This document shows positions 1-64,000 of a DNA stretch of 64,000 nt, piece after piece. Source of the DNA: Corallococcus sp. AS-1-6 (GTDB lineage: Bacteria; Myxococcota; Myxococcia; Myxococcales; Myxococcaceae); NCBI RefSeq assembly GCF_020037015.1, contig NZ_JAIQDE010000005.1, positions 62,001-126,000 of the forward strand, read 5' to 3'. Numbering within the stretch: the first letter of the stretch is position 1; every line of letters begins with the position of its first letter. The position numbers and the translations under genes are program-made. A model generated the notes under the pieces. The model was not told the origin of the DNA. It saw nothing but the letters and a program-made list of their open reading frames with translations, and ran no database searches.

Positions 1-1
1 G

Positions 2-1519
2 GGCACGCCCATCGCGAACCGCCGCCACGCGGAGACCGAGGGCCTCATCGGCTTCTTCGTCAACACGCTGGTCCTCCGCGCGCGCTTCACCCAGGACCTG
101 TCGTTCCGGAAGGTCCTCGCGCAGGTGCGCGCGACCACGCTCGGCGCGTACGAACACCAGGACCTCCCCTTCGAGCGGCTGGTGGACGCGCTCCAGCCCG
201 AGCGCGACCTGGGCCGCACCCCGCTCTTCCAGGTCCTCTTCGCGCTGCACAACACGCCGGAGCCGGAGGTCGCCCTCCCGGGCCTGACGCTGAAGGCGGT
301 GGAGGTCACTCCCACGGCGGCGAAGTTCGATCTGGACCTGGCCCTCACGCGGCAGCCGGACGGCTTCCAGGGCGCGCTCACGTACAGCACGGACCTCTTC
401 GACGCCGCCACGGTCCAGCGGCTGATGGAGCGCTGGAGCACGCTGCTGGAGACGGTCCTCGCCGCGCCCGACGCGGTCCTGGACCGGGGGCCGCTGCTGA
501 CGGAGGACGAGCTTCGCCGGATGCACCTCCCGGAGGCCCCGGCCTCCCGTCCTTCCGGAACCCCGGAGGTGGCCCCTCGCGACGACCTGGAGCGGGAGCT
601 GGTGGCGCTCTGGGAGGAGCTGCTGGGCGTCCGGCCCATCGGCGTGACGCGTCCGTTCTTCGACCTGGGCGGTCACTCCCTGCTCGCCGTGAAGCTGATG
701 GCGCGCATCCGGGAGCGCTTCCAGCGCGAGCTGCCCCTGGCCGCCCTCTTCCAGGCGCCCACGGTGGAGGCGCTGGCCCGGCTGCTGCGTCAGGCGCCCC
801 TGGTCTTCTCCCCGCTCGTGCCCATCCAGCGCGAGGGCTCGCGGCGGCCCTTCTTCTGCGTCCACCCGGTGGGCGGCAACGTGCTCGCGTACGCGGCGTT
901 GGCGAAGCAACTGGGCCCGGAGCAACCCTTCTACGGGCTCCAGTCCCAGGGGCTCGATGGAAGCCGTCCGCCGCTCGACACGGTGGAGGCGATGGCGGCG
1001 CTCTACGTGAACGCCGTGCGCACCGTGCAGCCCCACGGCCCCTACCGGCTGGGCGGCTGGTCCATGGGAGGCGTCGTGGCCTTCGAGATGGCGCGCCAGC
1101 TCCAGGCCCGGGGCGAGACCGTGGAGCTCGTGGCGCTCATCGATGCCAGCCCCGCGACGGATGACCGCGTGCCGCTCGACGTGGACGACGAAGGACAGGT
1201 GGCCGCGCTGTTCGAGCTCGACCAGGGCCAGCTCGCGACGCCGGAAGCGGCCACTGCGGCAGGGCGCACGCTCCTGCACGTCTTCACCCGCAACCTGCGC
1301 GCGCTGAAACACCACCGTCCTGGAACGTTCACCGGCCGCGTCCTCCTGCTCCAGGCGGGCGATGCCCCGGCGCGCGGGGACGACGGCTGGAGCGCGCATG
1401 TCCACGGCGAGCTGACGCGCGAGGTCCTCCCGGGCACGCACTACACCCTGCTGCGCTCCCCCTACGTCGAGCGGCTCGCGGAGCGGTTGACGGAGGCGCT
1501 CCAGGGCGCGTCCCGGTAG
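2..1519 (+). CDS. Nonribosomal peptide synthetase, C-terminal part (C-PCP-TE), 5' truncated by window edge
   Basis: The reading frame is open from base 2, so the gene starts upstream; 505 residues are visible. The first part is the end of a condensation domain: GTPIANRR followed by [13 protein letters not shown], then [11 protein letters not shown] and RTPLFQVLF (C6/C7-type cores). A peptidyl carrier domain follows with [12 protein letters not shown]; its phosphopantetheine Ser codon is at 677-679. The last 220 or so residues are a type I thioesterase with GWSMGG (nucleophile Ser codon at 1061-1063) and a C-terminal GTHYTLL His. The protein should condense the last amino acid and release the finished peptide. 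There is no adenylation domain in the visible part, so that domain must lie upstream or be supplied in trans. No tailoring genes follow it here. Confidence 0.95.
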
Positions 1520-1753
1520 GCCGGTGCGCCCTCCGCCATGTCCGTGGAGGGCCCTGAGGGGGCATGACAGGCCGCCTCCTCGGAGGAGCCTGCGCGCGTG
1601 CCAGGACTGGCACGTTCGCGGCGCGGCCACGTCCTGTGGCGGGCCGGGTTCGCACGTAACGCCCCGGAATCCCGACGAAGCGGCCCTGGCGGCCCGCGTG
1701 GCCCCGACCTTGCCATGGGAAGGCCTCGCAACCCTTCACCGGAGCCCCGCATC

Positions 1754-3103
<1,350 letters not shown>

Positions 3104-3106
3104 CGT

Positions 3107-3931
3107 TCAGGGCGACGGCTCCAGCCCCGCGCCGGGCTTCACCAGCACGGCGCGGGAGTAGGCCATGAGGAAGCCCAGGCGCATGGCGTTGCGCTCCGTG
3201 GGGATGCCGGGCGAGGACATGATGGCCGCCAGGTCGCTGCCCTTCTCCTGCCCCCGCGCCAGCCGCGCGGCGATGAGCGCCTGCTGCACGCCGAGCCGCC
3301 GGTAAGCGGGCAGCACCGAGGTGCCGAACAGCGAGGTGAGCCCGTCGCTCACCTCGCAACTGCCGGCCCCCACCGGCACGCCGTCGAGCCACGCCATGTA
3401 CGAGTCCGAGGCGGGGTTGCGCGCGGCCTTCAGGCCCATCTCCAGGAAGACCTCCGGCATCGACTCGCCCTCCGGGACGAAGCCGCTGCCGGCGACGTCC
3501 ACGAACCGGCGCACCGCCGCGTCGTCGGACGGGTCGACCCGCTCGACGCGCAGCCCGGCGGGAGCGCCGCGGACCAGCGTCGACAGGTCCTCCCCGGCAT
3601 GCAGCGGCCGGTACAGCACGGTCTCGAACTCGCGCAGCACGAAGCCCCGGTCCGCCAGCCCCTTGAGCAGGGACTGGGGCGCGAAGGGGCTCAGCTCCGC
3701 CTTGGGCTCCACGCCGCGCGACGCGAAGAAGTCCACCAGCGCGTCCAGCTCCGCGTCCGTGACGTTTCGCTCGAAGCCGTAGCCGCACGACTTGTTGATG
3801 TACGAGCCCACGCCGCCGAACGCCATCCAGCCGTCCGCGAGCGGCGCGGAGGCCGTCGACAGCGCCACCGCGGAGGTGGCCTGCTTGCGTTCGAACCGCC
3901 GGGCGATCTCCACCAGGTTCACGTCGTTCAT
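3107..3931 (-). CDS. GNAT family N-acetyltransferase
   Basis: 274 residues, convergent with the GON lipoprotein and ending 3 bases after it. The C-terminal half (about residues 125-270) has the GNAT plan: an SYMAWLDGVPVGAG strand pair, LFGTSVLPAYRRLGVQQALI (acetyl-CoA pyrophosphate loop, variant of R/QxxGxG/A), then the closing IPTERNAMRLGF and AYSRAVLVK. The N-terminal half resembles the extended region of GNATs with a duplicated or degenerate domain. Substrate unknown. The ATG is at 3929-3931. Confidence 0.8.
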   Translation of the reverse strand: MNDVNLVEIARRFERKQATSAVALSTASAPLADGWMAFGGVGSYINKSCGYGFERNVTDAELDALVDFFASRGVEPKAELSPFAPQSLLKGLADRGFVLREFETVLYRPLHAGEDLSTLVRGAPAGLRVERVDPSDDAAVRRFVDVAGSGFVPEGESMPEVFLEMGLKAARNPASDSYMAWLDGVPVGAGSCEVSDGLTSLFGTSVLPAYRRLGVQQALIAARLARGQEKGSDLAAIMSSPGIPTERNAMRLGFLMAYSRAVLVKPGAGLEPSP

Positions 3932-3980
3932 CCGCCCCGTTTACACCGGAGCGGTCCGCCGCGTCAGCGCGCCGAGGCGC

Positions 3981-4706
3981 TCACCCCGGTCCGTTTCCCT
4001 GGCGCGGCGAGGGCGAGGACAGCAGGCCATCCAGCGCACCGTAGGCGTAGAGCGCCGCGAAGGCATAGGCCCCCACGAGGTAGGAGACGTTGAAGGCCCG
4101 GGCCGTGGGCGCGTCCTGGGCCGAGTAGCGGCCGTCCGGGCCGCGCAGGGACAGGGCCACGCCCAGGGAGACCGCGGACACGGCGAACGCCGTGCCCTGC
4201 CCTACCGCGAGCACGGTGCCCTTGGAGCGTTGGCCGTGCACGAAGTGGCCCACGCCGAACGGCACCAGGTACCAGCCTTGGGAGGCCGGGCGGGATTCGA
4301 CGAGGACGGGAGCGGCGGTGGAGGTCGCGGTCGCGGGCAGGAGCACGGGCGGCCGGAGCCGGGCCGCGCGCTGGTCGATGCGATCCCGCCGCTGCGCGCG
4401 CACGCGTTCGATGAAGGCGATGAAGTCCGGCGGATACACCAGGGGGTCCAGCTTCGCGTCGGGGTCGAGCGCGAGCCCCTCCACGGCCTCGCGCTCCGCT
4501 CGGGGGAGGTCCTCCTGGGCGTGGAGTGTCGCCGCGAGCAGCAGGTGGGCTTCGGCCTCGTCCTGGGGACGGGAGAGCCGGGAGGGCTGGAGCAGGGCCT
4601 CCAGCGCGGCGCGGGCGCGGGGCAGGTCGCCGGACTGGTAGGCCTCACGAGCAGGGCCCAATGGGGACGAAGCCGCGAGCAGCAGGGCGACGATGGCGGT
4701 CTTCAT
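3981..4706 (-). CDS. Secreted/membrane protein with TPR-like N-terminal region, partner of the PEGA kinase
   Basis: 241 residues. A short hydrophobic start (KTAIVALLLAAS) is followed by an alpha-helical TPR-like stretch (AREAYQSGDLPRARAALEALL, LLLAATLHAQEDLPRAEREAVEGLALDP), a DPLVYPPDFIAFIERVR segment often seen in myxobacterial envelope proteins, and two to three hydrophobic segments (around WYLVPFGVGHF, LAVGQGTAFAVSAVSLGVAL and AFAALYAYGAL). It overlaps the upstream kinase gene by 4 bases (ATGA), so the two are translationally coupled. Probably an inner-membrane or periplasmic partner of the kinase; exact role unknown. Confidence 0.7.
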   Translation of the reverse strand: MKTAIVALLLAASSPLGPAREAYQSGDLPRARAALEALLQPSRLSRPQDEAEAHLLLAATLHAQEDLPRAEREAVEGLALDPDAKLDPLVYPPDFIAFIERVRAQRRDRIDQRAARLRPPVLLPATATSTAAPVLVESRPASQGWYLVPFGVGHFVHGQRSKGTVLAVGQGTAFAVSAVSLGVALSLRGPDGRYSAQDAPTARAFNVSYLVGAYAFAALYAYGALDGLLSSPSPRQGNGPG

Positions 4707-6853
4707 GGAGCGGCCCCCAGCACGACCGTGGTGCGGGACCCCGCCACCGCGTCGAGCGATTGCCTCAGCACGTTGCCTCCGGGGTCGCGGGCGGACAGGA
4801 GGTGTCCTCCGTGGGAGAGCCGCAAGGGGGCGTGAAGCGGGGCCACGCCCACCTCCACGCCGTCGACGAAGACGCGGGAGGCCGCGGGCGCGACGATGGT
4901 GACCTCCGCGTCGCGCACCTGGAGGGAGACTTCACGGAAGACGGCAGCGCCGGCGGCCACTTCGAGGACCTCCTCGACGGGCTCGCATAAGGGGTTGGCG
5001 AAGCGGATCCGGTGGGCGCCGGGAGACAGCCGCAGCGAGCGGAGCCGCGGGGTGTAGCCCCGGCTCTGACCGTCGACGAACACCTCGGCCCAGGGGCGGG
5101 TCACGACCGTGAGCGTCGCGAAGTCCGGGGCCTCCGGCACGCGAACCGGCAGCTCCGTGCCGCTCACGGGCCGTTGCGAGGAGTCCTGGGCGGGGCGAGC
5201 CAGCGGCGCTGGCGCTGCCAGAGAAGACCTGCCCGGAGCATCCGGACGCGCGGCCCGGGCCGGCGTCCCGGCTGTCGCCTGATTCAAGGGACGCGAAGGT
5301 CTCACCGCTGAATCAAGGCGGGCGACAGCCACGGGCGCGGCGGAGTCCCCGTTTGTAGCAGGCAGGCCAGTGCCATTCGGATGCCCGGCCGAGGCAGCCG
5401 TTGTCGCAGCAGAGTCGGCACCGGGTATGAGCGCAGCGGAGGCACCCGGCTTTGCACGCGAGCCCGTAGCGAACGCTGCAGAGGCATCCGACTTTGCAGG
5501 CGAGCCCGTAGCGAGCGCGGCGGAGGCACCCGACGCCGCAGGCGTGTCCGGAGAGTGCGCGGCCGAGGCATCCGACGTCGCTGGCACGCCCCCGGCGGTC
5601 GCACGAGGTACGGCGGTCAGCACCGTTGCATCCGCCTCCGTCGCGGATGCGGGCACCGGCCCTGTGGCCCCTGTCGAAGTCCTGGCTTCACTCGCGCGCC
5701 AGGCCCACGCTCCCAGCCCGCCCAACAGCCCCGCGATAACCACGCCCGTCAGGAACGGCCGCTTGTGCTCCGCCCACGAGCGCGGGAACGCATCCCACGC
5801 TCGCCGGCCGAGCCCCTTCTTCATGGGCCGCGAGCGCAGGAGCGCCAGCACCTCGGGGGCTCCGGGCCGGAGCGCCAACGCGGCGTTGAGGCACCGAGCC
5901 GCCTGGGCGCCCTGCCCCGCCGCGAGCAGCGCACGCCCTTCGCCCATCAGCCGCTGGAACCGGTCCTCGCGCCAGCGGAGCACGGAGGACTCCGGAGCCT
6001 CGAAGAAGGCCCTTGACGCCTCTGCGGGCGCCCCGACCCACGGCCGCAGCACCGCCTCCAGCTCATGCGCCAGCGCCCCACCATTCTCGGGCCTGTCACG
6101 CGCATCCCGGGCAAGACACCGTGCGACCAGCGTCGACAAGGACACAGGCGTGCCCGGCGCGGCCTCCACCAACAGCGGCGCATCGCGGGTCATCACCGAG
6201 ACCGCCAGCCGGGCGCTGCCCTCCCCCGCATGCGGCGTCGTACCGGTGCACAGCTCGAACAACACGACGCCCACCGCGTAGACGTCCGACGCCGGGGACC
6301 ACGCCCCGGTATCGATGCGCTCCGGCGCCATGTACCCCAGCGAGCCGATGACGGCGCCAGTGCTCGTCAGCCGGACCCGGTCCGCCAGCGCGGCGATGCC
6401 GAAGTCCGCGAGCTTCAGCGGCCCCCCATGCGCCACGAGCACGTTCTCCGGCTTGACGTCCCGGTGCACCACCCCGCGCGCATGCGCCGCGTCCAGCGCC
6501 CGGGCCAGCTCCCAGCCCAGCAGCGCGACGGCCTCCGGCGGCACGGGAGCCAGGCGCCGCGCCAACTCGCGCAGGTTCACACCCTGCACCCATTCACAGA
6601 CAAGGAACGGCCCGCGCACGGCGTCCTCGCCAAAGTCATGCACCGCCAGGACATTGGGGTGCTGGAGCGACGCCACCACCTCCGCCTCCTGGCGGAAGCG
6701 TTCGGTGAAGCGGGCATCCAGACCCGGGTGCAGCACCTTCACCGCCACGCGGCGGGACAGCCGGAGGTCGAGGGCGAGGAAGACCGTCGCCATCCCACCC
6801 CGCCCCAACTCCTGCTCCAACTGGTAGCGGCCGGCCAGCAGTTCGCCCGTCAT
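4703..6853 (-). CDS. Membrane Ser/Thr protein kinase with C-terminal PEGA repeats
   Basis: 716 residues. The kinase domain occupies about residues 10-275 with all key elements: G17-R-G19-G-M-A-T-V glycine loop, K39 in VAVK, HRDVKPEN with D132, DFG with D150, and the APE motif in YMAPERI. One transmembrane helix lies near residue 375 (FLTGVVIAGLLGGLGAWAW). A long Ala/Ser/Thr-rich extracytoplasmic linker with 14-residue repeats follows, then two PEGA-like beta repeats (ATLTVVTRPWAEVFVDGQSRG from about residue 575 and VTIVAPAASRVFVDGVEVG). PEGA modules are thought to sit at the envelope, so this is a likely envelope-sensing signalling kinase. It overlaps the downstream gene by 4 bases. Confidence 0.93.
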   Translation of the reverse strand: MTGELLAGRYQLEQELGRGGMATVFLALDLRLSRRVAVKVLHPGLDARFTERFRQEAEVVASLQHPNVLAVHDFGEDAVRGPFLVCEWVQGVNLRELARRLAPVPPEAVALLGWELARALDAAHARGVVHRDVKPENVLVAHGGPLKLADFGIAALADRVRLTSTGAVIGSLGYMAPERIDTGAWSPASDVYAVGVVLFELCTGTTPHAGEGSARLAVSVMTRDAPLLVEAAPGTPVSLSTLVARCLARDARDRPENGGALAHELEAVLRPWVGAPAEASRAFFEAPESSVLRWREDRFQRLMGEGRALLAAGQGAQAARCLNAALALRPGAPEVLALLRSRPMKKGLGRRAWDAFPRSWAEHKRPFLTGVVIAGLLGGLGAWAWRASEARTSTGATGPVPASATEADATVLTAVPRATAGGVPATSDASAAHSPDTPAASGASAALATGSPAKSDASAAFATGSRAKPGASAALIPGADSAATTAASAGHPNGTGLPATNGDSAAPVAVARLDSAVRPSRPLNQATAGTPARAARPDAPGRSSLAAPAPLARPAQDSSQRPVSGTELPVRVPEAPDFATLTVVTRPWAEVFVDGQSRGYTPRLRSLRLSPGAHRIRFANPLCEPVEEVLEVAAGAAVFREVSLQVRDAEVTIVAPAASRVFVDGVEVGVAPLHAPLRLSHGGHLLSARDPGGNVLRQSLDAVAGSRTTVVLGAAP
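5431..5598. repeat. 42-bp tandem repeat inside the kinase linker
   Basis: A landmark GAGGCA recurs at 5439, 5481, 5523 and 5565, an exact 42-bp period. Each unit encodes 14 residues in the kinase frame, visible as TGSPAKSDASAAFA, TGSRAKPGASAALI and related units. Copy number changes would stay in frame and change only the length of the extracytoplasmic spacer between membrane helix and PEGA repeats. Confidence 0.8.
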
Positions 6854-6905
6854 CGCGCGCGCAGTCTAGGAAGCGGGATCCGCGCGATCAAACCCCGGGG
6901 TGCCC

Positions 6906-7439
6906 TCACTGCTGGCACACGCGGAGGGCGGAGCCCGGGAGCTGCACGCACGCGCCTGCCTGCCCTCCGGGACACTCCGCATCCGACCGGCAGGGTTGGT
7001 GACAGGCCTTCCCACGTCCCAGGTCCGCGCAGAAGCCGCAGCGGGCACAGTCCATGGACGTCTCGCAGAAGTCGCCCAGGTGCTCCGGGGACCGGCCCTC
7101 GCACGTCTCGACGCACAGCGACTCCGGAGCCGGTGAGCATTGGTAGCCCGTGGGGCAGCCCGGGTCGCAATCCCGTGTACAGCGCCCCTTCACGCAGTAC
7201 GCGAACGTCGAACAGGCCAGGGGGTTGGAGCAGGGCTCGGTGAGGCGGGGGCCCGGTTCGCATTCCTTGTACACGTCGGAGCAGCGCTGGCCCTCCGGAC
7301 ACTCCCGGTCCGCGGCGCAGGAGCGCGCACAGGCGTCCCCCAGACAGCCGGCGTCCACCTCCTCACGCACCTGGATGTCGAGCGGACACCCCGGGGCCAC
7401 GAGCAGGACCAGCAGCAGGAACGGGAGCGGGAAGCGCAT
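6906..7439 (-). CDS. Cysteine-rich lipoprotein
   Basis: 177 residues from the ATG at 7439, which gives MRFPLPFLLLVLLVAPGC, a signal peptide with lipobox VAPGC. The mature protein carries well over twenty cysteines in spaced pairs (CLGDACARSC, CPEGQRC, CDPGCPTGYQC, CARCGFC), as in Dickkopf/EB-like cysteine-rich modules common in secreted myxobacterial proteins. Disulfide-rich, exported to the envelope; function unknown. It sits between the kinase and the sigma54 regulator, same strand as both. Confidence 0.75.
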   Translation of the reverse strand: MRFPLPFLLLVLLVAPGCPLDIQVREEVDAGCLGDACARSCAADRECPEGQRCSDVYKECEPGPRLTEPCSNPLACSTFAYCVKGRCTRDCDPGCPTGYQCSPAPESLCVETCEGRSPEHLGDFCETSMDCARCGFCADLGRGKACHQPCRSDAECPGGQAGACVQLPGSALRVCQQ

Positions 7440-7477
7440 GGGCTCGGGACTCCTGCGAGGCGAAGGAAGGACCGTCC

Positions 7478-9202
7478 TCACTCCTCCTCCCCCAGATATC
7501 GGAACACGGAGCGCACGCCGATGCCCAGGGCCCGGGCCGCGTCCTTCTTGCTGCCTCCACTGCGGGCAATCGCCTCGCGCACGTAGCGCAGCACGAAGGC
7601 ATCACGCGCTTCATCCAGGGGCACCAGCGGCGCCGAATCCGCGGCCAGGTCCAGGTCCTCGACGCCGATGAGCTCCCCCGACGCCAGGATGGCCGCGCGC
7701 CGCACGCGGGACGCGAGTTCACGGACGTTGCCCGGGAAGGGATGCCCGCGCAGGGCCTCCGCCGCCTTCTGCGTGAAGCCCCGCGCACGCGCGCCCTGCT
7801 GCTTCAGCACATGGTGCGCGATGAGCAGCACGTCCTCGCCGCGCTCCCGCAGCGCGGGCACCTCCAGGCGCACCTCGTCCAGCCGGAAGAGGAGGTCCTC
7901 GCGAAAGGCCCCTCGGGCGACGAGCGCCTTCAACGGCTGATGCGTGGCCGCGATGACCCGCATGTCGACCCTGCGGGGCCGGTGCTCCCCCAGCCGCGTC
8001 ACCTCGTGCTCCTGGACGACGCGCAGCAGGCGCGACTGGAGCGACAGCGGCATGTCTCCAATCTCATCCAGGAACAGCGTGCCCCCATCCGCCGCCTCCA
8101 CCAGCCCCGCGCGGTCGGAGATGGCACCGGAGAACGCCCCGCGAACGTGGCCGAACAGCTCACGCTCGATGAGCGACTCCGGCAGCGCCGCGCAGTTGAT
8201 GGCCACCAGCCGTCCGCGCCGGCCGCTGCGCCGGTGGAGCGCGCGGGCCACCTCCTCCTTGCCCGTGCCCGTCTCCCCCTGGATGAGCACGTGCAGGGAC
8301 GTGGGCCCCAGGCGTTCGATCCGCCGGTAGAGCTCGCGCATGGCCGGGGACTCGCCGATGAGCCCTTCGAACGTCGCCGCGGCGATCCGCTGCGTGAGGC
8401 TGTCCACCTGCGCGCGCAGCTCCGTCAGCTCCCGCGCCGTGGCCAGCAGCAGCGCCGCGAGCGACGACAACGCCATCGCCTCCTCCAGCTCACGCGTCGA
8501 GAACGGAGGACTGCCCAGGCGCCGTCCCAGGTACACCACGCACAGCGGCGCGGATCCCGCGCGAAGGGGCAGCACCAGGGCGGACGTCAACCGCAGCGCC
8601 TGGACGCTGGGGGCCCCCGCCAGCGCCGCCTCCGCCGCGACGTCCGGCACCAGCACCGGAGCCCCCGAACCCACGACCTGATCCACCAGGCTGTCCACCA
8701 CCGCCGAAGCCGGCACGGAGCCGGTGGCCGCCAGCGCCTGCCGCCGGTCCCCCTCCACCGACACCAGGAACCCCACGTCCGCGCAGGTGACGTCCGCGAT
8801 GCCGCGCAGCGCCGCCTCCAGCAGCTCCGCCGAGGGGCGCTGCACGAGCAGCCGCGAAGCGAAGTCCGTCAGCACGCCCAGGAGGCGGGACGGCGCCGGG
8901 GCAGCCTCCACGCGAACCGGCGCGTCCGAGGCGCTCAGCGTGAGCGAGGCCCTGCCCACGCTGAAGGACTCCCCGGGCTCCAGCGGCGCCAGCTCCACCC
9001 GCTTGCCGCGGACCCGGACGTCACAGTCCGCGCTGGCGGCGGACACCGTCCACCCGCGCGCGTCGCGGAACACCAGGGCATGACTGCCCTTCACCCCGGG
9101 CCCGGCGAGCACGACGTCGCACGCGGGCTCGGCCCCCACGGACACGACGGGTTTCTCCAGCGGGAAGGAACGGCCGTCCGGGAGGTTCAGGAAGAAGCGC
9201 AT
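7478..9202 (-). CDS. Sigma54-dependent transcriptional activator, FHA-GAF-AAA+-Fis
   Basis: 574 residues from the ATG at 9202 (MRFFLNLPDG); the frame is open much further upstream, but that part is antisense to the NodT gene. Order: N-terminal FHA domain (about 1-100), GAF domain (about 115-275), AAA+ core with Walker A GETGTGKE and Walker B GGTLFLDEIG, then a Fis-type helix-turn-helix (GGSKKDAARALGIGVRSVFRYL). The sigma54-contact loop reads GAFSGA instead of GAFTGA. It is the gene just downstream of the efflux operon and could control it, but FHA domains also read phospho-Thr, so a Ser/Thr kinase such as that at 4703-6853 could feed into it. Confidence 0.92.
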   Translation of the reverse strand: MRFFLNLPDGRSFPLEKPVVSVGAEPACDVVLAGPGVKGSHALVFRDARGWTVSAASADCDVRVRGKRVELAPLEPGESFSVGRASLTLSASDAPVRVEAAPAPSRLLGVLTDFASRLLVQRPSAELLEAALRGIADVTCADVGFLVSVEGDRRQALAATGSVPASAVVDSLVDQVVGSGAPVLVPDVAAEAALAGAPSVQALRLTSALVLPLRAGSAPLCVVYLGRRLGSPPFSTRELEEAMALSSLAALLLATARELTELRAQVDSLTQRIAAATFEGLIGESPAMRELYRRIERLGPTSLHVLIQGETGTGKEEVARALHRRSGRRGRLVAINCAALPESLIERELFGHVRGAFSGAISDRAGLVEAADGGTLFLDEIGDMPLSLQSRLLRVVQEHEVTRLGEHRPRRVDMRVIAATHQPLKALVARGAFREDLLFRLDEVRLEVPALRERGEDVLLIAHHVLKQQGARARGFTQKAAEALRGHPFPGNVRELASRVRRAAILASGELIGVEDLDLAADSAPLVPLDEARDAFVLRYVREAIARSGGSKKDAARALGIGVRSVFRYLGEEE

Positions 9203-9213
9203 CCGCGCCCATC

Positions 9214-10629
9214 CTACCGTCCCTCCGCGGGTGGCGGTTCCTCCCATCCCCCACCCAGCGACAGGAACAAGGCTATCTGGTCGGCCACCAACTGGGTCCG
9301 CGCGGAGGCCAGCGACGCCTCGGCGTCGGCCCGGGTGCGCTCCGCGTCGAGCACCCCCAGGAAGCTCTCCCGGCCTCCCCGGTAGAGCGCGTCGGCTTCG
9401 CGCGCGGCCTCGGCGCTGAAGTCCCGCGCGGCCGTGAGCGCGGCGACACGCTCCAGGTCCTGCGTGTACTGCGTCAGGTTGCTCTCCGTCTCCAGCAGCG
9501 CGTTGAGCACCACGCCGTCGAACTCCGCGAGCGCCCCTCGCGCGACCGCGCCCGCCTGCTCGATGCTCGCCCTGGCGACGCGGGTGTTCGGGAACGTCCA
9601 GGACAGGAGCGGCCCCAGGCTCCAGCGCAGCGTGCTGTCCTGCCCGATGGCGTTCATCAGGCCCAGGGACCCCGCGGACAGCCCGAGGTTCACCGTGGGA
9701 TAGAGGTCCGCCGTCGCCACGCCGATGCGCGCGGTCGCCGCCGCCAGCGCCCGCTCCGCCTGCCGGACATCCGGACGTCTGCGCAGCAGCGCGGCCCCGT
9801 CCCCCACCGGGATGGGGGAGGCCAGCCGTGGCGGCGTCTCGCACGCCTCCACGTCCGGAGGGAACGCCGCGGGCGGCCTGCCGCTGAGCACCGCCAGCCG
9901 CAGCAGCGCGACGCGCCGCTGCACCACCAGCGGGGGCACGTTCGCGCGAAGCACCTCCACCTGCGCCCGCGCCCGGCTCAGGTCCAGCGCCGTCCCCCGC
10001 CCCGCCTCCACCAGCCGCCGCGTCCGCTCCAGGCTCGCCTCCTGCAGCGCCAACACGCGACGCGCCACGGACAGCTCGTAGCCCACCGAGCAGACGCTCG
10101 CGTACGCCCGGGTCGTGTCCGCGGCCACCGTGATGCGCGTCAGGTCCAGCGCGGCCTGGAACGCCTCCGTCTCCGCGCGCGCCGCCTCGATGCCCCGGCG
10201 GATCCGCCCGAACAGATCCACCTGATACGACACGCCGAAGTCCACGCCGTAGGTCACCGAAGGCGCGAGGGGCGGCTCCCGGCCCACACCCACCGACGCG
10301 CCCACCGCCGAGGAAGGCAGCTTGTCGGCCCCGGCCTGCACCAGCAGCGCCCGCGCCCGCGCGAGGTTCGCCTCCGCCACCCGCAGGTCCACGTTCGACT
10401 TCAGCGACTGCCGCACCAACCCGTCCAGCACCGGGTCCTCGTACAGCCGCCACCACTCCCCTGGGACGGGCGCCACCGAGTAGTGGGGCTCCGCCGCGCC
10501 CAGGAACGCCCCGGTGGCCTCGGGCGCGTGGACGACCGCGGACGGCGGCGGCCCCCGGTAGTCAGGCCCGACGGTCGTGCAGGCGGACACCAGCAGCGCC
10601 AGTCCCGCCCACGCCCCCCGCGTGCTCAT
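9214..10629 (-). CDS. NodT/OprM-family outer-membrane efflux lipoprotein
   Basis: 471 residues. Signal peptide and lipobox (LALLVSAC), then CTTVGPDYRGPP, the typical start of mature NodT/OprM proteins. Two outer-membrane efflux repeats follow (SLKSNVDLRVAEANLARARALL in the first, AERALAAATARIGVATADLYPTVNL in the second). It forms the outer-membrane and periplasmic tunnel of a tripartite pump. The ATG overlaps the stop of the HlyD gene by 4 bases, fitting one operon. Confidence 0.93.
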   Translation of the reverse strand: MSTRGAWAGLALLVSACTTVGPDYRGPPPSAVVHAPEATGAFLGAAEPHYSVAPVPGEWWRLYEDPVLDGLVRQSLKSNVDLRVAEANLARARALLVQAGADKLPSSAVGASVGVGREPPLAPSVTYGVDFGVSYQVDLFGRIRRGIEAARAETEAFQAALDLTRITVAADTTRAYASVCSVGYELSVARRVLALQEASLERTRRLVEAGRGTALDLSRARAQVEVLRANVPPLVVQRRVALLRLAVLSGRPPAAFPPDVEACETPPRLASPIPVGDGAALLRRRPDVRQAERALAAATARIGVATADLYPTVNLGLSAGSLGLMNAIGQDSTLRWSLGPLLSWTFPNTRVARASIEQAGAVARGALAEFDGVVLNALLETESNLTQYTQDLERVAALTAARDFSAEAAREADALYRGGRESFLGVLDAERTRADAEASLASARTQLVADQIALFLSLGGGWEEPPPAEGR

Positions 10630-11534
10630 GGACGGACGTCCCCGCCGCGCGCGACGGGAGCCCCGTCTCCCTCCTCATGCACCGTCACCGTCGCCGTGCG
10701 CCCGGACACGAGCCGGACGCCCTCGGGCACCGCGTCCAGCGCGATGTACACGGGCACCCGCTGGGCCAGGCGCACCCAACTGAACGTGGGGTTCACGTTG
10801 GGCAGCAGGCTGGGGCTCGCCCCGCGCTCGCGGTCCTCGATGCCCGCGGCGATCCCCTCCACGTGCCCGCGCAGCAGGGCCGGCTCGCCCATGAGCCGGA
10901 TGGAGGCCGGCGCGCCCATCCGGATGCGCGGCAGCTTCGTCTCCTCGAAGTAACCCTCCACGTGGAAGGAGTCGCTGTCCACCAGCGCCACCATCTCCCG
11001 CCCGGCGGTGGCGTAGTCCCCCACATCCACGTCCAGGTTGGTGACGATGCCGTTCACCGGCGCTCGCACCGTGGAGCGGTCCAGGTTCAGCGCGGCGACG
11101 TCGCGGTTGACCAGCGCCTGCTGCAGCGCTGCTTCCGCCTGCGCCACGCGGGACAGCCCCTGCTCGCGCGTCTCCTCGGACACGAGGTTGCCCAGGCCCT
11201 GGTCGCGCTCGGACTCCCGCTGCGCCTGCGCCCGCACCGCCTGACGGCTCGTCACCACCGCCTCCGCCTGACGCAGCGCGAGCTCGAACCGGGCGCGGTC
11301 GATGACGAAGAGCACCTGCCCCCGCGTCACCCGCTGGTTGTCCTCCACGTCCACCGACGTGACGACGCCCGACACGTCCGGCGCCAGTTGCACCACGTCC
11401 GCCAGCAGGCGTCCGTCGCGCGTCCACGGCTCGACTTGATAGTGCCGCCACATCCACCGGCCCGCGAGCAGGGCCAGCGCGACGACGGCCGCCGTCACGC
11501 CAATCCGGAGGAGCTGCGGGCGCGTGGGTTTCAT
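10626..11534 (-). CDS. HlyD-family periplasmic adaptor (EmrA/AaeA-like)
   Basis: 302 residues. A single N-terminal membrane helix (LRIGVTAAVVALALLAG), then a biotinyl-lipoyl-like segment (VVQLAPDVSGVVTSVDVEDNQRVTRGQVLFVID), a coiled-coil hairpin (residues about 75-140) and the returning half (LDRSTVRAPVNGIVTNLDVDVGDY). It links the FUSC inner-membrane protein to the NodT channel. Six bases separate it from the DUF1656 gene; it overlaps the NodT gene by 4 bases. Confidence 0.93.
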   Translation of the reverse strand: MKPTRPQLLRIGVTAAVVALALLAGRWMWRHYQVEPWTRDGRLLADVVQLAPDVSGVVTSVDVEDNQRVTRGQVLFVIDRARFELALRQAEAVVTSRQAVRAQAQRESERDQGLGNLVSEETREQGLSRVAQAEAALQQALVNRDVAALNLDRSTVRAPVNGIVTNLDVDVGDYATAGREMVALVDSDSFHVEGYFEETKLPRIRMGAPASIRLMGEPALLRGHVEGIAAGIEDRERGASPSLLPNVNPTFSWVRLAQRVPVYIALDAVPEGVRLVSGRTATVTVHEEGDGAPVARGGDVRP

Positions 11535-11540
11535 GGCGTC

Positions 11541-11747
11541 TCAGGGGAAGCGCGAGGCGATGAAGGTCACCGCGAACCAGAGGAGGACGAACAGCGCCAG
11601 GTCGAAGAGCGCCGGGTGCCACACCCACCGGTAGACATGGAGCGCGGCGAGCCCTCGCCGCAGGGGCACGCCGAGCACCACCGCGACCAGCGCCCAGACG
11701 AGGAGCGCGGGGACGAAGACCCCCTGGACGTCCAGCTCGCCCCTCAT
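11541..11747 (-). CDS. DUF1656 small membrane protein (AaeX-like)
   Basis: 68 residues starting at the ATG at 11747, which overlaps the stop of the FUSC gene by 4 bases. The sequence begins GELDVQGVFVPALLVWALVAVVLG and has two membrane helices (the second near FDLALFVLLWFAVTFI) with the RYVWHP-like VYRWVWHPALFD between them, as in AaeX/YtcA proteins. Such proteins always accompany FUSC-HlyD aromatic-acid efflux systems; its own role is unclear. Confidence 0.88.
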   Translation of the reverse strand: MRGELDVQGVFVPALLVWALVAVVLGVPLRRGLAALHVYRWVWHPALFDLALFVLLWFAVTFIASRFP

Positions 11748-13792
11748 CGCGCTGGCTCCAGGGGCCCGGCCCGGTAGGGCGCCGCGTCCGGGAACAGCGC
11801 GCGCCGCAACCCCACGAGCGCGAGCACCCCGTCGCGCTTCGCCGCGGAAGCCGGCGCGTCCGCGACGCTCCCCAGCGTGGCGTCCAGCGCCCCGAGCAGC
11901 TCCACCGGAGGCGCCGTCACCCGGCCCAGCGAGCGCGCCCGGAAGTGCCCGGAGATGCGCTGGAGGAGCAGCCCCGCGGACAGGCTCGCGGCGGCCCCCA
12001 CGTGCGGACGGACGCGCTGGAGGTCCACGACGTTCAGGCCCAGCCGCAGGTCCGCCAGCGCATCCGCGGCCTCCAGCGCCTCGTCGCGGGACGTGGCCAG
12101 CGCCAGCCTGGGGGTGAGCAGGCCCAGCCGGTCCAGCATGCGGCTCGTCCAGCCCGCGCGGTCCGGCACGCCCTCGGCGGAGGCCAGGCCCGCCAGCTCC
12201 CGCCACCCGGTGCGCAGGAGCCGGTGCGCGCTCCAGTCCGTGCCCACGGAGCGCAGGAAGCGGGTGGACACCGCCGCGGCGATGAAGCCCGCGGCCTGCG
12301 CCAGCGAGCCGTTGAGGAACGCCGCCAGGTTCGCGGAGTAGCGCTCCTGGAGCGACAGCGTCCCCAGCAGGCCCAGCACCGCGATGCTCGCGCGCCCCGC
12401 CCACCGGGGGTCCGCCATCAACAGCCCCACCCCCAGGAGCGTGGGGGCCAGCGCGGCGGCCAGCAGGGGGAAGCCGTCGATGCCGGGCAGGACGCCGAAC
12501 AGGTACACCCCGCCCACGACGAAGGACACCCCGGTGAAGGCCAGCGCGGACAGGATGGCCGGCACCGGATCATCCTGGGTCGCGAAGAGGCAACTGTAGA
12601 CGGCCGCCATCATCGCCGCCGCGCCGCCCTCCGGCCACGCGAGCGAAATCCACACGGCGCAGCAGAGCAGCACGGCCGCCGCCGCCGCGATGCCGGACAG
12701 CAGCGCCAGTCCCCGGTCGCGGTGAAGCGGGCGCTGGACGCGCGCGAGCAGCAGCGGCGTCAGGCGCTCCGGCGCGGACCCGGTGGGGTCTCGGATGAAG
12801 GCGCGCAGGTCGCGGCAGTCCTGGACGGTGTCCACCCATTCGGCAAGGCGCACGGCGAGGCTGGTGGTGACGAGCGCGGCCCAGTCCGCCTTCGCGTCCA
12901 GCGGCGGCGCGAGCGCGGCGCAGGCTGCTGAGAGCCGCTGGCCTTCGGCGCGGGAGGCGTCGGGCCCCGCCTGGCTCCACGCGCTCAGCGCCCGCATGAG
13001 CGCGTCCCGCCGGGCGTCGGGCCCCCCGCCCGGGCCCTGGAGGACGGCGAGCCGGTCCTCGATGCTGGAGAGGATGGGCAGCAGCATGGACATGCGCTCA
13101 TGCAGCGCGCGCACGGCGCCGGCCCGGGGGCGAAGGCCCGCGGTGTCGAACGGGAGGTGCGTGGCCAGGAGGTGGAGCGCGGTGACGTCCTCCGCCAGCC
13201 GGTGCCACTCGCGGCGCGTCCGCGCGTCCCGCCGCCCCGCGAACGCGTCCCGGGCCCACCGGCCCGCGTCCACGAGGAAGCCATCGACGCGGTCCAGCAG
13301 CACCGGCCCCACCGGCCGGGGGAAGAGCACGGTGTGCACGACGGTGGCGCACACGATGCCCAGGCCAATCTCCTCCACCCGCACCAGCGCCGTGGCGAAG
13401 AGGGCGCCCGGCGCGGAGACGCCGGGAAAGCCGATGATGGCCGCGGTGTAGCCGCCCAGCATGCAGACGTAGCTGCGCGGCGTGCGGTCCAGGAGCGCCA
13501 GGTACAGGCAGCCGCCCACCCACAGCGCCATCGCGAGCGACAGCAGCTCCGGCGCGTTCACCAGGTTCGGGACGAGCACGCACGCCATCGCCGCGCCCAG
13601 CACGGTGCCCAGCAGCCGGAAGACGGCCTTCGAGCGCAGCGCACCGGACAGCGGCTGACTGACGATGTAGACTGTGATCATCGCCCAGTACGGCCTGGGC
13701 AGGGAGAAGCGCAGGCCGAGGAACAGCGCGGCGATCGCGGCGACGAAGGTGTTGAGCGAGAACACCCAGGCCCTGAGCCGCAGAGTCATCAT
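11744..13792 (-). CDS. FUSC-family inner-membrane efflux protein (AaeB/YccS-like)
   Basis: About 682 residues. The first codons are GTG-GGG-ATG-ATG from 13798; the ATG at 13792 is preferred, but 13789 and 13798 are possible. Two membrane bundles (residues about 10-170, beginning VFSLNTFVAAIAALFLGLRFSLPRPYWAMITVYI, and about 360-500) flank a soluble region, the FUSC plan. It is the inner-membrane component of an aromatic-acid or drug efflux pump and the first gene of the FUSC-DUF1656-HlyD-NodT operon. The carbonic anhydrase gene ends 50 bases upstream on the same strand, so read-through is possible. Confidence 0.9.
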   Translation of the reverse strand: MMTLRLRAWVFSLNTFVAAIAALFLGLRFSLPRPYWAMITVYIVSQPLSGALRSKAVFRLLGTVLGAAMACVLVPNLVNAPELLSLAMALWVGGCLYLALLDRTPRSYVCMLGGYTAAIIGFPGVSAPGALFATALVRVEEIGLGIVCATVVHTVLFPRPVGPVLLDRVDGFLVDAGRWARDAFAGRRDARTRREWHRLAEDVTALHLLATHLPFDTAGLRPRAGAVRALHERMSMLLPILSSIEDRLAVLQGPGGGPDARRDALMRALSAWSQAGPDASRAEGQRLSAACAALAPPLDAKADWAALVTTSLAVRLAEWVDTVQDCRDLRAFIRDPTGSAPERLTPLLLARVQRPLHRDRGLALLSGIAAAAAVLLCCAVWISLAWPEGGAAAMMAAVYSCLFATQDDPVPAILSALAFTGVSFVVGGVYLFGVLPGIDGFPLLAAALAPTLLGVGLLMADPRWAGRASIAVLGLLGTLSLQERYSANLAAFLNGSLAQAAGFIAAAVSTRFLRSVGTDWSAHRLLRTGWRELAGLASAEGVPDRAGWTSRMLDRLGLLTPRLALATSRDEALEAADALADLRLGLNVVDLQRVRPHVGAAASLSAGLLLQRISGHFRARSLGRVTAPPVELLGALDATLGSVADAPASAAKRDGVLALVGLRRALFPDAAPYRAGPLEPAR

Positions 13793-13842
13793 CCCCACGG
13801 GTCTAGGCCGCGCCCCCCGGCGCTGTCGTCAGCCCCGGGGTC

Positions 13843-14571
13843 TCACTCCTTCGTGAGGTCGTAGACCTCCTGGATGTTGTGGAGCGTCTGGACGAAGTCC
13901 AGCTTCAGGTCCTGGATCATCCCGTTGCGCAGGTCGAACACCCACGAGTGCACGCTGGGGAAGCCGCGCGTCAGGTAGGACTTCTGCACGGCGGCCGTCT
14001 TGATGATGTTGATGCTCTGCTCCAGGACGTTGAGCTCCACCAGCCGCTCGTAGCGCTTCGTCTCGTCCGCGATGCCGTCCAGCTCCTGCTTGTGGAACCG
14101 GTACACGTCGCGGATGTTGCGCAGCCACGGGTTGAGGATGCCCAGGTCCTTGGGCTGCATCGCCGCGCGCACGCCGCCGCAGCCGTAGTGGCCGCAGACG
14201 ATGATGTGCTTCACGTCCAGGTGCCGGACGGCGTAGTTGATGACCGACATCACGTTCAGGTCGACGTTGTTGACCAGGTTGGCGACGTTGCGGTGCACGA
14301 ACACGTCACCCGGCGGCAGCCCCATGATCTGGTTGGCGGGCACGCGGCTGTCCGAACACCCGATGTAGAGGAAGTCCGGCTGCTGCGACACCGACAGCTT
14401 GGTGAAGTAGTCCGGATCCGCGCGGAGCTGCTCCTCCGCCCAGAGCTTGTTGTTCTCGAAGATCTTGTCGTAGGGGGTCACGGCCAGGACGCTCGCACGG
14501 GCGGACCCCACCGTCGAGCAGTCACTTCCCCCAGTGTTCACGCGCGGCCACGGAGCATGATGGGGCTTCAC
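13843..14571 (-). CDS. can: Beta-class carbonic anhydrase
   Basis: Interconverts CO2 and bicarbonate in the cytoplasm. With the GTG at 14571 the protein has 242 residues; zinc ligands are C72 (in GCSDSR, with D74), H128 and C131 (in CGHYGCGG). Start choice: the GTG at 14571 has a good upstream GGGAGG eight bases away, but leaves a 30-residue tail not seen in the family and only 48 bases to the divergent MBL gene. The internal GTG at 14481 (VTPYDKIFENN) matches the usual family start but lacks a clear ribosome site. The rest is full length. Confidence 0.93.
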   Translation of the reverse strand: MKPHHAPWPRVNTGGSDCSTVGSARASVLAVTPYDKIFENNKLWAEEQLRADPDYFTKLSVSQQPDFLYIGCSDSRVPANQIMGLPPGDVFVHRNVANLVNNVDLNVMSVINYAVRHLDVKHIIVCGHYGCGGVRAAMQPKDLGILNPWLRNIRDVYRFHKQELDGIADETKRYERLVELNVLEQSINIIKTAAVQKSYLTRGFPSVHSWVFDLRNGMIQDLKLDFVQTLHNIQEVYDLTKE

Positions 14572-14619
14572 GAAGTCCGCCTCCCTCTGTCATGCCACTC
14601 AAGGACAGGAGACCTCGAC

Positions 14620-15321
14620 ATGCTCTTCCGCCAACTCTTCGACTCCGAGTCCTCGACCTACACCTACCTCGTCGGGGATGAGGCCACGCGCCAGGCCGTC
14701 CTCATCGATCCGGTGCTGGAGCAGGTGGACCGCGACCTGCGGCTCGTCGGCGAGCTGGGACTCGTCCTCTCCCACGTCTTCGACACCCACGTGCACGCGG
14801 ACCACGTCACCGCGTCCGGCACGCTGCGCGAGCGCACGCAGTGCCAGGTGGTGTCCGGCCCCGGCGGGGCCCGGTGCGCGGACCTCCAGGTGCGGCACGG
14901 CGACACGGTGCACGTCGGACAGTGCGCCTTCCAGGTGCTCGCCACGCCGGGCCACACGGACGACAGCGTGAGCTACCTGCTGGGCGACCGCGTCTTCACC
15001 GGGGATGCCCTGATGGTGCGCGGCAACGGCCGCACCGACTTCCAGAACGGCAGCGCGGGCCAGCTCTACGACTCCATCACCCGCGTCCTCTTCCAGCTCC
15101 CGGACGCGACGCTCGTCTACCCCGCGCACGACTACCACGGGCACACGGCGACGAGCATCGGCGAGGAGAAGCGCCACAACCCGCGGCTCGCGGGCAGGAG
15201 CCGCGAGGAGTTCATCGAGGTGATGAACAACCTCCACCTGCCCCGCCCCAAGAAGATCGACCTGGCCGTCCCGGCCAACCGCGCCTGCGGCCGGCCCCAG
15301 GCCCCGGCGCCGGAGGTCTGA
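14620..15321 (+). CDS. MBL-fold persulfide dioxygenase-like enzyme (ETHE1 type), copy 1
   Basis: 233 residues from the ATG at 14620, preceded by an AGGAG site. The metal motif THVHADH (H57, H59, D61, H62), ATPGHTDDS, VFTGDALMVRGNGRTDFQNG and the final PAHDYHGH are those of ETHE1-type sulfur dioxygenases, which oxidise glutathione persulfide to sulfite with one Fe(II). Ungapped, it matches the protein at 37750-38451 at 189 of 233 residues by my count. It is divergent from carbonic anhydrase and convergent with glutathione peroxidase, outside the sulfur island that holds the second copy, and lacks that island's promoter element. Confidence 0.88.
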   Translation: MLFRQLFDSESSTYTYLVGDEATRQAVLIDPVLEQVDRDLRLVGELGLVLSHVFDTHVHADHVTASGTLRERTQCQVVSGPGGARCADLQVRHGDTVHVGQCAFQVLATPGHTDDSVSYLLGDRVFTGDALMVRGNGRTDFQNGSAGQLYDSITRVLFQLPDATLVYPAHDYHGHTATSIGEEKRHNPRLAGRSREEFIEVMNNLHLPRPKKIDLAVPANRACGRPQAPAPEV

Positions 15322-15323
15322 GC

Positions 15324-15875
15324 TCAGGCCGGCTTCGCCAGCTCCGCGTCAATGGCCTGGACCAGGCGCGGATCCTCCGCCGTCACGTCCGGCGCGAAGC
15401 GGGCCACCACGCGGCCGTCCCGGCTGATGAGGAACTTCTCGAAGTTCCACTGCACCTCCGGCTTCGGGTTGGCTTCGATGCCGTAGCCCTTGAGGTTCGC
15501 GCGCATGGGCCCCTCCCCCGTGGCCTCCGGGATGGCGCCCGTCAGCGCGTGGTAGAGCGGGTGCTTGTCCTGCCCCACCACGGAGATCTTCGAGTACAGC
15601 GGGAAGGTCACGTCGTACTTCAAGGTGCAGAACTGCTGGATCTCCGCCTCGCTCCCAGGCTCCTGCCCCAGGAAGTTGTTCGCCGGGAAGCCCAGCACCT
15701 CCAGGCCCTGCCCCTGCCGGCTCGCGTAGAGCTTCTGCAGGCCTTCGTACTGGGGCGTCAGGCCGCACTTGGAGGCGACGTTCACCACCAGCAGGACCTT
15801 GCCCTTGTGCTGACCGAGCGTCCGGGGGGCGCCGTCGATGCCGGTGAGGGGGATGTCGTAGAGGTTCTGGCTCAT
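15324..15875 (-). CDS. Glutathione peroxidase family protein (Cys type)
   Basis: 183 residues from the ATG at 15875. The peroxidatic residue is C37 in NVASKCGLTPQY (Cys, not selenocysteine), with Q71 in FPANNFLGQEPG and the Trp of the later QWNFEKFL completing the site. Reduces peroxides using thioredoxin or glutathione. The gene stops 3 bases from the convergent MBL gene. The frame stays open far upstream, but that region is antisense to the histidine kinase. Confidence 0.93.
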   Translation of the reverse strand: MSQNLYDIPLTGIDGAPRTLGQHKGKVLLVVNVASKCGLTPQYEGLQKLYASRQGQGLEVLGFPANNFLGQEPGSEAEIQQFCTLKYDVTFPLYSKISVVGQDKHPLYHALTGAIPEATGEGPMRANLKGYGIEANPKPEVQWNFEKFLISRDGRVVARFAPDVTAEDPRLVQAIDAELAKPA

Positions 15876-16068
15876 GTTCTGGCTCGGCCTTCCGTTCAAG
15901 GGGGCGGCCACTCTAGCGCAGGCCCGCCAGGGGGCGGCCCCGGACAGGTCCGGCAAAGTGCCAGCCCCGGTGTGGTGATTTGCGGCGGTCATGGCGCGGC
16001 GCAAGGCACCGGCCCCTGGAGGGAACGGCTGGCCCGGGCCTTGCGTTGTGTGGGCTCCCCTGCACTCC

Positions 16069-18183
16069 ATGCACCGCCTCCTCGTCCCCCTCGTCCTCCT
16101 GCTCGTGGCCCTGGCCAGCGTGGCGGGCGGCGCCGTGTGGTTCATCCAGCGCGACCGGCAGGCGCTCGTGGAGCAGTTCGGGCGCGACCGGCAGGCCCAG
16201 TTGGAGGAGGCCGCCAGCGGCGTCGCCCGGTCGCTGGAGGACCTGGGGGACAACCTGCGCTTCGCGAGCGAGCTGCTCGCCCAGCCCGGCTCCCTGGCGG
16301 ACCACCACAACGAGCTGCGCGCCCTGCTGGAGTCCGTGGGCCAGTACCGGGCCATCGCCGTGCTGGGCCCGGACGGCGAGGAGCGGCTCTTCCTGGTGGA
16401 CCACAAGTCGCGCCACCTGCCGAGGGAGGCCGTCCACCCCCCGGCGCTCACGGACACCGCGCGGCAGGCGCTCACGGCCCCGGTGGGGCACGTCATCCCC
16501 TCGCACCCGATCGCGGGCGCGTCGTCCGGGTGGATGCGCGTCTTCGCCATCCGCATCGACTCCGACCTGCCCGGAGGAGGCGGCGCCATCGCCATCCTGG
16601 TGGACACCGAGCCGCTCTTCGCGCCGCTGCGCATGGTGACGGTGGAGGAGAACACGCGCCTGCTCCTGCTGGGCGCCCACGGCACGCCCGCGCCCATGAG
16701 CGACCCGGCGCTCGCGGCCTGGCACCGGCGGCTGGAGGACCCCGAGGGCAAACTCGTGCCGGGCCTGCGCACCCTGGTGGCGCGGATGCGCGCGGGCGCG
16801 GCCGGGACGCTGCGGCTCAACGAGGCGGAGGCCACGCGCCTGGGCCTGGGGGCCGCGGACGCGGTGGCCACCTTCCGCCCCCTGCGCATGCGCGGCGAGG
16901 CCTCCTGGTCCGTGGCGACGCTCTCCTCCACGAGCGCCCTGCGCGCCCACGAGCGCACCCTGGTCCTGCGCCTGTCGCTGGCGGCGCTGCTGGTGGCGGT
17001 GGTCCTGGTGGCGTTCGGGGCCTACGTGGTGCTCGCCAACCGCCGCGCGGTGGCGCTCCAGGAGCGCCTGCGCCACGCCGCGAGGTTCGCGCACCTGCAC
17101 GAGAAGACGCAGAAGATCCTCGACCACATCCCCACGGGCATCCTGGCGCTGGACCGCGAGGGCCGCATCCGCGACGTGAACCAGGCCCTGCGCGCGCGGC
17201 TGCCGGCCACCGCCGTGGGCAGCCCCCTCCCGGACGCCTTCCCCACCGCGCCCGCGGCCGCGGTGCAGCGGCTGACGGCGCTGGTGCTGGCCGCGCGGGA
17301 CAAGGGCGCCGTGCGCAGCCTGCACGGCGAGCCGCTCAGCCTCTTCAACGACAAGGACCAGTTCAACGTCCACGCCGTCCCGCTGGAGCACGGCGACGGA
17401 GAGGCGAGCACGCTGCTGGTGCTGGAGGACCTGAGCAACGTGCGCATGCTGGAGGATCAGCTCCTGCGCGCGGAGAAGCTGGCCACGGTGGGCGTGCTCG
17501 CCGCGGGCGTGGCCCATGAAATCGGCACCCCGCTGGGCATCATCCGGGGCCACGCCGAATACATGCTCCAGAAGGTGGGCGGCGTGGAGCACCCGCAGGG
17601 CCGGGGCCTCAACGCCATCGTCACGCAAATTGACCGGGTGAGCCGCATCATCCGCCAGCTCCTGGACCTCTCCCGCCTGCAGCCCGCGCGGGCCGGCGTC
17701 GTCCCGCTGGCGGCCGTGGTGCGGGGCCTCCAGGAGCTGCTCGACGTGGAGGCCGAGCGCCGGCACGTCCACTTCGAGCTGGACGTGCCCGAGCGGCTGC
17801 CCAGCCTCGCGGCGGACGCGGATCAGCTCCAGCAGGTGCTCCTCAACCTCACCCTCAACGCCTGTGACGCGTGCAGCGCCGGAGGCCACGTGCGGCTGAG
17901 CGCCACGACGTGCATGGCGGGCGACGTCCAGGCGGTGGAGATCCGCGTCCAGGACGACGGGCGGGGCATCGCGCCGGAGCACCTGCACCAGGTGTTCGAC
18001 CCCTTCTTCACCACCAAGAAGCGGGGCCAGGGCACGGGCCTGGGCTTGAGCGTGGTGGCGCAGATCGTCCGCAACCACGGTGGCCAGGTGGGGGTCGAAA
18101 GCGAGCCCGGCCGGGGCACCGTCGTCACGTTGCGGTGGCCGGTGGCCGCCGCTTCCGGCTGGGAGGAACGGCATGCCGTCTAG
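16069..18183 (+). CDS. Membrane sensor histidine kinase (NtrB-like)
   Basis: 704 residues from the ATG at 16069, which places a membrane helix first (RLLVPLVLLLVALASVAGGAV). A periplasmic sensing domain (about 35-290) is followed by a second helix (LSLAALLVAVVLVAFGAYVVL), a PAS domain (about 350-460: ILDHIPTGILALDREGRI), the dimerisation box with H483 in GVAHEIGTPL, and the ATPase domain with N box LNLTLNACDA, DDGRGI, FFTTK and GTGLGLSV. The gene overlaps the following response regulator by 11 bases, so the two form one system. The signal is unknown. Confidence 0.93.
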   Translation: MHRLLVPLVLLLVALASVAGGAVWFIQRDRQALVEQFGRDRQAQLEEAASGVARSLEDLGDNLRFASELLAQPGSLADHHNELRALLESVGQYRAIAVLGPDGEERLFLVDHKSRHLPREAVHPPALTDTARQALTAPVGHVIPSHPIAGASSGWMRVFAIRIDSDLPGGGGAIAILVDTEPLFAPLRMVTVEENTRLLLLGAHGTPAPMSDPALAAWHRRLEDPEGKLVPGLRTLVARMRAGAAGTLRLNEAEATRLGLGAADAVATFRPLRMRGEASWSVATLSSTSALRAHERTLVLRLSLAALLVAVVLVAFGAYVVLANRRAVALQERLRHAARFAHLHEKTQKILDHIPTGILALDREGRIRDVNQALRARLPATAVGSPLPDAFPTAPAAAVQRLTALVLAARDKGAVRSLHGEPLSLFNDKDQFNVHAVPLEHGDGEASTLLVLEDLSNVRMLEDQLLRAEKLATVGVLAAGVAHEIGTPLGIIRGHAEYMLQKVGGVEHPQGRGLNAIVTQIDRVSRIIRQLLDLSRLQPARAGVVPLAAVVRGLQELLDVEAERRHVHFELDVPERLPSLAADADQLQQVLLNLTLNACDACSAGGHVRLSATTCMAGDVQAVEIRVQDDGRGIAPEHLHQVFDPFFTTKKRGQGTGLGLSVVAQIVRNHGGQVGVESEPGRGTVVTLRWPVAAASGWEERHAV

Positions 18184-19546
18184 CGCGCGCATCCTCGTGG
18201 TGGATGACCACGAGGAGATGGGACAGATGTTGAAGGAGCCCCTCATGGACGCGGGCTACCGCGTGGACCTGTCCACGGGCGGCGCGGACGCCATCGCCCA
18301 GCTCCGGGCCCGCGTCTACGACGTCGTCCTGTGCGACCTGCGCATGGAGGAGGTGGACGGGCTGGACGTGCTCGCGGCGGCGCGCCGGCACGACCCGGAG
18401 CTGCCCGTGCTCCTGATGACCGCCTTCGGCGCGGTGGAGAGCGCCGTGGAGGCCATGAAGCGCGGCGCCTACCACTACCTCACCAAGCCCTTCCGCCTGG
18501 ACGAGGTCCTGCTCCACGTGGGCCGCGCGCTGGAGTCCCGGCGCCTGCGCACCGAGCACCGCGACCTCAAGCGCCTGGTGACCCAGCGCGGCGGCCTGGG
18601 CTCGCTCCTGGGCCACAGCGTCCCTATGCGGACGCTCTACGAGCTCATCGACCGCGTGGCGGCGTCCGAGGCGCCGGTGCTCATCCGGGGCGAGAGCGGC
18701 AGCGGCAAGGAGCTGGTCGCCAGGGCGCTGCACTCCGAAGGGCCCCGCGGCCAGGCCCCCTTCGTGGCGGTCAACTGCACCGCCCTGCCCCACGCCCTGC
18801 TGGAGAGCGAGCTGTTCGGCCACATCAAGGGCGCCTTCAGCGGCGCCACCACCACGCGCCGGGGCCTCTTCGTGGAGGCGGACGGCGGCACGCTCTTCCT
18901 CGATGAGATCGGGGACATGCCCCCGGAACTCCAGGCGAAGCTGCTGCGCGTCCTCCAGGACGGCGAGGTGCGCGCCGTGGGCGCGGACGGCTCGCGCCGC
19001 GTGGACGTGCGCATCCTGGCCGCCACGCATCAGGACCTGGACGCGCGCGTGAAGGAGGGCCGCTTCCGGGCGGACCTCTTCTACCGGCTCAACGTCGTCT
19101 CGCTGCGCGTGCCGCCGCTGCGCGAGCGCACGGAGGACATCCCGAAGCTCGCGGAGCACTTCGTGGCGCAGGCCCGCGCCCGCAACCCGCGCTCCCCCGT
19201 CACCGCCCTGGCCCCGGAGGTCGTGGCCACGCTCGTGCGCATGCCCTGGCCCGGCAACGTGCGCGAGTTGGAGAACCTGGTGGAGCGCCTGGTCGTCCTG
19301 GGCGCGCAGCCCACCGTGGACCTGCCCCAGTTGCGCCTGCACACCTCGGACGCCGCGCCGGAGGTCCACCCGCTGGCCGCGGCCCACGGGCAGGTGGTGC
19401 CGCTGAGACAACTGGAGGGTGAATACATCGCGTGGGTGGTCGCCCGCTGTGGAGGCAACAAGACGCGCGCGGCGGAGCTGCTGGGGATTGATGTCTCCAC
19501 CATCCACCGCAGGGAGAAGACGGACAGCGGCGTTTCGCAACGCTAG
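18173..19546 (+). CDS. Sigma54-dependent response regulator (NtrC-like)
   Basis: 457 residues. Receiver domain with DD near the start (ILVVDDHEE), phospho-acceptor D55 in VVLCDLRM and the Lys of YHYLTKPF; AAA+ core with GESGSGKE, GGTLFLDEIG and the sigma54-contact loop GAFSGA; C-terminal Fis helix (CGGNKTRAAELLGIDVSTIHRR). Phosphorylated by the upstream kinase, it would activate sigma54 promoters. Like the activator at 7478-9202, the key Thr of GAFTGA is Ser. Confidence 0.93.
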   Translation: MPSSARILVVDDHEEMGQMLKEPLMDAGYRVDLSTGGADAIAQLRARVYDVVLCDLRMEEVDGLDVLAAARRHDPELPVLLMTAFGAVESAVEAMKRGAYHYLTKPFRLDEVLLHVGRALESRRLRTEHRDLKRLVTQRGGLGSLLGHSVPMRTLYELIDRVAASEAPVLIRGESGSGKELVARALHSEGPRGQAPFVAVNCTALPHALLESELFGHIKGAFSGATTTRRGLFVEADGGTLFLDEIGDMPPELQAKLLRVLQDGEVRAVGADGSRRVDVRILAATHQDLDARVKEGRFRADLFYRLNVVSLRVPPLRERTEDIPKLAEHFVAQARARNPRSPVTALAPEVVATLVRMPWPGNVRELENLVERLVVLGAQPTVDLPQLRLHTSDAAPEVHPLAAAHGQVVPLRQLEGEYIAWVVARCGGNKTRAAELLGIDVSTIHRREKTDSGVSQR

Positions 19547-19635
19547 GACGTCGCGCTTTGCCAGTCATCGCGCCACCCCGCGCGAGACGCCAGACGGAAG
19601 GTTTCACGGCACAGCCCTTGCTCATGTGTCAGGGC

Positions 19636-20160
19636 ATGAACCGAACCCACCTGGTCCTCCTGCTGTCAGTCATTGGCCTCACGGGTTGCGCGAGGCGCGC
19701 GGCCAACACCCGCACCACCGACGCGGCGGCCCACCCGCCCGCGCCCTCCGCCAGCGACCGTGGCAACGCGGCGCGGCCCGCGCCTGACGACGCGGAGCAG
19801 GCGCTCGCGGCGCTCAACGCCGCGCCCATCTACTTCCCGCTCGACTCCTCCCTCCTCCCGTCCGAGGCCACCGACGAGCTGTCGCGCATCGCCCAGGCCC
19901 TGCGTCAGCGGAGCATGGCGAAGGTGACGGTGGCGGGCCACACCTGCGAGCTGGGCACCACGGAGTACAACCTCGCGCTGGGCCAGCGCCGCGCCGCCAG
20001 CGTCCGCGCCTACCTGGTGAACCTGGGCGTCGAGCCCGGCCGCATCTCCGTCATCTCCTACGGCGAGGAGCGGCCCGCGGATCCGAACGCCCCGGAGAAG
20101 AACCGCCGGGCGGAGTTCTCCTTCCGGCTGGCCGAGCAGGCCCGCGCTGGCGAGCTGTAG
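19636..20160 (+). CDS. OmpA-family (Pal-like) lipoprotein
   Basis: 174 residues from the ATG at 19636, giving signal MNRTHLVLLLSVIGLTGC with lipobox GLTGC. The C-terminal OmpA domain has IYFPLDSSLLPSEATDELSRIAQAL, VTVAGHTCELGTTEYNLALGQRRA and YGEERPADPN...NRRAEF, the peptidoglycan-binding pattern; the usual TD after the GH is replaced by HTCE. It tethers the outer membrane to the wall. Follows the two-component pair on the same strand, 89 bases later. Confidence 0.9.
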   Translation: MNRTHLVLLLSVIGLTGCARRAANTRTTDAAAHPPAPSASDRGNAARPAPDDAEQALAALNAAPIYFPLDSSLLPSEATDELSRIAQALRQRSMAKVTVAGHTCELGTTEYNLALGQRRAASVRAYLVNLGVEPGRISVISYGEERPADPNAPEKNRRAEFSFRLAEQARAGEL

Positions 20161-20195
20161 TCCCTTCCCTCCACCTCCCACCGAGTCCCCACCAC

Positions 20196-20993
20196 ATGAG
20201 CCCCAGCGAAAACGCCCCCCTCCCGCCGTCACCCCTCCGCTCCCTGCGCTGGCCGCTGGGCATCGCCGCCGCCGTGGCGCTCCTGGGAGGTTCGGGCTAC
20301 TTCCTGCTGCGCACGCCGGAGCCGCCCCCCGTCCCCACGCCCGCGGTCGCCGAGCCCACGCCTCCGGCGCCGCCCGCGCCCCCGGCGGTGCAGCTCTCCG
20401 GAACCGACGCCCGCGTGAGGGAGCTGTTGAAGGGGCTGTCCAGCGACGCGGACTTCGCGCGCTGGCTGGCCTCCGAGGACCTGGCCCGCCGCTTCGCCGC
20501 GTCCGCGAACCTGATCGCGGAAGGCCAGAGCCCGCGCATGCCCCTGTCCTTCATGGCGCCCGCCGGGACCTTCCGCGCGACAAAGCGTCACGGCCACCTG
20601 GTCACGTCGCCGGAAAGCCATACCCGTTACGACGGGGTGACCCGCGTCATCTCCTCCCTGGACGCGAAGCGGGCGGGACAGGTGTATCAGGAGCTCAAGC
20701 CGCTGCTGGACGCCGCCCACGCGGAGCTGGCCCCGCCGGGCCGGAGCCTGGACGCGACGCTGTCCCGGGCCATCGGGCGGCTCACCCGGGTCCCTGTGCC
20801 CAGGACGGCTCCGGAGCTCACGCCGAAGGGCGCGCTCTACGCCTACGCGGATCCGGACCTGGAAGCGCTGGGCGCGGCGGAGAAGCACCTGCTGCGGATG
20901 GGCCCGGAGAACATGCGCAAGGTGCAGGCGAAGCTCACCGAACTGGCGGCCGCCCTGGGCCTGCCGTCGCCGGAGCAGGCCCGCGTGCCGTAG
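20196..20993 (+). CDS. DUF3014 domain-containing membrane protein
   Basis: 265 residues. One N-terminal membrane helix (WPLGIAAAVALLGGSGYFLL), a Pro/Ala-rich spacer, then a domain with SDADFARWLASEDLARRFAASANLIAEG, HTRYDGVTRVISSLDA, YQELKPLLDAAHAELAPPG and a C-terminal LYAYADPDLEALGAAEKHLLRMGPENMRKVQAKL, matching the DUF3014 pattern. Single-pass inner-membrane protein with a periplasmic domain; function unknown. It starts 35 bases after the OmpA gene. Confidence 0.8.
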   Translation: MSPSENAPLPPSPLRSLRWPLGIAAAVALLGGSGYFLLRTPEPPPVPTPAVAEPTPPAPPAPPAVQLSGTDARVRELLKGLSSDADFARWLASEDLARRFAASANLIAEGQSPRMPLSFMAPAGTFRATKRHGHLVTSPESHTRYDGVTRVISSLDAKRAGQVYQELKPLLDAAHAELAPPGRSLDATLSRAIGRLTRVPVPRTAPELTPKGALYAYADPDLEALGAAEKHLLRMGPENMRKVQAKLTELAAALGLPSPEQARVP

Positions 20994-21043
20994 CCCTCTG
21001 ACGTGCGGTGTCTGGCTTTGAAGACACCCGCGCGCTACTCGCA

Positions 21044-21063
21044 AGGGGGGCACCGGGGCCCCC
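21044..21063 (+). terminator. GC hairpin after the DUF3014 gene
   Basis: A GGGGGC / GCCCCC stem with a loop of about six bases, about 50 bases after the DUF3014 stop and ahead of the biosynthetic operon. There is no T-run after it, so it is a weak candidate. Confidence 0.35.
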
Positions 21064-21124
21064 GCCGTGTCTACCCCTGGCGCGCTTTACGCCACGTGCT
21101 GTTCCAGGCGACTGTTCACTGGCT

Positions 21125-21145
21125 GGACGCGACCAGTCCGCGTCC
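21125..21145. promoter_or_regulatory. 7-7-7 inverted repeat upstream of the seven-gene operon
   Basis: GGACGCG at 21125-21131 and CGCGTCC at 21139-21145 form a perfect inverted repeat with a 7-base spacer. It lies about 90 bases before the first gene of the operon at 21238. Size and symmetry suit a dimeric helix-turn-helix regulator; which one is unknown. Confidence 0.45.
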
Positions 21146-21148
21146 CTG

Positions 21149-21164
21149 ATCAAGACCTCTTGAT
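21149..21164. promoter_or_regulatory. 6-4-6 inverted repeat next to the first
   Basis: ATCAAG at 21149-21154 and CTTGAT at 21159-21164 with spacer ACCT. It is AT-richer than its surroundings and ends three bases before the small open frame at 21168. Could be an operator or an RNA hairpin in the leader. Confidence 0.4.
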
Positions 21165-21167
21165 TCC

Positions 21168-21221
21168 ATGAACACGTATGCCTTTGCGCCGGCGCCCGCC
21201 GCCAGCGGCAGCATTGCGTAG
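21168..21221 (+). CDS. Possible 17-residue leader or precursor peptide
   Basis: An ATG at 21168 opens a frame reading MNTYAFAPAPAASGSIA and stops at TAG 21219-21221, 16 bases before the GTG of the first operon gene. No clear ribosome site precedes it. It could be a leader peptide, a very short precursor peptide for the downstream enzymes, or chance. Low confidence. Confidence 0.2.
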   Translation: MNTYAFAPAPAASGSIA

Positions 21222-21237
21222 CCAGAGGGGGAAGTCC

Positions 21238-21972
21238 GTGGCTGATACAGGTGGTGGCGCATCCCGGGACGAGGAGCTCGCCTCCCGTCTTGCGGCGATG
21301 GGCGTCCTGGAGACGCGGATGGCCCGGCTCGGCGCCGGCCAGCCGCCCGTGGTGATGGCAGGCCCCTTCTTCCACGCGACGGCCCCCGCCGAGGTCGAGC
21401 GCGTGCGCCAGTTCCGCGACGCCCAGTACCGCGCGCGCCTGAGCTACCTGCTGAGCCCCGAGCAGCTCCAGCTCGACTGGCGGTTGGAGCTGGACGAGCG
21501 CAGCGCGCACTTCCACGCCAGCCGCGAAGGCCAACTGCTGGGGAGCCTGCGCATCACCCCCGCCCCCTTCGAGTTCCAGGCGCTCGCCCCCACCCTGGAG
21601 GCCGGGGCGCCCCGCTTCCAGGGCTACGCGGAGTTCAGCCGGCTGGTCGTGGATCCGGACGCGCGCAGCCCCTCCGTCACGCCGCGCCTGCTCATCGCGG
21701 CCTGCACCTGGGCGATGACGGAGGGCTACGTCGGCATCGTCGGGTTGTGCCGCCGCGCGGCGCGCACCGTGTTCGAGCGCTACGGCCTGACCGCGGCCAC
21801 CGAGGAGCCGCACCACGTGCCCATGCGGGGCCCCCAGCCCTACACGCTCATGGCGGGCACCTGGCCACGGCTCATCGCCGCGAGCACCCGGATGTCCGAA
21901 CGACTCACCCGCCTCCGGCTGAATGACTCACCGGACGCCTACACCCGCTTGGTTGAGGTGGAACAGACATGA
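21238..21972 (+). CDS. GNAT-fold acyltransferase resembling AHL synthase / N-acyl amino acid synthase FeeM
   Basis: 244 residues from the GTG at 21238, chosen for the strong GAGGGGGAAG ribosome site just before it; an ATG at 21178 in the same frame has none. The core has QFRDAQYRARLSYLL, then LDERSAHFHASREGQLLGSLRITP, GYAEFSRLVVDPDARS, LLIAACTWAMTEGYVGIVGLCRRAARTVFERYGL, the arrangement of autoinducer-synthase/FeeM-like GNATs that acylate an amine from acyl-ACP. First gene of a tight operon; its stop overlaps the next start by 4 bases. Product unknown; the AHL or N-acyl amino acid assignment is inference. Confidence 0.7.
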   Translation: MADTGGGASRDEELASRLAAMGVLETRMARLGAGQPPVVMAGPFFHATAPAEVERVRQFRDAQYRARLSYLLSPEQLQLDWRLELDERSAHFHASREGQLLGSLRITPAPFEFQALAPTLEAGAPRFQGYAEFSRLVVDPDARSPSVTPRLLIAACTWAMTEGYVGIVGLCRRAARTVFERYGLTAATEEPHHVPMRGPQPYTLMAGTWPRLIAASTRMSERLTRLRLNDSPDAYTRLVEVEQT

Positions 21973-22691
21973 CCGACACGACGCAGGCCCCCTCCGGACT
22001 GGAAGCCCTGAAGCAGCGCCGCTCCCAGGTCTGGGACGAGCTGTTGGCCCAGTCCCGCTTCGTCCGCACCATCCAGCAGGGCGAGGTCACCAAGGCGCTC
22101 TACGCGCTGTATCTGATTGAGACGTACCACTACACCCGGCACAACGCCCGCAACCAGGCGCTGGTGGGCGTGCGCTGCGAGGACGACCGGCACTACCAGA
22201 AGTTCTGCTTCAACCACGCCGAGGAGGAGGTCGGCCACGAGCAGATGGCCCTGCACGACGTGGCCAGCATGGGCCTGCCGCCGGGGTTCCCCATCCCTCG
22301 CGCCCTGCCGGCGACCGAGGTCCTCATCGGGTACCTGTATTGGATCTCCTACCAGGGCAATCCCTTGCAGCGCCTGGGGTACAGCTTCTGGGCGGAGAGC
22401 TGCTACGACTACATCCGGCCGCTCCTGGGCCAGGTGCAGAAGACGCTGGGGCTCACCCCGGCGCAGATGACCTTCTTCGTCGCGCACTCGGACATCGACG
22501 CGGAGCACTCGCAGGCGGTCGACGAGATGATCGCCAAGAAGTGCAGGACGCCCGAGGACTGGGAGGACGTGGCGCAGGTGATGGAGACCAGCCTGCGGCT
22601 GACCTGGGAGATGATGGACGCGGTGGCGGACGCCTACGCGCGGCTCGCCGACGGGCGCAGTGACCGGGCCGCCTTCCTCAAGGCGCTGTGA
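21969..22691 (+). CDS. Heme-oxygenase-like diiron oxidase/oxygenase (TenA-like, HDO family)
   Basis: 240 residues, all alpha. Candidate metal ligands are grouped as in HDO enzymes: E51 and H54/H58 in LIETYHYTRHNA, H83/E86/H90 in FNHAEEEVGHE, D97, and a late HSDIDAEHSQAVDE helix. HDO proteins use two irons and O2 for C-C or C-N cleavage or desaturation of amino acids and fatty acids (for example UndA, SznF central domain, BesC). Coupled by a 4-base overlap to the upstream acyltransferase. Substrate unknown, possibly the acylated amino acid. Confidence 0.8.
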   Translation: MTDTTQAPSGLEALKQRRSQVWDELLAQSRFVRTIQQGEVTKALYALYLIETYHYTRHNARNQALVGVRCEDDRHYQKFCFNHAEEEVGHEQMALHDVASMGLPPGFPIPRALPATEVLIGYLYWISYQGNPLQRLGYSFWAESCYDYIRPLLGQVQKTLGLTPAQMTFFVAHSDIDAEHSQAVDEMIAKKCRTPEDWEDVAQVMETSLRLTWEMMDAVADAYARLADGRSDRAAFLKAL

Positions 22692-22701
22692 GCCAGCCGC
22701 C

Positions 22702-23778
22702 ATGGGCGCCTACTTCCGCCACCTGAACTATTCGCTCGGCGACGAGGACTCCAGCGTCGAGCTGCACGCCCTTCCCCCGGACGCCCGGCACGTGGTGGCC
22801 GTGGCCGGCAGCGGAGGGCGCGTGGTGCCGCTGCTCGCGCGCGCGCCCCGGAAGGTGACGTGCGTGGACATCTCCGACACGCAGCTCGCGCTCACCGAGC
22901 TGCGCATCGCCGCGCTCCGGCGACTGAATCACGCGGAGTACCTGGGCCTGCTGGGCTACGAGCCCATGTCCCCCCAGCGCCGGCTGGAGCTGCTCGCCAC
23001 CCTGCCCCTGTCCGGGTCCGCGAGGAAGGCCCTGGACCCCGTGTGGAAGGCGGTGGAGGCCGGCGAGCGCATCGTCTACCTGGGCCGCTTCGAGGGGATG
23101 CTGCGCACGCTGTCGCGCGTCGTCGGGCTGTTCACCGGCCAGCGCGGACGCAAGATGTTCGACCAGCCGGATGTCGCGGGGCAGCGCGCGTACCTGGACG
23201 CGGGCTTTCCCCGGGGCGCGTGGCGGCTGGTGCTCCTGTTGATGGGGAACTCGGCGGTGCTGAACTCGCTGCTCTACCGGGGGGACTTCCCGAAGAAGAA
23301 CCGCCCGGAGAGCGCGTTCCGCATCTACTGGGACCTCTTCGACCGGCTCTTCCGCACGATGCCCGCGCGCTCCAGCTTCTTCCTCCAACTGGTCTTCTTC
23401 GGAGAGCTCCGCTACCCGGAGGGCTATCCCATCGAGTGCGACGCCGACGTCTTCCTGGCGGCGCAGCGGGCCGCGCGCACCGCCGACATCGAATACGTCC
23501 AGGGCGACATCCTCCAGCACGTCCAGGCGCAGCGGGACGTGGACTTCGTGTCCCTCTCCGACGTGCCCTCGTTCCTCCCACCGGAGCGCGAGCGCGGCTT
23601 CCTGGAGGCGCTGAAGCCCGGCCTGGCGCCGGACGCCCTGGTCGTCACCCGGGGACACCTGCGCGTCGCGGCGCCGGAGGTCCAGGGCTACGAGGACGTC
23701 TCCGGCCGCTACACGGACGCCATCGCGCGGGAGCGCACCCAGCTCTGGCGGATCCACTTCTATCAACGACGTCCTTGA
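22702..23778 (+). CDS. DUF3419 family protein (BtaA-like 3-amino-3-carboxypropyl transferase)
   Basis: 358 residues from the ATG at 22702, 10 bases after the HDO gene. Near the N-terminus a methyltransferase-like SAM site reads VVAVAGSGGRVVPLLARAPRKVTCVDIS; later parts include LGRFEGMLRTLSRVVGLFTG, FFLQLVFFGELRYPEGYPIECD and VDFVSLSDVPSFLPP. This is the DUF3419/BtaA pattern. BtaA moves the 3-amino-3-carboxypropyl group of SAM to diacylglycerol in betaine lipid synthesis. No BtaB methyltransferase is nearby, so a homoserine ether or amine without trimethylation, or another acceptor, is likely here. Confidence 0.82.
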   Translation: MGAYFRHLNYSLGDEDSSVELHALPPDARHVVAVAGSGGRVVPLLARAPRKVTCVDISDTQLALTELRIAALRRLNHAEYLGLLGYEPMSPQRRLELLATLPLSGSARKALDPVWKAVEAGERIVYLGRFEGMLRTLSRVVGLFTGQRGRKMFDQPDVAGQRAYLDAGFPRGAWRLVLLLMGNSAVLNSLLYRGDFPKKNRPESAFRIYWDLFDRLFRTMPARSSFFLQLVFFGELRYPEGYPIECDADVFLAAQRAARTADIEYVQGDILQHVQAQRDVDFVSLSDVPSFLPPERERGFLEALKPGLAPDALVVTRGHLRVAAPEVQGYEDVSGRYTDAIARERTQLWRIHFYQRRP

Positions 23779-23791
23779 GGAGCGCCGTTCC

Positions 23792-24676
23792 ATGCATGCC
23801 GTGAAGCTGACGAAGACGTTCGATGCCCAGGCGCTGGAGGCGGCCTATCACGCCGTCCGGCGCCAGGTGGAGGCCCAGCCCGCGGGCTACCCCGGCGAAG
23901 GCCACCAGGGGTGGACCTCCATCTGTCTGCACTCCGCCACGTCGGGCGCGTCGCCGGTGCTGGAGCAGGCCCCGTACCTGCTCGACCTGCTCTCCCGTCT
24001 GGGGTTGAAGCTGCGGCTGGCGCGCCTGCTGCGCCTGGAGCCCGGCGGCGTCATCCGCGAGCACCAGGACGCGTTCCTGTCCAGGCGCATCGTCCGGCTC
24101 CACATCCCCGTCGTCACGCACCCCGACGTGGAGTTCTACGTGGGCGGCCAGCGCTGCGTCTGGGGCGCGGGGGAGTTCTGGTACGGCGACTTCTCCCTGC
24201 CGCACCACGGGGTGAACAAGAGCGGCGTGGCCCGCATCCACCTGGTGCTGGACGTGACGGCGGACGACGCGCTGCTCCACCTGTTCCCGCCCCAGCAGGT
24301 CCCTGCGTCGCTCCAGGCGCTGGGGAGCGACGACACGGAAGGAGAGCTGGATCCACGCGTCATCGAGCGCTTCGCCTTCGACTTCACCCTGCCCCAGGGC
24401 TTCAGCCTCCCGGGCACCGGGCTCGCGCCGCTGACGTCCGAGGCCCGGGGCGGCATGCGCAGGGTGGACAACGAGCTGTGCATCTTCGTCAACGATCAGC
24501 CGATGTTGAAGGCCGTGCCGGTGTCGGAGGACACGGTGGACCTGCTCGGCATGGGGCCGGAGGCGCGCCTGCGCTACACGTTCCGTGGCGAGGCCGTGCG
24601 GGAGGTGACGCTCACCGTGGGCACGACCCCGGTGTACTCGTTCGACGTGCGCCATGGCTCCGGTCAGGCTCATTGA
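23792..24676 (+). CDS. Aspartyl/asparaginyl beta-hydroxylase-like 2-oxoglutarate oxygenase
   Basis: 294 residues. Fe(II) site H91-x-D93 in VIREHQDAFLS with a distal His (H138 or H139 in LPHHGVN) and R148 in GVARIHLVLD for 2-oxoglutarate; RLHIPVVTHPDVEFYVGGQ and WGAGEFWYGDF are typical of the AspH (PF05118) jelly roll. Its last 100 residues (from about 190) form an added domain of unknown nature. It should hydroxylate a carboxylate-bearing substrate, perhaps the product of the neighbouring enzymes. Overlaps the next gene by 23 bases. Confidence 0.83.
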   Translation: MHAVKLTKTFDAQALEAAYHAVRRQVEAQPAGYPGEGHQGWTSICLHSATSGASPVLEQAPYLLDLLSRLGLKLRLARLLRLEPGGVIREHQDAFLSRRIVRLHIPVVTHPDVEFYVGGQRCVWGAGEFWYGDFSLPHHGVNKSGVARIHLVLDVTADDALLHLFPPQQVPASLQALGSDDTEGELDPRVIERFAFDFTLPQGFSLPGTGLAPLTSEARGGMRRVDNELCIFVNDQPMLKAVPVSEDTVDLLGMGPEARLRYTFRGEAVREVTLTVGTTPVYSFDVRHGSGQAH

Positions 24677-25793
24677 GCGCGCGGGGCCTCCGCCCCCGGA
24701 CGAAGCAGGCAGCGCCAGCGCGACGCTGGCGTCGAAGCTCGTCGGCCCCTACGTCGAGCGCGGCACCGAGCCCTTCATCGCGAACACCCGCCACCGCGTC
24801 CTCCTGGCCGAGGTCGACGGCGAGGTGACGCCGCTCATCGTCAACGACGGCGCGGACAGCGACTGCTACCTGACGTCGCCGTTCATCAACTACATCACCT
24901 ACGCGGAGGACTTCGCGCGCTCCGTGAAGGACCCGCGCACGCGGCGGGCGCTCCTCGCGTTCATCCGGGCCGTGCGGGCGGTCATCCGTCCCAGGGACCT
25001 GGACCGGGTCGTCTACGTCAATCACTGGATGCTGGCCACGGGGCCGGCGCTCCGCTTCACGCCGGAGCAGTTGGAGCGCCTGACGCGGGCGCTGCGCGAG
25101 CGGTTCCCCCAGCACGCCCTCGTGTTCAAGCGGGCCACCGCGGAGACGGCGGCGGCGGTGGCCGGGGAGCGCCCGGACGCGCGGCTGCACGCCATCTTCA
25201 ACCGGCAGATGTACGTGTGGCGGCACGAGCCAGGGAAGAAGCCGCCCCGGGAGTTCCGGCAGGACCGCAACCTGCTGAACCAGCACCGCGCGAACCTGCG
25301 CAGGCTCACGGCCGGCGAGCCGGGCGTCATCGACCGCCTGCGCGAGCTGTACCGGGCGCTCTACATCGACAAGTACTCCGACCATAACGCCTTCTTCACG
25401 GAGGCCTGGTTCCAGCAGGTGTTCCAGCAGGGGTTGCTGGAGGTCTACGGCATCGAGGTGGACGGCCAGCTCGCCTACTTCGTCACCTGCTTCGTCGCGG
25501 GCGATGAGCTGATCGGCTCCGTGGTGGGCCACGACCCGGTGCTGTCGCGCAAGCACGGCCTCTACCGGGCCGGGATGAGCCACCTGATGCAGCTCGCGGA
25601 GGCGCGGGGCCTGCCGCTCAACCTGAGCTCGGGCTCCGGGCAGTTCAAGCAGAAGCGCGGCGCCACGCAGCTCACCGAGTACGAGCTGCTCTGCTTCTCT
25701 CACCTGCCGTGGCGTGCAAGGCTGTCCTGGTCGCTGCTCCGACGCATCTACAACGCGGTCGGCCCCAGGGTCTTCACCGCCCTGAGCATCTGA
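24654..25793 (+). CDS. FemAB-like GNAT acyltransferase
   Basis: 379 residues. It has a PLIVNDGADSDCYLTSPFINYITYAEDF start seen in a subgroup of double-GNAT proteins, then a C-terminal GNAT half with NLLNQHRANLRRL, LYRALYIDKYSDHNAFFTEAWFQQVF, GIEVDGQLAYFVTCFVAGDELIGSVVGHDPVLSRKHGLYRAGMSHLMQLAEARGL and NLSSGSGQFKQKRGA. Related proteins (Acetyltransf_6, FemAB) transfer aminoacyl or acyl groups. Acceptor unknown; position in the operon suggests action on the same product. Confidence 0.75.
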   Translation: MAPVRLIERAGPPPPDEAGSASATLASKLVGPYVERGTEPFIANTRHRVLLAEVDGEVTPLIVNDGADSDCYLTSPFINYITYAEDFARSVKDPRTRRALLAFIRAVRAVIRPRDLDRVVYVNHWMLATGPALRFTPEQLERLTRALRERFPQHALVFKRATAETAAAVAGERPDARLHAIFNRQMYVWRHEPGKKPPREFRQDRNLLNQHRANLRRLTAGEPGVIDRLRELYRALYIDKYSDHNAFFTEAWFQQVFQQGLLEVYGIEVDGQLAYFVTCFVAGDELIGSVVGHDPVLSRKHGLYRAGMSHLMQLAEARGLPLNLSSGSGQFKQKRGATQLTEYELLCFSHLPWRARLSWSLLRRIYNAVGPRVFTALSI

Positions 25794-25816
25794 CCGCGCC
25801 TTCCGTCGAGGACCGC

Positions 25817-26452
25817 ATGCTCTACACGCCCCGCACCTTCCAGGAGTCCGACCTCCCCACGCTGCACGCGTTCATGAAGCAGCACAGCTTCGCGACCGTC
25901 ATCTCGCAGGGCGCGGGGCACAACGTCTCGCACGTGCCCCTGCTGCTGGTGCCGGGACAGGGCGACAAGGGCACGCTGATGGGGCACCTGGCGCGCGCCA
26001 ACCCGCACTGGAAGGACTTCAACGGCGAGCAGCCGGTCCTCTGCGTCTTCCACGGCCCGCACGCCTACATCTCACCCACCTGGTACAAGGTCCGGCCCGC
26101 GGTGCCGACCTGGAACTACGCGGTGGTGCACGCGCTCGGGCGGCCACGGCTCATCGACACGCCGGCGGAGCTGTCGAAGCTCATCGACGTGACGCTCGCG
26201 GAGTACGAGCCCGCGATTGGAGCCCCCAGCCATGAGGCGTACCTGCCCGACGAGCTCCGCGCGCGGATGCTGGAGCAGATCGTCGGCTTCGAGCTGCCCA
26301 TCGAAGAACTCCAGGGCAAGTTCAAGCTGGGCCAGAACCGCTCCGCGGAGGACCAGGCGGGGATGATGGAAGCCCTCGCGGGCCAGGGCGGCGACGCGCT
26401 GGCCCTGCTCGAGTTGATGCGCGAGCGCGCCCGCGCGCGCGGAAGACCCTGA
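25817..26452 (+). CDS. PaiB-like FMN-binding protein
   Basis: 211 residues from the ATG at 25817. The sequence MLYTPRTFQESDLPTLHAFMKQHSFATVIS, SHVPLLLVPG, GHLARANPHWKDF, CVFHGPHAYISPTWY, VPTWNYAVVHALG and GKFKLGQNRS is the full PaiB/negative-regulator flavin-binding split-barrel family. Some members are annotated as transcription repressors, but the fold is that of flavin reductases or oxidases; in this operon an enzymatic role is as likely. No HTH is visible. Starts 23 bases after the GNAT gene. Confidence 0.9.
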   Translation: MLYTPRTFQESDLPTLHAFMKQHSFATVISQGAGHNVSHVPLLLVPGQGDKGTLMGHLARANPHWKDFNGEQPVLCVFHGPHAYISPTWYKVRPAVPTWNYAVVHALGRPRLIDTPAELSKLIDVTLAEYEPAIGAPSHEAYLPDELRARMLEQIVGFELPIEELQGKFKLGQNRSAEDQAGMMEALAGQGGDALALLELMRERARARGRP

Positions 26453-26481
26453 CGCAGTCCCTCTCTCCGGAGGCCCCGCAC

Positions 26482-27894
26482 ATGGCCAGGCAGCGCATCC
26501 TCACCCCTTCCGAACCGCTGAAGCGGACGTGGGCGCTGAGCGCCGTGGACGTCGCGCTGAAGGACATGTTCGTGAGCTTCGCGGCGGTCTTCGGCGGGAG
26601 GATCGACACCGAGCGCTTCACCCAGGCCCTGCGCCAGACGCTCATCCGCTATCCGTTCTTCCACGGCACGCTGAGGCAGCAGGAGGACGCGGTGCTCGTC
26701 CTCTGCCACCACCCGCCCCGGCCCGGCACCCGCGAGGGCATGAGCGCCGTGGGCCTGGACCTCGACGACGTGGACGCGCCCTTCCCCACGCGGGACCGGC
26801 GCCTGCTCTACACGGGGGACTTCGTCTCCAGGCTGGTCCCCGGGAAGCCCCCGGTCCACGACGGGCGCCGCCCCCTGCTGCACCTGAAGCTCACGCACTA
26901 CCGCGACGCCTCCGTGGTCGGCCTGTGCTGGAACCACGCGCTGACGGACCTGCACGGCATCTACGACTTCCTCCGGGCAATCTCGGAGGCCTACAGCCAC
27001 CCGGGCCGCGACCCCGGCGCGCCCCCCGTGTTCGACCGGAGGGACATCTGGCGACAGTTGGAAGCGCCGGGAGAAGCGGCCCGTGGCCAGCCTTCGCGGG
27101 AGGGGCGGCACGGCATCGTCCACATCTCACGCGCGAAGGCCGCGCTGGGCATCGCGCGCTACCTGAAGCAGGCCGTGACGGATGCCGTGCCCGTCTGCCT
27201 CTTCCTGGACGAGGACGGCGTCGACGCCATCAAGGCCCAGGCGCTGACCGCCGGCACGAAGGTGTCCACCAACGACGTGGTCAACGCGACGCTGCTGAAG
27301 TTCTTCGGCGAGTGCAACCGCGACCCGCGAGCGCCCCCGGACGTGGGCCTGTACTTCCCCATCGACGTCCGCGAGCTGCTGGGCGCCCCGCCCGGGTCCG
27401 TGGCCAACTGCCTGGGCAACGCCTCCGCGGTGCTGCGCCGCGCGGACCTGTGGAGTTCGAGCGTCACCGAGCTGGCCATGCGCAACCGCGCCGTGGTGTC
27501 CGCCTATGGCCAGACGCAGTTGCGGGATGACCTGCACTGGGCGGACTACTGGCGGCGCCATACGAGCCAGGGCAGCGTGTATCACCACTGGCTGCTCGGA
27601 CGGGACCGCGTCTATTCCTCCAACTGGACCAGCCAGGAGCTGGCGCGCGTGAGCTTCGACGGCGCGGCCTTCGTCACGCTGCTGCGAAGCTCCCAGCTCA
27701 ACACGTGGCTGCTGCTACCGGCCTTCCACAGCACGGTCCTGCCCCGGATGGAGGACGGCCGGATGAAGCAGGTGGTGCGGGTGGCCGTGCGGCGCGAGCA
27801 CTTCCGGACGCTCGCGCGGCACCTGCGGGAATGGCCTCACGTGCAGGAGGCCATCCGCCTGGACACCGGCAGCTCCGCCAGCGCCGGGTCCTGA
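26482..27894 (+). CDS. BAHD-like / condensation-fold acyltransferase
   Basis: 470 residues. The catalytic HxxxD is H152-A-L-T-D156 in GLCWNHALTDLHGIYDF. The plan of two CoA-acyltransferase-like lobes is visible: LKRTWALSAVDV at the start, TLIRYPFFHGTLR, then KVSTNDVVNATLLKFFGECNRD and LYFPIDVRELLGAPPGSVANCLGN, the last two close to the plant transferase (BAHD, PF02458) family; the classic DFGWG is not seen, a VYSSNWTSQEL segment may take its place. It would ester- or amide-link an acyl group. Last gene of the operon, overlapping the convergent gene by 58 bases. Confidence 0.72.
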   Translation: MARQRILTPSEPLKRTWALSAVDVALKDMFVSFAAVFGGRIDTERFTQALRQTLIRYPFFHGTLRQQEDAVLVLCHHPPRPGTREGMSAVGLDLDDVDAPFPTRDRRLLYTGDFVSRLVPGKPPVHDGRRPLLHLKLTHYRDASVVGLCWNHALTDLHGIYDFLRAISEAYSHPGRDPGAPPVFDRRDIWRQLEAPGEAARGQPSREGRHGIVHISRAKAALGIARYLKQAVTDAVPVCLFLDEDGVDAIKAQALTAGTKVSTNDVVNATLLKFFGECNRDPRAPPDVGLYFPIDVRELLGAPPGSVANCLGNASAVLRRADLWSSSVTELAMRNRAVVSAYGQTQLRDDLHWADYWRRHTSQGSVYHHWLLGRDRVYSSNWTSQELARVSFDGAAFVTLLRSSQLNTWLLLPAFHSTVLPRMEDGRMKQVVRVAVRREHFRTLARHLREWPHVQEAIRLDTGSSASAGS

Positions 27895-29081
27895 AACAGG
27901 GGGACGTCCTCGCGGAAGACATTCCGCTCCACGGGAGGCGGCGGCTTCATCAGGTTCTGGGTGAGCCAGCCCAATCCCTGACGCTGGAGGGCGGAGCGGT
28001 GCCAGATCCACGCCTGCACGTGGACGGGCTGCGCGCCAACGCTCATCTTCGGGCCCGCCGTGGTCATCCCCATGTTGACCGCCTTGCAGCCGTGCTCGAT
28101 GGCGTAGCGGACGACCTCGTACAGCAGACGGAAGTACACGCCCTCCTCCAGGGCAGCCTCGCGGGAGAAGCCGGTGCAGGAGAAGCGGAGCATGGGACCG
28201 TCGAGGAACAGCAGGCCGAACCCGGCGATGCTGTCATCGGGCCGGCGGAGCAACATCACCTTCGCCTCGGGCAGGTCGCTGGTGGAGGCGAAGAAGCCTT
28301 CGGTGAGCACCAGCCGCCGGTACTGGGTGGCGCGGTCGTAGAGGGTCCGCCACAGCGTCGTCAGCTCCGGAGCCAGTGACGCGAACTGCTCCAGGACCTC
28401 CACGCGAAGCGAAGCCGTCTCCTTCATGCACCCCGCCAGCCGCGCGCGGTAGCGGGCGCGCATGTGGGCCTTGTAGTCATTGAACGAGGCGAACGGCACC
28501 GGCACGACGAACGCAGCGGGGAGCGGCGAGGGCACGAAGCCCCCCTGGCGGAGCACCTCCACGGCGCCGGGCGCGGCGGCCGTCTCGATGTCCCGGATGA
28601 CGACCAGCGACGCGCGTTGACGCTCCGCCTCCGCTTGCGCCCAGCGCGCCACGGTCGTGATGGCCTCGGCGCTCGTCAGGGAGGAGCGCACCGGGAACCC
28701 CACCCCGGCGGGGTTGCCCACTTCGATGACGCCGTACTTCAGGAAGCGGGGGGCGGCGCCTCGCACCAGGTGGACGGCCTGCTGGAGCCGTGGATTGCCC
28801 AGGTCCGCCCCGTCGATGGTGTTGCGATAGGTGGCGGCGACGCCCACCGGCTGCCCGCGCCCGTCCTGCAAGAGGATGGGCACCTGATGGAAGCCTTCTA
28901 TCTGGATGTGCTGGGCGCACTTCAGGAAGCGCTGGCTGAGATTGAAGTGGCCGTCCGGCACCCAGCAATCCCAATCACGCCCGCCGCCGTCCTGCCAGAA
29001 CGACTCACCGGCCTCTCGGACCGTCACACCGTCAGAGCCATGCTCCACGGATGAAAGCCTCTCGGCACTGCTACCGCGCAT
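27837..29081 (-). CDS. FemAB-like GNAT (peptidoglycan-bridge-type acyltransferase)
   Basis: 414 residues from the ATG at 29081, with GGAGG six bases upstream. Segments RFLKCAQHIQIEGFHQVPILLQDGRGQPVGVAATYRN, FVVPVPFASFNDYKAHMRARYRARLAGCMKE, LYDRATQYRRLVLTEGFFASTSD and YAIEHGCKAVNMGMTTAGPKMSVGAQ match the Acetyltransf_6/PF04339 group. Its 3' end runs 58 bases into the BAHD-like gene on the other strand. A second enzyme of the same broad class as 24654-25793, so it may belong to the same pathway. Confidence 0.78.
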   Translation of the reverse strand: MRGSSAERLSSVEHGSDGVTVREAGESFWQDGGGRDWDCWVPDGHFNLSQRFLKCAQHIQIEGFHQVPILLQDGRGQPVGVAATYRNTIDGADLGNPRLQQAVHLVRGAAPRFLKYGVIEVGNPAGVGFPVRSSLTSAEAITTVARWAQAEAERQRASLVVIRDIETAAAPGAVEVLRQGGFVPSPLPAAFVVPVPFASFNDYKAHMRARYRARLAGCMKETASLRVEVLEQFASLAPELTTLWRTLYDRATQYRRLVLTEGFFASTSDLPEAKVMLLRRPDDSIAGFGLLFLDGPMLRFSCTGFSREAALEEGVYFRLLYEVVRYAIEHGCKAVNMGMTTAGPKMSVGAQPVHVQAWIWHRSALQRQGLGWLTQNLMKPPPPVERNVFREDVPLFQDPALAELPVSRRMASCT

Positions 29082-29229
29082 GTCATTCCTCCGCGGACAT
29101 TGGAGGCGGAACAGTGCCCTGGCGCCCCGTGGCGCGGGAAGGCTCCGGCGGGTTGCGAAAGGGCTGTCACGAAAACCAACCGTGATATCGCGCGCATGTC
29201 AGGGGCGCCCCGCAGGATGGGCGTCCCCC

Positions 29230-30453
29230 ATGTCTCATTCATCCCAGCCCGTCTCGTCCCGGGAGCGCGTCGCCCTGGTGGATGCCCTGCGCGGCTTCGC
29301 GCTGTGTGGCGTCTTCGTCTCCAACGCCTTTCTCTGGTTCGGGGGCCGCAACCTGCTCCCGCCCGAGCAACTCCAGGCCCTGGGTTCGCCGCTCCCGGAG
29401 TTGGTGACAGGCGCCCTCTTCCTCTTCTTCGTGGCGCACAAGTTCCTCAACCTCTTCGGCTTCCTCTTCGGGCTGGGCTTTTCCCTCCAGTTGTCGCGAG
29501 CGGAGGCCCGAGGCGCCTCGCACGTCCCCGTCCACCTGCGGCGGATGGGGGTGCTGCTGTGCTTCGGTGCGGTGCACCTGCTGGGGCTCTGGATGGGAGA
29601 CATCCTCCACCTGTACGCGCTGGCGGGAGTCCTGCTGCTGTTCTTCGCCGGGAGGTCGGACCGGACGCTGGGGTGCTGGGCCGGGCTGTCGCTGGGGGTG
29701 ATGCCCTTCCTCGTGCTCGCGCTCCAGCTCTGGGGACCGGGGGCCGGGGCGGAGGTCGCGAAGGCCCACGAGACGGCGCTGCGGGCGGAGCTGCTCGCGG
29801 CGCTCTCCAGCGACTCGTTCTGGACGGCGCAGGCGGGAAACGCCCGCTACGTCTGGGAGACGTGGTTCAGCACCACCCGGGTGCCCCTCTGGCTCGCGCT
29901 CATCCTCGGGCGCTTCTTGCTGGGGCTTCTGGCAGGGCGTCACCGGTTGTTGCAGGACGTGGAGCGCCACCGTCCCCTGCTCCGCCGGATGGCGTGGTGG
30001 GGCCTGGGCCTGGGAGGCCTGCTCAACGCCGGAGGCCTGCTGGCGTTCCAGTGGAGAGCCCAGGGGCTCGATCCCGCGAACCACGCCGGCCTGTTCCTCC
30101 TGATGGCGCTCCAGGAGCTGGGCTATGTGCTGCTGGGCGCCGCGTACCTCGCGGGCTTCACGCTCCTCTTCCAGCGCGAGCGCTGGCGCCGGGTGCTGAC
30201 GGTGCTCGCTCCCGTGGGCCGCATGGCGCTGACGAACTACCTGATGCAGACGGTGCTGAGCCTGTGCCTCTACAACGGCTGGGGCCTGGGGCTCATCGGC
30301 CGCCTGCCGCCGTCACAGTGTGTCGCCATCGCGCTGGGCGTCTTCGGCGTGCAGGTGCTGCTGAGCCACGCATGGTTGAAACACTTCCGCTTCGGCCCCG
30401 CGGAGTGGCTGTGGCGCTCACTCACCTACGGCAGGCTTCAGCCCCTGCGCTGA
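29230..30453 (+). CDS. DUF418 family membrane protein
   Basis: 407 residues from the ATG at 29230. SRERVALVDALRGFALCGVFVSNA at the start, about ten membrane segments, FGFLFGLGFSLQLSRAEARG, and the C-terminal GRMALTNYLMQTVLSLCLYNGWGLGL are hallmarks of DUF418 (YeiB-like) proteins. Their function is unknown; they share a plan with membrane acyltransferases. Divergent from the GNAT gene across 148 bases. Confidence 0.9.
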   Translation: MSHSSQPVSSRERVALVDALRGFALCGVFVSNAFLWFGGRNLLPPEQLQALGSPLPELVTGALFLFFVAHKFLNLFGFLFGLGFSLQLSRAEARGASHVPVHLRRMGVLLCFGAVHLLGLWMGDILHLYALAGVLLLFFAGRSDRTLGCWAGLSLGVMPFLVLALQLWGPGAGAEVAKAHETALRAELLAALSSDSFWTAQAGNARYVWETWFSTTRVPLWLALILGRFLLGLLAGRHRLLQDVERHRPLLRRMAWWGLGLGGLLNAGGLLAFQWRAQGLDPANHAGLFLLMALQELGYVLLGAAYLAGFTLLFQRERWRRVLTVLAPVGRMALTNYLMQTVLSLCLYNGWGLGLIGRLPPSQCVAIALGVFGVQVLLSHAWLKHFRFGPAEWLWRSLTYGRLQPLR

Positions 30454-30574
30454 TGCCAACGGATGAACGGTCGCACGCCCGTGGCAGCGCGGCGGGTGAC
30501 AGGCCTTCGCACCACAGCCTGGTTGTTTCGCGGACTGGCGGGAGCCACTCCCACGGCACAGCTTTGATGCGGCC

Positions 30575-31723
30575 ATGGACGTCCCCGCCTCACTGCTCGA
30601 CTTCTCGCTGGTCCAGGGCACCCTGCCGGGTCGGAGGAGCCGCCGCCGCGCCCGTCCCCACCGGGCATCGCGGTCCGTGCGCATCCTCGTCCTGACGCTG
30701 GTGAGCTGGCTCCCGCTCCTCGCCTTGTCTCTCTGGGATGGAGGGCCCGAGCAGACACGCGCCTTCCTGCGCGACGTGGCGACGCAGGTCGCCTTCCTGG
30801 TGTCCCTGCCGCTGCTCGTCGCGTCGGAGCCCTATATCGACGAGCGCCTCTCGGCGGCCGTGCGCCAGTTCGTCGTCGCGGAGCTGGTCGAGCCGAAGGA
30901 CCTGCCCACCTTCGAGCGGATCGCCAACAACGTGGTGCGGCTGCGGCGGAGCGTCGTCATCGAGGCCGGGCTGCTGGCCGTCTCCATCGCCGTGTCCTTC
31001 CTGGACGTGCCCCGCCTGACGAGCCGTCCCGCCTGGCTCCATGCCCAGCCCCAGGGCCCGCTCACCCTGGCCGGCTGGTGGTACCTCGCGGTGAGCATGC
31101 CGCTCCTCCGGTTCCTGCTCTTTCGTTGGCTGTGGCGGGGAGTCCTGTGGGCGAGGTTCTTGTTCAAGGTCTCCCGGCTGCCGCTCGCCCTGGTGCCCAC
31201 CCATCCGGATGCGGCGGGCGGCCTGGGCTTCCTCGGGACGGTCCAGGCCAGCTTCTCCCTCATCGTCCTCGCGTTGGCCGCCACGCTCACCACGCACCGC
31301 CTGTCGCACGCCCCCACCAATGACATCTCCGACTACGCCCTTCACCTGTTCGCCTTCGCGCTCCTCTGCCTGGTCGTGGTCTTCGCCCCGCTGCTGTCCT
31401 TCTTCCGTGTGCTGCTGAGGGCGAAGCGAAGGGGGGACCATGACTACTCGGCCGTGGCGGCCTGGCACTCGCAGCGCTTCGAGCAGCGGTGGTTCCACCA
31501 GAAGATGCCGGAGGGGCTGGACCCGCTGAGCGCGGAGGACTTCTCCTCGCTCACGGACCTGGGCACGTCCTTCAACGCCGCGCGCCGCATGCGCTGGTTC
31601 CCGGTGGACCTCCGGGCGGCGGTGGCCGTCGTCGCCGCGGCCATGGCGCCCATGGTGCCCCTGCTCGTCGCCGACCGGCGCTTCCTCGAGGTGCTGCTGG
31701 AGCTGGGCAAGAGCCTGCACTGA
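30575..31723 (+). CDS. Integral membrane protein of unknown function
   Basis: 382 residues with about six membrane segments (RILVLTLVSWLPLLALSLW, TQVAFLVSLPLLVAS, a central pair around WWYLAVSMPLLRFLLFRWLW, TVQASFSLIVLALAATLTT, LHLFAFALLCLVVVFAPLLSFF, and AAVAVVAAAMAPMVPLLVA). A conserved-looking LVPTHPDAAGGLGFLG lies between them, a motif recurrent in proteobacterial multipass proteins of unknown role. No catalytic motif recognised. Start at the ATG at 30575. Confidence 0.75.
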   Translation: MDVPASLLDFSLVQGTLPGRRSRRRARPHRASRSVRILVLTLVSWLPLLALSLWDGGPEQTRAFLRDVATQVAFLVSLPLLVASEPYIDERLSAAVRQFVVAELVEPKDLPTFERIANNVVRLRRSVVIEAGLLAVSIAVSFLDVPRLTSRPAWLHAQPQGPLTLAGWWYLAVSMPLLRFLLFRWLWRGVLWARFLFKVSRLPLALVPTHPDAAGGLGFLGTVQASFSLIVLALAATLTTHRLSHAPTNDISDYALHLFAFALLCLVVVFAPLLSFFRVLLRAKRRGDHDYSAVAAWHSQRFEQRWFHQKMPEGLDPLSAEDFSSLTDLGTSFNAARRMRWFPVDLRAAVAVVAAAMAPMVPLLVADRRFLEVLLELGKSLH

Positions 31724-31726
31724 CGC

Positions 31727-31744
31727 CGCCCCGTCAGCGGGGCA
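31727..31744. terminator. Hairpin between convergent genes
   Basis: GCCCC / GGGGC stem around TCAGC at the meeting point of the membrane-protein gene and the erythromycin-esterase-like gene. No T-run; it overlaps the last codons of the minus-strand gene. Confidence 0.3.
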
Positions 31745-32942
31745 GCGGGCGCGGAGGGGCCTCCTCCCGGATGATCAGCAGCCCATCCAGGACCGTCTCC
31801 CAGGAGGCCTTCATCCACACGGTGTAGTTCAGGGGACGGGCCACCCGGGGCCCGAGCTCACGGAGCTGGCGCCCATCCAGGTACCGGGTGTCCCCAGCGT
31901 GGTCCAGGAACGCCTGGCCCTCCAGCGAATCGGGCGTCGCGGGCGCGAGGACATGCGTGAGGGGGCTGGCGCCGGTGGAGTAGCTGCCGGAGCTCGCGGA
32001 GACCCCCAGCACGAAGGCCTGCTCCCCGAACCGCTCCCGCACATAGGACCCGAACGGAATCCGCTGCCGGTCGTCCGTGTCCAGGCCCCTCATGTCCTTC
32101 GCGGCGTGAAGGGTGGCGGTCCAGACGATGGCCTTCCGGGGCCGCGGCGACTGGGACAGCAGCCACTCCAGGTTCATGAACAGGGAGCGTTCACGCGCGT
32201 TGTGCTCGTTCCAGTCGAGGAGCCCGTTGGGCTGCGCCTGCGCCCGGACCTGCGCGGCGGCCGCGCGGGTGAAGTTCCGCACCAGGTTGCGGGCCATCTG
32301 CAACTGCACCGGCGTCGCGGGCGCTCCGGGCCTGGAGAGCGCAGACTCCACCCCCTGCGCGCAGCCCAGGAGGACCTTCGCGGTCTCCGCCGTGTACGGG
32401 TGGGCTTCGTCATACCGCCAGGCCAGGTACCGCTCGAGCTCCCCTCCGCACTCCGCCTGCCTCGGGTCGTTGAACAACGGGATGAGCTCACCCACCAGCG
32501 CCTTCGTCGCCCAGGTGCCCCGGTTGAGCTGATCGTCGGTCCCACCCACCATCAGGGTCCCCGCGCGGAGCCGCCCGGCCAGGAAGGGAATCAGGGGCGC
32601 CATCTCCTCGCTGGCCCACATCCCGCCAATGGCTGTCGCGAGCATGTCGTCGCTGACGGGCTGGCCCGCCTCCAGCAGCGCCTGGAGGTGGAGGAAGTCA
32701 TAGGTGCCGGTCTCGATGAAGAAGGCGTCGTACTGGCACTCCTCCACCAGCCGGCGCGTCAGCGCCACCTTGAAGGCCGTGGTCCGGGAGTGGCCATGGT
32801 GGGACTCCTCCCCCAGCAGCGCCATCCGCTTGTCGCAAAGCTCCCGGACGATCCGGTCGGCGTCGGAGACCCGCGGGGCCTCGCCCCTGGGGGCCGAGGC
32901 ACAGCTCGCAAGCAAAGGAAGCAGGAGCAGCAGGTATCTCAT
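31734..32942 (-). CDS. Erythromycin-esterase-family lipoprotein
   Basis: 402 residues from the ATG at 32942, which begins MRYLLLLLPLLASCAS with lipobox LLASC. The family core is clear: LLGEESHHGHSRTTAFKVALTRRLVEECQYDAFFIETGTYDF with the catalytic Glu/His region, DNEHNARERSLFMNLEWLL-like NEHNARERSLFMNLEWLL, and ATLHAAKDMRG. EreA-type enzymes open macrolide lactones, but most members act on unknown substrates, and an envelope lipoprotein form argues against classical resistance. Confidence 0.82.
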   Translation of the reverse strand: MRYLLLLLPLLASCASAPRGEAPRVSDADRIVRELCDKRMALLGEESHHGHSRTTAFKVALTRRLVEECQYDAFFIETGTYDFLHLQALLEAGQPVSDDMLATAIGGMWASEEMAPLIPFLAGRLRAGTLMVGGTDDQLNRGTWATKALVGELIPLFNDPRQAECGGELERYLAWRYDEAHPYTAETAKVLLGCAQGVESALSRPGAPATPVQLQMARNLVRNFTRAAAAQVRAQAQPNGLLDWNEHNARERSLFMNLEWLLSQSPRPRKAIVWTATLHAAKDMRGLDTDDRQRIPFGSYVRERFGEQAFVLGVSASSGSYSTGASPLTHVLAPATPDSLEGQAFLDHAGDTRYLDGRQLRELGPRVARPLNYTVWMKASWETVLDGLLIIREEAPPRPLPR

Positions 32943-32982
32943 TCGCGACCCTTCCCTCCGCTGGCCATCCACCGGAGTGGCT

Positions 32983-33228
32983 TCAGAGCAGACACTTCAG
33001 GGTCGAGGGATCGCACTCGTAGCCGGAGTTGCAATACTTCAACTCGCAACACGGCTGCTTCCAGGCGCCGCAGCCCGGCTTGTTCTGGACGGAGACGTCA
33101 TCCGAGACCGCCTCCGCCGCGGGCGCCTGGACATCGGCGGAGCCGTCCTCCGTCTCCGCTCCACCACAGGCCAACGCCAGGGACAGGCCCATCACGACGA
33201 AAGCACTCTTCACGACACGCATCGGCAT
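32983..33228 (-). CDS. Small lipoprotein with Cys-rich C-terminus
   Basis: 81 residues from the ATG at 33228, six bases after GAGGAG. Signal MPMRVVKSAFVVMGLSLALAC, then an acidic linker and a compact tail CGAWKQPCCELKYCNSGYECDPSTLKCL with eight or so cysteines, likely a disulfide-bonded knot. Myxobacterial secreted proteins often end this way. Function unknown; 40 bases downstream of no obvious partner except the esterase-like lipoprotein, which follows on the same strand. Confidence 0.7.
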   Translation of the reverse strand: MPMRVVKSAFVVMGLSLALACGGAETEDGSADVQAPAAEAVSDDVSVQNKPGCGAWKQPCCELKYCNSGYECDPSTLKCLL

Positions 33229-33337
33229 CGGGAGCTCCTCTCGGTGAGTACCGCGCCTGCCTGCATATCGAAGGCATGCAATCCATTGCAATTCACCAAA
33301 ACATCAAGTCGCAATGGGATTGAAGCCTGGGTGTAGA

Positions 33338-33357
33338 GCTTCACGTCGCCGTGAAGC
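33338..33357. terminator. Perfect 8-bp hairpin after the ferredoxin reductase gene
   Basis: GCTTCACG (33338-33345) and CGTGAAGC (33350-33357) around a TCGC loop, 15 bases beyond the stop of the minus-strand reductase gene. Likely its transcription end, though without a T-run. The adjacent 33268-33330 stretch is the AT-richest of this part and may hold the promoter of the small lipoprotein gene. Confidence 0.5.
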
Positions 33358-33371
33358 CCTCTCCCGGCGGC

Positions 33372-34145
33372 TCAGCGCTCCGCGAAGGCCTTCTCGGTGA
33401 CGTAGTGCCCGGCCTCTCCGGGGGTGCCCTCCCGGAAGCCGCGCTCCTCCAGCATGGTCGTGAGGTCCGAGAGCATGCCGGGGCTGCCACAGAGCATCAC
33501 GCGGTCGACCTCCGGGTTCAGCGGCGGCAGACCCACGTCCTTGAACAGCTTCTCGCTCTGGATGAGGTCGGTGATGCGGCCCGTGTTGCGGAAGTCCTCG
33601 CGCGTGACGCTCGGGTAGTACGTGAGCTTCTGCTTCACCAGCTCCCCGAAGAACTCGTTGTGGGGCAGCTCGTGGAGGAACAGGTCGTGGTAGGCCAGCT
33701 CCTCGGCGCGGCGGCAGGTGTGCGTGAGGATGACGCGGTCGAACTGCTCGTACGTCTCCGGGTCCTTCACCAGGCTGAGGAAGGGGGCCAGGCCCGTGCC
33801 GGTGCTCAGCATGTAGAGGTTCTTGCCGGGCAGCAGGTGCTTGAGCACGAGCGTGCCGGTCGCCTTCTTGCTGACGAGGATGCTGTCGCCCTCTTTCAGG
33901 TGCTGCAGCCGCGAGGTCAGCGGCCCGCCGGGCACCTTGATGCTCAGGAACTCGAGGTGGTCGTCATAGTGGGCGCTCACCATGCTGTACGCGCGCAGCA
34001 GCGGGCGGGCCTCGACCTCCAGGCCGATCATCGTGAACTGGCCGCTGGCGAAGCGGAACCCCGGGTCCCGCGTGGTGACGAAGCTGAAGAGGGTGTCAGT
34101 CCAGTGGTGCACGCGCAGCACGGACTCCTTCATGAGACTGCTCAC
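33372..34145 (-). CDS. fpr: Ferredoxin-NADP reductase
   Basis: 257 residues from the GTG at 34145 (GGAG eight bases upstream; ATG at 34133 is an alternative). FAD-binding RAYSMVSA, then KVPGGPLTSRLQHLKEGD, the NADP site STGTGLAPFLSLV and the C-terminal VMLCGSPGMLSDLTTMLEERGF followed by an aromatic-poor tail are those of bacterial FPR. It moves electrons between NADPH and ferredoxin or flavodoxin. It lies beside the sulfur island; a link is possible but not shown. Confidence 0.93.
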   Translation of the reverse strand: MSSLMKESVLRVHHWTDTLFSFVTTRDPGFRFASGQFTMIGLEVEARPLLRAYSMVSAHYDDHLEFLSIKVPGGPLTSRLQHLKEGDSILVSKKATGTLVLKHLLPGKNLYMLSTGTGLAPFLSLVKDPETYEQFDRVILTHTCRRAEELAYHDLFLHELPHNEFFGELVKQKLTYYPSVTREDFRNTGRITDLIQSEKLFKDVGLPPLNPEVDRVMLCGSPGMLSDLTTMLEERGFREGTPGEAGHYVTEKAFAER

Positions 34146-34294
34146 GGTTGTTGCTCCAGAAGAGGGCCGGCGGCGTCCAGGAACGGCCGAACGCGCCAGT
34201 TAACGGGCCATGTTGTGCGACAGATTCCCCCCTCCCTACCAGAGGAAGAAGCCCGGCGGGCAGCCTTGCGCTTATCGGCGGGTTCAGGTCTCCA

Positions 34295-34317
34295 GCAGCT
34301 CCGCCGGCCGGAGCTGC
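34295..34317. terminator. 9-bp hairpin downstream of the ECF sigma gene
   Basis: GCAGCTCCG (34295-34303), loop CCGGC, CGGAGCTGC (34309-34317): a perfect stem 38 bases past the stop of the minus-strand sigma gene. Probably ends its transcript; no T-run. Confidence 0.5.
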
Positions 34318-34355
34318 CCTCCCCCGCCCCCAGGACACCCCAGGCCGCCGGGCGG

Positions 34356-35171
34356 TCAGGCCTGGGCGGGCACCGCCCGTGACAGCGCCTGGCGCACCGC
34401 CGCGCGCACGGGCGCGGGCACCGCGTCACCGGGGATGCGGCGGCACAGGGACACCGTGCGCTTGAGCGAGTCGCACGCCCCGGTGCAGCGCGGGCAGCGC
34501 GACAGGTGGTCCTCCAGGCGCACGCACGTGGCCTGGTCCACCTCCTGCGCGGCGAACTCCGTCAGCTCCTGCGCCAGCTCCGGACACCCCTGCGCCTGCC
34601 CCTGGGCGCCCTCCCCCAGGAGGGTGGAGAGGTGCTCGCGCATTTGGACCCGCGCGCGGTGCAGCCGGCTCTTGAGCGCCCGCACCTCGATGCCCACCAC
34701 CTGGGCGGCCTCCTCGGCCGACAGCCCCTCCACGTCCCGGAGGATGAGGGCCTCCCGGTACGCCTCCGGCAGCGCGACGATGGCCGCCTGGAGCACCTCC
34801 CCCATCTGCCGCGCATGGGAGACCATGTCCGGCGTCGCCTCCTCCGCGGCGACGTGGGTCGCGGCGGGCGAGTCGAGCGGCTGGAAGTCCTCGGGCGCCC
34901 CGACGCGCCGGCGGCGCAGGCGGAGGCAGTGCGTGCGGGCCACCTGGTACAGCCAGGTGGAGAGCTCCGCGTCGCCCCGGAACGCGTGCATGCCCCGGAA
35001 GGCCGCGAACAGCGTCTCCTGGAGCACCTCCTTCGCGTCCTCCTCCGAGCCGCACATGCGCAGGCCGAAGCGGTACACCTGCTTCTCGTGGCGGACGAGG
35101 AGCTCGTCCAGCGCCTTGTCGTCACCAGCGCGCGCGGCCTCCAGCAACTGCACATCGGTTCGCGTCGACAT
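34356..35171 (-). CDS. ECF sigma factor with fused C-terminal zinc-binding anti-sigma-like domain
   Basis: 271 residues. Region 2 (ALDELLVRHEKQVYRFGLRMCGSEEDAKEVLQETLFAAFRG with AELSTWLYQVARTHCL) and region 4 (ALPEAYREALILRDVEGLSAEEAAQVVGIEVRALKSRLHRAR) are standard ECF. A further tail holds C-x5-H-x3-C-x2-C in CVRLEDHLSRCPRCTGAC, the zf-HC2/ZAS signature of zinc-binding anti-sigma factors, here on the same chain. It could act as a built-in redox or zinc switch. The gene is the first regulator next to the sulfide genes, whose promoters share an ECF-like element. Confidence 0.88.
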   Translation of the reverse strand: MSTRTDVQLLEAARAGDDKALDELLVRHEKQVYRFGLRMCGSEEDAKEVLQETLFAAFRGMHAFRGDAELSTWLYQVARTHCLRLRRRRVGAPEDFQPLDSPAATHVAAEEATPDMVSHARQMGEVLQAAIVALPEAYREALILRDVEGLSAEEAAQVVGIEVRALKSRLHRARVQMREHLSTLLGEGAQGQAQGCPELAQELTEFAAQEVDQATCVRLEDHLSRCPRCTGACDSLKRTVSLCRRIPGDAVPAPVRAAVRQALSRAVPAQA

Positions 35172-35239
35172 CCGCCCGTCACCTCCTGCTGGCTCAGCGC
35201 CGCCTCCATGCCGGAGGAGCGCCCGGTCGCCAGGATGCC

Positions 35240-35264
35240 TTCCCAGACGTCTTCCTGGGAAGAC
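35240..35264. promoter_or_regulatory. Two overlapping inverted repeats upstream of the ECF sigma gene
   Basis: GTCTTCC-TG-GGAAGAC (35249-35264) and TTCCCAG-N8-CTGGGAA (35240-35261) share bases, so they exclude each other as hairpins. They lie 70-90 bases before the sigma start and 60 bases from the sulfide:quinone oxidoreductase stop. They could be an operator or alternative RNA folds. Confidence 0.45.
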
Positions 35265-35322
35265 ATAGCAGCGGCCCGTGGCCAGCGCCGGAGAGACGGG
35301 CTTCTCGGTCCGGTGCCGGCCG

Positions 35323-36591
35323 CTACGCGCGCCCGCGGAGCATGAAATCCCAGTACAGGCGCGGCAACCCGTACTTCTTGAGCAGCCACATGTCGCGGCG
35401 CTCCACGAAGGTGTTGATGAACGGGATGCTCGGCGCGGGCTTGCCGTCGTAGTCGAACTCGGCGAGCAGCATCTTCCCGTAGCCGGTCACCAGGGGGCAG
35501 GAGGCGTAGCCGTCGTACCGGGCGGTGAGGGGCTTCCCCGCCATCACCGCGAGCAGGTTCTCCACCAGCACCGGCGCCTCCGCCCGGATGGCCGCCCCCG
35601 TGCGGGACGTGGGCAGGTCGCTCGCGTCACCGATGGCGAAGACGTTCGGATGGTCCGGGTGCTGGAGCGTGTGCTTGTCGGCCTTGAGCCACCCCGCGTT
35701 CGGGCCGTCCTTGTGGGCGAGCGGGCTCGCCTTGATGAAGTCGGGCGCGCTCTGCGGCGGCGTGACGTGCAGCATGTCGTAGCCCAGCGTCACCCGCTCC
35801 TCGCCGCCCTCCCGCTTCACCGCGAAGACCGCCTCCCGCTGGTCGGGGCGCACCTCGACCAGGTTGTGGCAGAAGTGCGTCTCGATGTCGTAGCGCTTCA
35901 CCACGCCCTCGAGCACGTCCGCGAACGGCTTCACCCCGAAGATGGCCTTGCCCCCCGAGCCGAACACGACGCGCGACTTCCCGGCGAGCCCGCTGCGGCG
36001 CAGGTGGTCCGCCACCAGGTACATGATCTTCTGCGGCGCCCCCGCGCACTTCACCGGCGTGGCCGGGTGCGTGAACAGCGCCGTCCCGCCCTGGAACGCA
36101 CGCACCATCTCCCACGTCTTCGGCGCGAGCTTGAAGTCGTAGTTGCTGGAAACGAAGGGCGTCTCCAGCGCCTCGCGCAGGCCCTTCACCTTGTCCCAGT
36201 CCAGTTGGATGCCCGGGGCGACCACCAGGAAGTCATAGGACAGACACAGCCCGCCCCGCGTGCGCACCTCCTGCCGCACCGGATCCACCTCCTCCGCACG
36301 GTCCTGGATCCACTGCGTCCCCTTCGGGATGTAGTCGGCCTCCGGCCGCACGGTGCTCGCGATGTCCGCGGCGCCGCCGCCCACCAGCGTCCACAGCGGC
36401 TGGTAGTAGTGGTGGGCCGAGGGCTCGATGATCGCGACGCCCTGCACGCCCTTGCGCTTCAGCCGCGCGGCGACGGTGAGCCCCGCCGTGCCTCCGCCGA
36501 TGATGAGCACCCGGTGCCGCTCGGACGCGCGAGCGGGCGTGGCGGAGGGCGGCTGGCCCTGGAGCTGCTCCTGGGGATGGGACACGTTCAT
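35323..36591 (-). CDS. sqr: Sulfide:quinone oxidoreductase
   Basis: 422 residues. N-terminal FAD site HRVLIIGGGTAGLTVAARLKRKG; SQR-type landmarks IEPSAHHYYQPLWTLVGGG, TPVKCAGAPQKIMYLVADHLRR (one redox Cys), FGVKPFADVLEGVVKRYDIETHF, VFAIGDASDLPTSRTGAAIRAEAPVLVENL and YDGYASCPLVTGYGKMLLAEFDY (second Cys). It oxidises sulfide at the membrane, passing electrons to quinone and sulfane sulfur to a thiol. The protein resembles the mitochondrial SQRDL type. Promoter element at 36616-36645, 24 bases before its ATG. Confidence 0.93.
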   Translation of the reverse strand: MNVSHPQEQLQGQPPSATPARASERHRVLIIGGGTAGLTVAARLKRKGVQGVAIIEPSAHHYYQPLWTLVGGGAADIASTVRPEADYIPKGTQWIQDRAEEVDPVRQEVRTRGGLCLSYDFLVVAPGIQLDWDKVKGLREALETPFVSSNYDFKLAPKTWEMVRAFQGGTALFTHPATPVKCAGAPQKIMYLVADHLRRSGLAGKSRVVFGSGGKAIFGVKPFADVLEGVVKRYDIETHFCHNLVEVRPDQREAVFAVKREGGEERVTLGYDMLHVTPPQSAPDFIKASPLAHKDGPNAGWLKADKHTLQHPDHPNVFAIGDASDLPTSRTGAAIRAEAPVLVENLLAVMAGKPLTARYDGYASCPLVTGYGKMLLAEFDYDGKPAPSIPFINTFVERRDMWLLKKYGLPRLYWDFMLRGRA

Positions 36592-36615
36592 TCTCCATGC
36601 AAGGGGTCCGCAAGG

Positions 36616-36645
36616 TATGAGCCAGGGCAGGACGAAAAGGATTCA
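36616..36645 (-). promoter_or_regulatory. Shared ECF-like promoter element, copy 1 (sulfide:quinone oxidoreductase)
   Basis: Read on the minus strand: TGAATCC, 15 bases beginning TTTTC, then GGCTC and ATA. The same two blocks with the same 15-base spacing occur at 37565-37594 and 37702-37731, each ahead of a sulfur gene and pointing into it. Spacing suits an ECF -35/-10 pair. Confidence 0.7.
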
Positions 36646-36654
36646 CCCCCGGCG

Positions 36655-37119
36655 CTACGGAGTGGGCGTCGCGCCCAGGCCCGGACTCCTCCCCGCGGTC
36701 GCACCGCGCCGCGTTTGCAGCACCTGGGCCAGGTACATGCCGGCGAACATGGCGGGCACGAAGACGAGCACCCCCGAGGCGCCGCTGGCCAGCGAGGTGA
36801 GCGCCGGACCGGGGCAGTAGCCGCCCAGCCCCCAGCCCACGCCGAAGAGGGCCGAACCCACGAGCAGCTTCCGGTCCAGCTTGCTGACGGAGAAGGTGGG
36901 GAACTTCGCGGCGAACAGGGGCCGCTCGCGCTTGTGGATGAGGGGCCGCAGCGCCGCGTGCACGGCGACGGCGCCGCCCATCACGAACGCGAGCCGGAAG
37001 TCCCAGGCGCCCGCGATGTCGAGGAAGCCGAGGACGTTGGCCGGATCCGTCATGCCGCCGAGGCCCAGGCCAAGGGCGAAGAGGAGGCCGCTGAGGAATG
37101 CACTGAGGTTGGGACGCAT
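36655..37119 (-). CDS. YeeE/YedE-family membrane protein (DUF6691 half)
   Basis: 154 residues from the ATG at 37119. About four helices; motifs [31 protein letters not shown] and [14 protein letters not shown] are those of the second half of split YeeE/YedE sulfur transporters (PmpB type). The conserved Cys of GGYCPGP is thought to pass sulfur. Follows the other half gene by 13 bases; together they should import thiosulfate or a related sulfur species. Confidence 0.9.
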
Positions 37120-37132
37120 GGGAGGGCTTTCT

Positions 37133-37558
37133 TTAGAGGACGTGACGGACCAGGAAGACGGTGAGGATGCCGGTGGCCATGAAGGTGAGCGTGGCCGCGA
37201 TGGAGCGGGCCGAGCCGCGGCTGACGCCGCAGACGCCGTGCCCGCTGGTGCAGCCGTTGCCCAGCCGCGAGCCGAACCCGACCAACAGTCCGGCCACCCC
37301 CAGCAGCAGGGCACCGCCCGTGCCCAGGGACGCGGGGGCCGGGAACGAGCCGGGGCGCACCACCACCAGCAGCAGGCCGCCGGTGAGCAGGCCGGCGAGG
37401 AAGAGCACGCGCCAGGCGATGTCGCCGCGCACGGGGGCCAGCAGCGAGCCCACCACGCCGCTGATGCCAGCCACCCGGCCGTTGGCCAGCAGGAGGAGGG
37501 AGGCGCTCAACCCGATGAGCGCCCCGCCGAGGAGAGGAAGGGGGATGGAGGAAGTCAT
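37133..37558 (-). CDS. YeeE/YedE-family membrane protein (TsuA-like half)
   Basis: 141 residues, four helices, with the signature [23 protein letters not shown] near residue 100; its cysteines are the sulfur-relay residues of TsuA/YeeE. First gene of a two-gene minus-strand operon. The shared promoter element ends only six bases before the ATG, and no ribosome site precedes the ATG, so its transcript may be leaderless. Confidence 0.92.
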
Positions 37559-37564
37559 GTCCCG

Positions 37565-37594
37565 TGAGAGCCAGGGGCCGGTGAAGAGGATTCA
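37565..37594 (-). promoter_or_regulatory. Shared ECF-like promoter element, copy 2 (YeeE/YedE operon)
   Basis: Minus-strand TGAATCC, 15-base spacer beginning TCTTC, GGCTC, TCA. The downstream end of the element is six bases from the ATG at 37558. Confidence 0.7.
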
Positions 37595-37701
37595 GCCCGG
37601 GATCCTGCCGGGGGAGGTCCGCTCAAAGCGAGGGGGCACGCCCCCGCGCGCCCGGCCGCCCCGCCCGGCCTCCGCGCGCCGCATCCTGAACGGGGAAGGC
37701 C

Positions 37702-37731
37702 TGAATCCTTTTTCCCGTCCCCCGGCTCTCA
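37702..37731 (+). promoter_or_regulatory. Shared ECF-like promoter element, copy 3 (MBL-rhodanese-TauE operon)
   Basis: Plus-strand TGAATCC, 15-base spacer beginning TTTTT, GGCTC, TCA, 18 bases before the ATG at 37750; an AGGAGG ribosome site lies between. Divergent from copy 2, about 110 bases away. Confidence 0.7.
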
Positions 37732-37749
37732 TGGACAGGAGGCGACGAC

Positions 37750-38451
37750 ATGATTTTCCGCCAGCTTTTCGACCCAGAGTCCTCGACGTACACCTATCTC
37801 CTCGGCGACGAAGCAACCCGCCAGGCCGTCCTCATCGACCCGGTGCTCGAGCAGGTCGACCGGGACCTGAAGCTGGTGGGCGAGCTGGGGCTTACCCTCA
37901 CCCACGTCTTCGACACCCACGTGCACGCGGACCACGTCACCGCGTCCGGCGTGCTGCGCGAGCGCACGCAGGCCACGGTGGTGGGGGGTGTGGGAGGCGC
38001 GGCCTGCGCCAACGTCCAGGCACGGCACGGGGACGAGGTGCGCGTCGGGCAGCTCGTCTTCAAGGTGCTCGCCACCCCGGGCCACACGGACGACAGCCTC
38101 AGCTATCTGCTGGGGGACCGCGTCTTCACCGGGGACGCGCTGCTCGTCCGCGGCAACGGCCGCACCGACTTCCAGAATGGAAACGCGAGCCAGCTCTACG
38201 ACAGCCTCACGCGCGTCCTCTTCAGCCTGCCGGACGACACGCTCGTCTATCCCGCGCACGACTACCACGGGCACATGGCGACGAGCATCGGGGAGGAGAA
38301 GCGGCACAATCCGCGCGTGGCCGGCAAGAGCCGGGAGGAGTTCATCCACATCATGGAGAACCTCCACCTGCCCAAGCCCAAGAAGATCGACATCGCCGTC
38401 CCCGCCAACCGCGCCTGTGGCCACACGGCGCCCGCACCGCAGGGAGCCTGA
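37750..38451 (+). CDS. MBL-fold persulfide dioxygenase-like enzyme (ETHE1 type), copy 2
   Basis: 233 residues with the same metal motifs as copy 1 (THVHADH, TPGHTDDS, FTGDALLVRGNGRTDF, PAHDYHGH). It would oxidise the persulfide made by the quinone oxidoreductase to sulfite. First gene of an operon with rhodanese (one base away) and TauE/SafE. Differences from copy 1 cluster in residues 71-110 and the last ten, away from the metal site. Confidence 0.9.
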   Translation: MIFRQLFDPESSTYTYLLGDEATRQAVLIDPVLEQVDRDLKLVGELGLTLTHVFDTHVHADHVTASGVLRERTQATVVGGVGGAACANVQARHGDEVRVGQLVFKVLATPGHTDDSLSYLLGDRVFTGDALLVRGNGRTDFQNGNASQLYDSLTRVLFSLPDDTLVYPAHDYHGHMATSIGEEKRHNPRVAGKSREEFIHIMENLHLPKPKKIDIAVPANRACGHTAPAPQGA

Positions 38452-38452
38452 C

Positions 38453-38773
38453 ATGACCGCCCTCCCCTACCAGGACCTCCCCCCTTCACGGTTGGACACG
38501 CTCGGCCCGGAGGTGCGCCGCATCGACGTGCGCGAGCCGGATGAGTACACCGGCCCGCTGGGCCACCTGCCCGGAGCGGAGCTCGTCCCGCTGGGCACGC
38601 TGGAGGCGGCGTCCGCGTCGTGGCCGCGTGAACAACCGCTGCTGCTCATCTGCCGTTCGGGCAACCGCTCCGCGAAGGCGGCGCAGGCGCTGGCCCGCGG
38701 CGGCTTCCAACACCTCTACAACCTGGCGGGCGGAATGCTCGCAGTGCGCGAGACGCTCGCGCCCCAGGGCTGA
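38453..38773 (+). CDS. Rhodanese-domain sulfurtransferase
   Basis: 106 residues, single rhodanese domain: RRIDVREPDEYTGPLGHLPGA and the active loop ICRSGNRSAKAA with C68. It moves sulfane sulfur between thiols and acceptors such as sulfite or glutathione, fitting between persulfide dioxygenase and exporter. Starts one base after the MBL stop. Confidence 0.93.
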   Translation: MTALPYQDLPPSRLDTLGPEVRRIDVREPDEYTGPLGHLPGAELVPLGTLEAASASWPREQPLLLICRSGNRSAKAAQALARGGFQHLYNLAGGMLAVRETLAPQG

Positions 38774-38802
38774 AAGCGCGCACCGCGCTGGAAACGGATC
38801 CC

Positions 38803-39630
38803 ATGCCCATCCTCGGCTTCTCTCTCGCGGCCCTCATCGGCCTGTCGCTCGGCCTGCTCGGCGGCGGCGGCTCCATCATCACCGTCCCCATCCTGGTGTA
38901 CGTCCTGGGCTTCGGGGCCAAGGAGTCCATCGCCATGGGGCTGGCCGTGGTGGGCGTCACCAGCCTCTTCGGCGCGGCGAGCCACTGGCGCCGGGGCAAC
39001 GTCCAGCTCCGGTCGGCGCTCGTCTTCGGCGCGGTGGCCATGGCGGGCACCTACGCGGGCGCGCGGCTGTCCGCCTTCGTCTCGGGGACGTTTCAGTTGC
39101 TGCTCTTCGCCACGGTGATGCTGGTGGCCGCCTTCTTCATGTTCCGCAACGGCCGCAAGGAGGCGGCCCTCGCGGCGCGCCACCAGACCGCGCCCATCCC
39201 GGAGCCCCGCAAGGCGTCCTTCCCCCTGATGGCGGGGGCCGCCCTTGGAGTGGGAGGGCTCACGGGACTGGTGGGAGTGGGCGGCGGCTTCCTCATCGTC
39301 CCCGCGCTGGTGTTGCTGGTGGGGCTGCCCATGAAGCAGGCGGTGGGAACGAGCCTGCTCGTCATCGCCCTCAACTCCTTCGTGGGTTTCGCCGGCTACC
39401 TGGGCCACGTGGAGGTGCCCTGGCTCTACCTGGGAATCTTCACGGCCATCGCCGTGGCCGGGATCCTCCTGGGCACCTGGGCGTCGCACTACGTCTCGCA
39501 AGCGGCGCTCAAGCGGGCCTTCTCCGTCTTCCTCGTCGTGATGGGCGTCTTCATCTTCTTCAAGAACCGGGAAGCGCTGACGAGCCCGGGGAACGCGCAC
39601 GCGGCCCAGGTCGCACCGCAAGCACGCTGA
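38803..39630 (+). CDS. TauE/SafE-family sulfite/organosulfonate exporter
   Basis: 275 residues, about eight helices in two similar halves: [22 protein letters not shown] and [44 protein letters not shown] are the repeated signatures. It likely removes sulfite formed by the dioxygenase. Last gene of the operon; the minus-strand remnant described next begins right after it. Confidence 0.93.
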
Positions 39631-39639
39631 GCGGCTCCA

Positions 39640-39860
39640 GGCGCCCACTTCCCAGTGTTTTCAGCGCCTGCCCTGCCTCGAAGGTGAAGAATCCCTTCCG
39701 CTGCGCCACCTCCGCCAGAACAGCCTTGGCTTCAGCGGTCCGATAGCGAAGCAAGAATGAAGCAGCCGCGACCCTGACATCGGCCCGCTGATACGTGAAC
39801 AGGCTCACCAGCGCCTCACGCCCTGCATCACCCTGGGCACGAAGCTCCTTGAACGCTTGG
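39640..39860 (-). pseudogene. Remnant of a DUF2019-like gene
   Basis: The minus strand reads AFKELRAQGDAGREALVSLFTYQRADVRVAAASFLLRYRTAEAKAVL...FFTFEAGQALKT, the HEAT-like core of myxobacterial DUF2019 proteins (often immunity-like). The expected N-terminal part is missing at about 39858, where the sequence turns into another gene's fragment on the plus strand, and after QALKT the usual acidic WxLDP ending is lost and the frame runs antisense into the exporter gene. Judged a truncated remnant. Confidence 0.55.
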
Positions 39861-39991
39861 AGGGCGACCGCGCTCGAGAAGAGGTGGCCCGGCTCCGTGA
39901 AGCCCTGACCGACGTGCTGCTGGAGGCCGAGGGGCGACACGACATCATCGCTCGAATCGCCACCTCGGCACTCAGCCTCAACCGTCAGTGA
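39842..39991 (+). pseudogene. C-terminal fragment of an unknown plus-strand gene
   Basis: 49 codons with normal coding character read KLLERLEGDRAREEVARLRE, then ALTDVLLEAEGRHDIIARIA and TSALSLNRQ to TGA at 39989-39991. Upstream in frame the sequence is antisense to the DUF2019 remnant and hits a stop at 39758, so no start is available. It overlaps the stop of the immunity gene by a few bases. Family not recognised; a helical C-terminus of a small protein. Confidence 0.4.
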
Positions 39992-40569
39992 GGCTCGTGC
40001 GGTCCGGTCACACGCTCGAACGAAACACCCAGGTTCCCGACTGCTTCGAGGGCGTTCTTGACCTTCTCCGAGACAATGAACGCCGTCTTGAACTTCTTCA
40101 ACCGGAAGACATGGGCGCCTTCGGTCTTCGCGGGGTCGATTCGCAGCCCGTAGATCCAACGGTACTGACCTGCGAACTCAGGGAAGGTGCCTTCGCGGTA
40201 GTGCTGCACTTCCTCGCACTGCGCTTCGTCCATGGCATCAACCACCTTGGTTGCGTTGACGACGAAGTATCGTTCGGGCTCTCCCTCTAGCGTCACCGGG
40301 AAAAGCTGGACGTCATCTGGAGCCAGTGTCCTGAAGACGTTAGCAATGGCTTCGCTGACGATGGGGGCTTTCTCGATCACGGAGAAGACAAACACCCGCT
40401 TGACGCCTGGATGTGAGATTTGGGTCTTGAGAGGACCGGGGTCTGTCAGGACACGACCATCCGCAAACATCCACGGCTCATCAAAGGCCTCGCCAGAGCC
40501 TCGTGTCGGCGTATCAATGAGCCACTGGGGCACAGCGCCCATCTCAACCCAATAAAATTGACGCTCCAC
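39985..40569 (-). CDS. Imm11-like (DUF1629) immunity protein
   Basis: 194 residues from the GTG at 40569, seven bases after GGGGGGAG, which lies inside the last codons of the toxin gene. FYWVEMGAVPQWLIDTP, RVLTDPGPLKTQISHPGVKRVFVFSVIEKAPIVSEAIANVFR, EGEPERYFVVNATKVVDAMDE and the final FKTAFIVSEKVKNALEAVGNLGVSFERV follow the imm11/DUF1629 pattern. Directly after the nuclease toxin gene with one base between, it should neutralise that toxin. Base composition is visibly less GC-rich than the neighbours. Confidence 0.78.
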   Translation of the reverse strand: MERQFYWVEMGAVPQWLIDTPTRGSGEAFDEPWMFADGRVLTDPGPLKTQISHPGVKRVFVFSVIEKAPIVSEAIANVFRTLAPDDVQLFPVTLEGEPERYFVVNATKVVDAMDEAQCEEVQHYREGTFPEFAGQYRWIYGLRIDPAKTEGAHVFRLKKFKTAFIVSEKVKNALEAVGNLGVSFERVTGPHEPH

Positions 40570-40570
40570 C

Positions 40571-41461
40571 TCAATCTCCCCCCTTCACAACAAGACGTCG
40601 TAGCGGAGAACCGTGCGTCGTCAGCTCGGCGGAAATTCTTGCTAGCTCTTCCTTCAGATTGGCCTGACAAGCCTCAATTGTCCGGCAGCGGCCGACGGCA
40701 TCCTGTAGCCGACTCAAGACCTTCTTGTGATACAACTCGGGATGAGGCCCCTCGTGCCCGTTGAGCCGCACCTTGTTCGCGGCATCATCAAGGCTCATCC
40801 CCGCCTTCTTGAAGATGCGCTCACACAGCGGCGTCCAAGGGCCGCCTGTGGAAGCCGAAACCAGGTTCTTGTTCGTACAGATGTGATGAACCGGGCCCTC
40901 CGAGTCGCCCTGAATACCGCTCGAGTACATCGCGACGGCAGCGGTTGCTCCCGGAGCCAGCGTCACGTTCAGCACTCCAGCCGCGGGCATCGAGATGGAC
41001 GACACCCCACCATTCAGCGCCGTCCCGAGCTGGAATCCCGCCTCGGCTTGTCCTCTGAACACAGCCTGGGGGAAGCCCGGGAGCCGGGGCCCCTGGGCCG
41101 CCATCGCGTTCTTCCCGCCCAGGGCCGCCGTGACGAGCAGCACCAGGACACGCGTGCCGTTTGTACCCAACACCTTTCCGAAACGGTGACCGATGTCCCG
41201 CAGCTCGATGACGCTCGTTGCCCTCTCAGCGTCGTCCCACAGCCGCACGAAGCCCCGGCCCATCTCCCAGACCGGCACCACTCCGAGGTAGGCCAGCAGC
41301 ATTGCCGCGCTGAGCCCCACCTGGCTCAGGGGTGGCGTCGCGAGTCTCGCAAGGACCCGCTCCGCCTCCTCGGAGGAGAAACCCAGCGTGGACGTCGCTG
41401 CCCAGAACCAGAACAGCACCAGCACCAGCACCAGCACCAGCACCAGCCATGGCAGCCGCAT
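40571..41461 (-). CDS. Polymorphic toxin with C-terminal AHH-type nuclease domain (SitA5-like)
   Basis: 296 residues from the ATG at 41461. A hydrophobic N-terminal helix made of a repeated Leu-Val run, then LSAAMLLAYLGVVPVWEMGRGFVRLWDDAERATSVIELRDIGHRFGKVLGTNGTRVLVLLVTAALGGKNAMAAQGPRLPGF, the region common to myxobacterial Sit-type toxins. The last 100 residues hold PVHHICTNKN, KVRLNGHEGPHPELYHKKVLSRLQDAV, the two His motifs of AHH nucleases. No lipobox Cys is seen, unlike classical SitA lipoproteins delivered by TraAB outer-membrane exchange. Paired with the immunity gene. Confidence 0.75.
   Translation of the reverse strand: MRLPWLVLVLVLVLVLFWFWAATSTLGFSSEEAERVLARLATPPLSQVGLSAAMLLAYLGVVPVWEMGRGFVRLWDDAERATSVIELRDIGHRFGKVLGTNGTRVLVLLVTAALGGKNAMAAQGPRLPGFPQAVFRGQAEAGFQLGTALNGGVSSISMPAAGVLNVTLAPGATAAVAMYSSGIQGDSEGPVHHICTNKNLVSASTGGPWTPLCERIFKKAGMSLDDAANKVRLNGHEGPHPELYHKKVLSRLQDAVGRCRTIEACQANLKEELARISAELTTHGSPLRRLVVKGGD
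41414..41446. repeat. Hexanucleotide microsatellite in the toxin signal helix
   Basis: Plus strand CAGCAC repeated 5.5 times. In the toxin frame it encodes alternating Leu-Val, making the hydrophobic helix itself. Any copy change keeps the frame and alters helix length by two residues. Confidence 0.9.
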
Positions 41462-41486
41462 GCGGAACTCCGGAGCGCGGAAAACG

Positions 41487-41523
41487 AAAAAGGCCGGCTG
41501 CCACGAGGGCAACCGGCCTTTTT
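41487..41523. terminator. Strong bidirectional terminator after tRNA-Thr
   Basis: AAAAAGGCCGG (41487-41497) and CCGGCCTTTTT (41513-41523) form an 11-bp stem with an A-run and a T-run on each side, so it works in both directions. It ends the tRNA transcript six bases after the CCA end. Confidence 0.85.
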
Positions 41524-41528
41524 CTTCT

Positions 41529-41604
<76 letters not shown>

Positions 41605-41773
41605 GCACCGAAGGCGGCGCGTAAGTACCATCCGCATCCAGACCCGGCAAGGAGTTTTTCCGCGCCCTTTCAAGCGCCCTCCTCCACGCCCGCTTCTATC
41701 CCCCAGAAGCCCTGACATTCATGACACAGCGCATCTGTTGGGGTGACACACCGCGTCGGCTAAGCCCGCGACT

Positions 41774-41794
41774 TTTCTCCCTAATTTGGAGAAA
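41774..41794. promoter_or_regulatory. 7-7-7 inverted repeat upstream of glutamate dehydrogenase
   Basis: TTTCTCC (41774-41780), spacer CTAATTT, GGAGAAA (41788-41794): a perfect, AT-rich dyad 107 bases before the gdhA start. A second palindrome, CTGGCGCCAG, follows at 41799-41808. The 41605-41901 stretch holds no gene; these dyads are likely regulator sites for gdhA. Confidence 0.5.
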
Positions 41795-41901
41795 TGGCCT
41801 GGCGCCAGACTGGTTGAATCCCCGTGGCGCCTGTGCTCATAAGGGCGCCGCTTTCCCCAGTGGCCCCCATCCGGGTGGGCCCTCAAGGAGCACGTTCCAT
41901 C

Positions 41902-43452
41902 ATGGCCAGCGAAGAGACTTTCATGCGCGCCCCGGCCCCTACGCCCAAGCGCACCATCTACACGGAGGCGATGGAGATCTTCCACTTCGCGGCGGATCTC
42001 ATCGGCCTGGACAAGCGGGTGCGTCTGGAGCTCGAAGAGCCCGACTACGAGCACATCTTCTACGTCACCGCGAAGCTCAAGGACCGGCTCGTGCCGCTGT
42101 CCCAGGACGCGGCGAAGTCCTTCGCCGACCTGTCCGTCACGCAGGTGCGCAACCCCGAAGGCCTGGAGCGCCTGGCCAACGGCAACATCATCCTGAACGG
42201 CCGCGCCCTGCTGGGCTCCGACGTCGCCATCCGCCACGGCCACCTGCGCCTGCCGGACGGGCTGGTGTACCAGTTGGTCCCCGGTGAGTCGCAGCGCTTC
42301 AAGGCCTACCGCGTCCAGCACAACCAGGCCCGTGGCCCCTACAAGGGCGGCCTGCGCTACCACCGCGAGGTGTCCCTGGACCTCTTCAAGGCGCTCGCCG
42401 CGGAGATGACCTGGAAGACCGCCATCGCGGAGGTCCCCTTCGGCGGCGGCAAGGGCGGCATCCAGTTGGATCCCCGCGAGTACGGCCGCGAGGAGATCGA
42501 GGCCATCACCCTGCGCTTCATGTACCGGCTCAAGAGCCTCATCGGGCCGAACATCGACATCCCGGCGCCGGACGTGGGCACCAACCCGGAGATCATGGCG
42601 CTCCTGTACCGCCAGTTCTCCGACGGTGAGCGCGAGCGCCACAACCTGCGCGGCATCGTCACCGGCAAGGACGTGCGCATCGGCGGGTCGGAAGGCCGCG
42701 GCAAGGCCACCGGCCAGGGCGTCGCGTTCTGCATCGAGGACTACTACGCCGACCGCGGCGAGAGCGTGAAGGGCAAGACCTTCGTCATCCAGGGCTTCGG
42801 CAACGTGGGCAGCCACGCCGCCATCATCCTGGGGAACATGGGCGCGCGCCTGCTCGCGGTGAACGACGCCGACGGCTCCATCTTCAACGGCGACGGCATC
42901 GACGTGAACGCGCTGGCCGCCTACGTGGCGGACCCCAAGAACCTCAAGCGCTCTGTCGTGGGCTTCCCCGGCGCCCAGCGCATCGAGAAGAAGGACCTCT
43001 GGGACGTGCAGGCGGACATCCTCGTCCCCGCCGCCCTGGGCGGTGAGATCACCGCGGACGTCGCGGAGCGCCTCAAGGTCAAGCTCATCGCGGAGGGCGC
43101 CAACGGCCCCACCACCCCGGAGGCCGACCGCGTCCTGCAGAAGCGCGGCATCGAGCTCATCCCGGACATCATCGCCAACGCCGGCGGCGTGACGGTGTCC
43201 TACTACGAGTGGATCCAGAACAAGCGCATGGAGCGCTGGAGCGAGGCCGAGGTCGATCAGCGCCTCGAGCGCGCCATGAAGCGCAACTACCGCATCATCC
43301 GGGACATCTCGCGCAACCAGCCGCGCAAGACGGAGATGCACGACAGCCGCCCGTACTGCATCGGGAAGACGGTGGACAGCCGCTGCGCCGCGATGATCCT
43401 CGCGCTCAAGCGCATCGAGGCCCACTACCTCCTCGAGGGCTTCTCGCAGTAA
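41902..43452 (+). CDS. gdhA: Glutamate dehydrogenase family (Glu/Leu/Phe/Val dehydrogenase)
   Basis: 516 residues from the ATG at 41902 (AAGGAG eleven bases before it; ATG at 41923 also possible). Substrate-binding segments RVQHNQARGPYKGGLRYH and MTWKTAIAEVPFGGGKGGI contain the catalytic lysines, DIPAPDVGTN the catalytic Asp, and VIQGFGNVGSHAA the dinucleotide site. The protein is longer than hexameric GDH (about 420) because of N- and C-terminal extensions. Converts glutamate and 2-oxoglutarate; links carbon and nitrogen metabolism, and ties with the hut genes nearby in function. Confidence 0.93.
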   Translation: MASEETFMRAPAPTPKRTIYTEAMEIFHFAADLIGLDKRVRLELEEPDYEHIFYVTAKLKDRLVPLSQDAAKSFADLSVTQVRNPEGLERLANGNIILNGRALLGSDVAIRHGHLRLPDGLVYQLVPGESQRFKAYRVQHNQARGPYKGGLRYHREVSLDLFKALAAEMTWKTAIAEVPFGGGKGGIQLDPREYGREEIEAITLRFMYRLKSLIGPNIDIPAPDVGTNPEIMALLYRQFSDGERERHNLRGIVTGKDVRIGGSEGRGKATGQGVAFCIEDYYADRGESVKGKTFVIQGFGNVGSHAAIILGNMGARLLAVNDADGSIFNGDGIDVNALAAYVADPKNLKRSVVGFPGAQRIEKKDLWDVQADILVPAALGGEITADVAERLKVKLIAEGANGPTTPEADRVLQKRGIELIPDIIANAGGVTVSYYEWIQNKRMERWSEAEVDQRLERAMKRNYRIIRDISRNQPRKTEMHDSRPYCIGKTVDSRCAAMILALKRIEAHYLLEGFSQ

Positions 43453-43482
43453 CCGGCGTCACCGGTTCCGCGCGTCGCCCCA

Positions 43483-43533
43483 CCGGGGCACGGTGTCTTC
43501 CCGCTTCACCGCGGGAAGGGCCGTGCCCCGTGG
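43483..43533. terminator. Two-part hairpin between convergent gdhA and PilZ genes
   Basis: GGGGCACGG (43485-43493) pairs with CCGTGCCCC (43521-43529), and inside it CTTCCCGC pairs with GCGGGAAG around a TTCACC loop. Length and position suit a bidirectional terminator for both genes. Confidence 0.75.
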
Positions 43534-43537
43534 TGTT

Positions 43538-43897
43538 TCAGTGCATCACCCGCTCGCGGTCCACCAGGAGCAGCGGCGCGTCGTCCAGGGTCTCGTAGGC
43601 CACGATGCGCAGGCCCACGCCGCGGCTGTTGCCGGGACGCCCGTCCTTGCGCCCGAAGGCCAGCGCCACCTGGTAGCGGACCTCGCACAGGCACGTCATC
43701 TCCGTGCCGTCCTCGCCCGCGAACGTCACCTTCAGCTTCTCGCCCAACCCCAGCGAGTCGCGCACCTCGATGAACATGCCCCGCGCGCTGATGTTGCGGC
43801 CAATGCCCCGCATCATCCCGTCCTGGGTGGACAGGTACACGGTGAAGATCTTGTCGAAGCGCAGGTGGGAGCGGCGTTCCTGGGGCTGCGTGTTCAT
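43538..43897 (-). CDS. PilZ-domain protein
   Basis: 119 residues from the ATG at 43897; the whole protein is one PilZ domain. The c-di-GMP binding residues are visible as RRSHLR near the start and NISARG at 35-40, followed by GMFIEVRDSLGLGEKLKVTF. Likely a small c-di-GMP receptor that acts by binding a partner in motility or surface behaviour. Confidence 0.9.
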   Translation of the reverse strand: MNTQPQERRSHLRFDKIFTVYLSTQDGMMRGIGRNISARGMFIEVRDSLGLGEKLKVTFAGEDGTEMTCLCEVRYQVALAFGRKDGRPGNSRGVGLRIVAYETLDDAPLLLVDRERVMH

Positions 43898-43949
43898 GCG
43901 GGGAGGGCTCCGAAACAGGTGGGGACAGGGGCAAACTACACGGTAGCCA

Positions 43950-43975
43950 GATGTAGGCAAATAATCACCTACATC
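43950..43975. promoter_or_regulatory. 8-bp inverted repeat between divergent PilZ and secreted-protein genes
   Basis: GATGTAGG (43950-43957) and CCTACATC (43968-43975) with an AT-rich 10-base spacer, followed by two copies of TGACGCACC. The position, 53 bases before the PilZ start, suits an operator. Confidence 0.5.
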
Positions 43976-44092
43976 CACCCTGACGCACCGTGACGCACCA
44001 TGTTCCGGTTCACGGGAAAGCGCTGCCCCCGGCGCGGCCATCGGTGGCAGCATCGCCGGGCTGTCCCCCCTCTTTTTCCGGAGTTGCCCGCC

Positions 44093-44728
44093 GTGAATCG
44101 CATCCTGGCCGCCGCCTTTGCCCTCCTTGTGCCCACGCTCGCCCTGGCCGACGTGGACTCGCGCTTCGCGAAGCTGCGCGACGAGTCCGAGCCCCTGGGC
44201 GGACTGGGCGCCTTCCTGGAGAAGTACGTGGGCGAGTGTGACGGGGCGCTCGTGGATCCCCAGTGCAAGCAGCAGGCGGAGGCCTTCCGCAAGAAGTACA
44301 CGGGCAAGCGCCTGTACATGATCATCACCGAGGACGACGCGGGCATGCTGTCCCCGGGCGACTTCAACCCCGGCACCAACGAGTACACCATCAACATCAC
44401 GCCCTTCTTCTCGGGCGGGAAGTACGGGCTGTCCCACGGCGCGCCGAAGAAGACGGACGCGCAGGGCAACCCGGTGATGAACTACCTCACGGTGAGCGGC
44501 ACGGCGCCGGACATGTGGAACGGCGGCACGTTCAACCGCATGTTCATGGCGCGGGGCGTGCGCGCGCAGGTCGTCTTCACCCCGCAGTCGGTGTGGACGC
44601 TGCCCAAGAAGGGCGGCGGGAAGACCTACGGCGTCAACGCCCGCATCGAAGCCGTCCTCGTCACCGAGGGCCGCACCGGCAACCAGTTGGGGCTGTGGCT
44701 CAACGGCAAGGACGCGGGCGGGAGGTAG
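44093..44728 (+). CDS. Secreted protein of unknown function
   Basis: 211 residues from the GTG at 44093 (GGAG nine bases upstream). Signal peptide VNRILAAAFALLVPTLALA. The mature part begins DVDSRFAKLRDESEPLGGLGAFLEKYVGECDGALVDPQCKQQAEAFRKKY and continues with KRLYMIITEDDAGMLSPGDFNPGTNEYTINITPFFSGGKYGLSHGAPK, mostly beta. Two cysteines (ECDG, QCKQ) could form a disulfide. I do not recognise the family; such proteins are common in Myxococcaceae. Confidence 0.75.
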   Translation: MNRILAAAFALLVPTLALADVDSRFAKLRDESEPLGGLGAFLEKYVGECDGALVDPQCKQQAEAFRKKYTGKRLYMIITEDDAGMLSPGDFNPGTNEYTINITPFFSGGKYGLSHGAPKKTDAQGNPVMNYLTVSGTAPDMWNGGTFNRMFMARGVRAQVVFTPQSVWTLPKKGGGKTYGVNARIEAVLVTEGRTGNQLGLWLNGKDAGGR

Positions 44729-44743
44729 CCCCCCCGCCGTCGC

Positions 44744-46279
44744 TCAGCGGGCGATGGCGATGTACTGGAGCGCGTCGCCCCGCTGGACGCGCAGCAGGAT
44801 GCTGGCCCCGGCGCTGCCCCGCTCCAGGGCGGCCTTCACCGCGGCGGTGTCCTTCACGCGGCGGCGGTTCACCTCCATGACGACGTCACCCGCGCGCAGT
44901 CCGGCCTGCTCCGCCGGGCTGCGCGGCACCACGCCGGACACGAGCGCGCCCAGGAAGGCCTCGTAGCCCAGGGGCGCGGCCACCTCCGGCGTCAAGTCGC
45001 GCAGCACCAGCCCCAGGTCGTTCGCGCTGCTGCCGCCCCGGTGGGAGAGCCCCTCCGTGGCCTCCTGCGCGGGCCGGGCGACGAGCCGCACCGCCACCTC
45101 CTGGGTGCCGCCGTCGCGCAGCAGCGTCAGCTTCGCCTCCGTGCCCGGGGCCAGCAGCGCCACCTTGCGCAGGAGCTGGAGGTAGCTGCCAATGGGCCGG
45201 CCGTTCACCGCCACCAGCCGGTCCCCGGGGCGGATGTGGGCCTGGGCGGCGGGGCTGCCCCGGTAGACGTCCTTCACCACCGGCGCCGTGGCGGTGGCGT
45301 CCGCGCCGTCCTCGTTGATGACGACGCCCAGCCAGCCGCGCTCCAGCTTCCCGTTCTCCCGCAGGTTGGGCAGCAGGTCCTTCACCAGGTTGATGGGCAC
45401 CGCGAAGCCAATGCCCTGCCCCTCGCTGATGATGGCGGTGTTCACGCCAATCACCTCGCCCTTCATGTTGAAGAGCGGGCCGCCGGAGTTGCCGGGGTTG
45501 ATGAGCGCGTCCGTCTGGATGAAGTCGTCGAACTGGCCCACGCCCAGCACGCGCTCCTTCGCGGAGATCATCCCGTGCGCCACCGAGTGGTCCAGGCCGA
45601 ACGGGTTGCCGATGGCCACCACCCAGTCCCCCACCTCCAGCGCGTCCGAGTCCCCCAGGTACACCGCGGGCAGCGTCCCCAGCCCCGCGCCGTTCAGCCG
45701 CAGGAGCGCCACGTCCGTGGACGCGTCGCGGCCCACCACCTCCGCGGGGAACTCGCGGCCGTCCGCCAGCCGCACGGACACCTGCTGCACCGGCACCTCG
45801 CGGGGGCCGTCCTTGCCCGGCGTGACGCCGGAGCCGGCGGGGTATACCGACGGGCCCTGCGCGTTGGCCACCACGTGGTTGTTGGTGACGACGAGCCCGT
45901 CGGGCGTCAGCACGAAGCCGGAGCCGGTGGAGCGCTTCACCGCGCCCGCCACCGCCCCGGGCCCCACCGTGGTGATGTTCACCACGCCCGCCTCCACCGC
46001 GCGGATCAGCGGCGCCAGCGACGTGGGGGGCGTGAAGCGGGGCAGGCCCGCGTAGCCGGCGGGGCGCTCGCGCCACAGCGAGGCCGCGCCCGCGGGGGCC
46101 GGGGCGTCCACCGTCGCGGGCGGAGGGGACGCGAACCAGGCCAGGTGCTCGCGCACGCGGGCCTGGAGCCAGGGCTTGAGCGGATCCTCGGCGGCCCCCG
46201 CCACCGGGGCGAGCGCCACCACGAGAAGGACGCTGAACAGTCGGACGGACACGGAGCGGCAGCTTACACGGCGGGCCAT
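44744..46279 (-). CDS. Deg/HtrA-family periplasmic serine protease with two PDZ domains
   Basis: 511 residues from the ATG at 46279. Signal peptide, then a trypsin fold with H135 (TNNHVVAN), D189 (STDVALL) and S265 (NPGNSGGPLF). PDZ1 around GWLGVVINEDGADATA...GSPAAQAHIRPGDRLVAVNGRPI, PDZ2 around LGLVLRDLTPEVAAPLGYEAFLGALVSGVVPRSPAEQAGLRAGDVVMEVNRRRV. It degrades misfolded envelope proteins. Lies beside grpE and ftsH, a protein quality-control neighbourhood. Confidence 0.92.
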   Translation of the reverse strand: MARRVSCRSVSVRLFSVLLVVALAPVAGAAEDPLKPWLQARVREHLAWFASPPPATVDAPAPAGAASLWRERPAGYAGLPRFTPPTSLAPLIRAVEAGVVNITTVGPGAVAGAVKRSTGSGFVLTPDGLVVTNNHVVANAQGPSVYPAGSGVTPGKDGPREVPVQQVSVRLADGREFPAEVVGRDASTDVALLRLNGAGLGTLPAVYLGDSDALEVGDWVVAIGNPFGLDHSVAHGMISAKERVLGVGQFDDFIQTDALINPGNSGGPLFNMKGEVIGVNTAIISEGQGIGFAVPINLVKDLLPNLRENGKLERGWLGVVINEDGADATATAPVVKDVYRGSPAAQAHIRPGDRLVAVNGRPIGSYLQLLRKVALLAPGTEAKLTLLRDGGTQEVAVRLVARPAQEATEGLSHRGGSSANDLGLVLRDLTPEVAAPLGYEAFLGALVSGVVPRSPAEQAGLRAGDVVMEVNRRRVKDTAAVKAALERGSAGASILLRVQRGDALQYIAIAR

Positions 46280-46352
46280 GGCGTCAGAGCCCAACAGACC
46301 GCTGGCCGCTCCCCTTCCCGTCCCGAGGGCACCCCGAAGGCCCCGCGGGCCC

Positions 46353-46943
46353 TCAGGCCTGGGCCGGGGCCACGTACCGGGCCACCTTCACCCGGGCGGG
46401 GCGGATGATGCGGTCCTTCAGGCGGTAGCCCGCGCGGAACTCGGCGACGACCTTCTGGTCGTCCGCCGGGATGGGCGTCACCTCCATGTCCGCCGCCTCG
46501 GCCACGTTCGGATCGTAGGGGCGCCCCACCACCTGGATGCGCTCGATGCCGGTGGCCTGGGCCTTGGAGAGCAGGCTGTCGCGGATCATCCGCACGCCCT
46601 GCACCACGGGGGACGTGTCCTGCTGGCTGGCGTTCAGCACCAGGTCCAGCTCGTCGATGGCCTCCAGCAGCGTGCGGGCCACGTTGCCGCGCTCCACGTC
46701 GAGCATGCGCTCGCGCTCGCGGGTGATGCGCTGCTTGAACTCCTCGCGGTCCTTGGTGAGGTCCTGGAGCCCCCGGGCCAGCTCGTTCACCCGGCGGCGC
46801 GCCGCATCAAGCTCGGCCTGGAGCCGGGCGACTTCGCCGTCCTCCACGGGCTCGGCCTGCGTGTCGGAGCCCGCGGCCTCCGCCTGCGTCTCGGCGGGGG
46901 CCTGCGTCTCCGGGGTCTCGTCGCTGCGGGGATTGCCGTCCAT
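46353..46943 (-). CDS. grpE: GrpE nucleotide exchange factor
   Basis: 196 residues. An acidic, flexible N-terminus, a long coiled coil (VARLQAELDAARRRVNELARGLQDLTKDREEFKQRITRERERMLDVERGNVARTLLEAIDELDLVL) and the beta domain with VVGRPYDPNVAEAADM and VAEFRAGYRLKDRIIRPARVKVA. Releases ADP from DnaK. Slightly divergent beta domain but clearly GrpE. No dnaK or dnaJ in the window. Confidence 0.93.
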   Translation of the reverse strand: MDGNPRSDETPETQAPAETQAEAAGSDTQAEPVEDGEVARLQAELDAARRRVNELARGLQDLTKDREEFKQRITRERERMLDVERGNVARTLLEAIDELDLVLNASQQDTSPVVQGVRMIRDSLLSKAQATGIERIQVVGRPYDPNVAEAADMEVTPIPADDQKVVAEFRAGYRLKDRIIRPARVKVARYVAPAQA

Positions 46944-47027
46944 TGTCGAACCTGCGCCAGGGGTTGGGAGAAACGAACCTCGATGAGCGGCGCGAACGTA
47001 ACCGCGAGGACGGTCCTGTCAACGCGC

Positions 47028-47276
47028 CTAGTGGTTGGACGGGGCCTGGGGCGGCGCTTCCGCCATGAAGCCGTGATCCACCTGCCCGGTCACCTCGTCG
47101 ATGATTTCCACCTGCGCGGCCCGAAGCGAGTAGTAGAGGAGCCACCGCTCGGCGGCCGTCAGCGTCCCCGCGGGCAGCGCCTCCTCGATCTCCTGCACCG
47201 TGAGCCGGCCGTCCTTCAGGCCCTTGGCGAACAACGCTTTGCGCGCGACGTAGCTCTTTCCAATCCGGTTCTCCAC
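47028..47276 (-). CDS. Free-standing sigma70 region 1.1-like protein
   Basis: 82 residues from the GTG at 47276, seven bases after AGGAGG. The core AKGLKDGRLTVQEIEEALP, TLTAAERWLLYYSLRAAQVEIIDEVTGQVDHG follows the helical pattern of sigma70 region 1.1 (gxLTxxEIxxxLP, then VEIIDE). Region 1.1 normally blocks the DNA channel of housekeeping sigma; as a separate small protein it could modulate RNA polymerase. Next to grpE and ftsH. Confidence 0.65.
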   Translation of the reverse strand: MENRIGKSYVARKALFAKGLKDGRLTVQEIEEALPAGTLTAAERWLLYYSLRAAQVEIIDEVTGQVDHGFMAEAPPQAPSNH

Positions 47277-47306
47277 GGCGACGCCTCCTTGTCGTTGGAA
47301 AGTAAT

Positions 47307-47352
47307 TTCGCCCACCGGCCACCGCAGGCTGGCGGTGGATCCGGTGGGCGAA
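47307..47352. terminator. 19-bp near-perfect hairpin after ftsH
   Basis: TTCGCCCACCGG (47307-47318) pairs with CCGGTGGGCGAA (47341-47352), and inside it CCACCGC pairs with GCGGTGG around an AGGCTG loop; only a two-base AT bulge interrupts. On the minus strand it follows the ftsH stop by 31 bases. No clean T-run, but the stem is very stable. Confidence 0.65.
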
Positions 47353-47382
47353 GGGCTGCCCGGAGGGCAGGCAGGCGTGGGC

Positions 47383-49428
47383 TCAGGAGTCGAGCTTGCC
47401 TTCGGCGTGCTGCGTGGGCGGCACCGGCGGCTCGGACTCCGTGCCCCCAACGGGGTGCGCGGAGATGACCGTGCGGGCCTCCGGGTGGAGCAGGCCGCGC
47501 TGCGCCTGCACCTTGGGCCCCAGGATGGTGATCATCGCCTCCTCCTCGATGACCTCCGTCGCCAGGAGCCGCGCCGCCAGGGCCTCCACCTTTTCACGGT
47601 GGGTGTGGAGGACCTCCCGGGCGCGGTCCAGCGCCTCGGCGACCATCTTGCGGACCTCGTCGTCGATCATCCGCGCCGTCTGCTCGGAGTAGCTGCGCGA
47701 CTCCGGCATGCCCGCGGACCTGAGGAAGCCCGGCCCCTGCTCACCGCTCAGCGCCACCGGACCCAGCGTGCTCATGCCGTAGTCGCGGACCATCATCTTG
47801 GCGATCTCCGTCGCCTGCTTGATGTCGTTGGACGCGCCGGTGGACACCTCGCCGATGAAGATCTCCTCCGCCGCGCGGCCGCCCATCATGCCGGCCATCT
47901 TGTCGCGCAGCTCGTCGAAGGACATGAGGTAGCGGTCCTCCAGGGGCAGCGACATGGTGTAGCCCAGCGCCGCCAGGCCGCGCGGGATGATGGACACCTT
48001 GGTCACCCGCTCCGCGTAGGGCAGCATCCAGCCCACCACCGCGTGGCCCGCCTCGTGGTGCGCGACGATCTCCTTCTCGCGCTCGTTCATGCGGCGGTTC
48101 TTCTTCTCCAGGCCCGCCACCACGCGCTCGATGGCCTCCTCGAAGTCCGCCCGCATCACCGCGTCGCGGTTCTTGCGCGCGGCGAGCAGCGCCGCCTCGT
48201 TGACCACGTTGGCCAGGTCCGCGCCGGCGAAGCCCGGGGTGCGGCTGGCGATGACCTTCAGGTCCACGTCCGAGGCCAGCTTCACGCCCTTGGCGTGGAT
48301 CTCCAGCACCCGCTCGCGGCCGCGCTTGTCCGGGCGGTCCACCAGCACCTGCCGGTCGAAGCGGCCCGGGCGCATCAGCGCGCTGTCCAGGATCTCCGGG
48401 CGGTTGGTCGCCGCCAGGATGATGAGGCCCGCGCGGCTGTCGAAGCCGTCCATCTCCGCGAGCAACTGGTTGAGCGTCTGCTCGCGCTCGTCGTGGCCGC
48501 CGGCCACGCCCGAGTTGCGGCTCTTGCCGATGGCGTCCAGCTCGTCGATGAAGATGATGCACGGCGCCTTCGCCGTGGCCTGGGCGAAGAGGTCGCGGAC
48601 GCGGGCGGCGCCCACGCCGACGAACATCTCCACGAACTCCGAACCGGAGAGGTTGAAGAAGGGCACGCCCGCCTCACCCGCCACGGCGCGCGCCAGCAGC
48701 GTCTTGCCCGTGCCCGGAGGGCCCACGAGCAGCACGCCCTTGGGGATGCGGCCACCCAGGCGGCGGAACTTCTCCGGCGTCTTGAGGAACTCGACGATTT
48801 CGCGGAGCTCGTCCACGGCCTCGTCCACGCCGGCCACGTCCTTGAAGCCCACGCCGGTGTCGGCCTCCGCCTGCACCTTCGCGCGCGTCTTGCCAAAGGA
48901 CATGACGCTCTGCGGGCCCTGCCCCATGCCGCCGGACATCCGGCGCATCATGAAGCTCCAGAAGAGGATGAGCAGGCCCATCGGGATGAGCCAGATCCAC
49001 AGCACCTCGCTGAAGCTGGACTGCGGCACGGCCTCGAACTGGATGCCCTTCTGCTCCAGGAGGGGCACCAGGCCCTCGTCACCGGGGACGCGGTAGGCCA
49101 TCCACGGCAGGGCGCTGGGCTCGCTGCGCAGCGTGCCGCGCTCGCCCGGAGGCGGCTGGGCGTTCTCCTTGAGGAAGCCCTTCACCCACTCGTTTGAAAT
49201 CTGCACGCGGCTGAACTGGTTGTTCTCCACCGCGTCGCGCAGTTGGCTGTACGACACCCGGCGCACGCCCGCGTCCTGAAACACGTTCCGGAACAGCAGG
49301 AACCCCAGGACGAGCAGGAGGATGTAGCCCAGTGGTGAGCCGAACTTGAACCCACCTTTCGTGGGTGTTGGCTTGTCGCTCTTCTTTCCGCGCGGGCCCA
49401 TCCCCGGCGGCAGGTCCTGTGGCTTCAT
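47383..49428 (-). CDS. ftsH: ATP-dependent membrane zinc protease FtsH
   Basis: 681 residues from the ATG at 49428 ([10 protein letters not shown]). Two membrane helices flank a short periplasmic domain ([13 protein letters not shown] and [16 protein letters not shown]). The AAA+ core has [19 protein letters not shown] and the second-region [20 protein letters not shown]; the peptidase has [11 protein letters not shown] and a downstream Asp/Glu. The C-terminus carries a 50-residue Pro/Glu tail. Essential membrane quality control. Confidence 0.95.
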
Positions 49429-49576
49429 CGTCGGCACGCTCGCCCTCCCCCTCCCCCGTGCACACGACACCATGTCGTATGACGGTTCCCTCAGCCGGCC
49501 AAAGATGGTCACCACCGCCAAGCCGTCAACCGCAGGGCGTGATCGGATGACGACGAACGGGGTCGGGACTGTCCGA

Positions 49577-50515
49577 TCAGCGGCAGTCGAAGCGGACCAG
49601 GGGCTCGCCCGCGAACTCACTGCCCAACAGGTAGCCGCGGCCGTCCTGGAGGAACGTCACGGCCTCCGACTGGGCCTGGCTGGCGCCGGGCACCTCCACC
49701 ACCTGCGCCTGGACGAAGTCCTCCAGCCGCTTCGCGTCCGGGCGGCGCAGCTCCCACACGCGGGTGTACGTGCGCACCAGCAGGCGCTCGCCGGAGGGGT
49801 GCAGGGCGGCGGCGGTGGCCAGGCGGTCCACGTCATCCGGCACGCGCAGGGTGCCCAGCTTCCGCGCCCTGCCGGTGGCGCCGGGCTTCAGGCCCTCCAC
49901 CGCGTACAGGTCGCCCAGGGACGCGCGCGTCTTGGTGAGGATGCCCACCTGCCCGGAGCGGCTGTCGACGATCAGCGACTCGGCGTCATGGGCGCCGTCC
50001 TCGTAGACGAAGGGCAGCGCGTCCACCGGGAGCGTGGCGTTGGTGACGGACGTGGGCTCCGGCAGTCGGAACAGGCGAGGCTCCTTGCGCCGCTCGAAGT
50101 TGTCGCCGGTGTCCGCCAGGAAGATGCAGGAGTCCTTGTCCCCGGGCGCGCACGGGCCCACGGCGACGTCCTCGATGTCGCGGGGGGCCGCGCCGGTGAG
50201 CGTCAGCGTGGCCTTCACCGCGCCCGTCTCGTCCAGGGCGAACAGCTCGAAGGCGTTGTTGGAGTCGTTGTGCCCCCAGAAGATGCCCGGGTGGCGCTGG
50301 CTGGCGGCCAGGCCGGACAGCTCCGGGACCTGGCGGGGCACGGCGCCCGTCGGGTGGCCTTCCGTGTAGAGCAGGCAGCCCTCCATCCCCGTGGCGGGCA
50401 CCTGCCGCAGGCCGGCGTCCGGGGCCTGGGAGGCCGTGGGCGCCGGACGGGAGCTGGAGCAGGCGGCGGACAGCAGGAGGCCCGCGGCGGCGGCGAGGCG
50501 GGTGGTGGGGCGCAC
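49577..50515 (-). CDS. Lipoprotein of unknown function, beta-propeller-like
   Basis: 312 residues from the GTG at 50515. Signal [19 protein letters not shown] with lipobox LSAAC. The mature part has repeated beta blocks: [110 protein letters not shown], resembling the propeller of phytase/esterase-like or SdiA-regulated proteins. Two bases after the NUDIX gene, so cotranscribed. Confidence 0.75.
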
Positions 50516-50517
50516 GG

Positions 50518-50925
50518 TCAGTGGTCCAGGTCCAGCAGCCGGGCCAGGGTCTTCGCGTCCGCGTCCGGGAAGCGGTACTGGCCCATCTCCTCCAGCGCCA
50601 CCCAGCGGTGGTCGTGCACGCGCAGGTGGTGGATCTGCGCGTCCGGGTCGCTCAGGCGGCAGCGGAACACGCGGAAGTCGATGTCGTAGGTCGGGTACTC
50701 GTGGCGGGTGTGCATGACCTGCTCGAGCACCTCGATGCGGACCCCCATCTCCTCCAGCAGCTCGCGGGCGAGCGCCACCGTGTCCTGCTCGCCCTCCTCC
50801 ACCCGGCCGCCCGGGAACTCCCACAAGAGGGGCAGCGACGCGGTGGGAGGACGCTGGGTGATGAGGTAGCGACCCATCTCGTTCTGGAGCATCGCGCCGA
50901 CGACGCGCACGTGACGACGGGTCAT
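50518..50925 (-). CDS. NUDIX hydrolase (MutT-like)
   Basis: 135 residues, complete NUDIX box GGRVEEGEQDTVALARELLEEMGV, preceded by LLWEFPG. The flanking RVVGAMLQNEMGRYLITQRPP and the C-terminal VHDHRWVALEEMGQYRFPDAD are those of the 8-oxo-dGTP diphosphatase MutT group. Sanitises oxidised nucleotides. The operon partner is the lipoprotein above. Confidence 0.92.
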   Translation of the reverse strand: MTRRHVRVVGAMLQNEMGRYLITQRPPTASLPLLWEFPGGRVEEGEQDTVALARELLEEMGVRIEVLEQVMHTRHEYPTYDIDFRVFRCRLSDPDAQIHHLRVHDHRWVALEEMGQYRFPDADAKTLARLLDLDH

Positions 50926-51257
50926 TCACTTCTCCTCGATTGGGGTCCCAAAGATGGAAGGCAGGGTGCGGCGGCGTAACACAGCCCCTGTCCGGCGCCA
51001 ATGCGCAAGGCCCTCCTGGGCAGCAGCGTGCGCACGCCCGGGACGCGCGGCCACCCCACCGGGCCCCGTCCTCCAGGGCGGCCCCGGGAACGCGGAAGGC
51101 GGGGGCCCGGAGGGGATGGAGGCGCCTGGAACCGGGGGACGGCGGGCTGTTGGGGACTTCACGTCCCGGGGAGGCGCTCCCTGGCCGGCCCACCGTCCAT
51201 GAGGGGTGCGTGTGGGATTCAAGTGACGCGCGGGCCGGATGGCGCCATGCTCGGGGG
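50926..51257. other. 332-bp gap without a convincing gene
   Basis: Lies between the divergent NUDIX and XRE genes. Both strands have short open frames but none with coding character or a ribosome site. It should hold both promoters; I see no clear motif in it. Confidence 0.4.
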
Positions 51258-51494
51258 ATGACACAGAGTCGGAGAGAGCGGGCCGAAGCGCTTGGCGCCG
51301 CGCTGAAGGCAGCGCGGCAGCAGGCGGGGCTCTCCATGGAGGAAGTCGCGGAGCATCTGGAACTGGGCGTGGAAGTCCTGGCCCGCGTCGAGCGAGGGGT
51401 GATGGTCCCCACCATCCCCACGCTGAGCCGGCTGTGCGCCCTGATGAAGCTGGACCCGGACAGCCTGCCGGACCTCCCGGAGCTGAGTGATTGA
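51258..51494 (+). CDS. Small XRE-family DNA-binding protein
   Basis: 78 residues, all helix-turn-helix: LGAALKAARQQAGLSMEEVAEHLELGVEVLARVERGVMVPTIPTLSRLCALMKLDPDSL. The ATG at 51258 follows GGGGG. It is a Cro/C1-like regulator without a ligand domain. Target unknown; the MaoC-like gene converges on it. Confidence 0.88.
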   Translation: MTQSRRERAEALGAALKAARQQAGLSMEEVAEHLELGVEVLARVERGVMVPTIPTLSRLCALMKLDPDSLPDLPELSD

Positions 51495-51543
51495 CGCGTC
51501 TGGCGGGCCCCTGACCGGCCCGCCGGCGCGTCGCCCGCCTCCT

Positions 51544-52416
51544 TCAGCCCAGCCGCCCCACCAGGTGCGGCTTCCCCTCCTCCGACAGCACCCGGAACGC
51601 CACGCCCGCGGGCTCGCGGGCCGTCTGGAACGTCACCCGGGACGGCAGGAACAGCGGCTTCTTGAAGTCGCAGTCCAACTGGAGCGCGTCCGCCTGGGCC
51701 GCCTCGCCCAGCTCCGCCACGCAGCGCGCGAGCGTCCACATGCCGTGCGCGATGGCGCGAGGGAAGCCGAAGGGCTTCGCGGTGACGGCCGTGAGGTGGA
51801 TGGGGTTGAAGTCGCCAGAGGCCCGAGCGTAGCGGCGCCCCGTGTCCGCGGGGATGTTCCAGGGCGCGGGGCGGCTGGACGTAAAGCGCGTGTCCTCCGG
51901 CGGCGGGGCCTTGCGCGCGCCGTCCTTGTCCTTCCGGTCCGCGTGGCGGCGCAGCATGGTGCTGACGGCCTGCCAGAGCAGCTCGCCGGTCTCCTGGGCC
52001 TCGACGCGCGTCTCGATGTCGAACTCGTGGCCGGCTGGCACCTCGCGCTGGCCGTCGAAGCGGCAGGCCACGGTGAGCGCGGCGGTGTCCGGCAGGCGGC
52101 GGTGCTGCTGGATGCGGTTGCGCACGTGCACGGTGCCCAGCACGGAGTACGGAAAGTCGGGCTGGCCCAGCAGTTGGAGGTGCAGCGGCGTGGCCAGCAC
52201 CTGCGGGTACGTGAGCGGCAGGAAGCCGTCGGCGTCGAAGCCGCACGCGGCGCGGTAGCGCTCCAGCAGCACGGGCGACGCGCGGCAGCCGTGCGCCCGC
52301 AGCGTCAGGGCCGGCAGCGTGGCGCGGCCCCGGGACTTCCCGAAGGGAATGGCCGCCCGCAGGAGCGTGGCGGGCATCGCCGGGAGCGAGTGCAGGTCGA
52401 GGATGGGAGCGGACAT
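51544..52416 (-). CDS. MaoC-like acyl dehydratase
   Basis: 290 residues, double hot-dog. The C-terminal half has the hydratase-2 motif ASGDFNPIHLTAVTAKPFGFPRAIAHGMWTLARC with Asp and His. N-terminal half is the degenerate partner. It hydrates or dehydrates 3-hydroxyacyl-CoA in fatty acid metabolism. Between the XRE gene and a sigma54 activator. Confidence 0.88.
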   Translation of the reverse strand: MSAPILDLHSLPAMPATLLRAAIPFGKSRGRATLPALTLRAHGCRASPVLLERYRAACGFDADGFLPLTYPQVLATPLHLQLLGQPDFPYSVLGTVHVRNRIQQHRRLPDTAALTVACRFDGQREVPAGHEFDIETRVEAQETGELLWQAVSTMLRRHADRKDKDGARKAPPPEDTRFTSSRPAPWNIPADTGRRYARASGDFNPIHLTAVTAKPFGFPRAIAHGMWTLARCVAELGEAAQADALQLDCDFKKPLFLPSRVTFQTAREPAGVAFRVLSEEGKPHLVGRLG

Positions 52417-52474
52417 GCGGCGGATTCTCCGACACCCGCTCCCGCCGCGCGCGGGATTTGTGAGGCCGCTCGCG

Positions 52475-53725
<1,251 letters not shown>

Positions 53726-53902
53726 GGAGGAAGCGGTCCCCCCGGGACCGGTGACGGATGGTGAACGGCGCTCAAGGACACGGCGACGACGCGCGCGTGG
53801 AGGCATGCCATCCCGTCAGCCGACGGACCTGTGACCCGGGACCCCTCCCGGGCATGTTCCAGCACCCCTCGTCGTCCATTACGCCCGGGGATCTGGATAT
53901 TC

Positions 53903-53917
53903 CCGGACATTTTCCGG
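53903..53917. terminator. Small AT-looped hairpin downstream of the large unknown gene
   Basis: CCGGA-CATTT-TCCGG, six bases after the stop of the minus-strand gene at 53923. Could be a weak terminator or an operator of the next activator gene. Confidence 0.3.
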
Positions 53918-53922
53918 CGCGG

Positions 53923-56151
53923 TCAGCGCACGGTGAGGTCCACCACGAAGCCGGCGGCGGCGTCACCCTCGCGGGAGGCGTCGATGACGTCGGGGCGCTC
54001 GTCGCCCACCCACAGGCCCAGCACGTCGTACACCAGCCACTGCGCCAGGGACCGGGAGGCCCCCTGCGCGGCGTCGCGCGGCACGCCGGACAGGGCGCCC
54101 TGCGCGTCCATCAGGGCCCGGGTCAGCCGGGCCGGCATCACCCACAGCTCCGGGCGCACGAAGGCGGGCACCAGGAAGAGGCAGAACGCGGCCTCCGTGC
54201 GCGCGAGCAGCGCGTCCAGGCGCTCACGGCCCAGGCGGAGCGTCGGCAGCCACTGCCCCTCTCCGCGCTGCTCCAGCTTCGCCACCGGCACGCGGACGAC
54301 GCGGCGCGTGCGCACGAAGCCCTCGCGCTCCACGGACACGACGAAGGCGATCTCGGACGCGGCCTCCGGCGGAGGCTCGGGGTGGCGGTGCACCGTCATG
54401 GAGAGCGACAGCGGCGAGGCCACCAGCGAACCCAGCGCCGCCTGCACGTACGCCAGCTCCGAGCGCAGCCCTTCGAGCAGCCTCGCGACCAGCTCCGGCG
54501 TCTCCTCGCGGAAGCGCTGGGGATGGTGCTGGGCGGCCTCCGCCTCCACGCGGCCCACCGCGCCCACCAGCACGTCCTCCAGGTCGCGGTCGCGCAGCCA
54601 GGTGCGCCCGCCCAGGGGCACCGCGCGCGTCACGTGCAGGTGGCGCAGGGAGGCCGTCAGCGTCGCGGGCTCGGAGGACTCGGGGGGAGGTTCGTGCTTC
54701 CCCTGCCCTGCTCCGGCCTGGAGGTAGGACTGGAGTGAGCGGGCGCGGAAGCGGGCCCGGGGGGACGGGTGCTCCAGCATCTTGCGCACCAGGCGCCGGT
54801 CCGTGGCGTTGCGGACGAGCGACAGCGTGGCCAGCTCCGCCTCCGACGAGGCCTCGTCCGGCGCGCACCACAGGAGGAACTCGATGGCCGCCTTGCGCAG
54901 CACGGGCTTCCTGCCCATGCGCCAGGTCACCTCCTTGCGCCAGGCGACCAGCCCATCCAGGCCGGGCCGCGCGGGCGTGCGGAAGCGCGGCCACATCTCC
55001 GCGCACTCCTCCGCCAGCCACACCAGGTGCGTGAAGCCGGGCAATGACTCCAGCTTCGCGCGGGCGCGGGTGCGCCGCTCGAACGCCTCCGGCACGCCCC
55101 GCCGCACGGAGGCGCGGAACAGGCGCTCCTCCAACCACAGGAGCGTGAGCGCCAGCGCGGGCTCGGCCTTGCGCATCGTGCCCTGGCAGTGGTCGAGCAC
55201 GAAGCGCGCGTGGCCCAGGTCGGCGGCGGTCTCGAAGTCGCTCTGCACGAGCGCGCCCAGTGCGCCGCGCAGGCCGTCCACCGGAGGCGCGTCGAAGAGC
55301 GTGAGCAGGTCGCAGAGGTTCTCCACCACCGCGGGCGGCCCGCCCACCTCCACGGTGCGCGCCAGCAGGAGCCCCGCGCGCGAGCACCAGTCCGGCTCCT
55401 TGCGCCCGTTGGGGTAGCACGCGAGGAAGCCGCGCATGCCGCTCCGTCCGTCCTGCGACGTGGCCAGCGCGAAGAGCCGCTCGCCCAGCACCTCGCTCGC
55501 CTCGCGCCACGGGATGCGCGCGACGCGCGTGCGGATGAAGTCGGTGAGCTTGTCGCGGCCACCGTCCCGGGTGTCGGGGAGCAGCGACCGCAGTTGCTCC
55601 AGCAGGTCCACGGACTTCGCGCCCGTGCCCATGACGTACTTGAGGTCCACCTCCACCGAGTCCTGGAAGCGCAGCGCGCGGCCGTCGTAGGTGCAGGGCA
55701 CGTCGCGCACCAGCGTCGACAGCGCCTCCGGGTGGCGCTTGAGGTAGCGCGTCAGCACCGTGGAGACCGTGACGGTGCTCTCCCGGTGGATGCGCTCGGC
55801 GCTCTCCGTGTCGCCCGCTTCACGCAGCGCGGTCACCGCCGCGTCCCGCCTCGCCAGCAGTTGCTTCAGGAGCCCCGCACGGGGCTCTTCGTAGGGCCAG
55901 AGCAGCTCGCTGAGCGAGGCAAGGAGGAAGAGGAGCTCGGCCGGGGTGCGCTCGCCCGGGGACAGCCGCTCCCACGCGGCGGCCTGGGCGCGCGTGCGCT
56001 CCTCCAGCGAAGCACCGCGCACCCAGCGGGCGAAGTCCTCGCGCCACTCCGCGCTCGACGCCACGGCCTCTTGCGGCGCCGTCGCGGCGACGCGCGCATG
56101 GAGGGCCTGGAGCGGCTCCGGCCAGGAGGAGGCTTCAACCAACGGCTGCAT
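53923..56151 (-). CDS. Large protein of unknown function
   Basis: 742 residues, no signal peptide or membrane segment. Largely alpha-helical in the first 450 residues (repeated Ala/Leu/Arg-rich helices such as EERTRAQAAAWERLSPGERTPAELLFLLASLSELL and DFETAADLGHARFVLDHCQGTMRK), followed by a mixed part with LSMTVHRHPEPPPEAASEIAFVVSVEREGFVRTRRVVRVPVAKLEQRGEGQWLPTL. I do not recognise it. It stands alone, flanked by a sigma54 activator and a molybdopterin enzyme, both on the same strand. Confidence 0.75.
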   Translation of the reverse strand: MQPLVEASSWPEPLQALHARVAATAPQEAVASSAEWREDFARWVRGASLEERTRAQAAAWERLSPGERTPAELLFLLASLSELLWPYEEPRAGLLKQLLARRDAAVTALREAGDTESAERIHRESTVTVSTVLTRYLKRHPEALSTLVRDVPCTYDGRALRFQDSVEVDLKYVMGTGAKSVDLLEQLRSLLPDTRDGGRDKLTDFIRTRVARIPWREASEVLGERLFALATSQDGRSGMRGFLACYPNGRKEPDWCSRAGLLLARTVEVGGPPAVVENLCDLLTLFDAPPVDGLRGALGALVQSDFETAADLGHARFVLDHCQGTMRKAEPALALTLLWLEERLFRASVRRGVPEAFERRTRARAKLESLPGFTHLVWLAEECAEMWPRFRTPARPGLDGLVAWRKEVTWRMGRKPVLRKAAIEFLLWCAPDEASSEAELATLSLVRNATDRRLVRKMLEHPSPRARFRARSLQSYLQAGAGQGKHEPPPESSEPATLTASLRHLHVTRAVPLGGRTWLRDRDLEDVLVGAVGRVEAEAAQHHPQRFREETPELVARLLEGLRSELAYVQAALGSLVASPLSLSMTVHRHPEPPPEAASEIAFVVSVEREGFVRTRRVVRVPVAKLEQRGEGQWLPTLRLGRERLDALLARTEAAFCLFLVPAFVRPELWVMPARLTRALMDAQGALSGVPRDAAQGASRSLAQWLVYDVLGLWVGDERPDVIDASREGDAAAGFVVDLTVR

Positions 56152-56328
56152 GGGACCTCGAGAGGCTCACGCGAATCGCACGCGGGTGCAAGCCATGAGC
56201 GCCAGGACGCAGGGGCTCGGGGCCCACCGCCCGCGACCTTGCATGGCTCAAGCGCATCGCGCGGCGGTGCCAGCGACACGCGCCGCGAGGCAGCGGCGCC
56301 GGGTTCACCGCAGGGAGCATCGACGGCC

Positions 56329-58689
<2,361 letters not shown>

Positions 58690-58917
58690 GTCCCACCTCT
58701 GCGCGGCGGGACTCTACCGCGCCCGCGTCCTCCCGGCAGGCGGGGGCCCGGGCCGGCGGTCCCGCCATCGCCGGGATGGACGCACGTGAGGACGCCTGAG
58801 TCCACGCAACTCCACGGAAAACCACGATTTCAAGCCTCGCGGGGCTCATGCAGCATGGGTTTCACGTGGAGTGCCCCCCGGCGCTCCGCGTCAACCCCCG
58901 CAGCAGGAGGCCCCCCC

Positions 58918-59355
58918 ATGAAGGCCTTCCGTTCCGCTGTCGTCGCCGCGCTGTTCCTGTCCCTCCCCGCCCTGGCCGCCCCGGTGGTCCACAGCATCTG
59001 GTCCAGCCACGGCCTCTACGTCGCCGACAGCACCGGGCGCTACACGGTGACGAGCTCCAACACCGTCGTCGCCTGGAACCAGTCCACCAACACCGCGTTC
59101 GTGAACTTCCACGGGTTCGCGGGCGGCAACGAGTACGACTTCGAGCTGGTGGGCTCGCCCGCGATCGCGACCACCGTCGACGACATCACCGGCGTCTGGA
59201 ACATCCGCCGCAACGGCGCGTTCATCTGCACCGGCTGCACGGGCACCGCCTACTGGCTGAGCCAGCCCGCGGGCACCGGCAGCTACTTCAAGTTCTACGA
59301 CTCCACCAACGTGTTCCACTTCAGCGCCTACATCGACGCGCGCAAGGACTACTGA
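58918..59355 (+). CDS. Small secreted protein of unknown function
   Basis: 145 residues from the ATG at 58918, seven bases after AGGAGG. Signal MKAFRSAVVAALFLSLPALA. The mature part is beta-rich with Ser/Thr/Asn (VADSTGRYTVTSSNTVVAWNQSTNTAFVNFHGFAGGNEYDF) and one CTGC pair (FICTGCTGTAYWL). Family not recognised. Lower Arg/Ala content than the neighbours. Confidence 0.7.
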   Translation: MKAFRSAVVAALFLSLPALAAPVVHSIWSSHGLYVADSTGRYTVTSSNTVVAWNQSTNTAFVNFHGFAGGNEYDFELVGSPAIATTVDDITGVWNIRRNGAFICTGCTGTAYWLSQPAGTGSYFKFYDSTNVFHFSAYIDARKDY

Positions 59356-59404
59356 CGCACGGCGTCCAGCGTGTCCTGGAGTGACGCTGGCCCTGCACGC
59401 AAGC

Positions 59405-59422
59405 CCCCCGCGGCCCCGGGGG
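59405..59422 (+). terminator. GC hairpin after the small secreted gene
   Basis: CCCCCG (59405-59410) and CGGGGG (59417-59422) with a CGGCCC loop, then TTCGGTT. About 50 bases after the stop, 60 before hutU. Plausible terminator. Confidence 0.45.
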
Positions 59423-59484
59423 TTCGGTTAGGGTGCCCGCGCTGAGCGCCCCTTCCTGGCGCCCTCTTTCCAGGAGTCTTCCGC

Positions 59485-61140
<1,656 letters not shown>

Positions 61141-61150
61141 AGTGCGGCGG

Positions 61151-61870
61151 ATGCCACGACGCGTCCGACCCTTCGTGATGACCGCGGTGATGGGGGTGCT
61201 CGCGGGCTGCACCCCCACCACCGCCGGGCCCATGGTGATGCGCCTGGGCCCGGGCATGCCCCGGGAGAACTTCTTCCAGCTCGGCCTGCGCGCCGGTCCC
61301 CGCCTCAACGCCCCGCAGTTGTCGGAGCGCGGGGAGAACGGCACCTTCCAGGGTGACGCGAAGCCCTTCCAGAATGATCAATGGGGCATCGACCTCGACG
61401 GCTCGGTGACGGTGCCCGTGAGCGACCGGCTGTCGTGGCACCTGGGCCTGCAGGGCGAGTTCGTCGGCCTGCCGGTGCCCGGCTACGGCGTGTACTCGGG
61501 CGTGTCGTACTACGTCGGCTCGGAGAAGGTGGGCCTGGCGCCGGCCCTCTCCGTGCGCGGCGCGTCCGACTTCGGGCTGGGTGAGCCGAAGAGCACGAAC
61601 AGCCTGTTCGGCGCGGAGGCCACCTGCGCCTTCACCGTGCAGCCGGAGCCCGGCATGTCGCTGGGGCTGGTGCCGTTCTTCAGCGTGCAGCAGTCGCTGG
61701 TGAACCCCGGCTCGCAGGTGACGACGTACTTCTACGGCGCCGTGGTGGCGGCGCAGCTCAAGTTCGGCGAGACGCGCACGAAGCTGGAGCTGTCCGGCGG
61801 CTTCGGCCGGGCGCACTCAGGTGACACGAGCTGGAACGCGCCCGTGGTGGGCGCGCGCGGAGGACGCTGA
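61151..61870 (+). CDS. Putative outer-membrane beta-barrel or lipoprotein between hutU and hutI
   Basis: 239 residues from the ATG at 61151 (GTG at 61142 and ATG at 61178 are also possible). The start RRVRPFVMTAVMGVLAGC has a lipobox VLAGC. The rest has alternating beta strands with Gly turns (FFQLGLRAGPRLN, QWGIDLDGSVTVPVSDRLSWHLGLQGEFVGLPV, YYVGSEKVGLAPALSVRGASDFGLGE, VTTYFYGAVVAAQLKF, KLELSGGFGRAH), as in small outer-membrane proteins. It sits tightly between the hut genes (10 and 2 bases), so may help imidazole uptake, but this is inference. Confidence 0.7.
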   Translation: MPRRVRPFVMTAVMGVLAGCTPTTAGPMVMRLGPGMPRENFFQLGLRAGPRLNAPQLSERGENGTFQGDAKPFQNDQWGIDLDGSVTVPVSDRLSWHLGLQGEFVGLPVPGYGVYSGVSYYVGSEKVGLAPALSVRGASDFGLGEPKSTNSLFGAEATCAFTVQPEPGMSLGLVPFFSVQQSLVNPGSQVTTYFYGAVVAAQLKFGETRTKLELSGGFGRAHSGDTSWNAPVVGARGGR

Positions 61871-61872
61871 GC

Positions 61873-63138
61873 ATGGAAGCCCTGGACCTGTGGGTGCGCA
61901 ACACCTCCGAGGTGCTCACCGTGGAGGGCACGCACCGCGAGCCCGCGGAGAAGGCCCTCACCCCCCGCCCGGGCGCGGGCATCGGCGTGAAGGACGGCCG
62001 CGTGGCCTACGTGGGCCCGGAGTCCGGCCTGCCGAAGGGAGCGCTCACGGACGCCACGGAGATCCTCGACGCCGAAGGCGGCTTCGTGGGCCCGGGCTTC
62101 GTGGATCCGCACACGCACCTGGTGTTCGCGGGCGAGCGCTCCCACGAGTTCGACCTGCGCAACCAGGGCGCCACGTACCTCGAGATCGCCAAGGCGGGCG
62201 GAGGCATCGCCAACACGGTGAGCGCCACGCGCGCCGCGAGCGAGGAGGAGCTGGCGAGGCTCGCCCTGCCCCGCATGGAGCGGCTGCTCGCGCAGGGCGT
62301 GACGACCGCCGAGGTGAAGAGCGGCTACGGCCTGAACCTGGCGGACGAGCTGAAGATGCTGCGCGCGGTGCGCCGCCTGGGCGCGCTGTCACCGCTGGAG
62401 CTGGTGCCCACGCTGCTGTGCGCGCACTCGGTGCCCCCGGAGTACAAGGACCGCCGCGCCGACTACCTGGACCTCTGCATCAACGAAATCCTCCCCGCCG
62501 TGGCGCGCGAGGGCCTGGCGCGCTTCTGCGACGTCTTCACCGAGGACAGCGCCTTCACCGTGGAGGAGTCCCGCCGGCTGCTCAACGCGGGCAAGGCGCT
62601 GGGCCTCACGCCGCGCCTGCACGCGGATCAGCTCACCGCGTGTGGCGCCTCGGCGCTCGCCGCGGAGGTGGGCGCCGCCAGCGCGGACCACCTGGAGCAG
62701 GTGACGGACGAGGGCATCCGCGCGCTCGCCGCCGCCAACGTCACCGCCGTACTCGTGCCCACCTCCACCCTCTTCCTGCGCATGCGCCCCTACGCGCCCG
62801 GCCGGAAGCTGCGCGACGCGGGCGTCAACATCGCTTTGGGTTCAAACGTGAATCCCGGCTCCTCCATGACGGAGAACCTGGCGCTGGTGCTGGGGCTCGC
62901 CTGCCTGGAGAACGGCCTGTCGGCCGCGGAGGCCTACTGGGCCGCCACCCGAGGGGCCGCGCAATGCTTGGGGTTGCAACGGCAGGGGCGGCTGGCCGTG
63001 GGTGACGCGGGCGACCTGGTGGTCTTCTCCTGTCGCAGCTACAGGCATCTGCCTTATCATCTGGGTATCAGTCACGCGCGCGTGGTGGTGAAGAGCGGAC
63101 GTGTGGTGTTCCACGCGCGAATGAATCACTGCCCCTGA
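61873..63138 (+). CDS. hutI: Imidazolonepropionase
   Basis: 421 residues. Amidohydrolase fold with PHTHLVFAG (metal His pair), GGGIANTVSATRAA, GVTTAEVKSGYGLN, LHADQLTACGASALAAEVGAASADHLE and the Asn/Gly-rich ALGSNVNPGSSMTENLAL. Third step of histidine degradation, giving N-formimino-glutamate. It starts two bases after the membrane protein gene. hutH is not in the window. Confidence 0.95.
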   Translation: MEALDLWVRNTSEVLTVEGTHREPAEKALTPRPGAGIGVKDGRVAYVGPESGLPKGALTDATEILDAEGGFVGPGFVDPHTHLVFAGERSHEFDLRNQGATYLEIAKAGGGIANTVSATRAASEEELARLALPRMERLLAQGVTTAEVKSGYGLNLADELKMLRAVRRLGALSPLELVPTLLCAHSVPPEYKDRRADYLDLCINEILPAVAREGLARFCDVFTEDSAFTVEESRRLLNAGKALGLTPRLHADQLTACGASALAAEVGAASADHLEQVTDEGIRALAAANVTAVLVPTSTLFLRMRPYAPGRKLRDAGVNIALGSNVNPGSSMTENLALVLGLACLENGLSAAEAYWAATRGAAQCLGLQRQGRLAVGDAGDLVVFSCRSYRHLPYHLGISHARVVVKSGRVVFHARMNHCP

Positions 63139-63225
63139 GTGGATGCCGCTGAACAACTGGCATCGGCCGAGGGGGCAGGTGGAACTTCCCTCGTGGGCCG
63201 GCCGTTGTAGAGATCATCTGCCACC

Positions 63226-64000
63226 ATGTGCCGATTATTTGGATTCAGGAGTGCTGTTCCCGCCGCTGTCCACACCGCCCTCGTGACGGAGAGGAATTCC
63301 CTCCTCATCCAGTCGCGTGAACACAAGGACGGCTGGGGCATCGCCACGTATGGGCCGGAGTCCTCTCCGCTCGTCGCGCATGGTGTGGGCCCCGCGCACA
63401 GCGACCCCGACTTCGAGCGCGTGTCGAGCCAGGTGTCCGCGCGCACGGTGGTGGCGCACATCCGGCTGGCGAGCGTGGGGGCGGTGGAGCTGCGCAACTC
63501 GCACCCGTTCCACTTCGGCCGCTGGTCCTTCGTGCACAACGGCACGCTGCGCGAGTTCGCGAAGCACAAGCCCGCCGTGGAGGCGCTCATCCACCCGGAG
63601 CTGCGCGTCAACATCAAGGGCACCACGGACAGCGAGCGCTGCTTCTACCTGTTCCTGTCGCGGCTGTCGGCGCGCGGGCCGCTCGACGGCACGGTGGGCG
63701 TGGAGGCGATGGCGCAGGCGCTCGCGGAGACGATGACGCTGGTGTCCACGCTGACGGACGTGCCGGGGAGCCGCGAGCCGAAGGAGCACTCCGCGATGAA
63801 CTTCCTCGTCACGGACGGCGAGGCGATGGTGGCCACGCGCCGCAACCGCACCCTCTTCATCTCCTCCGGCATCGGCGGTTGCCCGGAAGCGCTGCGCACG
63901 CCGAACACGGGCGTGCCGCTGCGGCAGTTCCTGGTCGCCAGCGAATCCCTGTGCGGCGGACCGCACTGGGTGCCGGTGGACGAGGAGGACGTGGTGGGTG
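63226..64000 (+). CDS. Class II glutamine amidotransferase, 3' truncated by window edge
   Basis: The ATG at 63226 gives MCRLFGFRSAVPAAVHTALV: Cys2 is the N-terminal nucleophile after Met removal. QSREHKDGWGIATYG, VVAHIRLASVGAVELRNSHPFHFGRWSFVHNGTL and TTDSERCFYLFL are those of the YafJ/EgtC-like class II amidotransferases. The frame is open to the window end (258 codons). It hydrolyses glutamine or a gamma-glutamyl bond; the partner is unknown. Confidence 0.9.
   Translation, partial: MCRLFGFRSAVPAAVHTALVTERNSLLIQSREHKDGWGIATYGPESSPLVAHGVGPAHSDPDFERVSSQVSARTVVAHIRLASVGAVELRNSHPFHFGRWSFVHNGTLREFAKHKPAVEALIHPELRVNIKGTTDSERCFYLFLSRLSARGPLDGTVGVEAMAQALAETMTLVSTLTDVPGSREPKEHSAMNFLVTDGEAMVATRRNRTLFISSGIGGCPEALRTPNTGVPLRQFLVASESLCGGPHWVPVDEEDVVG

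Follow-up and report, generated by a model that had tools for sequence, protein, structure and literature searches.

A removable nine-gene island in Corallococcus with a recurring acyltransferase, diiron oxidase, and DUF3419 core, and the amino-acid-derived metabolite it may specify

We analyzed a window (the whole stretch of DNA under study) of 64,000 nt from Corallococcus sp. AS-1-6 (GCF_020037015.1, contig NZ_JAIQDE010000005.1, positions 62,001-126,000 of the forward strand). It contains an island, at 20995..30466, that is present or absent as one block: In a blastn comparison with a sister species that has an empty site (G028), similarity ends at 20994 and starts again at 30467. The GC content of the island is 70.1%; that of the left and right flanks in the window is 73.0% and 70.5%, respectively. 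Since the empty site has clean ends, the unit can be limited to these positions and comprises nine genes: seven on the plus strand (A-G), a convergent GNAT gene (H), and a gene for a DUF418 membrane protein (I). The initial annotation had described the seven as tightly packed, and we found all of these open reading frames, together with the convergent one, in the window; as a unit, however, the seven are incomplete without H and the DUF418 gene. Genes A and B overlap by 4 bases (a common ATGA) and D and E by 23, which suggests translational coupling of both pairs. The remaining neighbors are separated by gaps of 10 (B/C), 13 (C/D), 23 (E/F), and 29 bases (F/G), and G and H have a convergent overlap of 58 bases. 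The two-component genes to the left of A also adjoin empty sites and were therefore excluded from the unit, as were the LodA/LodB genes that follow G in one genome (G026), since they are missing after G in another (G021). As previously noted for the operon, no NRPS or PKS gene is present; this holds for all nine island genes.

The order A-G is kept in eight out of 16 genomes of the soil-dwelling Corallococcus, with two distinct loci represented, and the other Corallococcus genomes lack the operon. H and the DUF418 gene stand side by side after the operon in six of the eight carriers. A search of the genome collection returned three loci, every one of them in Corallococcus. The 52 dN/dS values calculated for the nine window genes against five or six orthologs apiece range from 0.11 to 0.50. 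The seven genes are genuine and closely spaced, purifying selection acts on them, and the conserved order together with the dN/dS values indicates that the gene set did not come together by chance. Co-occurrence in one strain only, the finding named at the outset as telling against a common pathway, is therefore not what we see, and the conserved enzyme set is consistent with the acylated, oxidized product of amino-acid type that had been proposed.

Pfam results are given below as score/curated cut-off in bits, from profile searches of the encoded proteins. Gene A (21178..21972, plus strand; alternative GTG start at 21238) encodes a putative FeeM-family, AHL-synthase-like N-acyltransferase. 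It exceeds the FeeM cut-off (30.5/27) and carries EFSRL, an ExxR-type motif, and in these respects resembles the FeeM long-chain N-acyl amino acid synthase and AHL synthases. It does not reach the cut-off of the LuxI-type AHL synthase profile (Autoind_synth, 18.6/24). Searches of NCBIfam and the PDB gave no match for A, and structure predictions for three A sequences have a mean pLDDT of 39.6. Gene B (21969..22691, plus strand) encodes a heme-oxygenase-like diiron oxidase (HDO; Haem_oxygenas_2, 79.6/28.9). E87, H90, E143, H173, D177, and H180 are invariant across seven aligned sequences (B included) and form the 3-His/3-carboxylate ligand set of the HDOs, in the order found in the biosynthetic oxidase MboA (ligands as given in an excerpt of PMC13185094), although the last His of B lies three residues past the Asp rather than five. 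B also differs from the biosynthetic HDOs in its nearest solved relative, 3dde (E = 5.1e-76), which is a structure without an assigned function. According to the same excerpt, HDOs appear specialized on amino-acid substrates, and their reactions also include desaturation and C-C bond cleavage (PMC13185094).

Gene C (22702..23778, plus strand) encodes a divergent enzyme of the BtaA superfamily (DUF3419, 83.7/28.2). It matches Methyltransf_25 at E = 3e-5, below the cut-off of that profile; C is probably SAM-dependent, and we assume a transfer activity from its membership in DUF3419. We built a tree from five C proteins of core clusters, a further two from Corallococcus, and 19 other DUF3419 proteins, a subset of the matches of a search with hits in 71 of 195 Myxococcota genomes. 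In this tree C forms a clade of its own (support 1.0) on a long branch, with 17%-28% identity to the 19 other proteins, none of which is a verified BtaA. Some positions otherwise invariant in DUF3419 are changed, for example, W349, where eight out of 10 have aspartate. A PDB search found no solved relative by sequence, and structure predictions for four C sequences have a mean pLDDT of 44.6. C resembles BtaA, the diacylglyceryl-homoserine synthase, in its DUF3419 score and weak methyltransferase-fold signals. It may differ from BtaA in clade, judging by its low identity to this unverified set, and it differs in its partners: Profile searches detect no methyltransferase besides C, BtaB-like or other, among the nine island proteins. 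Because there is no BtaB and C stands apart from other DUF3419 proteins, a betaine lipid, which the initial annotation had considered, is rejected as the main reading. We also considered an azetidine-2-carboxylate synthase for C and set this aside; AzeJ and VioH are class I methyltransferase-like with motifs of their own (excerpt of PMC11794875), and C has no PDB match.

The three genes A-B-C recur as a core. B adjoins C at all 11 C loci that we found: 10 out of 10 in 96 Myxococcaceae genomes, and one on a plasmid of the betaproteobacterial Deefgea piscis, where the complete core is plasmid-borne (spread outside Myxococcota being judged from plasmid records alone). A relative of A adjoins B at 10 of the 11, although those of the Deefgea cluster and of cluster L030 fall below the FeeM cut-off and are tied to A by similarity alone (38% and 31%, respectively). 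At the eleventh locus (G056, L029), the position beside C is taken by a remote relative of OlsF (4e-15), GlsB, and OlsB, far under their equivalog cut-offs and with no Pfam or PDB match. Genes for an AMP ligase and for an acyl carrier protein lie near this substitute, and relatives of D and F (41%-42%) stand alongside B-C. That A is replaced in this one divergent cluster by a gene whose product is remotely akin to amino-acid N-acyltransferases strengthens the case for N-acylation as a pathway step. None of 33 viral stretches that fit the search pattern is related to C, and a literature search pairing HDO with FeeM or autoinducer synthase gave no match.

A SpeD-family (AdoMet decarboxylase) gene occurs in two A-B-C clusters, L030 (Pfam, 1.1e-20) and L047 (2e-23), and in L030 the resulting SpeD-A-B-C group is flanked on both sides by FemAB-like GNAT genes. 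With SpeD, C would parallel the aminocarboxypropyl transfer and decarboxylation of microcin C by MccD and MccE (excerpt of PMC10491745). The cluster in the window differs in having no SpeD, and BtaA does not seem to be a homolog of MccD according to that review. Nor need SpeD point to SAM, since SpeD homologs can instead be ornithine or arginine decarboxylases (excerpt of PMC10407285).

Gene D (23792..24676, plus strand) encodes an AspH-like Fe(II)/2-oxoglutarate oxygenase (Asp_Arg_Hydrox, 63.1/22.6), with the HxD motif, distal His, and Arg retained in all three aligned sequences. Its best PDB match is L-proline cis-4-hydroxylase (1.1e-9), and it scores 21 bits against the 500 of the LpxO equivalog, far from a lipid A hydroxylase. 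Gene G (26482..27894, plus strand) encodes a BAHD/PapA5-like acyltransferase (Transferase, 30.4/22.7) whose HxxxD is intact as HALTD, and gene E (24654..25793, plus strand) a FemAB-type GNAT (Acetyltransf_6, 28.1/22). The families first proposed for B, C, D, E, and G, including the motif in G, all stand. The paralogs of E are longer and ~30% identical, and both of the two scanned have a DHHA1 domain; this domain, which belongs to the paralogs and not to E, hints that E is a candidate aminoacyl-tRNA-dependent transferase. GNAT-fold aminoacyl-tRNA transferases act in other natural-product pathways, and GNAT-fold transferases are what the island has in common with the valanimycin, pacidamycin, and dehydrophos pathways (excerpt of PMC12945691). 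The second FemAB-like GNAT, H (27837..29081, minus strand), is convergent as annotated but scores 18.5 with Acetyltransf_6, under the cut-off of 22; it lies inside the island limits set by blastn against the empty site and resembles the two GNATs of L030 (21%-24% identity). The remaining enzyme sets of the valanimycin, pacidamycin, and dehydrophos pathways differ from that of the island. Gene I (29230..30453, plus strand), divergent from H, encodes the DUF418 (YeiB-like) membrane protein (156/23.6).

This membrane protein, the DUF3419 family of C, a weak similarity of H to LPG_synthase_C (E = 0.011), and the distant kinship of the A substitute in G056 with ornithine- and glycine-lipid acyltransferases could point toward a membrane amino-lipid: C would put homoserine on a lipid as BtaA does, A or G would acylate it, D would hydroxylate a chain, E/H would add an amino acid in the manner of aminoacylated lipids, and the DUF418 protein would remodel or export the product. 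We consider this unlikely, given the separate clade and low identity of C, the missing BtaB-like methyltransferase, and the proline-hydroxylase match and low LpxO score of D. To our knowledge, HDO and PaiB/NohD-like enzymes do not take part in membrane-lipid synthesis.

Gene F (25817..26452, plus strand) encodes a protein of the PaiB/NohD/piperazate-synthase superfamily (FMN_bind_2, 173.3/22.4). In the PDB it is about equally close to PaiB (6.2e-33) and NohD (9.9e-33) and more distant from piperazate synthases, the nearest being 9kea (LnzB; 4.8e-28). His57, Asn62, Thr98, and the lysine of an FKL motif are retained in five aligned sequences (F included), and F has equivalents of the heme-site residues described for SbPZS and PaiB. 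The solved relatives PaiB and piperazate synthases are heme binders in the literature excerpts available, and by analogy F probably binds heme; the earlier label of a PaiB-like flavoprotein is thus kept for the family and corrected for the cofactor. F departs from piperazate synthases at their Asp177/Lys178 pair, where by positional offset, which is approximate, it has QN with the heme His kept.

The closeness of F to NohD, together with its heme-site residues, could be read in terms of a valanimycin-like logic, in which B would N-hydroxylate a SAM-derived amine, E or H would aminoacylate it from aminoacyl-tRNA, and F would cleave or rearrange the N-O bond at heme to an imine or N-N product. 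VlmA, a GNAT-fold, tRNA-dependent enzyme, uses isobutylhydroxylamine (excerpt of PMC12945691), which is in keeping with such a route. We nevertheless regard it as rather improbable. By position the Asp-Lys pair appears to be replaced in F, PaiB is described as binding heme without N-N activity, HDOs have other reactions open to them (excerpt of PMC13185094), and around two A-B-C clusters no relative of F was found. The function of NohD, moreover, is taken from its PDB molecule name (N-hydroxylamine dehydratase) only, and the best eight of 43 matches in a literature search on NohD included no relevant paper.

We found no relatives of D-H within 25 kb surrounding the core in Deefgea, and none of D-G around the L030 core; the steps of D-H are therefore not obligatory. 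F is kept alone at the island site in one Corallococcus genome (G018), so it may serve a separate function. These cases would suit an island with two or more separate functions, in which A-B-C would make a single compound while D-I would modify or protect independently of it. This, too, we think has a small chance of being right, since A-G keep their order in all eight carriers at both loci, the 4- and 23-base overlaps suggest coupled translation, and G056 has relatives of D and F together with B-C.

We tentatively favor, with a probability of roughly 45%, a single NRPS/PKS-independent pathway to an N-acylated, oxidized, amino-acid-derived metabolite with an S-adenosylmethionine (SAM)-derived unit. 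We infer the reactions, their order, and the product as follows: A would place a fatty acyl group on an amine of the SAM-derived unit, B would oxidize the amine or side chain at its diiron center, D would hydroxylate, E and perhaps also H would attach an aminoacyl residue supplied by aminoacyl-tRNA, F would process an N-oxygenated intermediate at heme, G would acylate a hydroxyl, and the DUF418 protein would act at the membrane. The linkage of B to C at every C locus found and of A relatives to B at 10 out of 11 argues for such a pathway; the A substitute, SpeD in two clusters, the D and F relatives in G056, and the GNATs flanking the L030 core may be taken in the same sense. Against it count the weakness of the match of the G056 substitute and the score of H under its cut-off.

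More speculatively, and with little confidence, the island could represent an undescribed NRPS-free class, in which an aminocarboxypropyl or aminopropyl unit from SAM would be set by a new DUF3419 transferase and N-acylated by a relative of quorum-sensing synthases. A diiron HDO would then N-oxygenate it, aminoacyl-tRNA would supply an amino acid for coupling, and a heme enzyme of the PaiB family would act on the N-O bond. The product would be an acylated metabolite of the N-N, imine, or hydroxylamine type, with interphylum spread via plasmids and islands. If the pathway is real, DUF3419 would gain a role beyond betaine lipids, HDO chemistry would be joined to acyltransferases of quorum-signal type, and metabolites overlooked by NRPS/PKS-centered rules would come into view. 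The island is a defined, removable gene block whose recurring core of FeeM-like acyltransferase, HDO, and divergent DUF3419 enzyme lends itself to searches and tests, and sister species in which the site is empty can serve as natural strains for comparison.

We found the gene order A to G (A, FeeM-like N-acyltransferase; B, HDO; C, divergent DUF3419 protein; D, AspH-like 2-oxoglutarate oxygenase; E, FemAB-type GNAT; F, PaiB/NohD-like protein; G, BAHD acyltransferase) in eight out of 16 Corallococcus genomes examined, the window's own counted; the operon is shared beyond one strain, and the refuting outcome named in the initial annotation, presence in this strain only, did not occur. The reading frames of these seven genes and of the convergent H, with their spacings, match the earlier placement; the family labels hold for A to G, which score above curated Pfam cut-offs, but not for the FemAB-like GNAT H, which falls below. 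The source genome belongs to Corallococcus; among the named relatives found, C. interemptor is closest, at 92% in protein C. Among 96 Myxococcaceae genomes, C is present in nine (E <= 1e-5) and A in eight. H and then a DUF418 membrane protein gene follow A to G in six of the eight carriers (window included); in the five others, H is 89%-92% identical and the DUF418 gene 84%-86% over its main segment. Carriers G026 and G021 (where the operon lies across two contigs) have it at a different locus, with A-G proteins 58%-81% identical and no relatives of H or the DUF418 gene in the flank examined. G026 has LodA-like amino-acid oxidase and FAD oxidoreductase genes directly 3' of G (locus L026, 12929-16101), which are absent from the corresponding place in G021. 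Across nine island genes dN/dS is 0.11-0.50 (52 NG86 values, computed without G021 and rough for GC-rich DNA).

The ends of the island (window 20995-30466) come from comparison with empty sites, and on that basis it comprises nine genes here, A to H and the DUF418 gene. The flanking genes lie 114 bases apart in G028, where homology with the window ends at 20994 and restarts at 30467; the G029 site is empty too, with 20985-30502 missing. G018 keeps F alone at this site (L088, 4672-5289; 83% protein identity), possibly as a remnant or a protective gene, and G024 and G025 keep only the right-hand neighbor. These five, out of eight operon-less Corallococcus genomes, are the ones covered at the site. 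The left flanks of G017 and G022 are unlike the window's. GC content (70.1% in the island; 73.0% and 70.5% in the flanks) gives no sign of foreign origin.

An HDO of B's kind adjoins C at all 10 C loci in the 96 Myxococcaceae genomes. The eleventh C locus, on a 42.7-kb plasmid of Deefgea piscis (Betaproteobacteria), carries the A-B-C core (A-like, 38% over 134 residues; HDO, 54%; DUF3419, 49%), followed by an AdoMet-decarboxylase-family (SpeD) gene. In L030, a second cluster of G019, the order is FemAB-like GNAT, SpeD, A, B, C, FemAB-like GNAT. Against the NCBIfam AdoMet decarboxylase equivalog (cut-off 75.65), the Deefgea gene scores above, at 80.8, and the L030 gene slightly below, at 72.9. 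Besides B and C, the G056 cluster (L029) contains D and F. The gene adjoining C encodes a distant OlsF/OlsB relative (55 bits; cut-off 620); genes for an AMP ligase, an acyl carrier protein, a pair of amidohydrolases, and an alpha/beta hydrolase lie farther away. A second HDO in that region is fused to a cupin domain (L086, 11100-12404).

The genes and their families, the conserved residues, the co-inheritance, the island ends, the A-B-C core, and the replacement of A are observed. From these we tentatively infer the reactions, their order, and the product: a possible NRPS/PKS-independent pathway to an N-acylated, oxidized, amino-acid-derived metabolite with a SAM-derived unit. The main functional inference is N-acylation: replacement of A in G056 by a distantly matched amino-acid N-acyltransferase argues that this step belongs to the pathway. 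AdoMet decarboxylase is encoded outside the cluster in all 16 Corallococcus genomes, and the window's cluster should therefore have decarboxylated SAM too. Several points count against this explanation. SpeD is absent from the window's own cluster, and its action on SAM is not certain: homologs can decarboxylate ornithine or arginine instead (PMC10407285). F survives by itself in G018, and the 25 kb around the Deefgea core showed no D-H relatives.

Residues E87, H90, E143, H173, D177, and H180 of B are kept in seven aligned sequences; they make up the HDO ligand set and follow the order of MboA, with B's last His nearer the Asp. C forms a separate DUF3419 clade (support 1.0); its D56, at the position of the acidic residue of a SAM site, is common to at least nine of 10 DUF3419 proteins compared, while other invariant positions differ. 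D keeps HxD, the distal His, and the Arg in three aligned sequences, its best PDB match being L-proline cis-4-hydroxylase, and G keeps HALTD. F matches structures of PaiB, NohD, and piperazate synthase: By approximate offset, His57, Asn62, Thr98, and the FKL lysine correspond to His61, Asn66, Thr102, and Lys173 of SbPZS/PaiB, but the Asp177/Lys178 pair of piperazate synthases is not kept. E has longer paralogs in Myxococcaceae (∼30% identical; open frames of 481-833 residues, often tandem; L139, 1384-3258; L140, 1360-3252). Both scanned have a C-terminal DHHA1 domain, an AlaRS-type domain, above the Pfam cut-off and no GNAT domain by Pfam; they are candidate alanyl-tRNA-dependent transferases, and DHHA1 makes aminoacyl-tRNA use by E plausible.

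The families are already known; their combination, including a DUF3419 clade tied to an HDO, is undescribed in the literature searched, and the matches listed (titles and abstract openings, few subscription papers) hold no description of this gene set.

Two further HDO relatives have no C within the stretch examined: in G010 the HDO gene overlaps a BAHD-type acyltransferase gene, with no DUF3419 alongside (L084, 7916-9792), and in G105 it lies beside GH3-like and ketosynthase-III-like genes. A looser GNAT-HDO pair occurs on one Agarilytica plasmid (GNAT above the FeeM cut-off) and one Pseudomonas coronafaciens plasmid (GNAT without Pfam match, barely similar to A; E 0.009). On the latter, the one described out of 23 Pseudomonas plasmid records matching B, the stretch L048, 7108-12165, holds genes for a protein like adenylate-forming ligases, a small GNAT, an HDO 35% identical to B, an FMN reductase, an EamA transporter, and a hydrolase, with anthranilate-synthase-like and LuxR genes nearby. 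In several Pseudoalteromonas plasmid records, B-like sequence lies within a gene annotated as AMP-binding protein, which suggests HDO-adenylation fusions.
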